Positions 1 to 64,000 of a stretch of DNA of 64,000 bases are shown one piece after another. Made by a program: the position numbers and the translations under genes. Under the pieces are notes generated by a model. It ran no database searches, was not told the DNA's origin, and worked only from the letters and a program-made list of their open reading frames with translations. The stretch's first letter is position 1, and each line of letters starts with the position of its first letter. Source of the stretch: Bacteroidia bacterium (GTDB lineage: Bacteria; Bacteroidota; Bacteroidia; UKL13-3); NCBI GenBank assembly GCA_021740845.1, contig JAIOYZ010000003.1, positions 124,001-188,000 of the forward strand, read 5' to 3'.

Positions 1-406
1 CTTGTGAGAGGTAAATTTTCTCAAATAACTCTTCAAAAATTTCTTTGCCATGTTCCTTGTAAACTGCTTCAATATGCAAATTATTAGTATTGCTCAGCAA
101 GAAAAGGCGATATTTCTTTTTAATTTGGCGAAGAAGTTCAATTCTTTTTGGAGGCAAATCTAAAAGCATTGCATTCCATGCATCAATTAGTTGTTCCTTA
201 CTTGCATTCCCTTTTAACCTGCTCATAAGTGAGTGAAGAAAAAACTCAGTATCTATTTTGCCAACTTCATAATCAATAAAAAGAGAAGATTCGTAGTTTA
301 ATTCATCTAAATCTGCTCCCAATCTTCTAAAAGCTCTTAGTGTTTTTTCTTGGTCTAAATTCAAAACAACCGCACCAAGATCAAAAATAATATTTTTAAT
401 TGCCAT
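1..406 (-). CDS. HAD family hydrolase (HAD-IA, YihX-like), 3' end outside window
   Basis: Reverse-strand translation from ATG at 406 reads MAIKNIIFDLGAVVLNLDQEKTLRAFRRLGADLDEL...; FDLG motif replaces the usual FDxDG/N motif I, and LLSNTNNLH resembles motif II. Not in the ORF track because it runs off the left edge. Confidence 0.8.
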   Translation of the reverse strand, partial: MAIKNIIFDLGAVVLNLDQEKTLRAFRRLGADLDELNYESSLFIDYEVGKIDTEFFLHSLMSRLKGNASKEQLIDAWNAMLLDLPPKRIELLRQIKKKYRLFLLSNTNNLHIEAVYKEHGKEIFEELFEKIYLSQ

Positions 407-440
407 AATCCTTCAAACAAATTTTTTGAGATTAGGTTTT

Positions 441-1205
441 TTAATCAGCTATTTGTGGGTTTAAACTGTGTATTGCTTGAACCAAAACGCCAACAAGACT
501 AGGATCTTTTTCAATAGCATTTCCAACCACAACAATATCTGCTCCTGCCATACAAGTTGCAATAGCTTGCTGGGCTGTTCTTATTCCACCACCAATAAAA
601 AGTGGTCCTGTTATTTGTGATTTAACTTCAGCAATCATTTCGGAACTAATTGGATTTTTAGCACCACTTCCTGCATCCATATATATTACTTTCAATCCAA
701 GCATTTCTCCAGCTAAGGCTGTGCAGGCAGCAATATTATTTTTATCAGAAGGCAATGGAGTTGTATTACTCATATACATTACACTGGTAATGTTTCCTCC
801 ATCAACAATCATATAGCCAGTTGGAATAACTTCTATTCCTGATTTTTTTAATAAAGGTGCAGCCAAAACATGTTTACCAATTAATAAGTCTGGGTTTCTG
901 CCGCTAATCATACTTAGAAACAAAATAGCATCCGCTTCTTTATGGGTTTGCATGATATTGCCCGGAAATAGGACTACTGGTATTTTGGTATTAGTTTTTA
1001 ACAACTCTATGCATTGGTCCCAAAAACCATTGGTAATTAAACTCCCACCAACCAAAATTAAATCAACTTTATTCAGGTTGCAGTTGTCAATAAGATTAAG
1101 CAGATCAGTTTCTGTTTGTAAACTGTCTGGGTCAATAAGCACGGCTAATTGCTTAATTCCTTTCCTTGATTTTTCCGCAAGTATTTCGTAGAAGCTTGTT
1201 TTCAA
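441..1205 (-). CDS. Geranylgeranylglyceryl phosphate synthase-family protein (GGGPS/PcrB-like)
   Basis: LAVLIDPDSLQ, ILVGGSLIT, IPVVLFPGN, YMDAGSGAKNPI and PLFIGGGIRTAQQA motifs of the GGGPS/PcrB TIM-barrel family. Confidence 0.88.
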   Translation of the reverse strand: MKTSFYEILAEKSRKGIKQLAVLIDPDSLQTETDLLNLIDNCNLNKVDLILVGGSLITNGFWDQCIELLKTNTKIPVVLFPGNIMQTHKEADAILFLSMISGRNPDLLIGKHVLAAPLLKKSGIEVIPTGYMIVDGGNITSVMYMSNTTPLPSDKNNIAACTALAGEMLGLKVIYMDAGSGAKNPISSEMIAEVKSQITGPLFIGGGIRTAQQAIATCMAGADIVVVGNAIEKDPSLVGVLVQAIHSLNPQIAD

Positions 1206-1719
1206 TTTTTAACTTCAAAATGAGTAAGGAACAAATTAAAGACTTTTTCCTTAAAATCCTGCTTTATTGTTTGAAGAGATTTACAATAACGCCTTTTTTT
1301 TCTCAAATCCAAGTTAAATATTTGGTCCTTATTCGTTTACAAGCAAAAGTGTAGTTTATTGAAGACAAAGGCTTGATTATTAATAAATTGTTGTGTCTCT
1401 CAAACCCCCATATACCAAGGGGGCAAATGTTAATAACTAATGTTATAAACACCCCTTTCAGTAGCTTTATCTATGCAAAAAAGAAATCAACACGGCTACA
1501 TGTTGAAATTGATTTTTGATAAAAATAATAGGATAGTTGACTTTTGGATTAAAAACCCCCTAAAAATTTTTAGAGGGTTTTGGAAATAAGATAACCGTGT
1601 TCTTTCAATTTCTTAATATTCTATTAATAATTGTTTAAGCCAAAGTAAACCACTTTTAAAAGATTAGGAAATTGTATGAACCAATTAAAATACTAAAGAA
1701 TTAAAATTACCAGATTAAA

Positions 1720-4700
1720 ATGAGCCGCAGCAAAAAGAACACTGAACAAAAGGGCCTCCGGATTGAGCGCTACTTTTCAAAAGAAGGAGTAAGTGCGTAC
1801 GACATGTTTACGTACGATTACCGCACTTCTGTTATCAAAAACCCTAATGGTAGCGTGGTTTTTGAAATGAATAATGTTGAAGTACCTAATTTCTGGAGTC
1901 AAGTTGCAACAGATGTTTTGGCCCAAAAATATTTCCGTAAAGCCGGTGTGCCCCAACCTGATGGAAGTTTAGGTAGAGAAACAAGTATTAAACAAGTTGC
2001 TCACCGTATGGCTCATTGTTGGATGAAATGGGGCGAAGATTATGGATATTTTGACAGCAAAGACGATGCTCAAATATTCTATGATGAAATGGCTTATATG
2101 ATCGTTGGTCAATATGCTGCTCCAAATTCTCCTCAGTGGTTTAATACAGGATTGCATAGTTCTTATGGTATAACTGGTAAACCACAAGGACATTATTTTG
2201 TGAATCCTAAAACAGGGAAATTAGAAAAATCATCTAGTGCTTACGAGCGCCCTCAACCACATGCTTGCTTTATCCTATCTGTGGATGATGATTTGGTAAA
2301 TGAAGGTGGTATCATGGATCTTTGGGTTCGTGAAGCTCGTATTTTTAAGTATGGTTCTGGTGTTGGTACCAACTTCTCAAGAATTCGTGGTGCTAACGAA
2401 AAACTTTCAGGAGGTGGCTCTTCTTCTGGATTAATGAGTTTCTTGAAAATTGGCGACCGTGCTGCTGGTGCTATCAAATCTGGTGGTACAACTAGACGTG
2501 CTGCTAAAATGGTTTGTTTGGATTTGGATCATCCAGAAATTATCGAATTTATAAATTGGAAAAAAGCGGAAGAAAAGAAAGTTGCTGCCCTTATCGATGC
2601 CGGATATCCAAGTGATTACGAAGGTGAAGCTTATGCAACAGTTTCTGGTCAAAATAGTAATAACTCAGTTCGTATCCCAAATAGTTTCTTTGAAGCCTTA
2701 GCCGAGGGAAAAGATTGGGCTTTAACTGCGCGCACAGATGGACGTGTAATGAAAAACGTTCCTTCTACAGAAATGTGGGATTTAATTGCTGATGCTGCAT
2801 GGGCATGTGCTGATCCTGGTGTACAATACGATACAACTATCAACGAATGGCATACTTGCCCAGAAGGTGGAAGAATTAATGCTTCCAACCCTTGTAGTGA
2901 GTATATGTTTTTAGATAATACTGCTTGTAATTTGGCAAGTTTAAACTTAATGCGTTTCTTCAATGCCGAAACACTTGAGTTTGATGTGAAGGGCTTTGAG
3001 CATGCGAGCCGTTTATGGACCATGGTTCTTGAGATTTCAGTATTAATGGCTCAATTCCCAGCTCAAGAAGTAGCTCAATTAAGTTACGAATACCGCACCC
3101 TAGGTTTAGGTTATGCAAACTTGGGTAGTGTTTTAATGGTTTCTGGAATACCATATGATAGTCCAAAAGCTTTTGCATTGGGTGGAGCTATTACAGCAAT
3201 TTTGAATGGGGTTGCTTATCAAACCTCTGCCGAAATGGCGAAATATTTAGGTGCATTCCCTAAGTATGAAGAGAATAAAGAACATATGTTGCGTGTAATG
3301 CGTAACCATAGATATGCTGCATACAATGCAACAGATGCATACGAAGGATTATCTATTAAGCCTGCTGGTATTGATCCAAAATATTGCCCTGATTATTTAT
3401 TAAAAGCTGCTTGTGATGCATGGGATTCTGCAGTTCAAATGGGTGAGGAATACGGATACAGAAATGCTCAAGCAACAGTAATTGCTCCAACTGGTACTAT
3501 TGGTCTAGTTATGGATTGCGATACAACTGGTATTGAACCAGATTTTGCCTTGGTGAAGTTTAAAAAATTATCTGGTGGTGGGTATTTCAAAATTATCAAT
3601 ACCGGCGTTCCTGCTGCACTTAAGAATTTGGGTTATACCCAAAATCAAATTGATGCAGTAATTCAATATGCAATTGGTTCGGCAACTTTAAAAGGTGCTC
3701 CACATATCAACCCAGAATCATTAAAATTCCGTGGGTTTACAGATGAAGAAATTGGAAAATTAGATAAAGCGGCTGCTGGAGCATTTGAAATTGGTTTTGC
3801 ATTTAACCAATGGACATTAGGTGAAGAATGCATGAATAGAATGGGCTTTACACCTGAAGAATACAATGCAGCAAACTTTAATTTATTGCGTAAACTTGGT
3901 TTTACTCGTCAAGAAATTGAAGAAGCAAATAATTTCATTTGTGGAACCATGACAGTGGAAGGTGCGCCTTTCCTTAAAGACGAGCATTTAGCTGTATTTG
4001 ATTGTGCAAATAAATGTGGTAATATAGGAACAAGATACATTGCTGCTACTGGCCATATTCGCATGATGGCTGCAGCGCAACCGTTCTTGAGTGGTGCAAT
4101 TTCTAAAACTATTAATTTGCCAAATGAGGCCACTGTAGATGAAATTAAAGAATGCTACCATTTAAGTTGGAGTCTTGGCTTAAAAGCAAACGCTCTTTAC
4201 AGAGATGGTTGTAAATTATCTCAACCTCTTAGCAACAAATCTGATGTTAAGGACGAAGAAGATATTCAAGATGCAGTAGAACAAGTTTTGGGTCAAGACG
4301 CTAACAAACCAGTTGGCGAATTAACCCCAGAGCAAGTATTAGAAGCTGCTACAGCAATTTTGAACCGCACACATGATACCGCATTTAAACATAAATTGGC
4401 TGGTGTTGTTGCTCGTAAGACTTTGCCTGGAAAACGTGGTGGATTTACACAAAAAGCAACAGTAGGTGGACAAACAATTTTCGTTCGCACAGGTGAATAT
4501 GAAGATGGAACATTGGGAGAAATTTTCGTAGATCTTCATAAAGAAGGTGCAACACTTCGCTCTTTGATGAACTGCTTCTCAATTGCTGTATCTTTAGGCC
4601 TTCAGTATGGAGTTCCTTTAGAAGAATACGTAGACAAGTTTACATTCACTCGCTTTGAACCAGCTGGTATGGTTAACGGGCACGATAATATCAAGAGCGC

Positions 4701-5109
4701 AACCTCTATCATTGATTACATGTTTAGAATGTTAGGCTTTGAATATTTAGGAAGAGAAGATTTTGTTCAGGTTTCTCCAAATGATTTGCAAAGAAGTCAT
4801 TTAGCAGTTAACCAACACAAGGCGGCACAATTGGCTTTGAATTCTCACCCAGCTATTGCACCCGCTCCATCTGATGTAACACCAACAAATACATTGGCTT
4901 CATCACCAATTGGATTTCATAGACCAGAAGTTAAATTGGAAGTTAAACCAGTAGCAGTAGTTGCCGAAGCGCCACATATTGATCAAGTAAGTGAAATGAA
5001 CAAGCGCATGGGTGATAGCCCTTCTTGCCCAACTTGCGGTCATATAACCATTCGTAGTGGTGCATGTTACAAATGCATGAACTGTGGTACTCAAACAGGT
5101 TGTAGTTAA
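1720..5109 (+). CDS. nrdJ: Vitamin B12-dependent (class II) ribonucleoside-diphosphate reductase
   Basis: 1129 aa; NSPQWFNTG, ACFILSVDDDL, NPCSEYMFLDNTACNLASLNL, APTGTIG, and C-terminal CPTCG...CYKCMNCGTQTGCS zinc/Cys region. Confidence 0.93.
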   Translation: MSRSKKNTEQKGLRIERYFSKEGVSAYDMFTYDYRTSVIKNPNGSVVFEMNNVEVPNFWSQVATDVLAQKYFRKAGVPQPDGSLGRETSIKQVAHRMAHCWMKWGEDYGYFDSKDDAQIFYDEMAYMIVGQYAAPNSPQWFNTGLHSSYGITGKPQGHYFVNPKTGKLEKSSSAYERPQPHACFILSVDDDLVNEGGIMDLWVREARIFKYGSGVGTNFSRIRGANEKLSGGGSSSGLMSFLKIGDRAAGAIKSGGTTRRAAKMVCLDLDHPEIIEFINWKKAEEKKVAALIDAGYPSDYEGEAYATVSGQNSNNSVRIPNSFFEALAEGKDWALTARTDGRVMKNVPSTEMWDLIADAAWACADPGVQYDTTINEWHTCPEGGRINASNPCSEYMFLDNTACNLASLNLMRFFNAETLEFDVKGFEHASRLWTMVLEISVLMAQFPAQEVAQLSYEYRTLGLGYANLGSVLMVSGIPYDSPKAFALGGAITAILNGVAYQTSAEMAKYLGAFPKYEENKEHMLRVMRNHRYAAYNATDAYEGLSIKPAGIDPKYCPDYLLKAACDAWDSAVQMGEEYGYRNAQATVIAPTGTIGLVMDCDTTGIEPDFALVKFKKLSGGGYFKIINTGVPAALKNLGYTQNQIDAVIQYAIGSATLKGAPHINPESLKFRGFTDEEIGKLDKAAAGAFEIGFAFNQWTLGEECMNRMGFTPEEYNAANFNLLRKLGFTRQEIEEANNFICGTMTVEGAPFLKDEHLAVFDCANKCGNIGTRYIAATGHIRMMAAAQPFLSGAISKTINLPNEATVDEIKECYHLSWSLGLKANALYRDGCKLSQPLSNKSDVKDEEDIQDAVEQVLGQDANKPVGELTPEQVLEAATAILNRTHDTAFKHKLAGVVARKTLPGKRGGFTQKATVGGQTIFVRTGEYEDGTLGEIFVDLHKEGATLRSLMNCFSIAVSLGLQYGVPLEEYVDKFTFTRFEPAGMVNGHDNIKSATSIIDYMFRMLGFEYLGREDFVQVSPNDLQRSHLAVNQHKAAQLALNSHPAIAPAPSDVTPTNTLASSPIGFHRPEVKLEVKPVAVVAEAPHIDQVSEMNKRMGDSPSCPTCGHITIRSGACYKCMNCGTQTGCS

Positions 5110-5115
5110 TAGTTC

Positions 5116-5125
5116 GGTTTGAACC
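5116..5125 (+). repeat. Iterated motif GGTTTGAACC (intergenic copy, extended TTCGGTTTGAACCAAAT)
   Basis: Exact 10-mer, one of 17 in the window; lies between the nrdJ stop and its terminator. Confidence 0.75.
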
Positions 5126-5132
5126 AAATAGT

Positions 5133-5172
5133 AAAGGGCCAATTAAAATTTTTTTAGTTGGCCCTTTTCTTT
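5133..5172 (+). terminator. Rho-independent terminator after nrdJ
   Basis: Inverted repeat AAAGGGCCAA...TTGGCCCTTTT followed by a T-rich run. Confidence 0.85.
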
Positions 5173-5203
5173 TTTTTGAAGGATTGTTTATATTTCTATA
5201 TTA

Positions 5204-7180
5204 TTGAATAAATTCATTCAAATTAGCCTAATTTTTTACATGAGTTTAAAGAAATATATAGTTTACGCCGTTTTTATACTTACCTCATTTGTAAGCAGTG
5301 CAGATAGTTACAACGATAGCTTATTTCAAATAATAAAACTCAATCAGGTTGATACTTCTATTGCTGCAAGAGAAAAAGTAGTTATTGCTACCAATAAATT
5401 AGCCTATAGTTATTTTAATACTAGACCAGATAGTACAATTTTTTTTGCGCGAAATGGGTTTATTCTAGGTTGTAAATTATTGAACATAAAATTGATGTCG
5501 ATAAGCTCAAGATTTACTGGCCTCGGGTATGATATTTTAGGTGATTATTCTGCTGCATTAACCTATTATTTTAGGGCCTTAAATTTGGCAGAATTATCAA
5601 AAGACACCACCCAACTAATCTATTCTTATTATAGTATTTCCATTGTTTATGGCTATCTCAATCAATTCGACCAATCAATTGAAATTGGCCATAAAGGATT
5701 AAAATTAGCAGAGGGTGGGGTTGATCCAAATATGGAAGTTTATTTTCTTATTCATTTGGCTGATGATTATGAAAAAAAAGGGAATAAAGGGGCTCTTAAG
5801 TACTGTGTTAATAGGGCAAAGGAGCTTTCCAAAAAGATAAATGACCCAGAAATGATAGCCGAAGTGGCGCTGATTGTAGCAGATTTACCTAGAAACAATT
5901 TGAACGAAAAAATTAAGTCTTTCAATTATTTTAAATCAGTAAATAGCAACTATGGAATGATAAATGCCGGGTTGCATTTTGCAAAAGAATCGTTAAGACA
6001 AGGGAATACAGAAAAAGCGATTAAAATGGGAATGCAAGTTCTTGATCTTTCTAGTAAAATGGGTTCAAACCAAATGGCTTTTGAGATTACAAAAATTTTA
6101 TCTCAATCATTTGAAAAGGATGGAAATATTGCAGGAGCTCTCAAATATCAAAAGCTAAATTCCCTTTATGCCGACACATTATTTAATAAAAAATCCAAGG
6201 ATCAAGTATCTAGAGTTGAAGAAAGATATAAGTATAATCAACAACAGAAAGCACTAGAAATTGCATCCAACGAAAAAGAGTATGAACTAGAACTTTCAAA
6301 AGCTAAAATTAAACAAACCGAATACCTCCTTTGGACAGTACTTTTGGCTACCATCATCATCCTTTCTATTTTTATTTGGGCATATAAAAACAAAGAAAAA
6401 TCAAATAAGAAATTAACTTATTTGAATTCCATCCTTTCTGATCAAAAAGCAATAGTAGAGTTAAATGCTCAAACGCTCAAGAATACCATAGAAATTAAAG
6501 ACAAGTTGTTTTCTGTTATTGCCCATGATTTAAAAGGTCCTTTAAATAGTCTAATTCTTTTTATGGAACTCCTTAAAGATAATATGCTTGATGTAGAAGA
6601 TCAAAAAGAGATGTTTCCTAAAGTTGAAGATAGTTTGGTTCAAACAAAAGAGCTTTTAGAAAATTTACTTAATTGGGCAATGGTGCAAATGGGAAGGTTA
6701 AATGTTATTCCTGAGAAGATCAATATTGTGGAAATTGTTTCTAAAACTTGTGCCTTATTGAAATTTCAAGCCGATGCAAAAAACATTACGATTGATTTCC
6801 CTAAATCTTTTAATGAGGAGGAGTATTTAGTTGCCGACAAAAATTTACTTTCTACAGTACTTAGAAATCTAGTTTCCAATGCTATTAAATTTAGCTATCC
6901 TAATGGAATCATATCTTTAGAAGTTACAAAACAAAAGGATGAGTTTTTGTTTTCAATAACAGATTCTGGAGTTGGAATAGAAGAACATAATATTGGGAGA
7001 TTGTTTCAATCTGGGTATACAACCTACGGCACTTCCAACGAAAAGGGCACTGGCCTTGGATTAGAATTATGTAAAGAATTTATTAAGATTCAAGGAGGTA
7101 TTATTTGGGTAGAATCTACGTTAGGTGTTGGTTCAAAATTTCAATTTACTTTGCCAAAGGATTCTATTCCTGTTTCCTAA
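5204..7180 (+). CDS. Tetratricopeptide-repeat sensor histidine kinase
   Basis: TPR-like N-terminus, a TM segment (LLWTVLLATIIILSIFIWAY), HisKA FSVIAHDLKGPLNSL, HATPase NLVSNAIKFS, DSGVGI and GTGLGL boxes. ATG at about 5240 is an alternative start. Confidence 0.9.
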   Translation: MNKFIQISLIFYMSLKKYIVYAVFILTSFVSSADSYNDSLFQIIKLNQVDTSIAAREKVVIATNKLAYSYFNTRPDSTIFFARNGFILGCKLLNIKLMSISSRFTGLGYDILGDYSAALTYYFRALNLAELSKDTTQLIYSYYSISIVYGYLNQFDQSIEIGHKGLKLAEGGVDPNMEVYFLIHLADDYEKKGNKGALKYCVNRAKELSKKINDPEMIAEVALIVADLPRNNLNEKIKSFNYFKSVNSNYGMINAGLHFAKESLRQGNTEKAIKMGMQVLDLSSKMGSNQMAFEITKILSQSFEKDGNIAGALKYQKLNSLYADTLFNKKSKDQVSRVEERYKYNQQQKALEIASNEKEYELELSKAKIKQTEYLLWTVLLATIIILSIFIWAYKNKEKSNKKLTYLNSILSDQKAIVELNAQTLKNTIEIKDKLFSVIAHDLKGPLNSLILFMELLKDNMLDVEDQKEMFPKVEDSLVQTKELLENLLNWAMVQMGRLNVIPEKINIVEIVSKTCALLKFQADAKNITIDFPKSFNEEEYLVADKNLLSTVLRNLVSNAIKFSYPNGIISLEVTKQKDEFLFSITDSGVGIEEHNIGRLFQSGYTTYGTSNEKGTGLGLELCKEFIKIQGGIIWVESTLGVGSKFQFTLPKDSIPVS

Positions 7181-7248
7181 TTTTACGAGAATAGTGCTTT
7201 TGGCAGCAATGTAAATTTAATTATATTGTGCCCTCAAAATTCATTAAA

Positions 7249-9690
7249 ATGAACCAAACCTTTTTTAAGAAAGCCCTTCCTCATTTGATTGCCTTTGTAG
7301 TAATTATGGTGGTAATCTTTGCCTATTTTACCCCATTGTTTAATGGTAAGGTCCTAAAACAATACGATGTATTGCAATGGAAGTCGACATTTCAAGAAAT
7401 TGCTCAATTTGAAAAAGCTAGTGGTGAGCGCACCTTTTGGACGAATAGTATTTTTGGTGGAATGCCAAGTTACCTAATTGGTGCTACTTATCATGGAAAT
7501 TTTACAGGAAATATCTTGTTCTATTTTTCTCAAATTTTCAAGAATCCTGCAGATACAATTTTCCTGCTATTTGCTTGTTTTTATATTTTACTTTTAACCT
7601 TTGAGGTTTCTCCATGGCTTGCCATTATTGGTTCTTTGGCCTTTGCCATGTCTTCCTTTAACTTTATAAATATAGATGCGGGGCATGTTACTAAGGGCAA
7701 TGCTATTGCCTTTATTCCGCTGGTCTTAGCAGGTATACAATTAACATTGCATAAGAATAAATTGCTGGGTGCAATTCTAACGGGTATTGCCGTTTCTTTC
7801 GAGCTTTCTGCAGGGCACGTTCAAATTACCTATTACCTCATTTTTATCATCCTGGCTTGGATGGTTGTTGAGCTAATATCTGCCTTTAAAAACAAAACTT
7901 TACCTTCATTTTTAACGGCTGGTGTTTTTCTTGCTATTGCTGCATTAGTTGGTATTGGTACCAATATCACGGGATTACTTGCTACTGAAGAATATGGTAA
8001 ATATAGTATTCGTGGTAAATCTGAATTAACACAAACTCCAACTGGTGAAAGTAATACTGCTAATAGTTCTTCTGGCTTAGATAAGGATTATGCTTTGTCG
8101 TGGAGCAATGGCGTTGTTGAGCCTTTTACTCTTTTGATTGCAAATTTTTATGGGGGAGGTAGCCAAGGAGATTTAGGTACAAACAGTGAAACCTATAGAG
8201 CATTGCAAAAGCAGGGATATCCAAATGCCAAAGATGTGGTTAAGCAAATGCCAATTTATTGGGGCGACCAACCATTTACTGCGGGACCAATTTATTACGG
8301 TGCCATAATTGTTTTCCTTTTTGTGTTGGGAATGTTTTTGGTTAAAGGTCCAGAAAAATGGTGGATTTTTTCAGCAGCAATGCTTGCCATTTTCTTATCA
8401 ATGGGTAAAAACTTTCTCTTTTTAACAGATATCTTTTTCGATTATTTCCCATTATATAATAAGTTTCGTTCGGTTACTTTTATTCTTTGTGTTTCTCAAA
8501 CGATGTTCCCTTTCTTGGCAATTTTAGCCCTAAAAGAATTGGTTCAAAACAAAATTTCTAAACCAGATTTTATTAACGCTATGAAATATAGCTTGGGTAT
8601 TGTTGGTGGTTTATGTTTGGTTTTTGCTTTATTACCAGGGATGTTCTTTGATTTTACAAGCGAAACTGATGGCAGAATGAATTTCCCTCAATGGCTAAGA
8701 GATTCGCTTATTGCAGATAGAGAAAGTCTTTTGAGAATGGATGCTTTGCGTTCACTGGCATTTATCTTGGCAGCAGCAGCAGCTCTTTGGTATTTCCAAG
8801 TGGGTAAACTTAAAAAGGAATTACTTTTTGGAATTTTAGGCGTTTTAGTTTTAGTTGATTTATGGGGAGTTGACAAACGTTACCTAAACGACAAAGATTT
8901 TGAAAAGAAAAAAGGTGATGTTGCTGTTGAGCAAACTGCATATGATGCTCAAATATTGACTGATAAGGATCCACATTTCAGGGTTTATAATAATACCACT
9001 GATTTTGATAAAGATGCTATTACCTCATATTACCATAAATCTTTAGGCGGTTACCATGGTGCAAAAATGCGTCGTTATCAAGAGTTAATAGAATGGCAAT
9101 TGGGAAGGCAAAATATGGAATGTTACAATATGTTGAACGCAAAGTATTTTATTGTTCAGGATAGTACAGGAAATAAATTTGCTCAAAGAAATCCATTTAG
9201 CAACGGAAATGCTTGGTTTGTAAATGATATTAAATGGGTTAATAATGCTGATGAAGAAATCAATGCTTTAACTGGTTTCAAATCGATGGAGACTGCAATC
9301 ATCGATAAACGTTTTGAAGCTGATTTGGCTGGGTTCAAACCAAGTTTTGATTCTACTGCAAGCATTACATTAACCTCTTACCAACCTAATAAATTGGAAT
9401 ATGCCTCTAATGCCCAAACCGAGCAATTGGCTGTATTCTCTGAGATTTATTATGAGCTTGGTTGGAATGCTTACCTTGATAATACCTTGGTTCCGCATTT
9501 TAGAACAGATTATGTTTTAAGAGGCATGAAAGTGCCAGCTGGTAAGCACCAAATTGTATTTAAGTTTGAGCCTACAGTTATAGCTACAGGTGAAAGAATT
9601 GCATATGCAAGTTCTTATTTATTATATGGCGGTTTGATCCTAATCCTAGCATTAACTTTCTTTAAAAGGAAGAAGGAAGGAGTAGAATAG
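7249..9690 (+). CDS. YfhO-like multi-TM membrane protein
   Basis: Large polytopic protein with an N-terminal KQYDVLQWKSTFQEIA... region and GGMPSYLIGA, consistent with Bacteroidota YfhO family. ORF track start is 7228; ATG at 7249 (MNQTFFKKALPHL) is preferred. Confidence 0.75.
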   Translation: MNQTFFKKALPHLIAFVVIMVVIFAYFTPLFNGKVLKQYDVLQWKSTFQEIAQFEKASGERTFWTNSIFGGMPSYLIGATYHGNFTGNILFYFSQIFKNPADTIFLLFACFYILLLTFEVSPWLAIIGSLAFAMSSFNFINIDAGHVTKGNAIAFIPLVLAGIQLTLHKNKLLGAILTGIAVSFELSAGHVQITYYLIFIILAWMVVELISAFKNKTLPSFLTAGVFLAIAALVGIGTNITGLLATEEYGKYSIRGKSELTQTPTGESNTANSSSGLDKDYALSWSNGVVEPFTLLIANFYGGGSQGDLGTNSETYRALQKQGYPNAKDVVKQMPIYWGDQPFTAGPIYYGAIIVFLFVLGMFLVKGPEKWWIFSAAMLAIFLSMGKNFLFLTDIFFDYFPLYNKFRSVTFILCVSQTMFPFLAILALKELVQNKISKPDFINAMKYSLGIVGGLCLVFALLPGMFFDFTSETDGRMNFPQWLRDSLIADRESLLRMDALRSLAFILAAAAALWYFQVGKLKKELLFGILGVLVLVDLWGVDKRYLNDKDFEKKKGDVAVEQTAYDAQILTDKDPHFRVYNNTTDFDKDAITSYYHKSLGGYHGAKMRRYQELIEWQLGRQNMECYNMLNAKYFIVQDSTGNKFAQRNPFSNGNAWFVNDIKWVNNADEEINALTGFKSMETAIIDKRFEADLAGFKPSFDSTASITLTSYQPNKLEYASNAQTEQLAVFSEIYYELGWNAYLDNTLVPHFRTDYVLRGMKVPAGKHQIVFKFEPTVIATGERIAYASSYLLYGGLILILALTFFKRKKEGVE

Positions 9691-9691
9691 A

Positions 9692-9841
9692 ATGAATTTT
9701 GATATTCAAAGTCTCCTGGTAGGAGTAATATTAGTTGCGGCAGTTATCTATTTGTTTAGAACCCTTCGTCGCAATAGTCAAGGTCATGCTTGCGAAGGTT
9801 CTGCTTGTAAATGTGAGCCAACAAAAGTTAAAAAGGCTTAA
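9692..9841 (+). CDS. Small 49-aa single-TM Cys-rich protein (FeoB-associated Cys-rich membrane protein-like)
   Basis: Translation MNFDIQSLLVGVILVAAVIYLFRTLRRNSQGHACEGSACKCEPTKVKKA*: one TM helix then a C-x4-C-x-C tail. Below the ORF-track size cutoff. Confidence 0.6.
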   Translation: MNFDIQSLLVGVILVAAVIYLFRTLRRNSQGHACEGSACKCEPTKVKKA

Positions 9842-9869
9842 TTTAAATCGGTTTGAACCGAAATGGCAA

Positions 9870-9910
9870 AAAAAAAACAGGAGTTTAATAAGTAAACTCC
9901 TGTTTTTTTT
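9870..9910. terminator. Bidirectional intrinsic terminator
   Basis: AAAACAGGAGTTTA-ataag-TAAACTCCTGTTTTTTTT between convergent genes. Confidence 0.88.
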
Positions 9911-9914
9911 ATGA

Positions 9915-10853
9915 TTATCTTTTCTCAATTAGTTTATACAATTCATCTAATTTAGGTGTTAGAATTATCTCTGTTCTTCTATTTTTAGCTCTTCCCTCAG
10001 CAGTTTCATTGCTTGCTTTAGGCATGTATTCTCCTCTACCAGATGCGGTGAGCCTTGTTGCATCTACCTTGTAGGTTTCATCTAAGAGTCTAACAATATT
10101 GGTAGAACGTGCAACACTTAACGACCAATTATCCTGAAATTGTGCAGTTTTGATTGGAATATTGTCTGTATGTCCTTCAATCATAATTCCAACATCACCA
10201 TTTTTGTTTAATACATCCGCTAGTTTTTTGATTGCATCTTTACCTTTTTCTTCTACATCGGCACTTCCACTTTTAAACAAAAGTTTATCTGTCATAGAAA
10301 CATAAACTTTACCATTTTTCATTTCAACTGATATTTCATCGCTATTGAAACTCAGAAGGGCTTTTTTGATTACATTGTTTAATGCATTTGTAATGGAATC
10401 TTGCTTTTTGATTAAAGCTTCTAATTCTGCCAATCTTTTTTCTCTTGCCAATAATTGTTCTCCTTTTTCTTTTAAGGCTAGGTTCAATTGCTGAGTTTTA
10501 TTTAAACTGGATTGTATGAGTTCGGTATATTTATCATTCATATCGTTATAATCGCGCTGTAAGCTCTTATGTCGGTCTGATAAATTGTTGTAGCGAGCGT
10601 TTAACTCTCTATAATTAGAATCCAATTCACGGTACCGGAATCCATAATTGGTGGTATCCTTCATCAATTGAAGGTTTAGTAAATGCATTGAATCTCTCTG
10701 ATAAGTTGCCTCAGTCATTCTTTTCGACAAAAATGTATTGTGCATTTTATCTTTAAATGTTTTTGGCTCTTTTATTTTCCCCTTTGGTTCTAGGTCTTGT
10801 GCTTTTATTGTAACAGTTGCAATCAAGGCCAATAGTATCAATTTAAATTTCAT
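9915..10853 (-). CDS. OmpA family protein (OmpA/MotB C-terminal domain with coiled coil)
   Basis: Signal peptide MKFKLILLALIATVTIKAQ; long coiled coil; EGHTDNIPIK...NWSLSVARSTNIVRLL...GRGEYMPKASNETAEGRAKNRRTEI. ORF track gives start 10889. Confidence 0.9.
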   Translation of the reverse strand: MKFKLILLALIATVTIKAQDLEPKGKIKEPKTFKDKMHNTFLSKRMTEATYQRDSMHLLNLQLMKDTTNYGFRYRELDSNYRELNARYNNLSDRHKSLQRDYNDMNDKYTELIQSSLNKTQQLNLALKEKGEQLLAREKRLAELEALIKKQDSITNALNNVIKKALLSFNSDEISVEMKNGKVYVSMTDKLLFKSGSADVEEKGKDAIKKLADVLNKNGDVGIMIEGHTDNIPIKTAQFQDNWSLSVARSTNIVRLLDETYKVDATRLTASGRGEYMPKASNETAEGRAKNRRTEIILTPKLDELYKLIEKR

Positions 10854-10957
10854 ATCGTTTAGGATTTGGAACGAAGGTGGCCATAGCATTTTGTTTCACC
10901 AATTTTTTAGTTGAATAATTATTCGCATCAAATGTTTTGGTGTTCAGATAATAAAAC

Positions 10958-10992
10958 AAAAAGCCCTTTCTCTCTAGGAGAAAGGGCTTTTA
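10958..10992. terminator. Intrinsic terminator downstream of secDF
   Basis: AAAAGCCCTTTCTC...GAGAAAGGGCTTTT inverted repeat. Confidence 0.85.
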
Positions 10993-11010
10993 AATGATTT
11001 TTTAAATCAA

Positions 11011-13971
11011 TTATTTTTTATCATCCATTTTCTTGTCAAAATCTACTACAATAGGAGTAGCGATTCCGATAGAAGAATAGGTACCAAAGAAAATACCAAT
11101 CAATAAGGCAAATGTAAATCCTTTGATTACTTCACCACCAAATATGAATAATACCAAAGCAACCATAAATACAGTTAATGAGGTAATAATTGTTCTATTT
11201 AATGTGTTGTTCAATGCATTATTAATAACCATTCCTTTGTTGTTTTCATGGTGATGTGTTCCCAAGAATTCACGAATACGGTCAAAAACAACCACTGTAT
11301 CATTAATAGAGAAACCAATAATAGTTAATACCGCAGCAATAAACGCTTGGTCAACCTCCATTGTAAATGGTAAAATACCATCAAAAATTGAATAGAAACC
11401 TAGCATCATTAACACGTCGTGTGCAATAGCAATAATAGCACCTAACGCATATTGCCATTTTTTGAATCGGATTAAAATATACAATCCAATACCAAACATG
11501 GCAATTATTGTTGCCCAAATTGATGCAGTTTTAATATCATTTGCAATTGTAGGTCCAACTTTAGATGAGCTTAATACTTCACCTTTAATATTCATTCCTG
11601 CGAAGCCTTCATCCAATTTGCTTTGAACCATTTCAGCAGCATTTTCGCTTTGGTCGTCAATTAAATAGGTGGTAGTAATTTTAAACTTATTGTCTGAACC
11701 AAAAGTTTTCACTTCTGGGGCTGAACCAAATACTTTTGCTAAACCATCTCTTAATTCTGTGGTATTTGCATTTTTATCCACTTGAACAACATAAGTCCAA
11801 CCACCTTTAAAATCTACACCTAAAGTAAATCCTTTAGTAAACATAGAAACCAATCCAAAAGCGATAATTGTACCAGATACCAAGTAGAATTTCTTACGAT
11901 TACCTACAAAGTCAAATTTAAAGTTACGGAAAGCATTTTCAGTTGCCTTTGTAGAGTATTTTATGGTATTTCCTTTTTCCAATCTCCATTCTGTAATTAC
12001 ACGTGTAAGTAATACAGCAGTAAACATTGAAGAAATAATACCTATGATTAGAGTTATGGCAAAACCTTGAACCGGGCCTGTTCCAAATGTATAAAGAACA
12101 AAACCTGCCAATAAGGTAGTTAAGTTTGAGTCGATAATAGATGAAGCGGCATGTTGGTATCCATCAGTAATTGCATTTTTAAGACTTCTCGCATTGTGTA
12201 ATTCTTCTTTTACACGTTCATTGATTAGAACGTTTGCATCTACAGCCATACCAATAGTTAGCACAATACCAGCAATACCAGGTAATGTAAGTGCAGCACC
12301 TAAACTTGCAAGCACACCAATAATAAAGAACACATTTAATAATACTGCGAAATCTGCAATATATCCTGAGTTGTTGTAATACAACACCATGAAAATAAGA
12401 ATAATTACAGTTGCAATTATCATACTCCACAATCCTTTACTAATTGCTTCAGCACCCATAGACGGACCAACTACAGCTTCCTCAACAATTCTTGTTGGAG
12501 CTGGTAATTTTCCGCTTTTTAAAATATTTGCTAAGTCACCAGCTTCTTCATTACTGTAACTTCCAGTAATTGAAGAACGTCCATTTGGAATTTCTCCTTG
12601 TACATTTGGTGATGAATAAACTACATCATCCAAAACGATTGCAATTGAATGACCAATATTATTACGAGTTAAATTTTTCCAGATTTTAGCACCTTCACCA
12701 TTCATGGTCATGCTAATTTCAACACCACCAGTTTGAGAAATATCTCTTTTCGCATCTGTAACTTTATCACCAGTAAGTGAAGCAGTTCCATCTCTAGAAG
12801 TTTTTAGTGCATGTAAAATTACACCTTGTTGATTTTCACCAATTCCTTTGTATTCCCAAGCAAATTTGATATTTCCTGGCAATGCCATTTTAACCTCAGG
12901 ACGATTTAACATCGTATTTATTTTTGCAGTATCTTTAACAAGAGCAGTTCCGCAGGCAGAACCTTTTGCTACAAGCATTCCTTTGTCATCTGCATATGGG
13001 TTTAACAATGCAAACAATGGGTTTTCTTTTGCAAATTCTTCATAGGTTTTCTCTGCACTTTTAGAAGTATCCGCTTGGGCAGTATCTGCAACAGTAGCAG
13101 ATGCATTACTTAGACCTGCCAAAGCACTTCCGCCTTCTGTTTTTGTGGTATCTCCAGTTGTTAAAGAGTCAATTGAAGGCTCTTTAGCTAATAAACTTGC
13201 TTTTTTAAGGATATCATTAGCAGTTGAAATATGTTTGAATGCTTCTGGATTATCAAAAGTTTCATAAAACTCTAATTTAGCTGATCCCTGTAATAATTTA
13301 CGAACACGAGCAGGGTTATCTACACCAGGTAATTCTACCAATATTCTTCCACTACCTTCTAATTTTTGAATATTAGGTTGAGTTACACCAAATTTATCGA
13401 TACGAGCACGTAAAATTTGGAATGAACGATCAATTGCTTGGTTTGCTTCTTCCTTAATGTAAACTAAAACTTCTTCGTTGGTAGAAGATAATTTAATTCT
13501 TTCACGGTTACTTGGATTAACAAAAATTGCAGATAACCTTGCTTCAGGAGCAACCTCGGCAAATGCCTCTCCAAATAATGTTACGTAATCTTTTTGACTA
13601 GTTTTCATGCGCTCACGAGCAAGTTCAACCGCTTGTCCAAATTTTGGATCAGGGTTATTATTTGATAAACCTCTAACCAAATCGGAAAGAGAAACTTCCA
13701 GTGTTACGTTCATCCCACCTTGCAAATCCAGTCCAAGATTTAACTCTCTTTCCTTGCATTGTAAGTAGGTGAATTTTTTTAAACCTAAGAAATTGTAAAC
13801 CGTTAAACGGGAAACTGAATCTAGGTAATTGCGCTCTAATTCTGCATTGCCATTGGCAAATTCTTTTGCATCGTTTTCAATCTGGTGAGTTTTCCAGGTG
13901 AATGATAACTGGAAAATACTTACCAGTACCAAGGCGATTGCAAAAAACTTAACTGCTCCTTTACTTTTCAT
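11011..13971 (-). CDS. secDF: Fused protein translocase subunit SecDF
   Basis: SecD motifs LGLDLQGGMNVTLEV and RIDKFGVTQPNIQ, SecF motifs VDFKGGWTYVV and SINDTVVVFDRIRE, in one 986-aa ORF. Confidence 0.95.
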   Translation of the reverse strand: MKSKGAVKFFAIALVLVSIFQLSFTWKTHQIENDAKEFANGNAELERNYLDSVSRLTVYNFLGLKKFTYLQCKERELNLGLDLQGGMNVTLEVSLSDLVRGLSNNNPDPKFGQAVELARERMKTSQKDYVTLFGEAFAEVAPEARLSAIFVNPSNRERIKLSSTNEEVLVYIKEEANQAIDRSFQILRARIDKFGVTQPNIQKLEGSGRILVELPGVDNPARVRKLLQGSAKLEFYETFDNPEAFKHISTANDILKKASLLAKEPSIDSLTTGDTTKTEGGSALAGLSNASATVADTAQADTSKSAEKTYEEFAKENPLFALLNPYADDKGMLVAKGSACGTALVKDTAKINTMLNRPEVKMALPGNIKFAWEYKGIGENQQGVILHALKTSRDGTASLTGDKVTDAKRDISQTGGVEISMTMNGEGAKIWKNLTRNNIGHSIAIVLDDVVYSSPNVQGEIPNGRSSITGSYSNEEAGDLANILKSGKLPAPTRIVEEAVVGPSMGAEAISKGLWSMIIATVIILIFMVLYYNNSGYIADFAVLLNVFFIIGVLASLGAALTLPGIAGIVLTIGMAVDANVLINERVKEELHNARSLKNAITDGYQHAASSIIDSNLTTLLAGFVLYTFGTGPVQGFAITLIIGIISSMFTAVLLTRVITEWRLEKGNTIKYSTKATENAFRNFKFDFVGNRKKFYLVSGTIIAFGLVSMFTKGFTLGVDFKGGWTYVVQVDKNANTTELRDGLAKVFGSAPEVKTFGSDNKFKITTTYLIDDQSENAAEMVQSKLDEGFAGMNIKGEVLSSSKVGPTIANDIKTASIWATIIAMFGIGLYILIRFKKWQYALGAIIAIAHDVLMMLGFYSIFDGILPFTMEVDQAFIAAVLTIIGFSINDTVVVFDRIREFLGTHHHENNKGMVINNALNNTLNRTIITSLTVFMVALVLFIFGGEVIKGFTFALLIGIFFGTYSSIGIATPIVVDFDKKMDDKK

Positions 13972-14256
13972 TGTATATGTCTGATTCTATTTAAAATTTT
14001 ATTTTTTACACCTTATTTATGTGATTTACATTCCTCAGAAAAAATGCACCTCATATAAATTCAAAGGCTGGCAAATATAAGGGGTGCCATCAGTAAATGC
14101 AAAAAACATTAAAAAGTCTGATAATCAGTTTAAAAGCTATTTTTTGACCACTTTTTTTGAATTTATGACGTCACTTTATACAATCTGTGGGTAAGTGGAA
14201 GGGATAAATACTGAACATAATTTTAGTTTCGTTAACATAACTGTTAGCTAAATTTT

Positions 14257-14877
14257 ATGGAAAATCAAGGATTGAGTTTGTTCGATTTAATTATTAAAGG
14301 TGGAGTAATCATGATACCAATTGTGGTGCTCTCTATTTTGAGTATTTATTTTATTGTGGAGCGTTTTGTTTATATCACTCAATCTTTCAAATTAGATAAA
14401 GATTTTATTCCTAATTTAAAGGATTTGCTAAATAAAGGTGATTTAAAAGCTGCTCGTGCGTATTGCCAAAGGTTAAATACTCCAATTAGTCGTGTAATTG
14501 AAAAAGGAATTATTCGTATAGGAAAACCAATAAAAGATATAGAAAGCGCAATGGAAAGTGTTGCTGGATTGGAACTAGATAAATTAGAAAAAAACATGAG
14601 TTTTTTAGGTTTAACTGCGGGTGTAGCTCCAATGCTAGGCTTTATTGGTACTATTTCAGGGATTATCAAGATTTTTTATGATATCGCCCAGAGTAACAAT
14701 ATTTCCATTGACGTTATTGCAGGTGGTTTATATGTAAAAATGATTACATCTGGTGCAGGTTTAATTGTAGGGGTTTTGGCCTACAGTGGATACCATTTTT
14801 TAAATAGTAGGATTGATAAATTTAACCATAAACTGCAAGCTACAGCTGTAGATTTTGTTGATATTTTAGAAAGTTAA
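14257..14877 (+). CDS. MotA/TolQ/ExbB proton channel family protein
   Basis: LTAGVAPMLGFIGTISGIIKIF and three TM segments; followed by ExbD. Confidence 0.88.
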   Translation: MENQGLSLFDLIIKGGVIMIPIVVLSILSIYFIVERFVYITQSFKLDKDFIPNLKDLLNKGDLKAARAYCQRLNTPISRVIEKGIIRIGKPIKDIESAMESVAGLELDKLEKNMSFLGLTAGVAPMLGFIGTISGIIKIFYDIAQSNNISIDVIAGGLYVKMITSGAGLIVGVLAYSGYHFLNSRIDKFNHKLQATAVDFVDILES

Positions 14878-14886
14878 GGAGCCATT

Positions 14887-15282
14887 ATGAACTTTAGACG
14901 GAAAAAAAGATTTGAAGCGGAAGTAGCTACTTCCTCTTTAAATGACATCATGTTTTTCTTACTCTTATTCTTCCTAATTATTTCTACCTTGGCCAATCCA
15001 AGTGTAATCAAGGTTTTGTTGCCTAAATCAAAGCCTACACAAGGAGTTGTTAAGGATCAAGTTAACTTAACAATTAATAAGGAGAAGGAATATTACTTAA
15101 ATGATAAATTAGTTGTTCCAGCCGATTTGGAGACTGCCATTCTAAAATTAGTCGCTGATAAACCCGATATGAGTGTGGTACTAAGAATGGATGCAACACT
15201 AACAATACAGGATTTGGTTGATGTTTTAGCTATAGGTACTAAGTTGAAAATTAGAATTGTAATGGCCACACAAGCCGTTTAA
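14887..15282 (+). CDS. ExbD/TolR family biopolymer transport protein
   Basis: 131 aa; TSSLNDIMFFLLLFFLIISTLA N-terminal TM with Asp, typical ExbD. Confidence 0.9.
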   Translation: MNFRRKKRFEAEVATSSLNDIMFFLLLFFLIISTLANPSVIKVLLPKSKPTQGVVKDQVNLTINKEKEYYLNDKLVVPADLETAILKLVADKPDMSVVLRMDATLTIQDLVDVLAIGTKLKIRIVMATQAV

Positions 15283-15908
15283 ATACTAAGTTTCGAAAAG
15301 TTATTTAGGTAATCCGAAATTACTTTTAAGCTATTATTAAAGTGGGTATTATTATTTATTATCAAATCGGCTTGTGCCATAAAAGGTAATAGAAATTGTC
15401 GATAGGAGGGTAAAACATGGTTTTTCCATTGGTACAATACGAAATCTTCGCTAATATTCCTTTCTGCAACATCTCTTTTAATTCTTCTTTGTAATGCTAA
15501 TTCCTCCTCAGCATTAATGAATATTTTTAGGTCAAATTGATTAAAAATTCTTTCGTAGTAGAATATAAATAAACCTTCACAAACAATAATTGGCGCTGGT
15601 TCAAAAGTTAATAATGGACCTTGCTGATTTTCATGTTGGAATCGATATTCATGTCTTTGAATGGACTCTCCATGGTGCAGTTTAGATAAATCTTCCGCAA
15701 AGGCATCTAAATCCACGCAATCTGGCAAATCAAAATTGATATGGCCATTTTCGTCTTTTTTATGCTCGTAGGCCAACTTGTAATAATTATCCTGGGAAAC
15801 TATACATAATTGTTTTTCTGAAAATTGTTCCTTTAAAGCCTTTAAAAAGGAGGTTTTGCCACTAGCGCTTCCACCTGAGATTCCTACCAAATAGGGTTTG
15901 TTTTTCAT
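15279..15908 (-). CDS. udk: Uridine kinase
   Basis: GISGGSASGKTSFL P-loop, SQDNYYK, DLPDCVDLDAF, PIIVCEGLFIFY. Confidence 0.88.
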   Translation of the reverse strand: MKNKPYLVGISGGSASGKTSFLKALKEQFSEKQLCIVSQDNYYKLAYEHKKDENGHINFDLPDCVDLDAFAEDLSKLHHGESIQRHEYRFQHENQQGPLLTFEPAPIIVCEGLFIFYYERIFNQFDLKIFINAEEELALQRRIKRDVAERNISEDFVLYQWKNHVLPSYRQFLLPFMAQADLIINNNTHFNNSLKVISDYLNNFSKLSI

Positions 15909-15993
15909 TCGGGCTGTAAAATTAAGTTTTCAAAGTACCCTAAACAAATTCATAGGAAAAAAATTTATCCTTTCATTTTCAGTAACATATAAA

Positions 15994-16031
15994 ACTATGG
16001 AAACTTTAGAGTTGTTAAAAGTTTCCATAGT
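15994..16031. promoter_or_regulatory. Candidate TetR operator: 14-bp perfect inverted repeat
   Basis: ACTATGGAAACTTT (15994-16007), 10-nt spacer, AAAGTTTCCATAGT (16018-16031), just upstream of a TACCTTTG -7-like element (16044-16051) and the TetR start codon. Confidence 0.7.
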
Positions 16032-16073
16032 ACATTTTGTTTTTACCTTTGTGACGAAAAATAATTTTTGAGA

Positions 16074-16694
16074 ATGTCAGAAGAAGTAAAGATTAAGATT
16101 CTCAATGGTGCAGAAGCGTTGTTCCTTAAATATGGTTTCAAAAGCATCACCATGGATGATATCGCGAGGGAATTAGGGATTTCTAAGAAAACCTTATACC
16201 AGTTTTTTGAGGATAAAATAAGTCTAGTAGACCAAACCGTGCTTAGGCATATTGAACATGAAGAAAATGCATGTTTTGAAATGTGTAAAAACATTAAAAA
16301 TCCTGTGGAATACATGTTACTTATTACTGAATCATTTAGTGACATTAAAAAACAGATTAACCAAACTATCCTTTTTGATTTAAAAAAGTATTTCAAAGAA
16401 ACATGGGACAAATTAAATCAATTTAGAATTGAATTTATTTTCAATCAAGTTTTGGAGAATCTCAAACAAGGAAAGGATCAAGGCTATTACCATGAAGATA
16501 TTAATGAGGTAATAACAGCTAGATTCTATATTCATTTAGTGGATTATTTAATCAATCCAGATAATGTAAGTTCCTCAGAATTTGAATTTAAAACCGTGCA
16601 TAATGAAATGATGCGTTACCATTTAAGGTCGATTTGCACAGAAAAAGGGATTAAATATTTACACAAAAGTACTATTTATCAAAATTTAAAATAA
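16074..16694 (+). CDS. TetR/AcrR family transcriptional regulator
   Basis: N-terminal HTH: KILNGAEALFLKYGFKSITMDDIARELGISKKTLYQFFEDKISLVD. ATG at 16074 preferred over the upstream TTG in the ORF track. Confidence 0.92.
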   Translation: MSEEVKIKILNGAEALFLKYGFKSITMDDIARELGISKKTLYQFFEDKISLVDQTVLRHIEHEENACFEMCKNIKNPVEYMLLITESFSDIKKQINQTILFDLKKYFKETWDKLNQFRIEFIFNQVLENLKQGKDQGYYHEDINEVITARFYIHLVDYLINPDNVSSSEFEFKTVHNEMMRYHLRSICTEKGIKYLHKSTIYQNLK

Positions 16695-16707
16695 TATCTA
16701 TAATTAT

Positions 16708-18042
16708 ATGAATTCTAAAAACGGAATTTTGTTTTGTCTATTGATTCTTTCTTTTCAAATAGGCCATTCACAGCAAAGTCAACCGCAATCTTTTAGTATT
16801 AAAGAGGCTGTTGAATACGCAAAAAAGAATAACTATTCTCTCCAAAACAATAAGTTGGATGTAATATCGAGCCAGAAAAAGGTAAATGAAATTTTATCGA
16901 ATGGATTACCTCAAATTAGTGCATCTGCCAATGTTATTAATAATGTACAAATTCCTGTTCAAGTAATACCAAATTTTACGGGTCAAGGGCCAGAGTTTTT
17001 GGAACTAAAATTTGGTCGTCCATTTACGAGTAATATTACTGTAAGCGCCAATCAATTATTATTTGATGGAACGTTCTTCTTAGGAGTAAAAGCTTCCAAG
17101 GAATTTGTGAATTTAGCCAAACTAAATTTTTCAAGAAATGAAATTGAAACTGAAGTAAATGTTTCTAAAGCATATTATTTAGTGCTTTTATTGGAAGCAA
17201 ATGAAAAAATGATGCTAAAAAATATTGAGAGTTTAGAAAAAACTAAATCTGATGTAACTCAATTTTATAAGAACGGTTTTTCAGAAAAAATAGATGTCGA
17301 TAGATTAGCACTTCAGCTTTCGAACCTTACATTGCAAAAGGATAAAATTCACGACCAAAAGGAAGTTTCCAAAATGGTTTTAAAACTTCAAATGGGAATG
17401 TTAGTTTCTGATAGTATTATTTTAACCGATGATTTAGATAATTTATATGATGCTTCTAAACTTTCTGCAATTGACGATAAGGTAAGCTATTTGAACCGAG
17501 TTGAGTACAAGATGTTGCAACAACAATTATCATTGAATTACTTAGACAAAAAAAGATATTCAGCGGGGTATTTCCCTTCAATATTTGCCTTTGCTAATCA
17601 CGTTGAAAACGCTTTTGGAGATCAGTTTAGTGGTTTGTATAATCAATTGTATCCAGGTACGAGTATAGGGTTAAGTGCAACGATTCCTATTTTTGATGGT
17701 TTGAAAAAGAATGCCCAAACTCAGCAAGCAAAGATTGGAATAGCAAAAACTGAAAATGATATCAAAAATTTTGAGAATCTTTTAAACCAACAAGTTTATC
17801 AGGCAAAGGCTAGTTATTTAAGATCAAGCCAGCAACTTGAAATTCAAAAGGGAAACCTAAAATTAGCTCAAGAAATTTATGAAAAAATAGATTTAAAATA
17901 CAAGAATGGGGTTAGCTCTAGTTTAGAATTAACAACCGCCCAAACAGATTTAGAAAATGCCAGAACAAATTATCTAACTACTGTTTACGAATATTTTGTT
18001 GCAGAAATGGAATTGAAAAAGGCTTTAGGTCTAATTAAATAA
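16708..18042 (+). CDS. TolC family outer membrane efflux protein
   Basis: Signal peptide, SIKEAVEYAKKNNYSLQ, coiled-coil TolC architecture; position in RND operon. Confidence 0.9.
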   Translation: MNSKNGILFCLLILSFQIGHSQQSQPQSFSIKEAVEYAKKNNYSLQNNKLDVISSQKKVNEILSNGLPQISASANVINNVQIPVQVIPNFTGQGPEFLELKFGRPFTSNITVSANQLLFDGTFFLGVKASKEFVNLAKLNFSRNEIETEVNVSKAYYLVLLLEANEKMMLKNIESLEKTKSDVTQFYKNGFSEKIDVDRLALQLSNLTLQKDKIHDQKEVSKMVLKLQMGMLVSDSIILTDDLDNLYDASKLSAIDDKVSYLNRVEYKMLQQQLSLNYLDKKRYSAGYFPSIFAFANHVENAFGDQFSGLYNQLYPGTSIGLSATIPIFDGLKKNAQTQQAKIGIAKTENDIKNFENLLNQQVYQAKASYLRSSQQLEIQKGNLKLAQEIYEKIDLKYKNGVSSSLELTTAQTDLENARTNYLTTVYEYFVAEMELKKALGLIK

Positions 18043-18068
18043 TACAAAGAAAAATAATAAATAATAAA

Positions 18069-19205
18069 ATGAAAAAAATAATTAATGGTTTAGTCTTGAT
18101 CCTATTTGTAGGAGTTATTGCTAGCTGCGGAGGTGACGCTTTGCAAAAGAAAAAGGATAAATTGGAAAAATTGAAGACAAAGCAAGCCGAAATAATTTCT
18201 GAAATTAAAACCATGGAAGAAGAAATTTTGGCCTTGGGTGATACCTCATCTAATAAAAATGAAAGAATGAAATATGTAGTGGTTACTCAGATCCAACGTA
18301 CAAATTTCAATCACTATATCGATGTTCAAGGAAGAGTAGATGGAGATCAAAATACTACCATTAGTGCAAGGGCAATGGGGCCAGTGGTTAAGGTATATGT
18401 AAAAAGCGGAGCTTCTGTTAAAAAAGACCAAATTCTTGCTGAATTGGATGCTGAAATAGTTAGAAGACAAATTGATGATTTGAAGGTTAGTTTAAATTTT
18501 GCAACCGATGTTTTTAATAAACAAAAAGCATTGTGGGAAAAGCAAGTTGGTACAGAAATTCAGTATTTGAGTGCAAAAAATAACATGGAATCTCTGCAGC
18601 AAAAATTGGCTACTCTAAATGAAAATTTGGACATGTATAAAATTAAATCACCAATTAATGGAACGGTTGACGAAGTGTTTGTGAAAATTGGTCAGAATAT
18701 TGCTCCAGGTGTGCCATGTTTTAGAGTAGTTAATTTCAATAACCTTAAGGCAAAAGCAGATGTTGCAGAAACATATGCAAGCAAAATTCATGAAGGAAAT
18801 CAAACCAAATTATTGTTTCCTGATTTAAATAATAGAGAATTAAATTCTACAATTTCATTTACATCAAGGGTAATTAACCAACAAAATAGAACATTTACAA
18901 TTGAAGCATATTTGCCTGCAGAAAAGGATTTCTTTCCAAACATGATTTGCGTTTTTAAAGTTATGGATTACCAAGCAAAAAATGCGATTGTAGTTCCAGT
19001 AAACACAATCCAAAAAACAGATGGTATTGCACACCTTATTGTTGCAGAAATGAAAAATGGTCGTCAAGTAGCTATTAAGAAAGAAGTTGTTGTTGGTCAA
19101 ATTTATAATGATAAAGCAGAAATATTATCTGGGTTATCTGAGGGTGATCAACTAATTACTACTGGTTTCCAAGATTTAAACGACAATGAATTGGTTAAGT
19201 ATTAA
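18069..19205 (+). CDS. Efflux RND transporter periplasmic adaptor (HlyD/MFP)
   Basis: Lipoprotein-like signal (VGVIASCGG), VKSGASVKKDQILAELD lipoyl-like motif, KSPINGTVDEVFVKIGQ. Confidence 0.92.
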   Translation: MKKIINGLVLILFVGVIASCGGDALQKKKDKLEKLKTKQAEIISEIKTMEEEILALGDTSSNKNERMKYVVVTQIQRTNFNHYIDVQGRVDGDQNTTISARAMGPVVKVYVKSGASVKKDQILAELDAEIVRRQIDDLKVSLNFATDVFNKQKALWEKQVGTEIQYLSAKNNMESLQQKLATLNENLDMYKIKSPINGTVDEVFVKIGQNIAPGVPCFRVVNFNNLKAKADVAETYASKIHEGNQTKLLFPDLNNRELNSTISFTSRVINQQNRTFTIEAYLPAEKDFFPNMICVFKVMDYQAKNAIVVPVNTIQKTDGIAHLIVAEMKNGRQVAIKKEVVVGQIYNDKAEILSGLSEGDQLITTGFQDLNDNELVKY

Positions 19206-19238
19206 TTCTTTCTATTATTCCACTTAATCAAACTAGTT

Positions 19239-22200
19239 ATGTTAGATAAAATAAAAGAATTTAAACCATCGAGCTGGGCAATTAATAATAAAACCAGCGT
19301 ATATATTATGACCATCATAATAACCTTAGCAGGTTTGATGAGTTATAATAGTTTACCCAAAGAACAATTCCCAGAAGTAGTTTTTCCTCAAATTTTGGTT
19401 AATACAATTTATGCTGGAACTTCTCCAAAGGATATGGAAAATTTGGTAACTAAACACATTGAAAAACAAGTTAAATCAATCAATGGTGTAAAGCAAGTTA
19501 CCAGTTCTTCAATTCAAGATTTCTCGATGATCAATATTGAGTTTAATACTGATGTTGATGTACCGGTTGCAAAACAAAGGGTGAAAGATGCGGTAGATAA
19601 GGCAAAGAAAGATTTGCCAAATGATTTAACGCGTGAACCTGAAGTAATTGATATTGATGTTTCCCAAATGCCTATCATGAATGTGCATCTTTCTGGTGAT
19701 TATCCTTTGGATAAATTAAAAGATTATGCAGATAATATGAAAGATAGGATTGAAGGTCTTAAGGAAATAACCCGCTGTGATATTGTTGGTGCTTTAGATC
19801 GTGAAATCCAGATTGATGTAGACATGTACAAGATGCAGGTTGCAGATGTTACCATGAGAGATATTGAGAATGCTGTTAAATATGAAAACATGACTATCTC
19901 TGGAGGCCAAATTAAGATGGATGGCCTTAAGCGTAGTATTAATGTTATCGGACAATACACAGAGGCAAACAAAATAGGAGATATTATTATTAGATCAGGA
20001 AGTGGGGCTACAATTTACCTTAAAGACATTGCAACAATTACGGATGGTTTTAAGGAAAAAGAAAGCTATGCTCGATTGGATCACGAAAATGTAGTTACCT
20101 TAAATGTAATTAAGAAAAGTGGGCAAAACCTGATTGACGCTTCCGATAAGATTAAGGAGATTACTAAGGAAATGGAGGATGGTCAGTTGCCACAAGGGTT
20201 AAAAGTTACAATAACGGGCGACCAATCAGATAAAACCAAAGTAACCTTAGATGATTTGATTAATACAATCATTATTGGATTTATGTTGGTGACTTTAATT
20301 CTCATGTTTTTCATGGGAACTACCAATGCCATATTTGTGGCTATGTCTGTGCCTCTTTCCATGTTTGTTGCCTTCCTGATAATGCCAGTAATTGGCTTTA
20401 CACTAAATATGATTGTTTTATTTTCATTCTTATTGGCCTTAGGAATAGTAGTAGATGATGCAATTGTAGTGATTGAGAATACACATAGGATATATGATAA
20501 TGGTAAAGTCCCAATTGTAAAGGCGGCTAAACTTGCGGCGGGTGAAGTATTTATGCCGGTATTATCTGGTACATTAACAACACTTGCACCTTTTATTCCA
20601 TTAGCATTTTGGCAAGGCGTAATTGGTAAATTTATGTTCTTTTTACCAATAACGCTTATCGTAACCCTATTGGCCTCCCTAGTTGTTGCCTATATTATTA
20701 ACCCAGTTTTTGCGGTTGATTTTATGAAACCTCATCATTTGGGAGAAGAAAAAAGAAAAATCACAAAGGGATTCAAAATCACCTCCATTGTATTTGGCGT
20801 AATCATCCTATTATCCTACCTAGCAGGTAATTTTGGCTTAGGTAATTTGGTATTAACTTTATATGGTTTATACTGTTTGAACCGATTCGTTTTACATGAG
20901 TTAATTGAAAAGTTTCAACAAAAAACTTGGCCATCAATTCAAGAGAAATATAAGAAGTTATTGGTTTGGATTTTAGTAGGTAGCAGGCCAATTTGGATTA
21001 TTATTGGAACCATTGTATTGTTCTTTTTATCTATTGGAATAACTATGGTAAGAAGTCCAAAAGTGGTATTCTTTCCTCAAAGCGATCCTAATTTCGTTTT
21101 TACTTATATTTCTTTACCAATAGGAACAGATCAAGTATATACAGATTCCATTACTCACATTGTTGAGGATAAAATCTACCAAGTTGTTGGTGATACCAAT
21201 CCTATTGTTGAATCCGTAATTTCAAATGTTGCTGTTGGAGCAAGTAACCCACAAAGTTTTGATTTTAGTGTTAGTCCACATTTAGGTAAAGTAACAGTAG
21301 CATTTGTGCCATTTGGCGATAGAAAAGGAGCTTCAACGATTGAATATTTGGATAAAATCAGAGAGGCCGTTAAAGGGATTCCTGGGGCGGAAATTACAGT
21401 TGAACAAGAGCAAGGTGGACCACCAACTGGTAAACCAATTAATATTGAAATTACAGGAGATGAATTTGATCAATTGACTTTAATTTCAAAGGATTTAAAA
21501 AGATATTTAGATTCTTTAGGCATCCCAGGTATAGAGGAATTGAAATCTGATTTACAAACTAACAAACCAGAAATTGTTATTGAAGTAGATCGTGAAAGAG
21601 CAAATAGGGAAGGAATTTCAACTGCCGTAATTGGTAAGGAACTTCGAGATGCAATTTTTGGAGCTGAAGTTTCAAAATTCAAAGATGCTAATGATGATTA
21701 TCCAATTCAATTGCGTTATGCTTTTGACCAAAGAAATAATATCAATGCCTTAATGAATTTAAAAATCACCTATAGAGATATGAATATGGGTGGAATGATT
21801 CGCCAAATTCCATTATCATCTGTTGCTAAGTTAAGTTATGGCAATACATTTGGAGGTATTAAACGCAAGAATCAAAAGCGAATGGTTACTATTTCTTCAA
21901 ATGTACTTAGCGGATATAATGCAAATGAAATAGTAGGAAAAATTCAAAAAGCTGTAAAAAGATTCCCTTTGCCAAATGATATGATGGTTTCTATGACAGG
22001 TGAGCAGGAGAAACAGCAAGAAACTGGAGCATTTTTGGGCAATGCCATGCTAATTTCATTTGGGTTAATATTCTTGATTTTGGTTACTCAATTCAATTCT
22101 ATTTCGAAACCGTTAATTATTTTTGTGGAAATATTCTTTAGTATTATCGGGGTATTGTTGGGATTGTCTATTTTTAATATGTCGATTTCTATTGTAATGA

Positions 22201-22619
22201 CGGGAATCGGTGTGATTGCACTTGCTGGGATTGTGGTAAGAAATGGAATATTACTTGTTGAATTTACAGATCTGCTACTTGAAGAAGGTATGGAAATGAA
22301 GGAGGCAATTATAGAGGCAGGAAAAACTAGGATGACCCCAGTTATCTTAACAGCATCCGCAACAATTTTAGGCTTGATCCCATTGGCAATAGGATTAAAT
22401 ATTGATTTTGTTTCCCTATTTAGTGAGTTAAATCCTCATATTCACCTTGGTGGAGACAACGTAGCCTTTTGGGGACCTTTGAGCTGGACAATGATTTTTG
22501 GTTTAGGATTTGCAACTTTTTTAACTTTGATATTGGTACCAGTTATGTTACTTTTGTCGAATAGATTGAAGATAAAATTTGGAATTCCATTGGTTAAAAC
22601 CCATAAGGAATCAAATTAA
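19239..22619 (+). CDS. Efflux RND transporter permease (AcrB/MdtB-like)
   Basis: 1126 aa; LPKEQFPEVVFPQI, LALGIVVDDAIVVIENTHR, GIGVIALAGIVVRNGILLVEF. Confidence 0.94.
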   Translation: MLDKIKEFKPSSWAINNKTSVYIMTIIITLAGLMSYNSLPKEQFPEVVFPQILVNTIYAGTSPKDMENLVTKHIEKQVKSINGVKQVTSSSIQDFSMINIEFNTDVDVPVAKQRVKDAVDKAKKDLPNDLTREPEVIDIDVSQMPIMNVHLSGDYPLDKLKDYADNMKDRIEGLKEITRCDIVGALDREIQIDVDMYKMQVADVTMRDIENAVKYENMTISGGQIKMDGLKRSINVIGQYTEANKIGDIIIRSGSGATIYLKDIATITDGFKEKESYARLDHENVVTLNVIKKSGQNLIDASDKIKEITKEMEDGQLPQGLKVTITGDQSDKTKVTLDDLINTIIIGFMLVTLILMFFMGTTNAIFVAMSVPLSMFVAFLIMPVIGFTLNMIVLFSFLLALGIVVDDAIVVIENTHRIYDNGKVPIVKAAKLAAGEVFMPVLSGTLTTLAPFIPLAFWQGVIGKFMFFLPITLIVTLLASLVVAYIINPVFAVDFMKPHHLGEEKRKITKGFKITSIVFGVIILLSYLAGNFGLGNLVLTLYGLYCLNRFVLHELIEKFQQKTWPSIQEKYKKLLVWILVGSRPIWIIIGTIVLFFLSIGITMVRSPKVVFFPQSDPNFVFTYISLPIGTDQVYTDSITHIVEDKIYQVVGDTNPIVESVISNVAVGASNPQSFDFSVSPHLGKVTVAFVPFGDRKGASTIEYLDKIREAVKGIPGAEITVEQEQGGPPTGKPINIEITGDEFDQLTLISKDLKRYLDSLGIPGIEELKSDLQTNKPEIVIEVDRERANREGISTAVIGKELRDAIFGAEVSKFKDANDDYPIQLRYAFDQRNNINALMNLKITYRDMNMGGMIRQIPLSSVAKLSYGNTFGGIKRKNQKRMVTISSNVLSGYNANEIVGKIQKAVKRFPLPNDMMVSMTGEQEKQQETGAFLGNAMLISFGLIFLILVTQFNSISKPLIIFVEIFFSIIGVLLGLSIFNMSISIVMTGIGVIALAGIVVRNGILLVEFTDLLLEEGMEMKEAIIEAGKTRMTPVILTASATILGLIPLAIGLNIDFVSLFSELNPHIHLGGDNVAFWGPLSWTMIFGLGFATFLTLILVPVMLLLSNRLKIKFGIPLVKTHKESN

Positions 22620-22621
22620 AG

Positions 22622-22696
22622 ATAATTGCATCTAGGGGTAGAGTGCAATTTGTTTCATAGGCTAAAGCGGGGTCTGGGCAACCGGCCCCGTTTTTT
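22622..22696 (+). ncRNA. Tandem structured RNA element, copy 1
   Basis: AATTGCATCTA(22624-22634)-GGGG-TAGA(g)TGCAATT(22639-22650) stem-loop; linker; terminator CGGGG-(t)-CTGG-GCAA-CCGG-CCCCG (22668-22690) then TTTTTT. Confidence 0.8.
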
Positions 22697-22800
22697 ACCA
22701 AATTATGAAGCTCTTTTTTTTGGATAGTTCTGAATTTGATATAAATTGCATGGCGAAAAAGAAATTTGTTAAGTGTTAATTAAACATTTAATCATAAAGG

Positions 22801-22874
22801 TAATTGCATCTAGGGGTAGAGTGCAATTTGTTTCATAGGCTAAAGCGGGGTCTGGGTAACCAGCCCCGTTTTTT
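22801..22874 (+). ncRNA. Tandem structured RNA element, copy 2
   Basis: Near-identical to copy 1 with two compatible changes: loop GCAA->GTAA and stem CCGG->CCAG (wobble to Watson-Crick); followed by TTTTTT. Confidence 0.8.
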
Positions 22875-22949
22875 ACCACCCAATGTTCTTAAATTGATAA
22901 CCCATTTTGGGGATTGGTATTCCAAGTTATTGGTTTACAATCATAAAGA

Positions 22950-23024
22950 TAATTGCATCTAGGGGTAGAGTGCAATTTGTTTCATAGGCTAAAGCGGGGT
23001 CTGGGTAACCAGCCCCGTTTTTTT
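22950..23024 (+). ncRNA. Tandem structured RNA element, copy 3
   Basis: Same core as copy 2 (AATTGCATCTAGGGGTAGAGTGCAATT...CGGGGTCTGGGTAACCAGCCCCG) then TTTTTTT. Confidence 0.8.
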
Positions 23025-23174
23025 ATGCCTTTTTTAGTGCCAAACAAATATTGGTTCAAACAGAATTTTTCTTAAGTTTTTTAGGAATAAACTCCGACAT
23101 TGAGATTGCTCATATTAATTAGGGGATTACCTAAATTTTGGGTTAACTTTGCAGCCCTTTTTTACTAATAATAA

Positions 23175-24794
<1,620 letters not shown>

Positions 24795-24812
24795 AAATAA
24801 ATGAAATCCAAT

Positions 24813-24853
24813 AAAAAGCCTACTTAAAATGAAAATAAGTAGGCTTTTTTTAT
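24813..24853 (+). terminator. Intrinsic terminator after ABC-F gene
   Basis: AAAAAGCCTACTTA...TAAGTAGGCTTTTTTT. Confidence 0.88.
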
Positions 24854-24864
24854 TTCTTAACGTT

Positions 24865-24943
24865 TAAAAGAACCAAAGGCCGCTTGCGCGGCCCCGGTCC
24901 AACCTTTACTCAAGCTACAGGAAACCTGCAGCAAGATCTTTGG
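24865..24943 (-). ncRNA. GC-rich structured segment, candidate terminator/3' UTR RNA on the minus strand
   Basis: Minus strand shows GGCCGC-GCAA-GCGGCC perfect hairpin followed by TTTGGTTCTTTT, a second hairpin GCTgCAGG-TTT-CCTGtAGC, and enclosing CCAAAG/CTTTGG pairing. Confidence 0.45.
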
Positions 24944-24977
24944 AGGGAGGGGCTTTAGGCTTCAGCAGGGTGTTTAA

Positions 24978-25058
24978 CTAACTTCCCCAAAATTGGATTA
25001 ATACCAATATTAGAGTAATCATCACAAATGACATTAGGGCTATTCTTTTCGCTTTCAT
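24978..25058 (-). CDS. Possible 26-aa hydrophobic peptide
   Basis: ATG at 25058 gives MKAKRIALMSFVMITLILVLIQFWGS*, Lys/Arg-rich start then a TM-like stretch. Short; could be chance. Confidence 0.35.
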   Translation of the reverse strand: MKAKRIALMSFVMITLILVLIQFWGS

Positions 25059-25143
25059 GGGCTCAACAAAGATTAGCAAAAAATCCTAATGGTTCATTTG
25101 AAACAAATAACTGGTAGGTTTGGTTGTTTATTTGGTATGATTT

Positions 25144-25920
25144 TCAAATAATACTGGCAAATTTGTCAAGAGCTTTTTGAAAAATTTCCTTTTTTCTTCT
25201 AGAAATTTCCACCTCTGTCCCATCTACCATAACCACCAATCCTCCTTCTCCTTTAATATATTTTTTTATGTATTTGAGGTTGATCAAATGTGAATGATGA
25301 ACTCTACAAAATCCATAGTCTATTAACAATTCGTCGTATTCTTTAAGGGTTTTAGATACCAAAATTGATTTTTCTTCATTTTTCAAGTGAAACCTAGTAT
25401 AGTTAGCATCACTTTCACAACGAATTATTTCTTCAATTGGAACAAATAGAGCCCCCTCGAATGTTGGCAAAGATAATTTATAATTTTGTTTATTAATCGA
25501 TTTTAAATTTTCTAATAAATTATTTATTTGGAGTTGCGGTTGATGTTCTGATTTTTGCCTTTTTTCAATAGTTCTATCGATGGCATGGTTAAGTTCATCG
25601 CTATCAATTGGCTTAAGTAAATAATCAATTGCACTAAATTTAATTGCTTTAATAGCATAAGAATCGTAAGCAGTAGTGAAAATCACATCGAAAGTCCTTT
25701 CAGGAAGTTCTGCAAGTAAATCGAAGCCATTTTTAAATGGCATTTCTATGTCTAGGAGAACTAAATCAGGGGGAGTTTTTTTTATCAAAGCAACAGCATC
25801 ATCTACATTAGGGGCTTCCCCAATTAATTCTGTGGTTTTGATTTGGGTTAAAAGTGCTTTAAGCGCATTTCTTCCTCTAGACTCGTCTTCAACAATTATA
25901 ACACGTAATTTATTAGCCAT
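25144..25920 (-). CDS. LytTR family response regulator
   Basis: REC domain (VIIVEDESRGRNALKALL, DLVLLDIEMPFKNGFDLL) and LytTR domain (GFCRVHHSHLINLKYIKKYIKGEGG). Confidence 0.93.
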   Translation of the reverse strand: MANKLRVIIVEDESRGRNALKALLTQIKTTELIGEAPNVDDAVALIKKTPPDLVLLDIEMPFKNGFDLLAELPERTFDVIFTTAYDSYAIKAIKFSAIDYLLKPIDSDELNHAIDRTIEKRQKSEHQPQLQINNLLENLKSINKQNYKLSLPTFEGALFVPIEEIIRCESDANYTRFHLKNEEKSILVSKTLKEYDELLIDYGFCRVHHSHLINLKYIKKYIKGEGGLVVMVDGTEVEISRRKKEIFQKALDKFASII

Positions 25921-28915
25921 TCAATGTTGGAATTTGCATGATTACCTTTGTACCGCAAGCTACATTATTTTCATCAAATTTATCTACAATTGAAATTTTT
26001 GGTTTGGATCCAAATAGTTTTTGTAAAGATTGGATTCTATCATCTGAAATTTTAGAGGCTTTGGATTGGTGTAGTGATCTTTTATTCTTCTTTATTTCCA
26101 TAGCCACTGCCCTGCCTACTCCATTATCTTCAATCTCTACTTTAATCATTTGGTCATTAATTTTTTGCATTTTAATGGACAAGGTTTTTTTACCTGTTTT
26201 ATATTGTAAACCATGCCAAATTGCATTTTCAATATGTGGCTGGATTAATAGTGTTGGTATAAGTGATTCGCGGTCAATTTCTGGATCGATTTCAAACGAG
26301 TAGTCAAAGGAATTATTCATCCTTAATGCTTCCAATTCTGTATATAATTTAAGAAACTCTATTTTAGAAAAGATTGTAACGAAAGTTTGTTCTGAAATAT
26401 CTAGAATTAGACGAATTAATCGAGCGAATTTGCTTAAGTATTTAGCTGCTAAATTACCTTCATTGTTTAACACAAAATCTTGAATGGAATTAAGAGAATT
26501 GAATATGAAATGTGGATTCATTTGAGCTCTTAATGCTTTTAATTCCAATTCTGCTATCATCCTACTTTGTTTTCCATTTTCTTGTTCTTCCTTTATGGCA
26601 TTTTGAATTCTATTATAAATAAAGAAAGCAACAGAAGCCGCACATAGGATAATTAATAATAATCTAAACCAAGTTTGCTGATAGTAGGTTGGCACCACAG
26701 TGAAATATACCCTGCCTTCTTTACTACTTAATTTACCATCTGGGTTTTTTGCTTTTACCTTAAATATATAGTCTCCTTGAGGCAATTGTCCAAAACTGGC
26801 AAATCTCCTATCGCCAATTTCTGTCCAATCTTTTTGTAGGCCTTCAAGTTGGTAATAATAGGTGTGATTTCCTTTTAGGTAAAAATCCAGGGCAGCAAAA
26901 TCAAAAGAGATATAATTTTTTGAAATTGGAACTTGATAATAATCTGCATAGGGTACTTTTTGATTAAATATGGAAAGACCTTTTATTACAATATTGCAAT
27001 CGTTTGTATCATTTTTGATCTTTTTTGGATCAAAATAATTAATGCCATTTATGCCACCTAAGTATATTATTCCATTAGATGTTATTTTTGATGCTGATTC
27101 AATAAATTCACTTCCTTGAAGTCCATCATGTAAATCATAATTTTTTACTTCAAAAGTTTTAGTATTAATGGCAGCAATACCTTTATTAGTAGAAACCCAG
27201 CATTGGCTTTCGTCCTGACTTAAAGTTACTGTATAAATTTGACCATTTGCTAAGCCATTAGATTTAGTAATGGAGGTTGTTTTTCCATTTGGAGAAATTA
27301 TAAATAATCCTTCTCCTGCAGTGCCAACATAAATGTTTTTTTGCCGGTCAATTTTCACCGTGCTTACCATGGGTTGTTTGGGGTTTTCAGAAAGTTTAAT
27401 CCAGGTAATATCTTTAGTTTTTTTATTGAATAAATACAATCCTTTCATGGTGGAGACAAACAATTCATTTTCATTTTTTTTGCATACGCTTCTAATGTTT
27501 TCTGAACCAAATTTAGAATTGCCTATTCCATAATATTCAATTGTTTGGCCAGATTTTCTGTCAAATAAGAACAAGCCATCGTCGCCACCCATCCAATAGG
27601 TTTGTTCTCCTTCTGGTAAAATGAATTTGATATCACTTTCAAAATTTTTCACATCATTTTTTGTGCTTACAAATCCAACCTTATCATCAAAATAAGAATA
27701 ACTATAAAGACCTTTTTCGGTGCCAATTAAATATGAATTCGGGTTATTCAATTCCTTTAAAATGCAATTTCCTATTATTCCGGTTTGAACCCATTTAGTA
27801 ATTTCTTTTGTGGATGGGTTGTAAATGCCTAAATACCCTGTGCTGTTTTGAAAAATGATATGACCATCATTGGCTTCTTCAAATGAAATTATTTCTTTAC
27901 ATAAATTGTATTTAGCAGAAACTAAAGGTGAAACCAAATTAAATTTATGTCTATTTGGATTGAATAAATTTAAGCCACCTAACTTGGTACCAACCCATAA
28001 ATTTCCTTGTTTATCTTTTAATAATGCTGTTATATAAGATTGCGAAAGAGAATAATAATTATCTTCTTGATGTGTTAATATTTTGGAACTCCCATTGGTT
28101 TCAATACAAATCAAACCGGTAGTTGTACCTAAAAAGAACTTGTTCTTATACAATATGAAAGATGACCCATTTAAATTGTAAGGCATCGAAAAAGATTTCT
28201 TTATTTGAACTTCACCATTTTCGATATTACCATGGTGGAAAAAACCATCGCCCTCAATCCAAGATAATTTGTTTTCGCTTTCTACTGCAAAATGTCTGAT
28301 AAACGAATTGGCATAATATTTTAATTTAATAAGTTTATTGTTGAAAGGGAAATAGTAGTAAAATGCATCTACACTACTAATAAGTAGCTTTCCATTATTA
28401 ATTTTCTTAATACAAGTTATGGGTTCATGAATGCCAATATTTTCAATTTTTTTTGAAGAAAAATCATATTTCCATAGGCCATTTTCACTAGTGATTAGAA
28501 TGCTTCCTTCGTTTGCAAAAAGTGACTTAGGTGATTTAATTAGATTGTTATTTATTGAGATTTTTTTTCTACCAAGGTTTTTAGTGTCAATAAGACTAAT
28601 GTGATCAGAGTACATTACTGCCAAGAAGTTTGAATTTCCATTTATAGAACGCACGTAATTATTTATTTCAGATTCTTGACCAGAATCGTCCATTGGTTCA
28701 AATGTATATCCATCGTAGCGAACTAGGCCATTTTCTGTTCCAATCCAAATATATGACTCCCTATCTTGGTATAAAGCGGTAATGCTAATTTGGTTTAAAC
28801 CATTTTGTTCATCTAATCGTTCAAATGCAATATTCTGCGCATGAATTGTAGCTCCAAGGCAAATAAATAAGAATAGAAGAAGTATTTTTGAACGCAAGAT
28901 TAAATAAATTAGCAA
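25913..28915 (-). CDS. Two-component sensor with beta-propeller/Y_Y_Y input and LytS-type histidine kinase domain
   Basis: Repeated propeller units (YIWIGTENGLVRYDG, LWVGTKLGGLNLF), YYYQLEGLQKDWTEIGDRRFASFGQLPQGDYIFKVKAKN (Y_Y_Y), LKALRAQMNPHFIFNSLNSIQDFV. Confidence 0.93.
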   Translation of the reverse strand: MLIYLILRSKILLLFLFICLGATIHAQNIAFERLDEQNGLNQISITALYQDRESYIWIGTENGLVRYDGYTFEPMDDSGQESEINNYVRSINGNSNFLAVMYSDHISLIDTKNLGRKKISINNNLIKSPKSLFANEGSILITSENGLWKYDFSSKKIENIGIHEPITCIKKINNGKLLISSVDAFYYYFPFNNKLIKLKYYANSFIRHFAVESENKLSWIEGDGFFHHGNIENGEVQIKKSFSMPYNLNGSSFILYKNKFFLGTTTGLICIETNGSSKILTHQEDNYYSLSQSYITALLKDKQGNLWVGTKLGGLNLFNPNRHKFNLVSPLVSAKYNLCKEIISFEEANDGHIIFQNSTGYLGIYNPSTKEITKWVQTGIIGNCILKELNNPNSYLIGTEKGLYSYSYFDDKVGFVSTKNDVKNFESDIKFILPEGEQTYWMGGDDGLFLFDRKSGQTIEYYGIGNSKFGSENIRSVCKKNENELFVSTMKGLYLFNKKTKDITWIKLSENPKQPMVSTVKIDRQKNIYVGTAGEGLFIISPNGKTTSITKSNGLANGQIYTVTLSQDESQCWVSTNKGIAAINTKTFEVKNYDLHDGLQGSEFIESASKITSNGIIYLGGINGINYFDPKKIKNDTNDCNIVIKGLSIFNQKVPYADYYQVPISKNYISFDFAALDFYLKGNHTYYYQLEGLQKDWTEIGDRRFASFGQLPQGDYIFKVKAKNPDGKLSSKEGRVYFTVVPTYYQQTWFRLLLIILCAASVAFFIYNRIQNAIKEEQENGKQSRMIAELELKALRAQMNPHFIFNSLNSIQDFVLNNEGNLAAKYLSKFARLIRLILDISEQTFVTIFSKIEFLKLYTELEALRMNNSFDYSFEIDPEIDRESLIPTLLIQPHIENAIWHGLQYKTGKKTLSIKMQKINDQMIKVEIEDNGVGRAVAMEIKKNKRSLHQSKASKISDDRIQSLQKLFGSKPKISIVDKFDENNVACGTKVIMQIPTLNG

Positions 28916-28936
28916 ACCAAATTAAGAATTAAATTG

Positions 28937-29764
28937 TCAATGCAAAACTATATTTTATGTGATTTCACATGTTCGAGTGAGAAAAGTGAGTTATTAATTG
29001 CTGAATTAAGTCAGATAAATTTCGAAGGATTTATAGAAAATGAGAATGGTTTTGAAGCTTATTTGCCCGAATCTGATTTTAACCAAGACGACTTAAATTC
29101 TATTTTGGTTCAATACGAAATTGACTTTACAAATGTTGCCATACGAAAAGTAGCACCTCAAAATTGGAATGCAAATTGGGAAGGTAGTTTTGAACCAGTT
29201 ACAATTGGCACCAAACTTAGAATTCGCGCACCTTTTCATGAGCCAAGCTCAGATTTTTCAATAGAGTTGATTATCCAGCCAAAAACATCTTTTGGAACAG
29301 GGCATCACGAAACAACCTATTCTATAATGGAATTAATGTTGAACTTTAAGATGGAGAATTTGGAAGTTTTTGATTACGGTAGTGGCACTGGAATTTTGGC
29401 AATTTTAGCTAGTAAACTCGGGGCCAAAACTATTTTTGCAAATGATATTGACCCTTGGGCGGCAGAAAATATTTTTGAAAATGCCGAATTGAATCAAATT
29501 GAAAATATCAGCTTTATTCAAGGAGACATTCAGGCAGCAAAATCTCAAACCTTTGATCTAATTCTTGCTAATATTAACAAGAATATTTTAATGGATAGCT
29601 TTACTCATTTATTCCCCTTATTGCGCGAAAATGGGCATTTAATTATTAGCGGATTTTATGAAACCGATTTGCCTGATTTAACTAGTGAAGCAAAAAAATG
29701 TGGCTTTAATTTTAAGGAAAAGGTAACTACTAATAATTGGACTGCGGCAGTTTTAACTAGGTAG
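28937..29764 (+). CDS. prmA: Ribosomal protein L11 methyltransferase
   Basis: KTSFGTGHHETTYSIMELM, VFDYGSGTGILAILASKLGA, ANDIDPWAAENIFENAELN, DLILANINKNIL. Confidence 0.9.
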   Translation, partial: SMQNYILCDFTCSSEKSELLIAELSQINFEGFIENENGFEAYLPESDFNQDDLNSILVQYEIDFTNVAIRKVAPQNWNANWEGSFEPVTIGTKLRIRAPFHEPSSDFSIELIIQPKTSFGTGHHETTYSIMELMLNFKMENLEVFDYGSGTGILAILASKLGAKTIFANDIDPWAAENIFENAELNQIENISFIQGDIQAAKSQTFDLILANINKNILMDSFTHLFPLLRENGHLIISGFYETDLPDLTSEAKKCGFNFKEKVTTNNWTAAVLTR

Positions 29765-29776
29765 AATAAGTTTTCC

Positions 29777-30808
29777 TTAATCCATAAATGGAAACGCCAA
29801 TTCTGTTAGCCATTTGCTAGTATCAGATTCAGTAGTAATATCTGTAATATAAAACTCCATTGGAGCCCCTGTTGGTTTTAAATTATTCTCATTTAGATAT
29901 TCAAATCCTTTGTGGTAAATCCTTCCCATATCATCGTATTTACCATAAAAATTAACAACTAACCATTTTCCTGAAGCAACCTTGCCAAATTGAATAGGTT
30001 CAACAAAAGTTTCATTGCTCTCTTGTGTAATAGCAATGGCAGCTTTCATATCAAAAACATCGCCATTTGCTGCGTAATTAATAGTAAATGGAACACCTAC
30101 TTTTTGTAGATTTTTGGCAACAATTTCTTGGTTCAAGGCTTGATAAAATGCATTTAATTTTTCTCCAATTTCATCCCCCTTAATTTTTTCTCTAATGCCA
30201 ATATAATTAAGTTGAGATGCTTCTCTAACTTCGGCTTCAAACTCTTCAATTAGTATGGGTTTATCAGCTTCAACTTGATTTTTTAGATTTACCAAACCTT
30301 TTTCAAATTCTGGTCCAATCATTTTATCCATAAATAATTTAAAATACCGACTCATTGGAATCATCCAAATTGGCATGCCCTTTTCCTCACTATCCATTGC
30401 CCAAGTTACCTTTGACCCCGATTCTGTTGGTTCAAAATAAAATGTTGCGATGGAAATGCCCATACCACCAAATTTCATTTCTGATTTTACCATTGAATCT
30501 GGAATAGCCTCAATTATAGATAAGCTGCCTTCTCCTACATTTGGGTTATTGCTTTTCCAAGAATAGGAAGCCCCAACGCCTTGTTCTACTTCAGAATATG
30601 TCCAAACAGTGTTGCTGTCTAATTGATGCCAAGGGTCCCATTTGGACCATTCTTTTAATTGATTAACCAGTTTAAAGGCTTGTTTTGGTTTTCCATTTAT
30701 TTCAATGCTTCGCTCCACATGAACTTTATTGGGTAAGAATAATGATACAATCACCAATAATATTAAAAGGGATAGGATTGCAATTAGTGTTATTTTAAAT
30801 GTTTTCAT
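29777..30808 (-). CDS. SRPBCC-domain protein with C-terminal GyrI-like domain
   Basis: VERSIEINGKPKQAFKLVNQLKEWSKWDPWHQLD SRPBCC start; C-terminal GKYDDMGRIYHKGFEYLNENNLKPTGAPMEFYITD GyrI-like. Confidence 0.78.
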   Translation of the reverse strand: MKTFKITLIAILSLLILLVIVSLFLPNKVHVERSIEINGKPKQAFKLVNQLKEWSKWDPWHQLDSNTVWTYSEVEQGVGASYSWKSNNPNVGEGSLSIIEAIPDSMVKSEMKFGGMGISIATFYFEPTESGSKVTWAMDSEEKGMPIWMIPMSRYFKLFMDKMIGPEFEKGLVNLKNQVEADKPILIEEFEAEVREASQLNYIGIREKIKGDEIGEKLNAFYQALNQEIVAKNLQKVGVPFTINYAANGDVFDMKAAIAITQESNETFVEPIQFGKVASGKWLVVNFYGKYDDMGRIYHKGFEYLNENNLKPTGAPMEFYITDITTESDTSKWLTELAFPFMD

Positions 30809-30823
30809 GTTTTATTTTTTTTC

Positions 30824-30833
30824 GGTTTGAACC
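30824..30833 (+). repeat. Iterated motif GGTTTGAACC (intergenic copy, TTCGGTTTGAACCAAATTTA)
   Basis: Exact 10-mer between two minus-strand genes. Confidence 0.75.
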
Positions 30834-30837
30834 AAAT

Positions 30838-31479
30838 TTATGCTGTAAAATATGGATTAAATTTCATTTCGTGTGCGATTGTTGTTGAAGGCCCATGACC
30901 GGAATAAATTTTAGTGGAAGGCGCAAGTTGATAGAGCACTTTTTTGACGCTATTTTCCAATATTTGAAAATTCCCACCAGGGAGGTCGGTTCTACCAATA
31001 CTTTCCTTAAATAATACATCCCCAGAAAAAAGGGTTTCATTATTTTTTTCTAGAAAGCTAATAGAAGCTATCGAATGACCCGGAGTAAATAAAATTTCGA
31101 ACTTTAGATTTCCAAAACTTAGAATGTCGTTTTGGTTAATGAAGACTAATTTTTCTGGAATTTCAAATTTTGGCAAATTGAACATTGCGGCCCACCTATC
31201 TGTGTCTTTATATGTGAATAATTCGCCTTCATGAAGGTGTAAAGGCAAGTTATAGGTTTCAGAAACAAAGGAATTTCCCAAAATATGGTCGATATGACAA
31301 TGGGTATTTAGTAAAAGTTTGGGAGTTAAATCCGCTTTTTGAATAAAATCTTGGAGAGTTTTTCTTTCTTGGTGGTTAGAGCATCCTGGGTCAAGGATTG
31401 CACATTCTTTGGTTTCATCCCAAATTAAATAGGTATTCTCCTGAAAATCGTTAAAAACAAAAGTTTGCAGTTGTAGCAT
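30838..31479 (-). CDS. MBL-fold metallo-hydrolase (glyoxalase II-like)
   Basis: LLNTHCHIDHILGN (HxHxDH), FTPGHSIASISF, LFSGDVLFKESIGRTDLPGG, YSGHGPSTTIAHE. Confidence 0.9.
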   Translation of the reverse strand: MLQLQTFVFNDFQENTYLIWDETKECAILDPGCSNHQERKTLQDFIQKADLTPKLLLNTHCHIDHILGNSFVSETYNLPLHLHEGELFTYKDTDRWAAMFNLPKFEIPEKLVFINQNDILSFGNLKFEILFTPGHSIASISFLEKNNETLFSGDVLFKESIGRTDLPGGNFQILENSVKKVLYQLAPSTKIYSGHGPSTTIAHEMKFNPYFTA

Positions 31480-31488
31480 GCTGCAAAA

Positions 31489-34400
31489 ATGTGGTTTCTA
31501 TTGACTATTAAGAATAATTTTATCTTTATGATGCGTTTTTTACTAAAATTTATTTCGGAGTCTCGCGATTTTGCTGCAAATTTGGTAAGTTTATTTTTTA
31601 TGATTTTTTCAAAACGACATTTACTTTTCGGTTTACTCTCAATCTTGATGTTTTCTTTCGACTCCAAGGGTCAAGGAATTAATACCACTTTTGGGCAAAA
31701 CAGGGTGCAGTATAGTAGGTTTGAATGGAGTTTTTTGAGAACAGATAACTACGATGCCTTTTTTTATACCGGAGGAAGAGAGCTCGCTACCTTTTGCATT
31801 AAATATGCAGAAACCACCATGCCTGAAATTGAAAAGGCCTTAGATCATAGATTGGGTGGTAGAATAGAAATAATTTGTTACAATACTTTAAGTGATCATA
31901 AACAGAGTAATTTTGGGTTGGATGAAATTTCACTCAACACAGGAGGTTTTACCAATGTAGTCAACAATCGACTAATGGTTTATTTTAATGGCGACCACGA
32001 AGATTTGATAAGGCAGCTAAAAGATGGATTAGCTTTAGTATTGCTTAATGAAATGCTTTATGGTGGAACCTTGCAGGAAAGAATTCAGAATGCTGCCTTG
32101 CTAAATTTACCACAATGGTATGTTCAAGGATTAACTTCTTATTTGTCTAGAAATTGGGATACCGACATGGACAATAAAATGAAGGATGCCTTAGATACTA
32201 AAAAGAAATTTAGGTTCAATCGTTTAAGTCAGAAAGACCCAATTTTTGCTGGACATTCTTTATGGAAGTTTTTGGTTGATAAATACGGAAAGGATGTGAT
32301 TGCAAATATGGTTTACATAACTAAACTCACCAGAAATTATGAGAGTGCATTTTTGTATGTAACCAATATTGAATTTAAAGAAATTCAAAAAGACTATTTT
32401 GATTATTATAAGAATCTTTATGCTAAAGAGGCAAGTTTATTGCAAGATTTTCCTGCAGATAAATTTAAGTTAAAAAAGAGAATTACACCTTATTTACAGC
32501 CTGAAATGAAAGCTAGTCCAAAAGGAAATTATTTGGCTTTTACTACAAATAAGAATGGTAAGTATAAGGTTTATGTGCTTGACTTAAAAACAGGAAAAAC
32601 TAAGAAAATGTTTAAGGGAGGAATTAAGTATCATCAATTAATTATTGACAATTCTTTTCCATTATTGGCATGGCAGGCTGGAGGTGATAAATTGGCTTAT
32701 GTTTATGAAAAGAAAGCTCAGGTTTATTTGAGGACAGTTGATTTGGTAAATAAGAAAAGTGAAACCATACGCTTTTTAAAGTTTGATAAAATTACTGGAA
32801 TTGATTTTAGTGAGAACGGGAGAACCATAGCTGTTTCTGCTATTAGAAGAGGCCAAAGTGATATTTATACTTATGATATTCCCACACGAAAGGAAAAACA
32901 AATTACAGCAGACTTTTACGACGACTTATATCCAAGGTTTGTAGATTATTCAAGCAAGATTTTGTTTAGTTCTAATAGAAAAAGGGATTCATTGGGAGTT
33001 GGTATTAAAACCCAATTGGATGAGGATAATAACTTTGATATTTTTCAGTATGATTTAGAAACTAATAGTAGAAAATTAAAGAGATTAACCAATACTCCAT
33101 ATATCAATGAAACCAATCCCATTGATTATAACAAAGATTATTACGCTTATATATCGGATTACAATGGTGTAAAGAATAGATATGCGGTAAGGCTTGAAGA
33201 AGTTTATGATTATACCGAATTAAACATAAAATACCTTGATAGTTTAGAGAAGGAAATGGATACTTTGGTTTATGAAGATGAACCAAGTTGGAAGGGAAAT
33301 CGATTTAGCTATTTAGAGAAAGAAATTGTTTTGGATCAAACCGTAGAAAGAATTGATACCATTATACACTACAAAGACATAGTTTATACGTACCCATTAA
33401 CTAACTACAAGAAAAATATTTTAGCGCATGATGTTTCCACTCAAGGAAAGCAGGTGTATGATATGGTTTTGGATAAAGGCCGCTATTATATTCATCATTC
33501 AGCAATTGTAAAGAATGTGGTTGAAGAATCGGCAAATGTAGAATCGTATCCTAATATGTTCCGCCTTAAAACAGGTTATGCTAATTTACCATTTGTTTCA
33601 GGACCAGCCGTTTTTAGGAATAAATTGTCTAATCCAGAAGAGGTGGAAACTCAAAATGAGATAAAAATACCAATGGACACCAATGCCTATTTCTTTATAA
33701 ATGATTTTACATCTCCAACTTACAAGAGGCCTGAATTTATTATTGTTAACAAGGCATTGGAGAACAATAAAAACAAAACAAATTTTAAAATTAATGCTCC
33801 CAGATTTTACGATGTTACCTTCTTCACAGATAAGGTAGTTACTCAAATAGATAATAGTATAATCAATACCTACTATCAACCAATTTCACCTGCCTCACAA
33901 CAAATGTTTAACCCAGGATTAAATGGAATGTTTAAGTTGGGTATGTTAGATTTGTTTGAGGACTATAGAATTACTGGCGGTTTGCGTGTAGCATTTGATT
34001 TATCTGGTTTTGATTATTTCGGTAGTTTTGAAACTCTAAAGAAAAGAGTTGATCATAAGTTTGTTTTTTATCGCCAGAGTAGAAACGGTGGAAGTCCTGA
34101 AACTGTTAGTTATAAAAGCCTTTCCCACGAATTGAGGTATATTTTAAAAATACCATTTAACCAAGTTAGTAGTTTTAGAATTTCTACTTTTTACAGACAA
34201 GATAGGGAGATAATTCGTGCTAGTGATTTGGCTACCTTAGATTCAAATGATAGAGTAACCCATTGGATTGGAGGAAAGTTAGAGTATGTTTTTGATAATA
34301 CCGTTCCAAAGGGAATGAATTTATGGAATGGAACAAGGTTCAAGATTTTTTATGAGCATTATACCAATGTAAAGGATATGGATGTTCAATTAAATACTTT

Positions 34401-34995
34401 GGGATTTGATTTTAGACATTATCAAAAGGTGCACAGACAAATAATATGGGCTACTAGATTTACTGCAAATACTTCTTTTGGGCCAGGGAAAGTTGTTTAT
34501 TATTTGGGAGGAGTTGAAAATTGGTTGCCTGCGAGATTTAACAATGAAATAGCTACTGCCACTGATAAAAACTATATTTTTCAAGCATTGGCATGTAACC
34601 TTAGAGGGTTTGAACAAAATATTAGAAATGGGAATTCATTTGCATTAATCAATACCGAGATTAGAATGCCAGTTTTTCAATATGCTTTGAACCGAACATT
34701 GCGAAGTGAGTTCCTTAATACTTTTCAGGTGGTTCCATTTTTTGATATTGGTACTGCTTGGGTTGGTTCAAACCCATATAGTGACGACAATACATTTAAC
34801 CAAAAACTATACAGCAACGGGCCAATAACTGCAAAGGTTATTAATGTAAGAGATCCCATTATTGCTGGATTTGGAGGTGGTTTACGTTCTAAGCTTTTTG
34901 GTTACTTTGTACGCTTTGATACTGCTTGGGGAATTCAAGATAGTGAGGTTGCAAGTAAACCAATTTACTACCTTTCCCTTTCTTTGGATTTTTAG
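31489..34995 (+). CDS. Large outer-membrane-type protein with TolB/WD40-like beta-propeller region and C-terminal beta-barrel-like region
   Basis: Propeller-type repeats (MKASPKGNYLAFTTNKNGKYKVYVLDLKTGKTKK, RRGQSDIYTYDIPTRKEKQITADFYDDLYPRF); C-terminal alternating beta segments ending in aromatic YYLSLSLDF. Confidence 0.68.
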   Translation: MWFLLTIKNNFIFMMRFLLKFISESRDFAANLVSLFFMIFSKRHLLFGLLSILMFSFDSKGQGINTTFGQNRVQYSRFEWSFLRTDNYDAFFYTGGRELATFCIKYAETTMPEIEKALDHRLGGRIEIICYNTLSDHKQSNFGLDEISLNTGGFTNVVNNRLMVYFNGDHEDLIRQLKDGLALVLLNEMLYGGTLQERIQNAALLNLPQWYVQGLTSYLSRNWDTDMDNKMKDALDTKKKFRFNRLSQKDPIFAGHSLWKFLVDKYGKDVIANMVYITKLTRNYESAFLYVTNIEFKEIQKDYFDYYKNLYAKEASLLQDFPADKFKLKKRITPYLQPEMKASPKGNYLAFTTNKNGKYKVYVLDLKTGKTKKMFKGGIKYHQLIIDNSFPLLAWQAGGDKLAYVYEKKAQVYLRTVDLVNKKSETIRFLKFDKITGIDFSENGRTIAVSAIRRGQSDIYTYDIPTRKEKQITADFYDDLYPRFVDYSSKILFSSNRKRDSLGVGIKTQLDEDNNFDIFQYDLETNSRKLKRLTNTPYINETNPIDYNKDYYAYISDYNGVKNRYAVRLEEVYDYTELNIKYLDSLEKEMDTLVYEDEPSWKGNRFSYLEKEIVLDQTVERIDTIIHYKDIVYTYPLTNYKKNILAHDVSTQGKQVYDMVLDKGRYYIHHSAIVKNVVEESANVESYPNMFRLKTGYANLPFVSGPAVFRNKLSNPEEVETQNEIKIPMDTNAYFFINDFTSPTYKRPEFIIVNKALENNKNKTNFKINAPRFYDVTFFTDKVVTQIDNSIINTYYQPISPASQQMFNPGLNGMFKLGMLDLFEDYRITGGLRVAFDLSGFDYFGSFETLKKRVDHKFVFYRQSRNGGSPETVSYKSLSHELRYILKIPFNQVSSFRISTFYRQDREIIRASDLATLDSNDRVTHWIGGKLEYVFDNTVPKGMNLWNGTRFKIFYEHYTNVKDMDVQLNTLGFDFRHYQKVHRQIIWATRFTANTSFGPGKVVYYLGGVENWLPARFNNEIATATDKNYIFQALACNLRGFEQNIRNGNSFALINTEIRMPVFQYALNRTLRSEFLNTFQVVPFFDIGTAWVGSNPYSDDNTFNQKLYSNGPITAKVINVRDPIIAGFGGGLRSKLFGYFVRFDTAWGIQDSEVASKPIYYLSLSLDF

Positions 34996-37121
34996 TCGTT
35001 TTGTTTTGCAAGGAAGGCTAAGCATAGTCTAATGACATGGTAAGGAATTTCTTCTTTTAAATGTTGAAAGATTGGTCCAAGAAGTTTTTTCTCACCTGTT
35101 GCCTCTGAAGCCATTTTAACTTGGTGCAAATCTGTAGCAGTAAAAAAAGATGAGATATCTTCATAATCTCCTCTAGAATAAAGTTGAGCTATATGAGAAT
35201 AAATGGTGGTTTCATGAAGATTTCTGCTGGTGGCAATTTCTTCAATTGAGTACTTATTTTTCAGTAATTTAAGTGTTTCCAAATAGGTATCTACTTTACT
35301 TACTTTTACGTCGTTGCTTTTTAGCCATTGCTTAATTTCTTTTGTGAATGTTGGGCCGTATTTCTTTATCTTAAATTCACCCATTCCATTGATGGCGAAA
35401 AGGTCGCTTAATTGAATTGGTTTTTTTGTGGCTAATTCTTTTAAGGTTGCATCACTAAAAATAACATAGGCAGGTACATTTTCTTTTTCTGCAAAATTCC
35501 TTCTTATGTTTCTTAGGTAATCGAATAAAGAGGCTGTTAAATCTTCTTCTGATTTTTCTTCAGAAGTTGCTTTTTGGGTGGCATCAAAATGTGCAATGTC
35601 TTCTAGTTTTACCATGGCAATTGTTTTTTTGCCATAAAGAACTTCTTTCCCAAATTCTGTTACTTTACAAATATAATTTTCATCATATGCAATTTCTAGT
35701 AACCCTAAGTTTAACATTTGCATAAGGTACTGTTGCCAATCGTGAAAGCTAATATCTTTGCCAATTCCGAAGGTTTTTATTTTATCAAATCCACCTTCAA
35801 TAATTTCTTTTCTATGTGAGCCTCTGAGTATATCCACCAGAACATTTAGTCCAACTTTTTCATCTGTTCTAATCATTGCAGAAAGGGCTTTTTGAGCCAA
35901 TAAGGTTCCATCAAAATTCTTGCGAGGATGTTTGCAAACATCGCAGTTGTTACAAGGTGTTTCGAGGGTTTCGCCAAAGTAGGCCAATAATATTTTTCTT
36001 CTACAAATGGGTGTTTCTGCATATTGTTGAATTCGGTTTAGTTTCTCATGACTCAATTCTTTTTGGCCGCTATCGTCGATAAAACTTCTTAGCATTACCA
36101 AATCTCCTAAGCTATAATACAAAACAGTATCACTTGGTAAACCATCTCTTCCGGCACGACCAATTTCTTGGTAATAGCCTTCCATGTTTTTAGGTAGATT
36201 ATTATGAATTACAAAACGCACATTACTTTTGTCTATACCCATTCCGAAGGCAATTGTTGCACAAACAACTTTTATTCTATCGTTTATAAAATCATCTTGG
36301 GCTTTTGTCCTATCCTCATTGCTCATACCTGCATGGTAATAGCCGGCCGAAATGCCATAGTCTTTTAGGCTTAGAGCCATTTCTTCTGTAGACTTCCGGC
36401 TAAGGCAATAGATAATTCCACTTTCGTTATTTCTTGCATGTATGAACCCAACTATTTCTTCAATTTTCTTTTTCTTTTTGATCCCAAACCGAACTGTTAA
36501 ACTAAGGTTGGGCCTATCAAAACTGGCGAGAAATATTTTTGGTTCAAACAGACCTAACTGCTTTACAATGTCTTTGCGGGTAATTTTATCTGCAGTAGCA
36601 GTTAATGCAATAATTGGAACCTCTGGCCAATATTCTTTTAGTGCTTTTAACTTTGTATATTCTGGTCTAAAATCATGACCCCATTGGCTAATACAATGAG
36701 CTTCATCAATTGCAATTTGTGATACCTTTATTTGGGCTGCAAAGGATTGAATGGAGCCTAATAACTTTTCTGGAGATAAGTAAAGTAATTTAATTTCGTT
36801 TTTATAGGCACTTTCCAAAACCTCTGCTTGCTCTTGGTCTGACATGGAGCTGTTTAAAAATGCAGCAGAAATTCCATTTGCTTTAAGAGCCTCCACTTGA
36901 TCTTTCATTAGAGCAATTAGTGGAGAGATTACTATGGTTGTATTTGGTAAAAGCAAAGCAGGTAATTGAAAACAAACAGATTTTCCTCCGCCAGTTGGTA
37001 TTAAAACCAATGAATCTTTTTGATTTAGCACATGATTTATGATTTCCTCTTGTAATGGTCGAAAGGAATCGTATCCGAAATGTTTTTTAAGCAGATTTTG
37101 TGGGTTAATTGTGGCTTGCAT
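34992..37121 (-). CDS. recQ: ATP-dependent DNA helicase RecQ
   Basis: FGYDSFRPLQEEII, LIPTGGGKSVCFQLPALL, IDEAHCISQWGHDFRPEY, GYYQEIGRAGRDGLPSD, zinc-binding CRRKILLAYFGE...CNNCDVC, HRDC domain. Confidence 0.95.
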   Translation of the reverse strand: MQATINPQNLLKKHFGYDSFRPLQEEIINHVLNQKDSLVLIPTGGGKSVCFQLPALLLPNTTIVISPLIALMKDQVEALKANGISAAFLNSSMSDQEQAEVLESAYKNEIKLLYLSPEKLLGSIQSFAAQIKVSQIAIDEAHCISQWGHDFRPEYTKLKALKEYWPEVPIIALTATADKITRKDIVKQLGLFEPKIFLASFDRPNLSLTVRFGIKKKKKIEEIVGFIHARNNESGIIYCLSRKSTEEMALSLKDYGISAGYYHAGMSNEDRTKAQDDFINDRIKVVCATIAFGMGIDKSNVRFVIHNNLPKNMEGYYQEIGRAGRDGLPSDTVLYYSLGDLVMLRSFIDDSGQKELSHEKLNRIQQYAETPICRRKILLAYFGETLETPCNNCDVCKHPRKNFDGTLLAQKALSAMIRTDEKVGLNVLVDILRGSHRKEIIEGGFDKIKTFGIGKDISFHDWQQYLMQMLNLGLLEIAYDENYICKVTEFGKEVLYGKKTIAMVKLEDIAHFDATQKATSEEKSEEDLTASLFDYLRNIRRNFAEKENVPAYVIFSDATLKELATKKPIQLSDLFAINGMGEFKIKKYGPTFTKEIKQWLKSNDVKVSKVDTYLETLKLLKNKYSIEEIATSRNLHETTIYSHIAQLYSRGDYEDISSFFTATDLHQVKMASEATGEKKLLGPIFQHLKEEIPYHVIRLCLAFLAKQND

Positions 37122-37180
37122 TTTTCAAACATAGCACTTGATTTGTAATTGAGAGAATTTCTAAATTTTGACAATCATTT

Positions 37181-37516
37181 ATGGTTCAAAAAGATTTTTT
37201 TAAAGATGTGTACGAAGTGGTTAGATTAATACCAGAAGGACGAGTTACCTCATATGGCGCAATTGCTAGGTATTTGGGGGCTACAAGCGGTGCAAGAATG
37301 GTAGGGTATGCTATGAATGCAGCACATTCTCAGATACCTTATGTACCTGCTCATAGGGTATTAAATAGGAATGGATTATTAACAGGAAAACATCATTTTG
37401 GGAGTGAAAATGAGATGCAAAGTTTATTAGAATTTGAGGGGATTTTAGTTGAAAAAGAGCAAGTTGTAAATTTTAAAAGTCTTTTTTGGGATCCCAATAT
37501 TGAGTTAGCAGTTTAA
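37181..37516 (+). CDS. MGMT-family protein lacking the active Cys (alkyltransferase-like, ATL)
   Basis: EGRVTSYGAIARYLG...ARMVGYAMNAA...VPAHRVLNRNGLLTGK; PAHR replaces catalytic PCHR. Confidence 0.88.
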   Translation: MVQKDFFKDVYEVVRLIPEGRVTSYGAIARYLGATSGARMVGYAMNAAHSQIPYVPAHRVLNRNGLLTGKHHFGSENEMQSLLEFEGILVEKEQVVNFKSLFWDPNIELAV

Positions 37517-37534
37517 TGATATTGAAATATAAAT

Positions 37535-37888
37535 ATGGAAAACCAGAAAGAAATCGAAAATTTTAACGAGTACCGTGAAAAAATGAACCAGAAAATTTTG
37601 GGTTCAGACAATTTAGTACTTAAGAGACTTTTTAATTTAGATACCAATACATATGAAGATGGTGCATTGCCCAGCGTAACAAAGGAAATGCTGGGATTGG
37701 TTGCTAGTATGGTGCTTCGTTGTGATGATTGCATTAAATACCATTTAGGAAAATGCAAGGATTTAGGAGTTACAACACCCCAAATGTTTGAAATTTTTGC
37801 TGTTGCTAATATTGTTGGTGGAACCATTGTGATTCCCCATACAAGAAGAGCAGTTGAATATTGGGAGGCCTTAAACAACCAATCATAA
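37535..37888 (+). CDS. Carboxymuconolactone decarboxylase (AhpD-like) family protein
   Basis: TKEMLGLVASMVLRCDDCIKYHLGKCKDLGVTTPQMFEIFAVANIVGGTIVIPHTRRAVEYW; CDDCxxxH motif. Confidence 0.88.
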   Translation: MENQKEIENFNEYREKMNQKILGSDNLVLKRLFNLDTNTYEDGALPSVTKEMLGLVASMVLRCDDCIKYHLGKCKDLGVTTPQMFEIFAVANIVGGTIVIPHTRRAVEYWEALNNQS

Positions 37889-37950
37889 AAAAATTAGGGA
37901 ATTGAAATACTCTTGGTTATTTTAGTGCCTTGAACAGCCCCAAAATCGGA

Positions 37951-40422
37951 ATGCAAAAATTAATTAATTTAAGTAAGGTATTTTTTGTTTTAGTGCTTTT
38001 AGCTAATCCTTTAAGTTTATTGGCTCAGCCAGAATCTGAAAGAGATAGTTTGGAAAGTTTATTGCCATTTGCCAATGATTTGCAAAGAGCTGATATCTTA
38101 AACGGTTTGGCAAATTGCCTAAGGAGCATTGATACAGCTAAGGCTGGAAATTATGCTCGCCAAGCATATGCTATTTCTAATCAATTAAATTATTGCAAAG
38201 GAAAGGCAACTTCTGAAGTTATAATTGGTATTTTATACAAGAATTTTAATAGACTTAGTGAAGCAAAACTATACTATTTATCTGGTTTGGCTTTAGCTTT
38301 AAAATGTAAGGAACCTTATTCAGTTTCATTTGCATACCATAGTTTGGGAAACTTAGCATATATGCAAGGTGATTTGTCAAAGGCGATGAAATATTATATT
38401 GGTTCAGTAAAAGTTTCTGAGCAGTTAAGAGATTATCCTAGAGCCGCTAGAACCTATAATAATATTGGTGCCTTGTATATGGATTTGAAGAATATTCCAA
38501 AAGCAGAACAGTATTATTTAAGATCATTGGAGCTATATAAAGGAAGTTCAGATGAGTTGATTATAGCAGAAATTGAAAACAACCTTGCAAATATTTACCA
38601 ACAGAAAGGGTTTGAATTAAAGGCTTTATATCATTATACCAATGCCTTAGATGTATTTAGAAGAAAGAGTAGTGCTTCAGATATTTCCTCTGCCTTAAAC
38701 AATATTGGGTTGGTGTATTTAACAAGAAAGCAACCTAAAAAGGCACTTCCCTATCTCCATGAATCTTATTATATAGATTTAAAAATACATGATGAGAAGT
38801 CTGCTATGTTGGTTATTTCCAATCTTATTACGGCATATATTTCTCTTTCTAAAATGGATTCTGCCATTTATTATTCAAATGAAGGCTTAGGGTTAGCTAA
38901 GAGGCATCCAAATGCATCAGAAACTGGTGATTTATATGGTGCAATTGCAGATATTTTTGCGTTAAAAAATGATAAAGAAAAGGAATCCTATTATAGGTCT
39001 CAAAAACTAAAAATAGACGAAGGATTAATAAGTACGGAAGAAAAATCTGAGATTGGTGCAACTACAGCCGAATTTGAAGTGGAGCGAAAAGAGCAGAAGC
39101 TTAAACTAATGGCCAAACAAAATGAAATAAATCAATTAAAAATACGTGAGCAAGAATCGGAAATTGAACGTAGGAATATTTTATTGGTAGGAACTTTTGT
39201 GGTAATATTTTTCTTGATGCTGATAACTGGCTTGGTCATTTTCTCTTTTAATTTGAATAAGAAAACTAAATTATTTGAAGTAAGTAATAGGGCAAAAAGC
39301 AATATGTTACAGCAAATAAATCATGAAATTAGAACTCCTTTAAATGGAATTGTTGGAATGAGTGATTTAGCATTGGAGAGCAAAACATTTACCGAGTTAA
39401 AGGAGTATTTAACAAATATTAAGCTAAGTAGCGACGAATTAATGTTTGTTTTGAATAATCTAATTACATATCTTCAAATTGATAGAAAAGAGGCCCAGCC
39501 AGTTGCCACACCATTTGATTTATTGGATTCGTTTGAAGAACTTTTTAGAATTTATGCCTTTCAAAGCAAGCAGAAAGGATTGCTATTTAATCAGATGGTG
39601 TATCCTGGCGTTCCCAAGAAGGTAAGTGCAGACAAACAGAAAATTATGAATATGACTCAAAATCTTTTGAGTAATGCTGTAAAGATTTGTCAAAAAGGGG
39701 TGGTTAAAGTGGAGGTGAAACAAAGTGCAAGTAGGGTAAAAGATGGTAAAAAATTATCTACACTTCAAATTTCTGTTATAGATGAAGGTCCGGGATTGAC
39801 CGAAAAAGAAATCAAACAAATTTTTAAGGAAAATCCAACTATAAGTAATCGTGGAAATGGCTTTGGTATAGGGCTTAAAAATGTTAAAGACCTTTGTGAT
39901 TTGATGAAAGGTCATATAGAGGTTATTTCTGAAAAAGGTGTAGGAAGTAGTTTTATTTTTGAAATCGAAGTAGAAGATTTAGATTTAACTGAAAGTGCAA
40001 TTGGTTCAGACAGAAATTCTAATAAATATTTTGAACCTGCTAAATACCAAATATTGGTGGTAGAAGACAATCTTTTAAACCAAAAATTATTTGCTAAAAT
40101 TCTTGAAAAGGAAGGATTTCCTTTCCTAATTGCAGAAAATGGTTTAAAGGCATTAAGTATGGTTAAAGAGAAATCTTTTGATTTAATTTTAATGGATATT
40201 AGGATGCCAGAAATGGATGGAATTGAAGCAACACATCACATTAGAAATAGGGAGGAATTTTCGATGGATAGAACAATTCCAATTATAGCTGTTACTGCCC
40301 ACGATGATGCTGTTGAAAAGAAGAAATGTTTTGATGTTGGAATGAATGATTATTTAACCAAACCTATAAATAAGGATTTGTTTCTCAAGAAAATTCAAGA
40401 ACAGCTTTTAGCTAAGGTTTAG
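37951..40422 (+). CDS. TPR-containing hybrid sensor histidine kinase/response regulator
   Basis: TPR repeats (AARTYNNIGALYMDLKNIPKAEQYYLRSLELY), HisKA INHEIRTPLNGIVGMSDLAL, HATPase, C-terminal REC VVEDNLLNQKLFAKILEKEGF...DLILMDIRMPEMDGIEA. Confidence 0.93.
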   Translation: MQKLINLSKVFFVLVLLANPLSLLAQPESERDSLESLLPFANDLQRADILNGLANCLRSIDTAKAGNYARQAYAISNQLNYCKGKATSEVIIGILYKNFNRLSEAKLYYLSGLALALKCKEPYSVSFAYHSLGNLAYMQGDLSKAMKYYIGSVKVSEQLRDYPRAARTYNNIGALYMDLKNIPKAEQYYLRSLELYKGSSDELIIAEIENNLANIYQQKGFELKALYHYTNALDVFRRKSSASDISSALNNIGLVYLTRKQPKKALPYLHESYYIDLKIHDEKSAMLVISNLITAYISLSKMDSAIYYSNEGLGLAKRHPNASETGDLYGAIADIFALKNDKEKESYYRSQKLKIDEGLISTEEKSEIGATTAEFEVERKEQKLKLMAKQNEINQLKIREQESEIERRNILLVGTFVVIFFLMLITGLVIFSFNLNKKTKLFEVSNRAKSNMLQQINHEIRTPLNGIVGMSDLALESKTFTELKEYLTNIKLSSDELMFVLNNLITYLQIDRKEAQPVATPFDLLDSFEELFRIYAFQSKQKGLLFNQMVYPGVPKKVSADKQKIMNMTQNLLSNAVKICQKGVVKVEVKQSASRVKDGKKLSTLQISVIDEGPGLTEKEIKQIFKENPTISNRGNGFGIGLKNVKDLCDLMKGHIEVISEKGVGSSFIFEIEVEDLDLTESAIGSDRNSNKYFEPAKYQILVVEDNLLNQKLFAKILEKEGFPFLIAENGLKALSMVKEKSFDLILMDIRMPEMDGIEATHHIRNREEFSMDRTIPIIAVTAHDDAVEKKKCFDVGMNDYLTKPINKDLFLKKIQEQLLAKV

Positions 40423-40464
40423 TTATCAGTGTTTTATAAGGTATTTGCATTTTTTTTTCTTTCC

Positions 40465-40474
40465 GGTTTGAACC
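40465..40474 (+). repeat. Iterated motif GGTTTGAACC (intergenic copy, TCCGGTTTGAACCAATTA)
   Basis: Exact 10-mer between the hybrid kinase gene and sucD. Confidence 0.75.
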
Positions 40475-40560
40475 AATTAATAGGTCTGCTAATTATTTGG
40501 ATATTAGGGTATGATTTTTTTAAAAAATAGTTCATATTTGCCCTGCTCAAAATCGCGATT

Positions 40561-41442
40561 ATGTCAGTATTAGTAGATAAAAATTCAAAGGTGATCGTAC
40601 AAGGATTCACCGGCAGTGAAGGTAGCTTTCACGCACAACAAATGATAGAATACGGAACCAATTTGGTTGGTGGTGTAACACCCGGAAAAGGTGGCCAATT
40701 ACATTTGGAAAAGCCAGTTTTCAATACCGTAATGGACGCAGTAACCGCAACTGGTGCTAATGTTTCCATTATTTTTGTTCCACCGCCATTTGCTGCAGAT
40801 GCCATAATGGAAGCCGCTGAAGCTGGAATTAAAGTTATTGTTTGTATTACAGAAGGTATTCCTGTAAACGATATGATTCCTGTAAAAGAGTATATCAAAT
40901 CTCGTGACTGTGTATTAATTGGACCAAACTGCCCAGGTGTTATTACTCCAGGTGAAGCGAAAGTTGGTATCATGCCAGGTTTTGTTTTCAAGCCAGGTAG
41001 AATAGGAATTGTTTCAAAATCTGGAACACTTACTTATGAAGCTGCAGATCAAGTTGTAAAAGCAGGTTTAGGAATAAGCACAGCAATTGGTATTGGTGGA
41101 GATCCAATTATTGGAACTCCTACTAAAAATGCAGTTGAAATGTTGATGAACGACCCTGAAACTGATGCCATTATTATGATTGGTGAAATTGGTGGAAGCT
41201 ATGAAGCTGATGCTGCTCGTTGGATTAAGGCTGATGGAAATAGAAAGCCAGTAGTTGGTTTTATCGCTGGCCAAACAGCGCCTCCAGGCAGAAGAATGGG
41301 TCATGCTGGGGCTATTATTGGTGGAAAAGACGATACTGCAGCAGCAAAAATGGCAATCATGCGTGAGTGTGGTTTACATGTTGTAGAATCACCAGCTGAA
41401 ATTGGTTCAGCTATGTTATTAGCACTTCAAGCAAAAGCATAG
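40561..41442 (+). CDS. sucD: Succinate-CoA ligase subunit alpha
   Basis: [73 protein letters not shown]. Confidence 0.96.
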
Positions 41443-41462
41443 TCGATAAATAAATATTTTTT

Positions 41463-41512
41463 AGCCACTTAATTTCTAAGAGTATTCTTAAGAAATTAAG
41501 TGGCTTTTCTTT
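41463..41512 (+). terminator. Intrinsic terminator after sucD
   Basis: AGCCACTTAATTTCT...AGAAATTAAGTGGCT followed by TTTCTTTTT. Confidence 0.88.
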
Positions 41513-41581
41513 TTACTAATTATTTGTTTAGAAATATTCTAAATTGCAGTGCTTATTTTTCAAATCACAAAAAATAAAACC

Positions 41582-42373
41582 ATGGAAATTATTAATACTA
41601 GCCTTTTTAACGAAACCTCATTAGCGGAAATGAGAGTTAGGTTTCAAGAAGCTAAACCCTATAAACATATTGTTATTTCTGGTATTTTGAAGCCAGACGC
41701 TGCCGAAGAAATTTATTCTAGCTTTCCTTCAGAAGAAGTTTTTAATAAGCGATACAAAGGGGTAAATGAGTTTAAATCTGAAGGTTCCAATTTTGACGAT
41801 TTTCCAGAGATTTTTACGCAATTAAAAAACTCTTTTCATAGCGAAGAATGGTGCCGAATAATGAGTGAAATTACTGGAATTGATTCTTTATTTACTGTGC
41901 CAGATGCCTTAGGTGGTGGTTTGCATCAGGGAGGAAATGGTAGTTTTTTAGATATTCATATAGATTTTAATATTCATGCCGATAGAGGCATTCATCGTAG
42001 AGTAAACTTGTTGATATTTTTTAATAAGGATTGGAAAGAAGAATATGGTGGACATACAGAATTATGGAATGCAGATATGACGCACTTGGACAAGAAGGTT
42101 TTTCCTGCTTTTAACCATTGTTTGATTTTTGAGACCAATGAAATTAGTTACCATGGATATGCTGCTATTAAAGTTCCAGAAAATGTAACCAGAAAATCGT
42201 TCTATGCCTATTATTATACTACTTTAAGAGAGGATGCTGCCAAATACCATGACACCGTTTTTAAAGCCAGGCCTACAGATTCAACTCTAAAAAAGGCAAT
42301 GACTCCAATAAAAGAGGGAGCTAAAAATTTTATTAAACGTCAATTGAGAAGATTGGGAATTACCTTTAAATAA
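41582..42373 (+). CDS. 2-oxoglutarate/Fe(II)-dependent oxygenase (prolyl 4-hydroxylase-like)
   Basis: HIDFNIHADRGIHRRVNLLIFFNKDWKEEYGGHTELW...NEISYHGYAAIKVPENVTRKSFYAYYYTT; HxD...H double-stranded beta-helix pattern. Confidence 0.83.
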   Translation: MEIINTSLFNETSLAEMRVRFQEAKPYKHIVISGILKPDAAEEIYSSFPSEEVFNKRYKGVNEFKSEGSNFDDFPEIFTQLKNSFHSEEWCRIMSEITGIDSLFTVPDALGGGLHQGGNGSFLDIHIDFNIHADRGIHRRVNLLIFFNKDWKEEYGGHTELWNADMTHLDKKVFPAFNHCLIFETNEISYHGYAAIKVPENVTRKSFYAYYYTTLREDAAKYHDTVFKARPTDSTLKKAMTPIKEGAKNFIKRQLRRLGITFK

Positions 42374-42399
42374 GAGGTAGAATTTCTTTTCTTTGCTAA

Positions 42400-44019
42400 A
42401 TGCTCCTAAGTTTAGTTTTATTTCTTTATGGTTTGATCCTAACCTATTTGGTTGGGTATTATTCTTGGTCTATTCTTCAAAAATGGTTTCTAATCGAATA
42501 TCCTTTTAGATTTCATCCCGCTTTATATCCAATTATTGGATTGGCAGCAATGAGCCCATTTATTGGAATTACCCATTTCTTTTTTAAAATAGATTACATC
42601 TTGCATCTTTTCTTTTTATCGTGGGTTTTAGGTTCATACAAAAAGAGCGCAATAATATTAGAAGAAGCTTGGTTGCAAATTAAACCTAAGCTTGGGATGA
42701 TTGGCCTTTTATTGTTTGGTGCTTTATTAGTTGTAATTAGTAGACCTGGAACTGGAGATATTGCAGATTACCATTTGCAGGCAATTAAATGGGCAGAGAA
42801 CTTTCCCAATATTATTGGTATAGGCAATTTTAACAGGCCACTTGCCAACAATAATTGGTGGTTTAACCTGCAAGCCTTTTTTGGTTTTTCTTGGCTGAAT
42901 GTTCCCTCTGTTTATATTGGAAATGTATTGTTTTTTATCCTTGTTTTTTCTTGGCTATTTTTTTCTGAACCTATTTCAAAAGCCCATCAATGGATGCGGT
43001 TTTTCTTTTCTGCCTTTATTTTATTTTCCTATAAAACTGCTTTCATTGGCGCCGTAACACCCGATTTTGAAGTTACCCTAATTATCTATCTTATTCTTGA
43101 TTTGTATTTATTAGCTTGGTTCAACCCGCAAAAAACTTTGAGCTATTATTTGTTAATGGTGCTACTTGTTTGTTGGATATTAACCGTTAAAGCTACAGCC
43201 ATTTCTTTTTTCTTATTATTAGTTCCAGGTTTGATCCAAATAGTGAAGGAAAAGAACTATTCCTATTTACTAAAGTTAATTAGTTTGGGTTGTTTTTTTA
43301 TTATTCCTTGGCTTATTGGAAATGTAATTATAAGTGGGTATTTATTGTATCCTTTTCCTCAAACAGGATTGTTTAAAGTAGATTGGCAATTGCCAGAATA
43401 CATCCTAAAGTTTGAAACATTTAGTATTAAGAATTGGGGTAAAATTCCGGGTAATGATATTTATGAAACGCAAAAATTATCCATTACTCAGTGGATGCCT
43501 ATTTGGTTTGGAATGTTAGATGTTTTTAATAAACTGTTGATTGTAGGGTTTGCCATTTCTTTGCCATTTCTGGCTTGGTTTGCCTGGATAAAAAAGGAGT
43601 TGCGTTGGCCTATACTTTTTATTCTTTCTGGTTTTCTTTTAATATTCATGAATGGCCCTCATCCTAGATTTTTATTTGGGTATATGGTTAGTGCCATTGC
43701 ACTTTCTTTGTATGGGTTATCATCCTACATAAAGGTGAAAATTCCATCACTATTATTTGTAGTTATTGCAGGTATTTTTTGTTCTTTTCTTTTGGTTCGA
43801 ACCTATACTTCTGGAGATTTACAAAAAGGATTATTGGTGCCAAAAGCCTATCCAAAAGCAGAGTTGGAAGCACTTGATTTAAATGGAACAAATGTTTGGA
43901 TTAGTAAGAATGGTGGAGATTGTTGGGATCAATTTCCTAGTACCTATTATATGGTTGATTCTACAGAATTGAGAGGAAATTCTTTAGCGGAAGGATTTAG
44001 GATCAAACCGAAAAACTAA
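42400..44019 (+). CDS. Polytopic membrane protein (possible GT-C type glycosyltransferase)
   Basis: About 10+ hydrophobic segments; RPGTGDIADYHLQAIKWAENFPNIIGIGNFNRPLANNNWWFNLQAFFGFSW early loop. Confidence 0.55.
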   Translation: MLLSLVLFLYGLILTYLVGYYSWSILQKWFLIEYPFRFHPALYPIIGLAAMSPFIGITHFFFKIDYILHLFFLSWVLGSYKKSAIILEEAWLQIKPKLGMIGLLLFGALLVVISRPGTGDIADYHLQAIKWAENFPNIIGIGNFNRPLANNNWWFNLQAFFGFSWLNVPSVYIGNVLFFILVFSWLFFSEPISKAHQWMRFFFSAFILFSYKTAFIGAVTPDFEVTLIIYLILDLYLLAWFNPQKTLSYYLLMVLLVCWILTVKATAISFFLLLVPGLIQIVKEKNYSYLLKLISLGCFFIIPWLIGNVIISGYLLYPFPQTGLFKVDWQLPEYILKFETFSIKNWGKIPGNDIYETQKLSITQWMPIWFGMLDVFNKLLIVGFAISLPFLAWFAWIKKELRWPILFILSGFLLIFMNGPHPRFLFGYMVSAIALSLYGLSSYIKVKIPSLLFVVIAGIFCSFLLVRTYTSGDLQKGLLVPKAYPKAELEALDLNGTNVWISKNGGDCWDQFPSTYYMVDSTELRGNSLAEGFRIKPKN

Positions 44020-44778
44020 TTACCATTTTTTATTAAAATCTCCGCGCGAGAAGAATTTCTCAATAAGGCAATAAAGTAAAATAAAGAAATACCGACTACC
44101 CATTTCTTTAATTTTTAAATTAGAAACACCATGTTTTCTGTTGGTCCAGCTGTTGGGAATTACCGTGTAAGTATAACCTCTGATGATTGCCTTTAGCGGA
44201 ATTTCTACAGTTAAATTAAAATGAGGAGAAAGAAAAGGTTGAACACCGATGATGGTTTCTCTTTTATATAATTTAAATGCATTGGTAATATCATTGTATT
44301 TGATGCCAAATAATAGGCGAACAATATTATTGAACAATCTGTTTAACCAAAGTTTGTGTTTTGGATAATCATATACCTTACCACCCTTGCTCCAGCGAGT
44401 GCCAAAAACACAATCGTAACCTTCTAATAATTTGTTGTAAAAAAGTATGAGGTCTTCTGCAGAATCACTTAAATCTGCCATCATTACAGCAACGCAATCT
44501 CCTGAAAATCTTTCCAAACCAGCTCTTACTGCATATCCAAAACCATTAGGACCATTATTAGTATAAACAACCAAAGTTGGAATGGTTTTCTGAAGGTTTT
44601 CTAAAACTGCCAGCGTATTGTCTTTTGAATTATCATTTACCACAAAAATTTCGTGATGAATACCTGCTTTCAAAAGGTGTGCATACAAGTTATCTAGGGT
44701 TTCAACAATACCTTCTGCTTCGTTATACGCTGGAATTACAACACTTAATTTCATTGGCACAAGTATAGGAATTAGCAA
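44020..44778 (-). CDS. Glycosyltransferase family 2 (dolichol-phosphate mannosyltransferase-like)
   Basis: [54 protein letters not shown]. Confidence 0.9.
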
Positions 44779-45848
44779 TCTTTAACAATCATGCGTTCAT
44801 TCATTTTATCGTGCATCTCTATTAAAGTTGCCTCTAAATTGTATTTCCAATTCCAAGTTGGGTAATGTGATTTAAATTTATTTACGTCGCTTACATACCA
44901 AATATGGTCTCCAATACGGTTGGTTTCGCTGTAGCTAAAGCTCATTTTTTTGCCAGAAATTTTCTCACACCAATCAATTGCTTCTAGCATGCTGCAATTA
45001 GCAAACCTGCCACCACCTGCATTGTAAACTTCTCCCTGACGAGGGTTTTGGTAATAATGCCAAAACATGTTTACCAAATCTGAGCTATGAATATTGTCTC
45101 TAACTTGTTTGCCTTTATAACCAAAAATAGTATAATGATTTCCCGAAATAGCGCATTTCATGAGGTAGGCTAAAAATCCGTGCAATTGGGCACCACTATG
45201 GTTAGGACCAGTTAAGCAGCCACCTCTAAAAATTCCTGTTTTCATTCCAAAGTATTTTCCATACTCCTGAACCATAATATCTGCGGCCACTTTGCTTGCT
45301 CCAAAAACACTGTGTTTGGTTTGATCTACGCTCATAGATTCATCAATCCCAAATTCAAAAAATGGATGCTTGGTATCAATTTCCCAGCGTTTTTCTTGTT
45401 CTATTAATGGCAATAAATTTGGTGTATCGCCATAAACTTTATTGGTAGAAGTGAAAATGAAAACAGCTTCTGGGCAATTTAACCGAGTTAGTTCCAACAT
45501 GTTTAAAGTTCCATTGGCATTTACTCCAAAATCAGTTAACGGTTCTTTTGCGGCCCAATCATGGCTGGGTTGGGCGGCGGCATGAATTACAAGTTTAATA
45601 TCGGTGCCGTATGTTAGAAATACTTTTTCTAGTTCAGTAAAGTTGCGGATATCGATATCATAGGATTTAAAATTGCCATATTTTTCTTCTAGCCGAGATT
45701 TGTTCCAAATGGTAGAACCATCTTCCCCAAAAAAATACGAACGAAGGTTATTATCAATGCCCACAACCAAATCAAATTTTTGCGTAAAAAATTCAACTGA
45801 TTCTCCACCTATTAGTCCGCTACTGCCTGTAATTACTGCTATATTCAT
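44772..45848 (-). CDS. NAD-dependent epimerase/dehydratase (CDP-paratose 2-epimerase-like)
   Basis: [76 protein letters not shown]. Confidence 0.85.
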
Positions 45849-45852
45849 TCAG

Positions 45853-46926
45853 CTAATTTAAAATATTCTTTAAGTTTTTTTCGTTGGTTTGAAGCCAAGT
45901 AAAAGTGTCGGATACCAAAGTTTTAACATTGCGTGTTGGTTTCCAACTTCCACCATTTACCTGATTTAATTTTGCACAATCGCTTACATAAATTCTTACA
46001 TCTGCGGTTCTATTTTCTGTGATAGGATTAATAGAAATTTTGTTGCCAGTTATCTCTTGGCATAAATCTGTTAATTCTAATAAACTAAAACTTGTATCCA
46101 AACCTCCACCCACATTTAAGGTTTGATTATTATATGTATCTAGATTGTGTATTTGATGATCTATTAAATCTAACAAATCAAGAGAATGCATTACATCACG
46201 CATTTGTTTGCCAGTTCCACCGTAACCAATATAGGCTAATTCTTTCTTGAAATAATGTCTAGCTAGCCACAATACCAAAACACCTTGATCTACTTTCCCC
46301 ATTTGCCAAGGACCACTAATTACTCCGCAGCGGTTGATAATGGTTTTAAGACCTTTTAATTCATTGTATTCTGTTATTAGAAGCTCTGAAGCTAATTTGG
46401 TAGTACCATAAAAACTCCTACTTCCTTCCAAAGGAAATTCCTCAGTAACACCTTTAGACGAAATTCCTCGTATGCTTTGTTTGTCTGTCCAAACAAAGCG
46501 GGTTTCCAATTCTTCAAAAGCGGCTGCTTCTAAATTTTTTATAGGATAAATTCTGCTGGTAGAAAGAAAAATAAAAGCTGCACCAGTTCTTTGAGCCAAT
46601 TCTAAGCAATTAACAGTTCCATTTAAATTGGAATTAATTAATGGCATTACGGGTGAATTGATACCAGACAAAACACTTGGATCCGCAGAAGCATCGATGA
46701 TAAAATCTAAATTGGTGAAACTTTCTAAATCCTCAGGGTTTCTAATATCACCATGAACAAAAGATACCTCTGCGTCTTTTAGCCTACTTAAATTAAGCTC
46801 AGAGCCACTTCTACGCAGGTTATCAAGGGCAATAATGGTATAGTTTGGGTATTTGGTTTTTAGTCCAATAGCCAATGTTGAACCTACAAAGCCAGCACCT
46901 CCAGTAATTAGTATCTGTTTATTCAT
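45853..46926 (-). CDS. NAD-dependent epimerase/dehydratase
   Basis: MNKQILITGGAGFVGSTLAIGLK, FLSTSRIYPI, SFYGTTKLASELL, KQMRDVMHSLDLLDLI. ORF track start 47043 overlaps the next gene; 46926 preferred. Confidence 0.88.
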   Translation of the reverse strand: MNKQILITGGAGFVGSTLAIGLKTKYPNYTIIALDNLRRSGSELNLSRLKDAEVSFVHGDIRNPEDLESFTNLDFIIDASADPSVLSGINSPVMPLINSNLNGTVNCLELAQRTGAAFIFLSTSRIYPIKNLEAAAFEELETRFVWTDKQSIRGISSKGVTEEFPLEGSRSFYGTTKLASELLITEYNELKGLKTIINRCGVISGPWQMGKVDQGVLVLWLARHYFKKELAYIGYGGTGKQMRDVMHSLDLLDLIDHQIHNLDTYNNQTLNVGGGLDTSFSLLELTDLCQEITGNKISINPITENRTADVRIYVSDCAKLNQVNGGSWKPTRNVKTLVSDTFTWLQTNEKNLKNILN

Positions 46927-47005
46927 CCGATTATAAAGGTGCAATTTTAACGATTTGTTATGAATTACTTGGGCTTTTTTATTACTTGCAGTCTTTAAAC
47001 CTCTA

Positions 47006-48652
47006 ATGACAATTACCCAAAGATTGTATGCCATAGGCTGCATGTTATTCTTATGCTACTCTAGTTTGGTGCTAGTTCCCCAAATTGGTTTGCTTATGGG
47101 AATACCAATTTCGGCTTGGGAGTTCTATGTTAGTATTTTGTTTTTACTCGGTGGGAGCTGGATTTTTTACAGAAATTATTTCGATCAAAATAACAAATTA
47201 GGGTTTTTTACAATCTTTGGTTCAAGCTTATTAATATTATTTTGTACCCTTTATTTTTCCAACCAAGTTATTGATTCTTCCTTCGATGGAACTTGGTACC
47301 ACCAAGATGCGATCTATTTGTTAAAAAATGGCTGGAATCCAAATTACCATGTTTTGGTTCAAGACGAAACCAGCTATTCTGAGAGGTATTTGAATCATTT
47401 TCCTAAATCATCTTGGATTTTTGCAGCTTTACTTTTTAAGACCACTGGATTAATTGAGGTTGGAAAATCTGGAACTTGGTTATTGTTTTTCTCCTGTTTG
47501 TTTATTGGGCAACATATTTTTCAAGCAATTTTTAGAAAGAAACCACTTCAAGCTTGGGTATTGGCCATTTTATTTGCTTGTAATCCTATTCTTTTATTGA
47601 ACCTAAATTCTTTTTATGTTGATGGTCAATTAGCAGCATTAATTTTTTTAGGAATTGCTTTTGCTATTTATCAAATTCATGAAGGAGGTTGGTTAAAAGG
47701 ATTTCTTTCTTTGTTAGCTTTTTCACTTCTGGCTAACATTAAATTTACATCTGCTATTTATGCAGGAATTTTTGTGTTTGGGTTTTTAACCTATTTGTAT
47801 TTTACTCATGCTTATAAGGTAAAAAAGTTGATAGGCATTTTGATTTTATGGGGAGTTTTTACTTTTGCCTTTTTGGGTTGGAATCCCTACATGAGCAATT
47901 TAATCAGGCATGGGCATCCTTTATATCCCTTATCTGAAGGCTCAAAAAATGTTTTTGATAAGGAAATTGTTTATCCTGCCAATTTTCTAGAAATGAATTG
48001 GCTAGAAAAGTTTGTTCATGGGTTTTATGCTGAACCAAGTTGGAATAGAAATCCACAAAATTCTGAAATGAAAACCCTTTTTGGCCATGTACCTTTAGGA
48101 ACCTATGAAAATGGTGTTCCAGATTTGGCTGGTTTTGGTCCAATTGCCCCAGAAGTTTTTACTCTTTTAATTGGATTATTAGTCCTAGCTTTATTGGTAT
48201 CGAATAGAAAAAGCAAGAATTATTTGGCTTGGTTAGTTAGCTTGCTGCTCATAAGTATTTGCATCAATCCAGAGGCTTGGCTATTAAGGTATGTGCCTCA
48301 ATTTTGGATATTAATTATGGTGATTTTATTTTTTGTTTGGGAGCAAAAGAACTTTGGAATTTTGGCCATGGTATTGGCTTTTGGGCTGTTTGGAAATTCT
48401 TATTTGTTGGTTCGAACCTATTTTTCTAATACAATTGCTAGAACAGAAAATTTTAGAAAGGAAGTAGAATTGGTGTCTACGAGTGCAGATTATACCTATT
48501 ATTCTGGATGGACAAAATCTGCCAAATATAGGTTTCAATCTATGGGTTTAGATAGTAGTAAAGAAGTTTATATTCCAGCTGAAGATAGCACAGCAAAACC
48601 TTTCTCAATTGGCTTAGGTTCCTTATTTCGGAAAAATTCTATCGTAAAATAA
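47006..48652 (+). CDS. Polytopic membrane protein (possible GT-C type glycosyltransferase)
   Basis: Many hydrophobic segments; DSSFDGTWYHQDAIYLLKNGWNPNYH early acidic loop; C-terminal SYLLVRTYFSN resembles SFLLVRTYTSG of the 42400 ORF. Confidence 0.6.
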   Translation: MTITQRLYAIGCMLFLCYSSLVLVPQIGLLMGIPISAWEFYVSILFLLGGSWIFYRNYFDQNNKLGFFTIFGSSLLILFCTLYFSNQVIDSSFDGTWYHQDAIYLLKNGWNPNYHVLVQDETSYSERYLNHFPKSSWIFAALLFKTTGLIEVGKSGTWLLFFSCLFIGQHIFQAIFRKKPLQAWVLAILFACNPILLLNLNSFYVDGQLAALIFLGIAFAIYQIHEGGWLKGFLSLLAFSLLANIKFTSAIYAGIFVFGFLTYLYFTHAYKVKKLIGILILWGVFTFAFLGWNPYMSNLIRHGHPLYPLSEGSKNVFDKEIVYPANFLEMNWLEKFVHGFYAEPSWNRNPQNSEMKTLFGHVPLGTYENGVPDLAGFGPIAPEVFTLLIGLLVLALLVSNRKSKNYLAWLVSLLLISICINPEAWLLRYVPQFWILIMVILFFVWEQKNFGILAMVLAFGLFGNSYLLVRTYFSNTIARTENFRKEVELVSTSADYTYYSGWTKSAKYRFQSMGLDSSKEVYIPAEDSTAKPFSIGLGSLFRKNSIVK

Positions 48653-48686
48653 AAGTTTTGTATAATTTCGACCATTCATTAAACAT

Positions 48687-49637
48687 ATGTCCACGGAAAG
48701 AATATTAATCATTGGGTCAAACGGTCAAATAGGACTAGAGTTGGCAGAAAATCTTAGAATAAGTTACGGTTCAGAAAATGTAATTTGTAGTGATGTCCGT
48801 AGAATGGAACATCAAATAGAACCCTTTGAAACTTTAGATATTTTGGATCAAACCAACTTATTGGCCATTGTTAAGAAATACCAAATTACACAAGTGTATT
48901 TGTTGGCTGCATTATTAAGTGCAACAGCAGAGAAGAACCCAAAGTTTGCTTGGGATTTAAATATGAATGGGCTTTTCCATGTATTGGATTTGGCAAAGGA
49001 GGGTTTAATAAAAAAGATTTATTGGCCAAGTTCTATTGCCGTTTTTGGACCAACAACTCCAAGGGTTTTAACACCTCAATACACGGTTATGGAGCCAAAT
49101 ACAATTTATGGTATTAGTAAGCAGGCAGGAGAGAGGTATTGCGAATATTATAACCAAAAATATGGTGTGGATGTTAGAAGCATTCGCTATCCAGGATTAA
49201 TTGGTTGGAAGAGCGCACCGGGCGGTGGAACAACAGATTATGCAGTGCATATTTATCATGAAGCATTGAAAAGCAAAACTTATGATTGTTTCTTAAATGC
49301 AGAAACTGCATTGCCAATGATGTATATGCCGGATGCAATTAGAGCAACCATTGAATTAATGGAAGCACCTTCTGATAAAGTTAAAATTAGAAGCAGTTAT
49401 AATTTGGGTGGTATTAGTTTTAATCCAGAAGATATTGCAGCAAGTATTCGCAAGCACATTCCAGAGTTTACTATTACTTATAATCCTGATTTTAGACAAG
49501 CAATTGCAGATAGCTGGCCACAAAGCATTAACGACGATGAGGCTAGAAAAGATTGGGGTTGGAAGCCAGAGTTTGATTTAGATGGAATGACCAAGGTTAT
49601 GTTGGATAATTTGTCCAAACAATTGAAATCCCAATAA
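48687..49637 (+). CDS. SDR-type L-threonine 3-dehydrogenase-like NAD-dependent epimerase
   Basis: RILIIGSNGQIGLELAENLRISYG, YWPSSIAVFGPTTP, YGISKQAGERYCEYYNQKYGVDVRSIRYPGLIGWKSAPGGGTTDYAVHIYHEAL. Confidence 0.85.
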   Translation: MSTERILIIGSNGQIGLELAENLRISYGSENVICSDVRRMEHQIEPFETLDILDQTNLLAIVKKYQITQVYLLAALLSATAEKNPKFAWDLNMNGLFHVLDLAKEGLIKKIYWPSSIAVFGPTTPRVLTPQYTVMEPNTIYGISKQAGERYCEYYNQKYGVDVRSIRYPGLIGWKSAPGGGTTDYAVHIYHEALKSKTYDCFLNAETALPMMYMPDAIRATIELMEAPSDKVKIRSSYNLGGISFNPEDIAASIRKHIPEFTITYNPDFRQAIADSWPQSINDDEARKDWGWKPEFDLDGMTKVMLDNLSKQLKSQ

Positions 49638-50228
49638 CTAATAATTCACTAAATCGTTTAGGTCTTTTAGCTTTTTAGTAATTTTTGAAATCTCTTCTGT
49701 AAGTAAAAATACCATCGTACTTTGGTCGCTGGCAGAATGGTCTTTTGAGTTAAGTAATTGGTTGGATAAATTGAAGAAATTTGCCAAAGGCTCTTTTAAT
49801 TGAGCCTTTGTTAGAGAGTTGAAATGCTCAAATTTTTTTTCAATTTCTTCAAGGTTTAATTCTAGTGATTTTTCATAGGTAATATCATAGGTAATTCCCA
49901 TGCATCCGATAATTTCATTTTGATTGTTAAACACTGGGTTCAAGCTCATCCTTCTCATGGCTGCACTTCCTAGAATTAAACGAGAATCATCCTGTAAAAT
50001 TCTTTCACCATTAAGGGCTCTTTGGTAAAGTGGTTTCCATCTTTTTACTGCGTCTTCTGTTACATGGGTAAAAATATCATCGCCAATTTCAATATTTTGT
50101 CCATAAAGACTTTTTCGCATATCAAAAAAGGCAGAGTTTGCAACTACCAGTTTAAAATGTGTGTCAAAAGCCCAAACCATATCGGGTAAACTATCAACTA
50201 GAGCTTTGTAAAAAAATGCCTGATTCAT
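49638..50228 (-). CDS. PAS-domain protein with degenerate/truncated histidine-kinase-like C-terminus
   Basis: PAS: YKALVDSLPDMVWAFDTHFKLVVANSAF...NEIIGCMGITYDIT; C-terminal LTKAQLKEPLANFFNLSNQLL resembles HisKA SHDLKEPL but lacks His; no HATPase. Confidence 0.75.
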   Translation of the reverse strand: MNQAFFYKALVDSLPDMVWAFDTHFKLVVANSAFFDMRKSLYGQNIEIGDDIFTHVTEDAVKRWKPLYQRALNGERILQDDSRLILGSAAMRRMSLNPVFNNQNEIIGCMGITYDITYEKSLELNLEEIEKKFEHFNSLTKAQLKEPLANFFNLSNQLLNSKDHSASDQSTMVFLLTEEISKITKKLKDLNDLVNY

Positions 50229-50291
50229 TCTTCAAACTATAAAAGGTTTGGGTAGAATAAGGTTTTCATCGACTAAAAATGAGGAGGCAAG

Positions 50292-50942
50292 TTATAATTT
50301 TTTAATTAAGTCTGGAAATTCTTCCATACTTCTCAATCGGTAGTCGGCAATGGAAAATCTAGGGTCTTCAAACTTTTCTTTTTCGGGTACGGCAATGCAG
50401 GTCATACGTGCCGCTTTTGCCGCAATAACGCCATTAACGGAGTCTTCAAGTACCAAGCAATGCACTGGGGCTGAACCAAGTTTGTTTGCAGCAGAAATGA
50501 ATATTCCTGGATGAGGTTTGCCGAAGGCTTCATATTCTGCAGAATACAATAAATCGAAATAGGAGCGGATATTTAATTTATCTACAACTGTTTCAATTAA
50601 GCGCATGGAAGAGGAAGATGCAACTGCACAGGCGTATCCTTTTTCTTTAACTGCTTCTAAAGACTCCATTATACCAGGTAAGGCAATAGCACCTTCTCGC
50701 ATAAACTTTTCCATGGAATCTAAAATATCATTTTCCGTTTTCCTAAAGTTAGCATTTGGCCAAGCTTGATAGCGATACCAATGTTCTACTACTTCGCTTA
50801 GTCTAAAGCCCATTACTTGTCTTAGCAATTCATCATCTAGGTTCAAACCGAGAGAGCCAAAAACCTCTTTTTCTGCAATTTTCCAAAAGGGTTCCGAATC
50901 TACCAGAAGCCCGTCCATATCAAATAAAATGGTTCCTATCAC
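50292..50942 (-). CDS. HAD-IA phosphatase (hexitol/2-deoxyglucose-6-phosphate phosphatase-like)
   Basis: ILFDMDGLLVDSEPFW, CAVASSSSMRLIETVVDKL, FGKPHPGIFISAA, CLVLEDSVNGVIAAKAARM. Confidence 0.9.
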   Translation of the reverse strand: MIGTILFDMDGLLVDSEPFWKIAEKEVFGSLGLNLDDELLRQVMGFRLSEVVEHWYRYQAWPNANFRKTENDILDSMEKFMREGAIALPGIMESLEAVKEKGYACAVASSSSMRLIETVVDKLNIRSYFDLLYSAEYEAFGKPHPGIFISAANKLGSAPVHCLVLEDSVNGVIAAKAARMTCIAVPEKEKFEDPRFSIADYRLRSMEEFPDLIKKL

Positions 50943-52243
50943 TAGCTGTGCATTAAGGATTCAATGTCTTCCGCTTCAATTGGAATATGCTCCATCAAGT
51001 CGATACAACCATTTTCTGTAATTAGGATTTCATTTTCTAAACGAATGCCAATTGCTTCTTCCGCAATGTAAATTCCAGGCTCGCAACTAAAGGTCATACC
51101 CGCTTTCATTGGCTCATAGCGCATACCTACATCGTGTACATCTATGCCTAAGAAATGGCTGGTACCGTGCATGAAATATTTTTTATATGCAGGCCATTTA
51201 GGGTTTTGATTTTGAATATCTTTTAGAGTGATTAAGCCTAAATCAACCAATTCTTTTTCCATTAATTCGCCCACTTGAACATGGTATTCCATCAACATGG
51301 TTCCTGGTTTCAAAAGATTTTTAGCAGCTTTCATTACTCTTAACACGGCATTATAAACCGCCTTTTGACGAGGAGAAAATTTTCCATTAACAGGCAAAGT
51401 GCGCGTCATATCGCTAGCATAATTTGCATAATCAGCACCACTATCTAGCAAAAGAATATCACCGTCTTTGCATTGTTCATTGTTATCTACATAATGCAAA
51501 ATGCAAGAATTTTTGCCACTTGCTACAATAGGATGAAAGGAATGTCCATTTGCCTTGTTGCGCAAATATTCATGAATTACTTCCGCTTCAATTTCATATT
51601 CCCAAACTCCTGGTTTAACAAATTTTGCCACTCTACGAATCATCTTATTGCTGATTTCAACAGCTACTTTCATCAAATCTAATTCAATGCTAGACTTGAT
51701 TGAACGAAGTCGTTGAAGAATTGGAGAAGCGCGTTCGTATTCGTGTAGTGGATATTTTTGCTTTAATTCATGGGCAAACCTTAATTCCTTATATGGAGTA
51801 GCAATAACGGCTCTGTCGTTTTCATTTAAGCTCAGGTAAATATTTTCGGAATAATTAATAGCCGAATGCATTTTTAGTTCAAATTCATCGTACCAAAAAA
51901 TATTCTCAATCCCACTTACTAAAGTTGCTTCATTTGGCAATAATTTATGGCCATTCCAAATTACCATGGTCTCGCTCGCTCTTTTAATAAAAAGGGCTTC
52001 TCTATATTCTGGTATAGGACAATCCGGTGCTAAAACTAAAATAGTTTCTTCTTGGTCAACACCAGTTAGCCAAAATAAGTTTGAGTTTTGCTTGAAAGAA
52101 TGTGTAGCATCGCCATTCCAAGGATGTTCATCGTTTGAATGAAAAATAGCAATGCTATTAGGTTTCATATGTGCGATGAATTTTTTTCTATTTTCAACAA
52201 ACAAAGCGTTTGGAATCATATCGTATTTTGGACTGTGCTTCAT
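50942..52243 (-). CDS. pepP: Aminopeptidase P family protein
   Basis: LLLDSGADYANYASDMTRTLPVNGKFSPRQK, HGTSHFLGIDVHD, GMTFSCEPGIYI, IRLENEILITENG. Confidence 0.92.
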   Translation of the reverse strand: MKHSPKYDMIPNALFVENRKKFIAHMKPNSIAIFHSNDEHPWNGDATHSFKQNSNLFWLTGVDQEETILVLAPDCPIPEYREALFIKRASETMVIWNGHKLLPNEATLVSGIENIFWYDEFELKMHSAINYSENIYLSLNENDRAVIATPYKELRFAHELKQKYPLHEYERASPILQRLRSIKSSIELDLMKVAVEISNKMIRRVAKFVKPGVWEYEIEAEVIHEYLRNKANGHSFHPIVASGKNSCILHYVDNNEQCKDGDILLLDSGADYANYASDMTRTLPVNGKFSPRQKAVYNAVLRVMKAAKNLLKPGTMLMEYHVQVGELMEKELVDLGLITLKDIQNQNPKWPAYKKYFMHGTSHFLGIDVHDVGMRYEPMKAGMTFSCEPGIYIAEEAIGIRLENEILITENGCIDLMEHIPIEAEDIESLMHS

Positions 52244-52441
52244 GATAAAATAAATTGTGCGTGCAAGCTATAAAAAAAAATGGAGCGAACAAGGAGTAAA
52301 TACTTGCAATAGGAATGAAATTTTTATAACATTTTACCTTATTGAAGAAGGTAGAAAATTCTTCTCTTTTTGTTCCTTTTATTAGTATGATTTCTATCAA
52401 TTTTTTACCTTCATTATTACATTAATATTGTTTTTTATTTC

Positions 52442-52451
52442 GGTTTGAACC
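52442..52451 (+). repeat. Iterated motif GGTTTGAACC (intergenic copy, TTCGGTTTGAACCAAATTTT)
   Basis: Exact 10-mer 40 bp upstream of the PLP-enzyme start codon. Confidence 0.75.
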
Positions 52452-52491
52452 AAATTTTGGATCAAACAATTTTTAAATATTAAATCAATTT

Positions 52492-53733
52492 ATGAAGCCA
52501 GAAAGTTTAATGATGAGTTATGGTTATAAGCCTCATCTATCAGAAGGTGCAATTAAATGTCCCATTTTTCAAACTTCTACTTTTGTTTTTAAAAGTGCCG
52601 AAGAAGGCAAATCTTTTTTTGAAGTAGCATATGGTTTAAGAGAGCAAAAAGTTGGTGAGGAGTTGGGCTTAATTTATAGTAGAATTAACAATCCCGATTT
52701 AGAGATTTTAGAAAATAGACTAACTCTTTGGGATGAAGCTGAAGAAGCAGCAGTATTTGAAAGTGGAATGGCTGCTATTTCTACTGTTTTATTAGAGTTT
52801 TTAAAGCCTGGTGATTTGGTATTAACTAGCAATCCTTTGTATGGTGGTACCGATCATTTTATTAGTAAAATACTCCCAAATTTTGGAATTCACGTGGCTT
52901 CTTTTAAAGTGGGTCAAAGCAAGGAAGAAGTGATTAAAATTGTGGAAGAAACTGGATTTGCCAAGAACTTAAAATTAATTTTTATTGAAACACCAGCCAA
53001 TCCTACAAACGATTTAATTGATATTAAAGATACCAAAGAAGTTGCCAAATATTTCTCTACGCCAGATAATGAAATAGTTCTTGCTGTAGACAATACATAT
53101 ATGGGACCGCTTTGGCAACATCCACTCAAATTAGGAGCGGATTTAGTGCTCTATTCTGCAACCAAATATATTGGAGGACACAGCGATGTTATTGCTGGCG
53201 CATGCCTCGGTTCAAACCGATTAATGAAAAGGGTGAAAGGATTGAGAACTTTTCTTGGTAATATGGCTAGCCCCAATACAGGTTGGTTGTTAATGAGAAG
53301 CCTTGAAACTTTAAAGGTAAGAATGGATGCTCAAGCTATAAATGCAAATAAAGTTGCTGAATTTTTGAACCAACACCCTGCCATAGAAAAGGTTTATTTT
53401 TTAGGAAATTTAACACCTAAAGATGGACATATTTATGAAACCAAAATGAGTCAGTGCTTGAGCAATGGTGCTATGATTTCTTTTGATATCAAAGGCCTTG
53501 AGGAAGATTCTTTCAAGGTTTTAAATAAATTGAAATTGATAAAATTGGCGGTAAGTTTAGGAAGTACCGAAAGCTTAGCAGAGCATCCAGCCACCATGAC
53601 ACACGCTGATGTTGATTTAGAATTAAGAAAAGAGCTTGGCATTAGTGAAAAAATGATTCGCTTGTCGGTAGGTGTTGAAAATTATGAAGACATCATATAC
53701 GACTTAAATCAAGCGCTTTCTGTTATAGTTTAG
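52492..53733 (+). CDS. Cys/Met metabolism PLP-dependent enzyme (cystathionine gamma-synthase/methionine gamma-lyase family)
   Basis: YSRINNPDLEILENRL, FESGMAAISTVLLEFLKPGD, LVLYSATKYIGGHSDVIAGA, LAVSLGSTESLAEHPATMTH. Confidence 0.92.
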   Translation: MKPESLMMSYGYKPHLSEGAIKCPIFQTSTFVFKSAEEGKSFFEVAYGLREQKVGEELGLIYSRINNPDLEILENRLTLWDEAEEAAVFESGMAAISTVLLEFLKPGDLVLTSNPLYGGTDHFISKILPNFGIHVASFKVGQSKEEVIKIVEETGFAKNLKLIFIETPANPTNDLIDIKDTKEVAKYFSTPDNEIVLAVDNTYMGPLWQHPLKLGADLVLYSATKYIGGHSDVIAGACLGSNRLMKRVKGLRTFLGNMASPNTGWLLMRSLETLKVRMDAQAINANKVAEFLNQHPAIEKVYFLGNLTPKDGHIYETKMSQCLSNGAMISFDIKGLEEDSFKVLNKLKLIKLAVSLGSTESLAEHPATMTHADVDLELRKELGISEKMIRLSVGVENYEDIIYDLNQALSVIV

Positions 53734-53764
53734 CTCTTGTATTTTTAATTCGTTTTCTTTTTTC

Positions 53765-53774
53765 GGTTTGAACC
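53765..53774 (+). repeat. Iterated motif GGTTTGAACC (intergenic copy, TTCGGTTTGAACCAAACTCG)
   Basis: Exact 10-mer upstream of the DEAD-box helicase promoter. Confidence 0.75.
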
Positions 53775-53806
53775 AAACTCGTTTTCTAGCAAATGATATT
53801 GGAAAC

Positions 53807-53835
53807 TTGGCTTTCTCTTTATTGGGCTATATTTG
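53807..53835 (+). promoter_or_regulatory. Bacteroidota-type promoter (TTG-N18-TATATTTG)
   Basis: TTG at 53807-53809, 18-nt spacer, TATATTTG at 53828-53835, matching the known TTG/TAnnTTTG architecture upstream of the helicase gene. Confidence 0.6.
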
Positions 53836-53857
53836 CAGCCTTCTAAAGAAATAAGTT

Positions 53858-55171
53858 ATGGATTCCAGCAATATACTTTCTAAATTTAATATTACTCAAC
53901 TCAACGAAATGCAGTTGGCAGCAGCCGATGCCATAAGTAAGGAGAGAAATGTTACCCTTATTTCTCCAACAGGTTCGGGCAAAACTCTTGGCTTTTTGTT
54001 GCCTATTTTGCCTTTTTTAAAAGAAGATAATTTAGGTGTACAGGCTTTAATTATGGTGCCTTCTCGCGAATTGGCCTTGCAAATTGAGACGGTTTTCAAG
54101 CAAATGTCTAGTGGTTTTAAAGTTAATTGTTGCTATGGCGGACATTCAGTGAGAATTGAAGAAAATAATTTGGCTCAATCTCCTGCAGTTTTAATTGGAA
54201 CCCCAGGCCGATTGGCGCATCATATTAGAACTAAGAGTTTAGACTTGAGAAATACACCCATCCTAATTTTAGATGAGTTTGATAAGTCGTTAGAGTTCGG
54301 CTTTAAGGAGGATATGGAGTTTATTGTTTCTCAAATGAAGAACTTGAATAAGCGAGTTTTAACTTCGGCAACTTCATTGGATGAAATTCCACCTTTTGTT
54401 GGTATTAAGGAGGCAAAATCACTAAACTTTACCAAAGAGAGAATAGATTCTAATTCTGGTTTGGTTGTAAAATCTGTTCGCGTAGTGGGCGATGATAAAT
54501 TAGAAGCATTGATGCTTTTATTAGGAAAGATAGGGAATAGAGCAACCATCGTATTTTGCAACCATAGAGAAGCCGTTAACAGAATTTCTGAGCAACTATC
54601 AAAACATAAAATTGAGCATGGTTTTTACCATGGAGGATTGGAGCAGATTGATAGAGAAAAAACCTTAATTAAGTTAAGAAACGGCAGTATTCAATTCTTA
54701 ATTACAACCGACCTCGCAGCCCGTGGTTTAGACATTCCAGAAATAGAAGTTGTAGTTCATTATCAACTTCCAGCTACAGAAGATGTGATGATTCATAGAA
54801 ATGGAAGAACAGCCAGAATGAATGCTTCTGGTGAGGTTTATTTTCTGCTAGGAACAGAAGATTTTTTACCAAAATTTATAAATGAAATTCCTGAAGAAGA
54901 ATTCTTGCCAGATACCTTTGTTTTGCCAAAACCATTAGATTGGAAAACACTTTATATTTCAGCTGGTAAAAAGGATAAGGTAAACAAAATGGATATTGTA
55001 GGAATGCTGCTGCAAAAAGGCAATCTCAAAAAGGATGAATTAGGTAAAATTGAGGTCTTAGATAAATCTGCTTATGCCGCTATTCGCTCCAATAAAATTA
55101 ATAAAACGCTACAGTTGGTTCAAACCGAAAAAATAAAAGGTAAAAAAGTAAAAATGGAAATTGCTTCTTAG
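53858..55171 (+). CDS. DEAD/DEAH-box RNA helicase
   Basis: LISPTGSGKTLGFLLP, VPSRELALQIE, GTPGRLAHHI, LDEFDKSLE, LTSATS, TTDLAARGLDIPEIEVVVHY, HRNGRTAR. Confidence 0.94.
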   Translation: MDSSNILSKFNITQLNEMQLAAADAISKERNVTLISPTGSGKTLGFLLPILPFLKEDNLGVQALIMVPSRELALQIETVFKQMSSGFKVNCCYGGHSVRIEENNLAQSPAVLIGTPGRLAHHIRTKSLDLRNTPILILDEFDKSLEFGFKEDMEFIVSQMKNLNKRVLTSATSLDEIPPFVGIKEAKSLNFTKERIDSNSGLVVKSVRVVGDDKLEALMLLLGKIGNRATIVFCNHREAVNRISEQLSKHKIEHGFYHGGLEQIDREKTLIKLRNGSIQFLITTDLAARGLDIPEIEVVVHYQLPATEDVMIHRNGRTARMNASGEVYFLLGTEDFLPKFINEIPEEEFLPDTFVLPKPLDWKTLYISAGKKDKVNKMDIVGMLLQKGNLKKDELGKIEVLDKSAYAAIRSNKINKTLQLVQTEKIKGKKVKMEIAS

Positions 55172-56461
55172 CTAAAGTACATCTACCAAACTTTCTATTT
55201 TCATACCTCGCGAGCCTTTGAGGAATACAAAGCTGTTGGCAATTGGATTTGATTTTAAGAATTCTATTACTTCAGGAGTGGTTTCAAATTTTTGGTAATT
55301 GGTTTGAGTTTTGTTAAACGCTTTTCCAACTAAAATGGCTTGCTTTACATTTTGGTTCATACAAAATTGAACCATGTTTTGATGTTCTTCTTCTTCGAAA
55401 TTTCCTAACTCAAACATATCGCCTAAAATCAACACTTTGTTTTCGCCTGGCATGGCCATAAAATTTCTAATACTGGCTTCCATGCTGCTTGGATTGGCGT
55501 TATAGGCATCTAAAAAGATGCGGTTGCTTTCTTTTTCAATCAATTGCGACCGTAAATTTTTTGGCGAGTAGGATTCTATTCCTCTTTTAATTTCATCTTG
55601 GTTCAAACCAAAATGAAGGCCAATACTAATTGCAGCTAAAATGTTGTCGAAATTATAGTCTCCACTTAAAGGGCTATTTATATCTAAGCCTTGTAGCTGA
55701 AAATTGATGGTAGGTTGAAAGTAATTTGCCTTAATAAATGTTTCTAGCTCGCTTGTTTTTTCTTGCTCAGAATTTCCATAAAGTACACGAGTTTTAATGT
55801 TTTTACTTTTGTCCATTAAAACCTCATCGTGGCAATTTACAAAGGCAATTCCTTGGTGTTTTTCCAAATACTCAAATAGCTCTGCATTAGATTTGATTAC
55901 GCCTTCCATGCTTCCAAATCCTTCAAGATGATCCTTGCCATTATTGGTTACCAAGCCATGTGAAGGAACTGCAATTTCGCATAAAAAGGCATTTTCGTTT
56001 ACATGGTTTGCACCCATTTCAATTACTGCAATTTGGTGTTCCTTTTTTAGCATTAATAAAGTTAATGGCAAGCCAATATGGTTGTTAAAATTACCAGGAG
56101 TGCTAAGTAAATTGTATTTGGTTTGGAGTACGCTTGTAATAAGTTCTTTGGTAGTAGTTTTTCCGTTTGAACCAACTATTGCAATTACTGGTAGTGCCAA
56201 TTGTTGGCGGTTATATTTGGCAAGATCTTGCAAGGTTCCCAAAACATTATTTACCAATATGCATTGATGGTTTATTTTATACTCCTCTTCATCAATGATG
56301 GCAAAAGCTGCGCCTGCATCAATTGCCTGTTTTGCAAATTTATTTCCATTAAAATTGTCACCCTTTAGAGCAAAGAATAGGCAACCTTCACTTAGTTTGC
56401 GGGTATCTGTGCATATAATAGGGTTTTGAAGAAAGATGGAATAAAGTTCGCTCAATTGCAT
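55172..56461 (-). CDS. murF: UDP-N-acetylmuramoyl-tripeptide--D-alanyl-D-alanine ligase
   Basis: DTRKLSEGCLFFALKGDNFNGNKFA, AIVGSNGKTTTKELI, TPGNFNNHIGLPLTLL, EMGANHVNE, DAYNANPSSMEASI. Confidence 0.93.
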   Translation of the reverse strand: MQLSELYSIFLQNPIICTDTRKLSEGCLFFALKGDNFNGNKFAKQAIDAGAAFAIIDEEEYKINHQCILVNNVLGTLQDLAKYNRQQLALPVIAIVGSNGKTTTKELITSVLQTKYNLLSTPGNFNNHIGLPLTLLMLKKEHQIAVIEMGANHVNENAFLCEIAVPSHGLVTNNGKDHLEGFGSMEGVIKSNAELFEYLEKHQGIAFVNCHDEVLMDKSKNIKTRVLYGNSEQEKTSELETFIKANYFQPTINFQLQGLDINSPLSGDYNFDNILAAISIGLHFGLNQDEIKRGIESYSPKNLRSQLIEKESNRIFLDAYNANPSSMEASIRNFMAMPGENKVLILGDMFELGNFEEEEHQNMVQFCMNQNVKQAILVGKAFNKTQTNYQKFETTPEVIEFLKSNPIANSFVFLKGSRGMKIESLVDVL

Positions 56462-56527
56462 TTTTAAGAATTATTAAAGTGCAAGTTTACCTAGCTTTAA
56501 TTAAATTTGGCGTATAAAATTTCTTTT

Positions 56528-58813
56528 ATGAAAAAATTATTAACTATCCCGTTTGTTTTATTGCTAAGTACTTTTGCTTTTGGCCAAGTTGTTCAATTTA
56601 ATTTTGATAGCAAAGTTACAGTAAGGAATAGCATCGTAGATTCTTTGGATTATCCATTTACTGGTGGATTAAATGCACCTCAATTTTCTAAAATTGATTT
56701 AGACGGAGATGGCATTAAAGACTTATTTGTTTTTGATAGAGTAGGAAATAAAGTGTTGACTTTTTTATATAAAGCGGGCAAATATTCTTATGCACCGCAA
56801 TACGAAAGTGAGTTCCCACCATTGTTTAAATGGGTAATTATCAAAGATTACAATTGCGATGGCAAATTGGATATTTTTACAGAAGTAGATTATAATGCAC
56901 AACCGCAAAAAGACAAGTATGTATCTTCTAACGGTGTTCGTGTGCTAAGAAATGAAAGTACAGTTGCTGGTAAATTTATTTGGAAACAAGATTTGAACCA
57001 ATTAGAAGATATGGGTTTGGGTTCTTTGCCTCCTAGTAATATTGCCTTGGCAAATTCTGATTTCTCTTCTTTTGAAGACATAGATGGCGATGGTGATTTG
57101 GATATTTTACAAATGCCTTTTGGTAAAAACGTTATTACCTATTACCAAAATATGAGCAAGGAAATGAACTATAACTGTGATTCTTTGAAGTATATTTTTA
57201 GAGATGAATGTTGGGGATATGCTTCTTATTTAGTGAATTCTAATGGGTTTTACTTGAATGATAATAGCGCTTGCTATAGAAATTATAAAGTAGCTAAACA
57301 CAATGGAACTACCCTTACACTATTTGATTCTGATGACGATGGAGATATGGATTTAATCTATGGTGATGTTGGGTTTCAAACTTTGGTTTATTTAGAAAAT
57401 GGAAAAACTCTTAATTCATTAGGTAGAGATTCAATTATTTCTCAGGATACAATTTTTCCGATGTATTCAACTCCTGCTAGTATCGAGATTTTCCCAGCTT
57501 CTTATTTATTGGATGTAGATGGCGATGCCAAAAAAGACATGTTGGTAGCTCCTAATGCAGAGGTTGCAGCAAAAAATAAGGACATGGTTTTGTTCTATAA
57601 AAATACAGGAACAGATAAGAAGCCTGTTTTTACCTATCAATCTAATGATTTCATTATTGGAAAAACTTTTGATTTAGGCGGGGGAAGCATTCCAAACTTA
57701 GTGGATATTGATGGCGACGGCGATTTAGATTTGGTAATTGCCACTCAAGGTGAATTTACTCAAACTGGAAATGCAAGTGATCGTTTGGTTTTGTATTTAG
57801 CAAGTGGTACAAATAGAATTACCTATACATTAGCAGATAATAATTTCTTAAATATAAATGGTGTTAGTCCTGCCATTCAAAGAATTGTTCCAACATTTGG
57901 TGATTTAACAGGAGATGGAAAAGCAGATTTATTAATAGGTGATGGAAATGGAAGATTTCATTTTTACGAGAATAATAGCAATGGAACTAGTTATGCTTTT
58001 ACCAAGAAAAGCGACGATTTTTTTGGTATGTATGCGGGTGTGTATGCTGCACCACAATTGGTAGACTTAAATAAGGATGGTAAGTTGGATATCGTTTCGG
58101 GCAGAAAAAATGGAACTTTGGTCTATTTTGAAAACTCTGGCTCCACAACGGCCCCTAATTTTACCTCTGCTCCAACCATAGATTCCATTGGGAAAATTAA
58201 TGTAGCTGAAATGGTTTTAAGTGGAGGTATTCCTTATTATTTTGATGGATATTCTATACCTCATGTTTGTGATTTGGACAAAGATGGTAACTACGAAATT
58301 TTGGTTGGTAGCGAACAAGGAAGATTATTTATGTACCGCAATTTTGATGCAAATGCCAACCGTGTTTGTGATGAAATTGAGAATGTATTTTCTGATGGTG
58401 CAGGAGTAGCTCCAAGTAATATGTTTTTTGGTCCTAAAGTTTCTGCGTTTTCTGGCGATGTAGACAAGGATGGTATTCCGGAATTATTTATAGGAAATTC
58501 TAGAGGCGGACTCCGTTTGTACTCAGCCGATATCAAAGGAGTTATCAGCGGTGTTAAAGAAACAATTGGTTCAAAAAGTAATCTAGTTGTTTATCCAAAC
58601 CCAGCTCATCAAGAATTATTCATACGTTCCGATCGCAATTTAGATGGAATGAGCTATTCTATATACGATATTCTCGGAAATTCGGTTCAAACCGGAAAAT
58701 TAGATGCCTACCAAACCAATATTGATTTAACTGGTATACAACCTGGATTTTACTTACTTAATGCAATTGATGTTAAAGGAAATCAATTTGTTGCAAAGTT
58801 TTTGGTAGAATAA
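56528..58813 (+). CDS. Secreted FG-GAP/VCBS-repeat protein with T9SS type A C-terminal sorting domain
   Basis: Repeated DxDGDGxxD units (DLDGDGIKDLFV, DIDGDGDLDLVIA, DLNKDGKLDIVSG); C-terminus NLVVYPNPAHQELFI...GFYLLNAIDVKGNQFVAKFLVE. Confidence 0.9.
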   Translation: MKKLLTIPFVLLLSTFAFGQVVQFNFDSKVTVRNSIVDSLDYPFTGGLNAPQFSKIDLDGDGIKDLFVFDRVGNKVLTFLYKAGKYSYAPQYESEFPPLFKWVIIKDYNCDGKLDIFTEVDYNAQPQKDKYVSSNGVRVLRNESTVAGKFIWKQDLNQLEDMGLGSLPPSNIALANSDFSSFEDIDGDGDLDILQMPFGKNVITYYQNMSKEMNYNCDSLKYIFRDECWGYASYLVNSNGFYLNDNSACYRNYKVAKHNGTTLTLFDSDDDGDMDLIYGDVGFQTLVYLENGKTLNSLGRDSIISQDTIFPMYSTPASIEIFPASYLLDVDGDAKKDMLVAPNAEVAAKNKDMVLFYKNTGTDKKPVFTYQSNDFIIGKTFDLGGGSIPNLVDIDGDGDLDLVIATQGEFTQTGNASDRLVLYLASGTNRITYTLADNNFLNINGVSPAIQRIVPTFGDLTGDGKADLLIGDGNGRFHFYENNSNGTSYAFTKKSDDFFGMYAGVYAAPQLVDLNKDGKLDIVSGRKNGTLVYFENSGSTTAPNFTSAPTIDSIGKINVAEMVLSGGIPYYFDGYSIPHVCDLDKDGNYEILVGSEQGRLFMYRNFDANANRVCDEIENVFSDGAGVAPSNMFFGPKVSAFSGDVDKDGIPELFIGNSRGGLRLYSADIKGVISGVKETIGSKSNLVVYPNPAHQELFIRSDRNLDGMSYSIYDILGNSVQTGKLDAYQTNIDLTGIQPGFYLLNAIDVKGNQFVAKFLVE

Positions 58814-58883
58814 ATTTATTGCCAGAGATAAATCAGACTTCTAGAGGTTAAAATTCCATAATATTGCATCAAAATAGAGCAAT

Positions 58884-60074
58884 ATGTACGGAAATTTACA
58901 AAATCAGCTACAAGCTGAATTAAACGAAATTGAAACTGCTGGTTTATACAAACGTGAACGCATTATTGCCTCACCTCAAGGAGCAGAAGTTACACTTGAG
59001 AATGGCAAGGATGTTCTTATTTTTTGTGCCAATAACTATTTAGGATTATCTTCTCACCCGAGGGTTTTAGAAGCTGCAAAAAGAACCATTGATTCTCATG
59101 GATATGGAATGAGTTCTGTTCGTTTTATTTGCGGTACCCAAGACATTCATAAAGCTTTAGAAAAGAAAATTGCCGATTTCCTAGGAACAGAGGATACTAT
59201 ATTATATGCTGCCGCTTTTGATGCTAATGGTGGAATTTTTGAACCATTGTTCAATGAGCAAGATGCTATTATTAGCGATGCCTTAAATCATGCAAGTATT
59301 ATTGATGGGGTGCGTTTGTGTAAGGCAGAGCGCCATAGATACGAGCATAATAATATGGCTGATTTGGAGGAAAAACTTCAAGCTACTCAGCATTGTCGTA
59401 ACAGAATTATTGTAACAGATGGTGTATTTAGTATGGATGGAACCATTGCTCAGCTAGATCATATTGTTGCTCTAGCAGAAAAATACAACTCCTTAATTAT
59501 GGTTGATGAATGCCATGCAAGTGGTTTTATGGGTGCCAATGGTAGAGGTACTCATGAATACCGCAACGTAATGGGTAAAATTGATATTATCACAGGAACA
59601 TTAGGAAAAGCTTTAGGTGGTGCAATGGGAGGTTTTACATCTGCCAAAAAAGAAATTATTGATATCCTTCGTCAGAGAAGCAGACCATATTTGTTTTCTA
59701 ATACCTTGGCTCCTGCAATTGTTGGTGCTAGTATTGAGGTTTTGGATATGTTAACCGAAACGACTGCCTTGCGCGATAAACTATGGGAAAGCACACAATA
59801 TTTTAGAAAAGCCATGACAGAAGCTGGTTTTGATATCAAACCTGGAGAGCACCCAATTGTGCCTGTTATGCTTTATGATGCCAAGTTATCACAAGATTTT
59901 GCAGCACGTTTATTGGAAGAGGGAGTTTATGTAGTTGGATTTTATTTCCCTGTTGTTCCAAAAGGTCAAGCTCGTATTCGTGTTCAAATAAGTGCGGGTC
60001 ATGAGAGAGAGCATTTAGATCGTGCCATTACGGCCTTTATTAAGGTTGGTAAAGAGCTGGGTGTAATTTCTTAA
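58884..60074 (+). CDS. kbl: Glycine C-acetyltransferase (2-amino-3-ketobutyrate CoA ligase)
   Basis: [89 protein letters not shown]. Confidence 0.94.
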
Positions 60075-60082
60075 AAGGGTTC

Positions 60083-60136
60083 GGTTTGAACCAAAACGTA
60101 TTTTCTAAATGTTAAGAGATATGCTTGGTTCAAACC
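60083..60136. repeat. Pair of iterated motifs in opposite orientation: GGTTTGAACC (60083-60092) and GGTTCAAACC (60127-60136)
   Basis: Both exact 10-mers in one intergenic region upstream of a TonB-dependent receptor gene. Confidence 0.75.
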
Positions 60137-60230
60137 CCTGATTGTCAAGTTTGGTAACATTAGCTTAACAAACAATTAATATTGGCCTAACGTGCCAGTA
60201 ACTTTGCCGTAATTTTGCAAGGATAGTTTT

Positions 60231-63167
60231 GTGGCAGTTTCAACGCATATGAAATTGAGAATAACTATTTTATTATTACTTGTATTCGGGTTAATGCAAG
60301 TAAAAGCCGCCGGCACGGGCAAAATTGCTGGAAAAGTTGTAGATAAGAAGACGGGAGAGGAGCTTATTGGAGTAACCGTAATTATTGAAGGCACTAGTTT
60401 TGGTGCAGCAACTGATTTTGAAGGAAAGTTCATTATTGGAAATCTACAACCGGGAGTTTACAATCTTTCTGCTACTTATGTTTCTTATACCAAGAAAATC
60501 ATTCAAGGTATAGAGGTTAAGGCTGGAGAGGTTACTAGTATAAACTTTAGCATTGAAGAATCTCAGAAAGAATTAAATGAAGTTGTAATTAAAGCAGAAC
60601 TTAAGAAAGAAACTGCTAGTGCTTTATTGATTCAGCAAAAAAGAAGCACCTCTATTTCGGATGGTATTTCTGCTGATATGATTAAGAAAACTCCTGATGC
60701 TACAACAGGTGATGTTATGAAGAGGGTTAGTGGAACCTCTATTCAGGATAATAAATTTGCTGTTATTAGAGGTCTTAACGATCGTTATAACACTGCCTAT
60801 ATTAATGGTGCACCTTTGCCTAGTTCTGAAAGTGATAGAAAAGCATTCTCTTTTGATATTATTCCTTCCAATATGTTGGATAATATGGTTATCACCAAAG
60901 CAGCTACCCCAGACCTTCCAGGAGATTTTTCTGGAGGTTTAATTACAATAAATACCAAGGACATTCCTGAGAAAAAATTTATTTCTACCTCATTTGGAGC
61001 TAGCTATCATAGCATTTCCACTTTCAAAGAAGGAAATACATACAATGGTGGTAAAACAGATTGGTTAGGAATTGATGATGGAACCAGATCAATTCCTTCT
61101 GGAATCCCTGCAAGAGGACTTTATAATGGTCAAGCAATTGACGATAAAATAAATTCTAGCCAACAATTTAATGGAGATTGGAGCACTCAACATATGAGTT
61201 CTTTGCCTTTAAATTATTCTATGCAGTTCTCAACTGGTAATTCTTATAAACTTAGAAATAGCAAAGATGATTTTGGGTTTATTGTTTCTGCTAGCTATAC
61301 CAATTCAACTAAAAATTCATACGTTGAGCGCAATCAATTTAATAGACCTATCGATGCTATCGATAATCAGATTGTAAGAAGCTACCAAGATTCGATTACC
61401 AAGAATGAAACCTTGGTTGGGTTTATGGCAAATTTTGGATATAAGATTGGAAACAAACATAAAATTGCTTTCAAAAATGCTTTAACAATTAACGGAGAAG
61501 ACCAAACTATCTTAAGAAGTGGCTTTGATGATTTTACTAGTGAGCAAATGCCTTTGGTTAAAAACACCTATTATAATTTCTCACAAAGCAGGTTATTAAC
61601 CTCACAGTTAATAGGTGAGCATTTTATTTCTTCTGCAAAAACAAAAGTTAAATGGGTACTTAACAACAATATTATTGATAGGCAAATTCCAGATTTCAGA
61701 CGTTTTTCAACCTTTTCTACCTTGATGGATGCAGGAACTGGAGAATATACTCCCTATGCAGCGAAAATTGTAAATAGCAATCCAGATATTACACAAACTG
61801 GTAGATTCTTCTCTAATTTAAATGAGGTAATTAGAAGTGCAGGAGTTGATTTTCAAAGACCATTGGAGTTTGCATCTGGTAAGAAAATAAAAACTGAGGC
61901 AAAAGCAGGAGCATTTATTCAACACCGTTCAAGAGATTTCCAAGCAAGAGCTTTCGCTCCAATCTTAAAGTTGAATGGTGCTGAAAGAAATAAATTTTTA
62001 GAAGGATCATTGGATACCATGTTCTTAAGTGATAAGTATTCTAAGAATTTTTACTTTGAAGAAGATTTCCGTGCTCAAGATGAATACTCAGCTAGTTCAG
62101 ATTTAAAGGCTGGTTATTTAATGTTCGACCAAAGAGTTTATTCTAGATTGCGTTTGGTTTATGGTGCTCGTTTTGAGACTTACAAGCAAAAATTGAATTC
62201 GTTTGAATTGAATAGTAACCCACCAAATCCACTTTCTGTTGATACTGTTTTTAACGATTGGTTGCCTTCTATTAATTTAACATATGAGTTAACTGAAAAA
62301 GTAAATATCCGTGCTTCTGCATTTAAATCTGTAGCTCGCCCTGAGTTTCGTGAAATTGCTCCTTTTGCCTTTTTCGATTTTAACTTAAATACAGTTGTAA
62401 CCGGTAAGCCTAACTTAACTCGTACTAGAATTAAAAACTACGATTTACGTTTTGAATATTACCCTGGTGAAGGTCAGTTATTATCTGCTTCATTATTTTA
62501 TAAAGATTTCAGCAATCCAATTGAGAATGTTTATGAGTTTATTGGTAGCGATGCAACACAAGGATATTCAAGTGATGCTCATGCAACCAATTATGGAATT
62601 GAATTGGAGTTAAGAAAAAACTTTGGTTTTGTGGATGAGTGGGCAGATACAAAATGGATGAGAAACATGACATTCACTTGTAACTATGCTTATATAGTAT
62701 CAGAAGTTGTTTTGGATCAACAAGTATCTTTAAGCAAATACGGAACTCGTCCTTTACAAGGTCAATCGCCTTATATTTTAAATACAAGTTTACAATATTA
62801 TGAACCAAAATCTGCTTTATCGGTAGCTGTGTTTGTAAATAGAATTGGAAGAAGAATTGCTTTTGCAAGATCTAAAAATGGTGAGGTTCCAGATTTATTT
62901 GAAAACCCAAGAACGGTTATTGATTTATCTGTTTCAAAAAGATTAGTTAAAGGTTTAGAAGCAAAAATTGCATTAAACGATCTTTTAGCTCAAGATTTAG
63001 TTTTCTACCAAGACAATAATGGAAACGGCAAATTTGATACTTTCAATAAAGAAATCTTAGTTAATAACGGAACAAGTACTAGCCAGCAACGCGTTGAAAT
63101 GGACAATATAATGTTCCGTTACAAGATGGGGTATACTGTATCATTTAGTTTAAGCTATAAATTCTAG
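60231..63167 (+). CDS. TonB-dependent receptor with carboxypeptidase-regulatory-like N-terminal domain
   Basis: GKIAGKVVDKKTGEELIGVTVIIEGTSFGAATDFEGKF, plug domain VMKRVSGTSIQDNKFAVIRGLNDRYNTAYINGAPLPSSESDRKAFSFDIIP, beta-barrel, terminal aromatic YKF. ATG at 60249 is an alternative start. Confidence 0.93.
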   Translation: MAVSTHMKLRITILLLLVFGLMQVKAAGTGKIAGKVVDKKTGEELIGVTVIIEGTSFGAATDFEGKFIIGNLQPGVYNLSATYVSYTKKIIQGIEVKAGEVTSINFSIEESQKELNEVVIKAELKKETASALLIQQKRSTSISDGISADMIKKTPDATTGDVMKRVSGTSIQDNKFAVIRGLNDRYNTAYINGAPLPSSESDRKAFSFDIIPSNMLDNMVITKAATPDLPGDFSGGLITINTKDIPEKKFISTSFGASYHSISTFKEGNTYNGGKTDWLGIDDGTRSIPSGIPARGLYNGQAIDDKINSSQQFNGDWSTQHMSSLPLNYSMQFSTGNSYKLRNSKDDFGFIVSASYTNSTKNSYVERNQFNRPIDAIDNQIVRSYQDSITKNETLVGFMANFGYKIGNKHKIAFKNALTINGEDQTILRSGFDDFTSEQMPLVKNTYYNFSQSRLLTSQLIGEHFISSAKTKVKWVLNNNIIDRQIPDFRRFSTFSTLMDAGTGEYTPYAAKIVNSNPDITQTGRFFSNLNEVIRSAGVDFQRPLEFASGKKIKTEAKAGAFIQHRSRDFQARAFAPILKLNGAERNKFLEGSLDTMFLSDKYSKNFYFEEDFRAQDEYSASSDLKAGYLMFDQRVYSRLRLVYGARFETYKQKLNSFELNSNPPNPLSVDTVFNDWLPSINLTYELTEKVNIRASAFKSVARPEFREIAPFAFFDFNLNTVVTGKPNLTRTRIKNYDLRFEYYPGEGQLLSASLFYKDFSNPIENVYEFIGSDATQGYSSDAHATNYGIELELRKNFGFVDEWADTKWMRNMTFTCNYAYIVSEVVLDQQVSLSKYGTRPLQGQSPYILNTSLQYYEPKSALSVAVFVNRIGRRIAFARSKNGEVPDLFENPRTVIDLSVSKRLVKGLEAKIALNDLLAQDLVFYQDNNGNGKFDTFNKEILVNNGTSTSQQRVEMDNIMFRYKMGYTVSFSLSYKF

Positions 63168-63170
63168 AAA

Positions 63171-63206
63171 GAAATCTATGTAACATACCCGTGTTGCATA
63201 GATTTC
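63171..63206. other. 15-bp stem-loop downstream of the TonB receptor gene
   Basis: GAAATCTATGTAACA-tacccg-TGTTGCATAGATTTC, one wobble pair; no T run. Confidence 0.6.
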
Positions 63207-63214
63207 ATATGCAC

Positions 63215-63255
63215 AAAAGGGCTCATGTATGAAAAATACGTGGGCCTTTTTCTTG
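63215..63255 (+). terminator. Intrinsic terminator after TonB receptor gene
   Basis: AAAAGGGCTCATGTAT-gaaaa-ATACGTGGGCCTTTTT, stem including G-U wobble pairs, then T run. Confidence 0.7.
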
Positions 63256-63350
63256 TTTGTCAAAGTGCCCTTGTTAACATTTATATAACGTTCTCTTAAC
63301 CTTCAAACAATAGGGTCAGGATACTTTCGAGGCATCAATTAAATGATAAT

Positions 63351-64000
63351 ATGAAAAAGTTTAACCTACTACTATTGGGTTGTTTATTAACCGTTTTTAC
63401 TTGGGCTCAAAAAGCCAGAACTGTTAGTGGTTCTATTACTGCTAACACAACATTTTTCAGCGATACTATCTATACCTTAGATGGTTATGTTTTTGTAAAA
63501 AACAATGCTGTATTAACCATCCAACCTGGAACCATTATTAAAGGTAAATTAGGTGTTAAATCAACACTTATTATTACTCGTAATGGAAGTATTCAAGCAA
63601 ATGGTACTGCAAATCGTCCAATTGTATTTACTTCAGAAAATACTGCAGGTAACCGTAATAAAGGTGATTGGGGTGGAGTAGTAATCTTAGGTAAGGCTGT
63701 AATTAACAGACCTACAGATTGTACAACTTGTCCTGGTGCTACAGTTGCTGCTTCAGAAGCTGGAATTCAAAATGCTGTTGAAGGTGATTTGGACAATGCT
63801 AATGGAGATGCTCTCTATGGCGGAAATGATAATAACCATAGCTCTGGTTCTATGAGTTATGTACGTATTGAATTTGCTGGTACAGTAATTACTCCGGGTA
63901 ACGAAATCAATGGATTAACCATGGGTGCTGTTGGTAAAGGAACAAACCTAGACCATATCCAAGTTTCATTTGCTGATGACGATGGATTTGAGTGGTTTGG
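63351..64000 (+). CDS. Secreted/outer-membrane protein with parallel beta-helix-like start, truncated by window end
   Basis: ATG at 63351: MKKFNLLLLGCLLTVFTWAQKARTVSGSITANTTFFSDTIYTLDGYVFVKNNAVLTIQPGTIIKGKLG...; open to the last base, absent from the ORF track because it has no stop in the window. Confidence 0.8.
   Translation, partial: MKKFNLLLLGCLLTVFTWAQKARTVSGSITANTTFFSDTIYTLDGYVFVKNNAVLTIQPGTIIKGKLGVKSTLIITRNGSIQANGTANRPIVFTSENTAGNRNKGDWGGVVILGKAVINRPTDCTTCPGATVAASEAGIQNAVEGDLDNANGDALYGGNDNNHSSGSMSYVRIEFAGTVITPGNEINGLTMGAVGKGTNLDHIQVSFADDDGFEWF

Follow-up and report, generated by a model that had tools for sequence, protein, structure and literature searches.

The 3' end of a multidrug-efflux operon in the window, by which we mean the whole 64-kb stretch of DNA that was analysed, carries three copies of an RNA element of about 75 nt. 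Sequence comparisons suggest that this element probably represents a new family of small-RNA genes acting in trans. That it is a real RNA family under selection is close to certain, and selection on an RNA, as argued in an earlier note on this DNA, is borne out by covariation, a syntenic home and promoter-like boxes. A fixed loop and linker are combined with variable stems, full terminators and boxes abutting the stem, and a free RNA acting in trans therefore fits best; we infer its transcription, its trans action, its pairing with mRNAs and its link to pump expression. The copies lie on the + strand at 22625-22697, 22803-22875 and 22952-23024, and each joins a hairpin to an intrinsic terminator through an 18-nt single-stranded linker:

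22625-22649 (+), copy 1: hairpin with a 7-bp lower stem and the loop CTAGGGGTAGA at 22632-22642
22650-22667 (+), copy 1: single-stranded linker TTGTTTCATAGGCTAAAG, the core of which (GTTTCATAGGCTA) is near-invariant in 71 copies
22668-22696 (+), copy 1: intrinsic terminator, stem-loop and T6, based on fold and covariation
22803-22827, 22828-22845, 22846-22868 and 22869-22874 (+), copy 2: hairpin, linker, terminator and T run
22952-22976, 22977-22994, 22995-23017 and 23018-23024 (+), copy 3: hairpin, linker, terminator and T run

The earlier note had described three near-identical elements starting at 22623, 22801 and 22950 and separated by unrelated spacers. The motif TAATTGCA starts at exactly these positions, and a repeat search assigns the copies to a single 85-nt repeat family with three members (92% and 99% identity to the reference copy; start-to-start spacing of 178 and 149 nt) and finds no repeat in the spacers between them. 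The proposed succession of hairpin, linker and terminator is recovered in the fold of each copy, with predicted folding energies of -29.6 to -30.3 kcal/mol and z-scores of -3.4, -4.3 and -4.2 for copies 1, 2 and 3, respectively; 0 of 200 shuffles were equally stable.

The base pairs were assessed in an alignment of 71 copies (60 distinct sequences), in which 16 pairs were tested. Covariation supports the lower seven pairs of hairpin 1 and nine pairs of the terminator stem, and the terminators are conserved among the copies by the same measure. Compensatory change in both stems of homologues had been proposed as a check on the RNA, and it is seen at all 16 pairs, each having both partners replaced in at least one copy. 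Standard pairs occupy 97.5% of cells as compared to 70.8% after shuffling, and the covariation score is 0.763 versus 0.241 for shuffled alignments and 0.074-0.147 with partners slid by 1-3 columns, figures that lean towards the covariance model, to which the alignment was fitted, and that come from related, non-independent sequences. Across the 71 copies, next to no variation occurs in the loop GRGUAGA and the linker GUUUCAUAGGCUA. Among the 60 distinct sequences, U and A in the loop and UUCAUA in the linker show little or no variation, in contrast to the stems, which vary at every position. In dispersed copies away from the efflux genes, stems are highly divergent and loop and linker are kept (CCTGAAAAG/CTTTTCAGG, CTTGGAAGG/CCTTTCAAG, TTAGTGT/GCACTAA). 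Because these stems differ so strongly, the pairing is plain by eye.

Not all of the originally proposed structure holds. Hairpin 1 had been read as an 11-bp stem with a GGGG loop, but a GGGG tetraloop closed by CUA/UAG is not supported, as the apical pairs are not maintained across copies: 85.6% of cells are paired versus 83.8% after shuffling, and the A-U apical pair is absent in 18 of the 60 distinct sequences. Judged from the alignment, it is apparently the conserved open apical loop, rather than a GGGG tetraloop, that matters. The GNRA cap ascribed to the terminator loop is frequent (GCAA, GTAA, GAAA), yet not universal among genera. A pseudoknot between loop and linker was considered and rejected: CCUA/UAGG could pair in genus g1, but by eye other genera change the loop side with the linker unchanged.

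The family is new to Rfam, while small RNAs with such features are already known as a kind. No named family had been recognised initially, and in Rfam 15 there is indeed no match across the whole 64-kb window at gathering thresholds; with relaxed settings, the matches around the copies score well under their cut-offs and mostly fall on the opposite strand. Rfam searches of the loci around six homologous copies returned only the unrelated DUF805 RNA (RF03081), a known Rfam motif found at L124:891-960 (+) in a g6 genome. A limited literature search yielded no description of the element.

A DNA search detected the element in 44 of 147 genomes. With a first covariance model built from 23 sequences, it was found in 50 of the 64 sampled genomes of the window's family (also the whole order as sampled), representing 9 of 14 genera. 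Among 395 sampled Bacteroidia there are 12 carriers, all within this family, and the covariance search revealed no carrier among the sampled Bacteroidia outside it. A broader model (R2) built from the 71 copies gives the same distribution; clear copies in the family score about 40 bits or more, and the best hit outside scores 35 bits. The weak class-wide R2 hits outside the family were discarded, as their number is about that expected by chance. Among named records, the loop-linker pattern occurs in uncultured Bacteroidota MAGs and in the complete genome of Bacteroidetes bacterium UKL13-3, which originates from a freshwater-lake cyanobacterial co-culture (PMC5248499). For family members without the RNA, the examined stretches downstream of RND relatives contain no match. 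In genus g13, a hairpin ACAGGG-GTAAGTTGG-CCCTGT followed by TTGTTTCTCATATAATAGG and a terminator lies just after the RND stop (L167, genome G039), and a corresponding hairpin GCAGAG-...-CTCTGT is located near the end of locus L168. Judging by position and form, this g13 hairpin is possibly a diverged homologue beyond the model's reach.

In the window, the efflux cluster runs from a TetR regulator through TolC-like protein, membrane-fusion protein and RND permease to the RNA copies:

16068-16694 (+): TetR-family regulator (PF00440), with which the efflux cluster begins
16708-18042 (+): TolC-like outer-membrane efflux protein (PF02321)
18069-19205 (+): membrane-fusion protein, HlyD/AcrA-type (PF16576)
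19239-22619 (+): AcrB-type RND permease (PF00873), with the RNA following its stop codon in 9/9 genera
23175-24794 (+): ABC-F-like ATPase, downstream and not a conserved neighbour in other genera

Copy 1 starts about 6 nt past the end of the RND permease gene (22619). The main copy follows one and the same RND gene, on that gene's strand, in each of the nine genera, mostly 6 to about 260 nt past the stop. The element is thus 3' UTR-associated, that is, a conserved RNA at an mRNA 3' end, on the same strand and ending at a terminator. This position, and the fact that some copies have no obvious promoter of their own, would agree with a cis-acting 3' UTR element that only terminates or stabilises the RND mRNA, or with a processing product devoid of trans function. 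However, for termination alone a near-invariant loop and linker would be superfluous, each tandem copy has its own full terminator, and dispersed copies outside the RND setting keep loop and linker, half of them with start boxes abutting the stem. We therefore consider a purely cis-acting role improbable.

The arrangement of hairpin, linker and terminator can also resemble an attenuator, and the ABC-F-like gene of the window comes next on the RNA's strand, as would be expected if the element were a riboswitch or attenuator acting in cis as the leader of that gene. Yet the genes downstream of the main copy vary among genera (ABC-F-like, ArsC-like (PF03960), S8 peptidase (PF00082), opposite-strand genes, and others), and the RNA is therefore not a leader: the conserved downstream gene typical of a riboswitch or attenuator is missing, an alternative anti-terminator was not observed, and terminators in tandem would shut the gene off. 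Of all explanations, we assign the lowest probability to this one. Beyond the ABC-F-like gene, at 25144-28915 (-), the window contains a LytTR response regulator and a large propeller sensor kinase (Reg_prop, Y_Y_Y, His_kinase), neighbours that are conserved in much of genus g1.

Most carrier genomes hold one or two copies. Tandem near-identical copies are found in G000 and G003 (three each) and in G002, G009, G012, G017, G028 and G038 (two each), and these form sibling arrays of at least two near-identical adjacent elements with shared exposed segments. The three copies of G003 are arranged at nearly the spacing of the window. When aligned in order, the spacers of G003 and the window share 58% and 56% identity, only slightly more than the 54% and 49% obtained after shuffling. 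Terminator stems are alike within a genome, CTGG/CCRG being the form of the window and TTCGG/CCGA that of G003. The view that the array is not a simple recent duplication is supported, with one amendment: in the simplest reading, the three near-identical copies may represent an old triplication homogenised by gene conversion instead of three recent duplications. The spacer evidence for such homogenisation is modest.

About 15 further copies reside at sites away from the RND gene, several of them beside unrelated genes, and in these the stems are swapped while loop, linker and terminator are kept. In G015 (L150-L154), one RND-linked and four dispersed copies have different stems, and all keep loop and linker. 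In genus g7 (L127, L129, L130), a variant copy, ATTCAAGTTAGGGGTAGCTTGAGT...TTTCATAGGTTAAAGG, lies directly 3' of an Hsp20-family gene in three genomes, with the assignment (PF00011) tested for one of the three; this setting would be a second stress-related 3' UTR for the RNA. Copies of genus g5 (L117, L119-L122) have the loop GGGGTAAAG with the linker CATATACTAA instead of GGGGTAGAG with CATAGGCTAA. The presence of several copies at dispersed positions in some genomes (five clear copies in all in G015) might point to a mobile or repetitive DNA element spread by copying. We regard this as very unlikely, given that the main copy keeps its syntenic place and its orientation in nine genera, the stems of dispersed copies differ with compensation, and the plasmids searched contain no match. 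Viral contigs matching loop and linker gave weak hits only and were dismissed, since the matching stretch resembles a conserved phage sequence and lacks the hairpins.

The housekeeping promoter of Bacteroidota reads TTTG/TANNTTTG, and its -7 box covers -12 to -5 (PMC6847099); this numbering was used to predict the starts of the RNA copies. Of the 14 dispersed copies with enough upstream sequence for a box search, seven carry a TAnnTTTG whose end is 1-7 nt from the stem, as against a mean of 0.27 and a maximum of 3 in 200 shuffled runs. In six of these seven copies the box predicts a start 0-3 nt ahead of the stem, and in the seventh (L141) one inside it. For main copies, TAnnTTTG or TAnnTTGC occurs 25-75 nt upstream in 35 of 56 cases (shuffled mean 4.4, maximum 11), a count that overstates the case because RND-proximal boxes lie in RND codons, where the protein may constrain them, and because the genomes are related. 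These boxes often have a TTG 22 nt further upstream, and the search found no main copy with a box as close to the stem as in dispersed copies. Two candidates are located in the window:

22549-22556 (+): candidate -7 box TACTTTTG of copy 1, with TTG at 22527-22529; inside the RND coding sequence, so that the protein alone could constrain it
22742-22749 (+): candidate -7 box TAAATTGC of copy 2, with TTG at 22720-22722, 22 nt upstream; predicted leader of about 49 nt

Copy 3 of the window and the copies of genus g5 show no clear box within about 75 nt upstream. A small hairpin, unrelated in sequence, occurs in the predicted leaders of many main copies (mean z -1.1) and is suggestive only.

As a trans-acting small RNA, the functional unit would comprise about 75 nt, with a 5' hairpin that displays the loop, the unpaired linker, and a terminator that would both end the RNA and protect its 3' end. 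The stems might serve as interchangeable scaffolds, whereas loop and linker would contact the partner, most likely several mRNAs through base pairing. Transcription of the main RNA could start at a promoter of its own, the RNA could arise from the pump mRNA through read-through and processing, or both routes could contribute. If it is made from the efflux locus by such routes, its level would be tied to pump expression, and tandem copies would raise the dose. Bacteroides is without obvious Hfq and ProQ homologues, and the sRNA GibS acts there by pairing (PMC7366714).

Target pairing was tested in 1.9 Mb (about 74%) of the same-genus genome G004. The complement of the linker contains AUGAAAC, a common gene start, and pairing of the linker at starts in G004 shows an apparent excess over shuffled linkers. 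This excess is not start-specific: strong linker pairing is found in 5.7% of start regions, 8.4% of gene interiors and 5.9% of stops. Start-codon pairing was rejected because starts score below gene interiors and the same as stops in the covered part of G004. Perfect linker complements are rare. The one attractive candidate target, an outer-membrane-protein gene of G004 that has GCCTATGAAA at its start, was also rejected; among the relatives listed, only G008 has the site near the start of the orthologue.

With no enrichment at starts in the covered part of G004 and a candidate site that is not generally conserved among the relatives listed, a protein partner is a live alternative. Loop and linker would then be the recognition site of a protein that tandem copies sequester, in the manner of CsrB/RsmZ or 6S RNA. 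Their conservation almost to the letter across genera is consistent with such a site, as is the search in G004 and the listed relatives, which found no shared target site. Moreover, loop and linker appear to have changed together in several g5 copies (GUAA for GUAG and CAUAUAC for CAUAGGC), as a bipartite site tracking one partner might. On the other hand, a candidate protein is lacking, the RNA is limited to one family, most genomes have only one or two copies, and extended conserved seeds are also known in pairing sRNAs. A protein-binding or titrating RNA is thus clearly the less likely option, though ahead of a purely cis-acting role. Much the same holds for a joint reading in which loop and linker form one bipartite site for an RNA-binding protein or chaperone and copies from the efflux locus act as a dose signal, in a lineage-specific RNA with free scaffold stems and a phylum often without Hfq and ProQ; we consider it doubtful.

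Only a small number of Bacteroidota small RNAs have been characterised, and at least in Bacteroides, riboregulation appears to do without an obvious Hfq or ProQ. The present family provides a ready covariance model based on 71 copies, separates important (loop, linker) from unimportant (stem sequence) nucleotides, and is invariably tied to a multidrug-efflux cluster. Where promoter boxes abut the stem in dispersed copies, they would define a minimal transcript, and the question of the binding partner is directly testable by bait.

GibS of Bacteroides thetaiotaomicron is about 145 nt long with a seed in its unpaired 5' part (PMC7366714). Both GibS and the present putative sRNA are intergenic in Bacteroidota and combine a terminator with a long conserved stretch of single strand; the present RNA differs in length, seed placement and locus, the two being set apart by description only (PMC7366714). 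Rfp18 of Flavobacterium psychrophilum, another conserved structured sRNA newly described in Bacteroidota, is described as widely conserved in Flavobacterium and has its pairing region in a third stem-loop (PMC9723704). In contrast to that description, the present RNA is confined to its own family in the class sample.

LhrC of Listeria is a multicopy sibling sRNA. The neisserial NgncR_162/163 are likewise sibling sRNAs in tandem multicopy arrangement (PMC9973317). Adjacent near-identical copies and exposed conserved segments are shared with both systems, whereas the present RNA has a different sequence, is linked to RND efflux and has copies that are apparently homogenised. CpxQ, OppZ and CarZ are 3' UTR-associated or 3' UTR-derived sRNAs of enterobacteria and Vibrio. 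We know of no sequence relation between them and the present RNA, which resembles them in its position at an operon 3' end and in the unpaired conserved stretch beside the terminator hairpin. In contrast to these sRNAs, it is also found as apparently separate genes with abutting promoter-like boxes, and it belongs to a Bacteroidota lineage.
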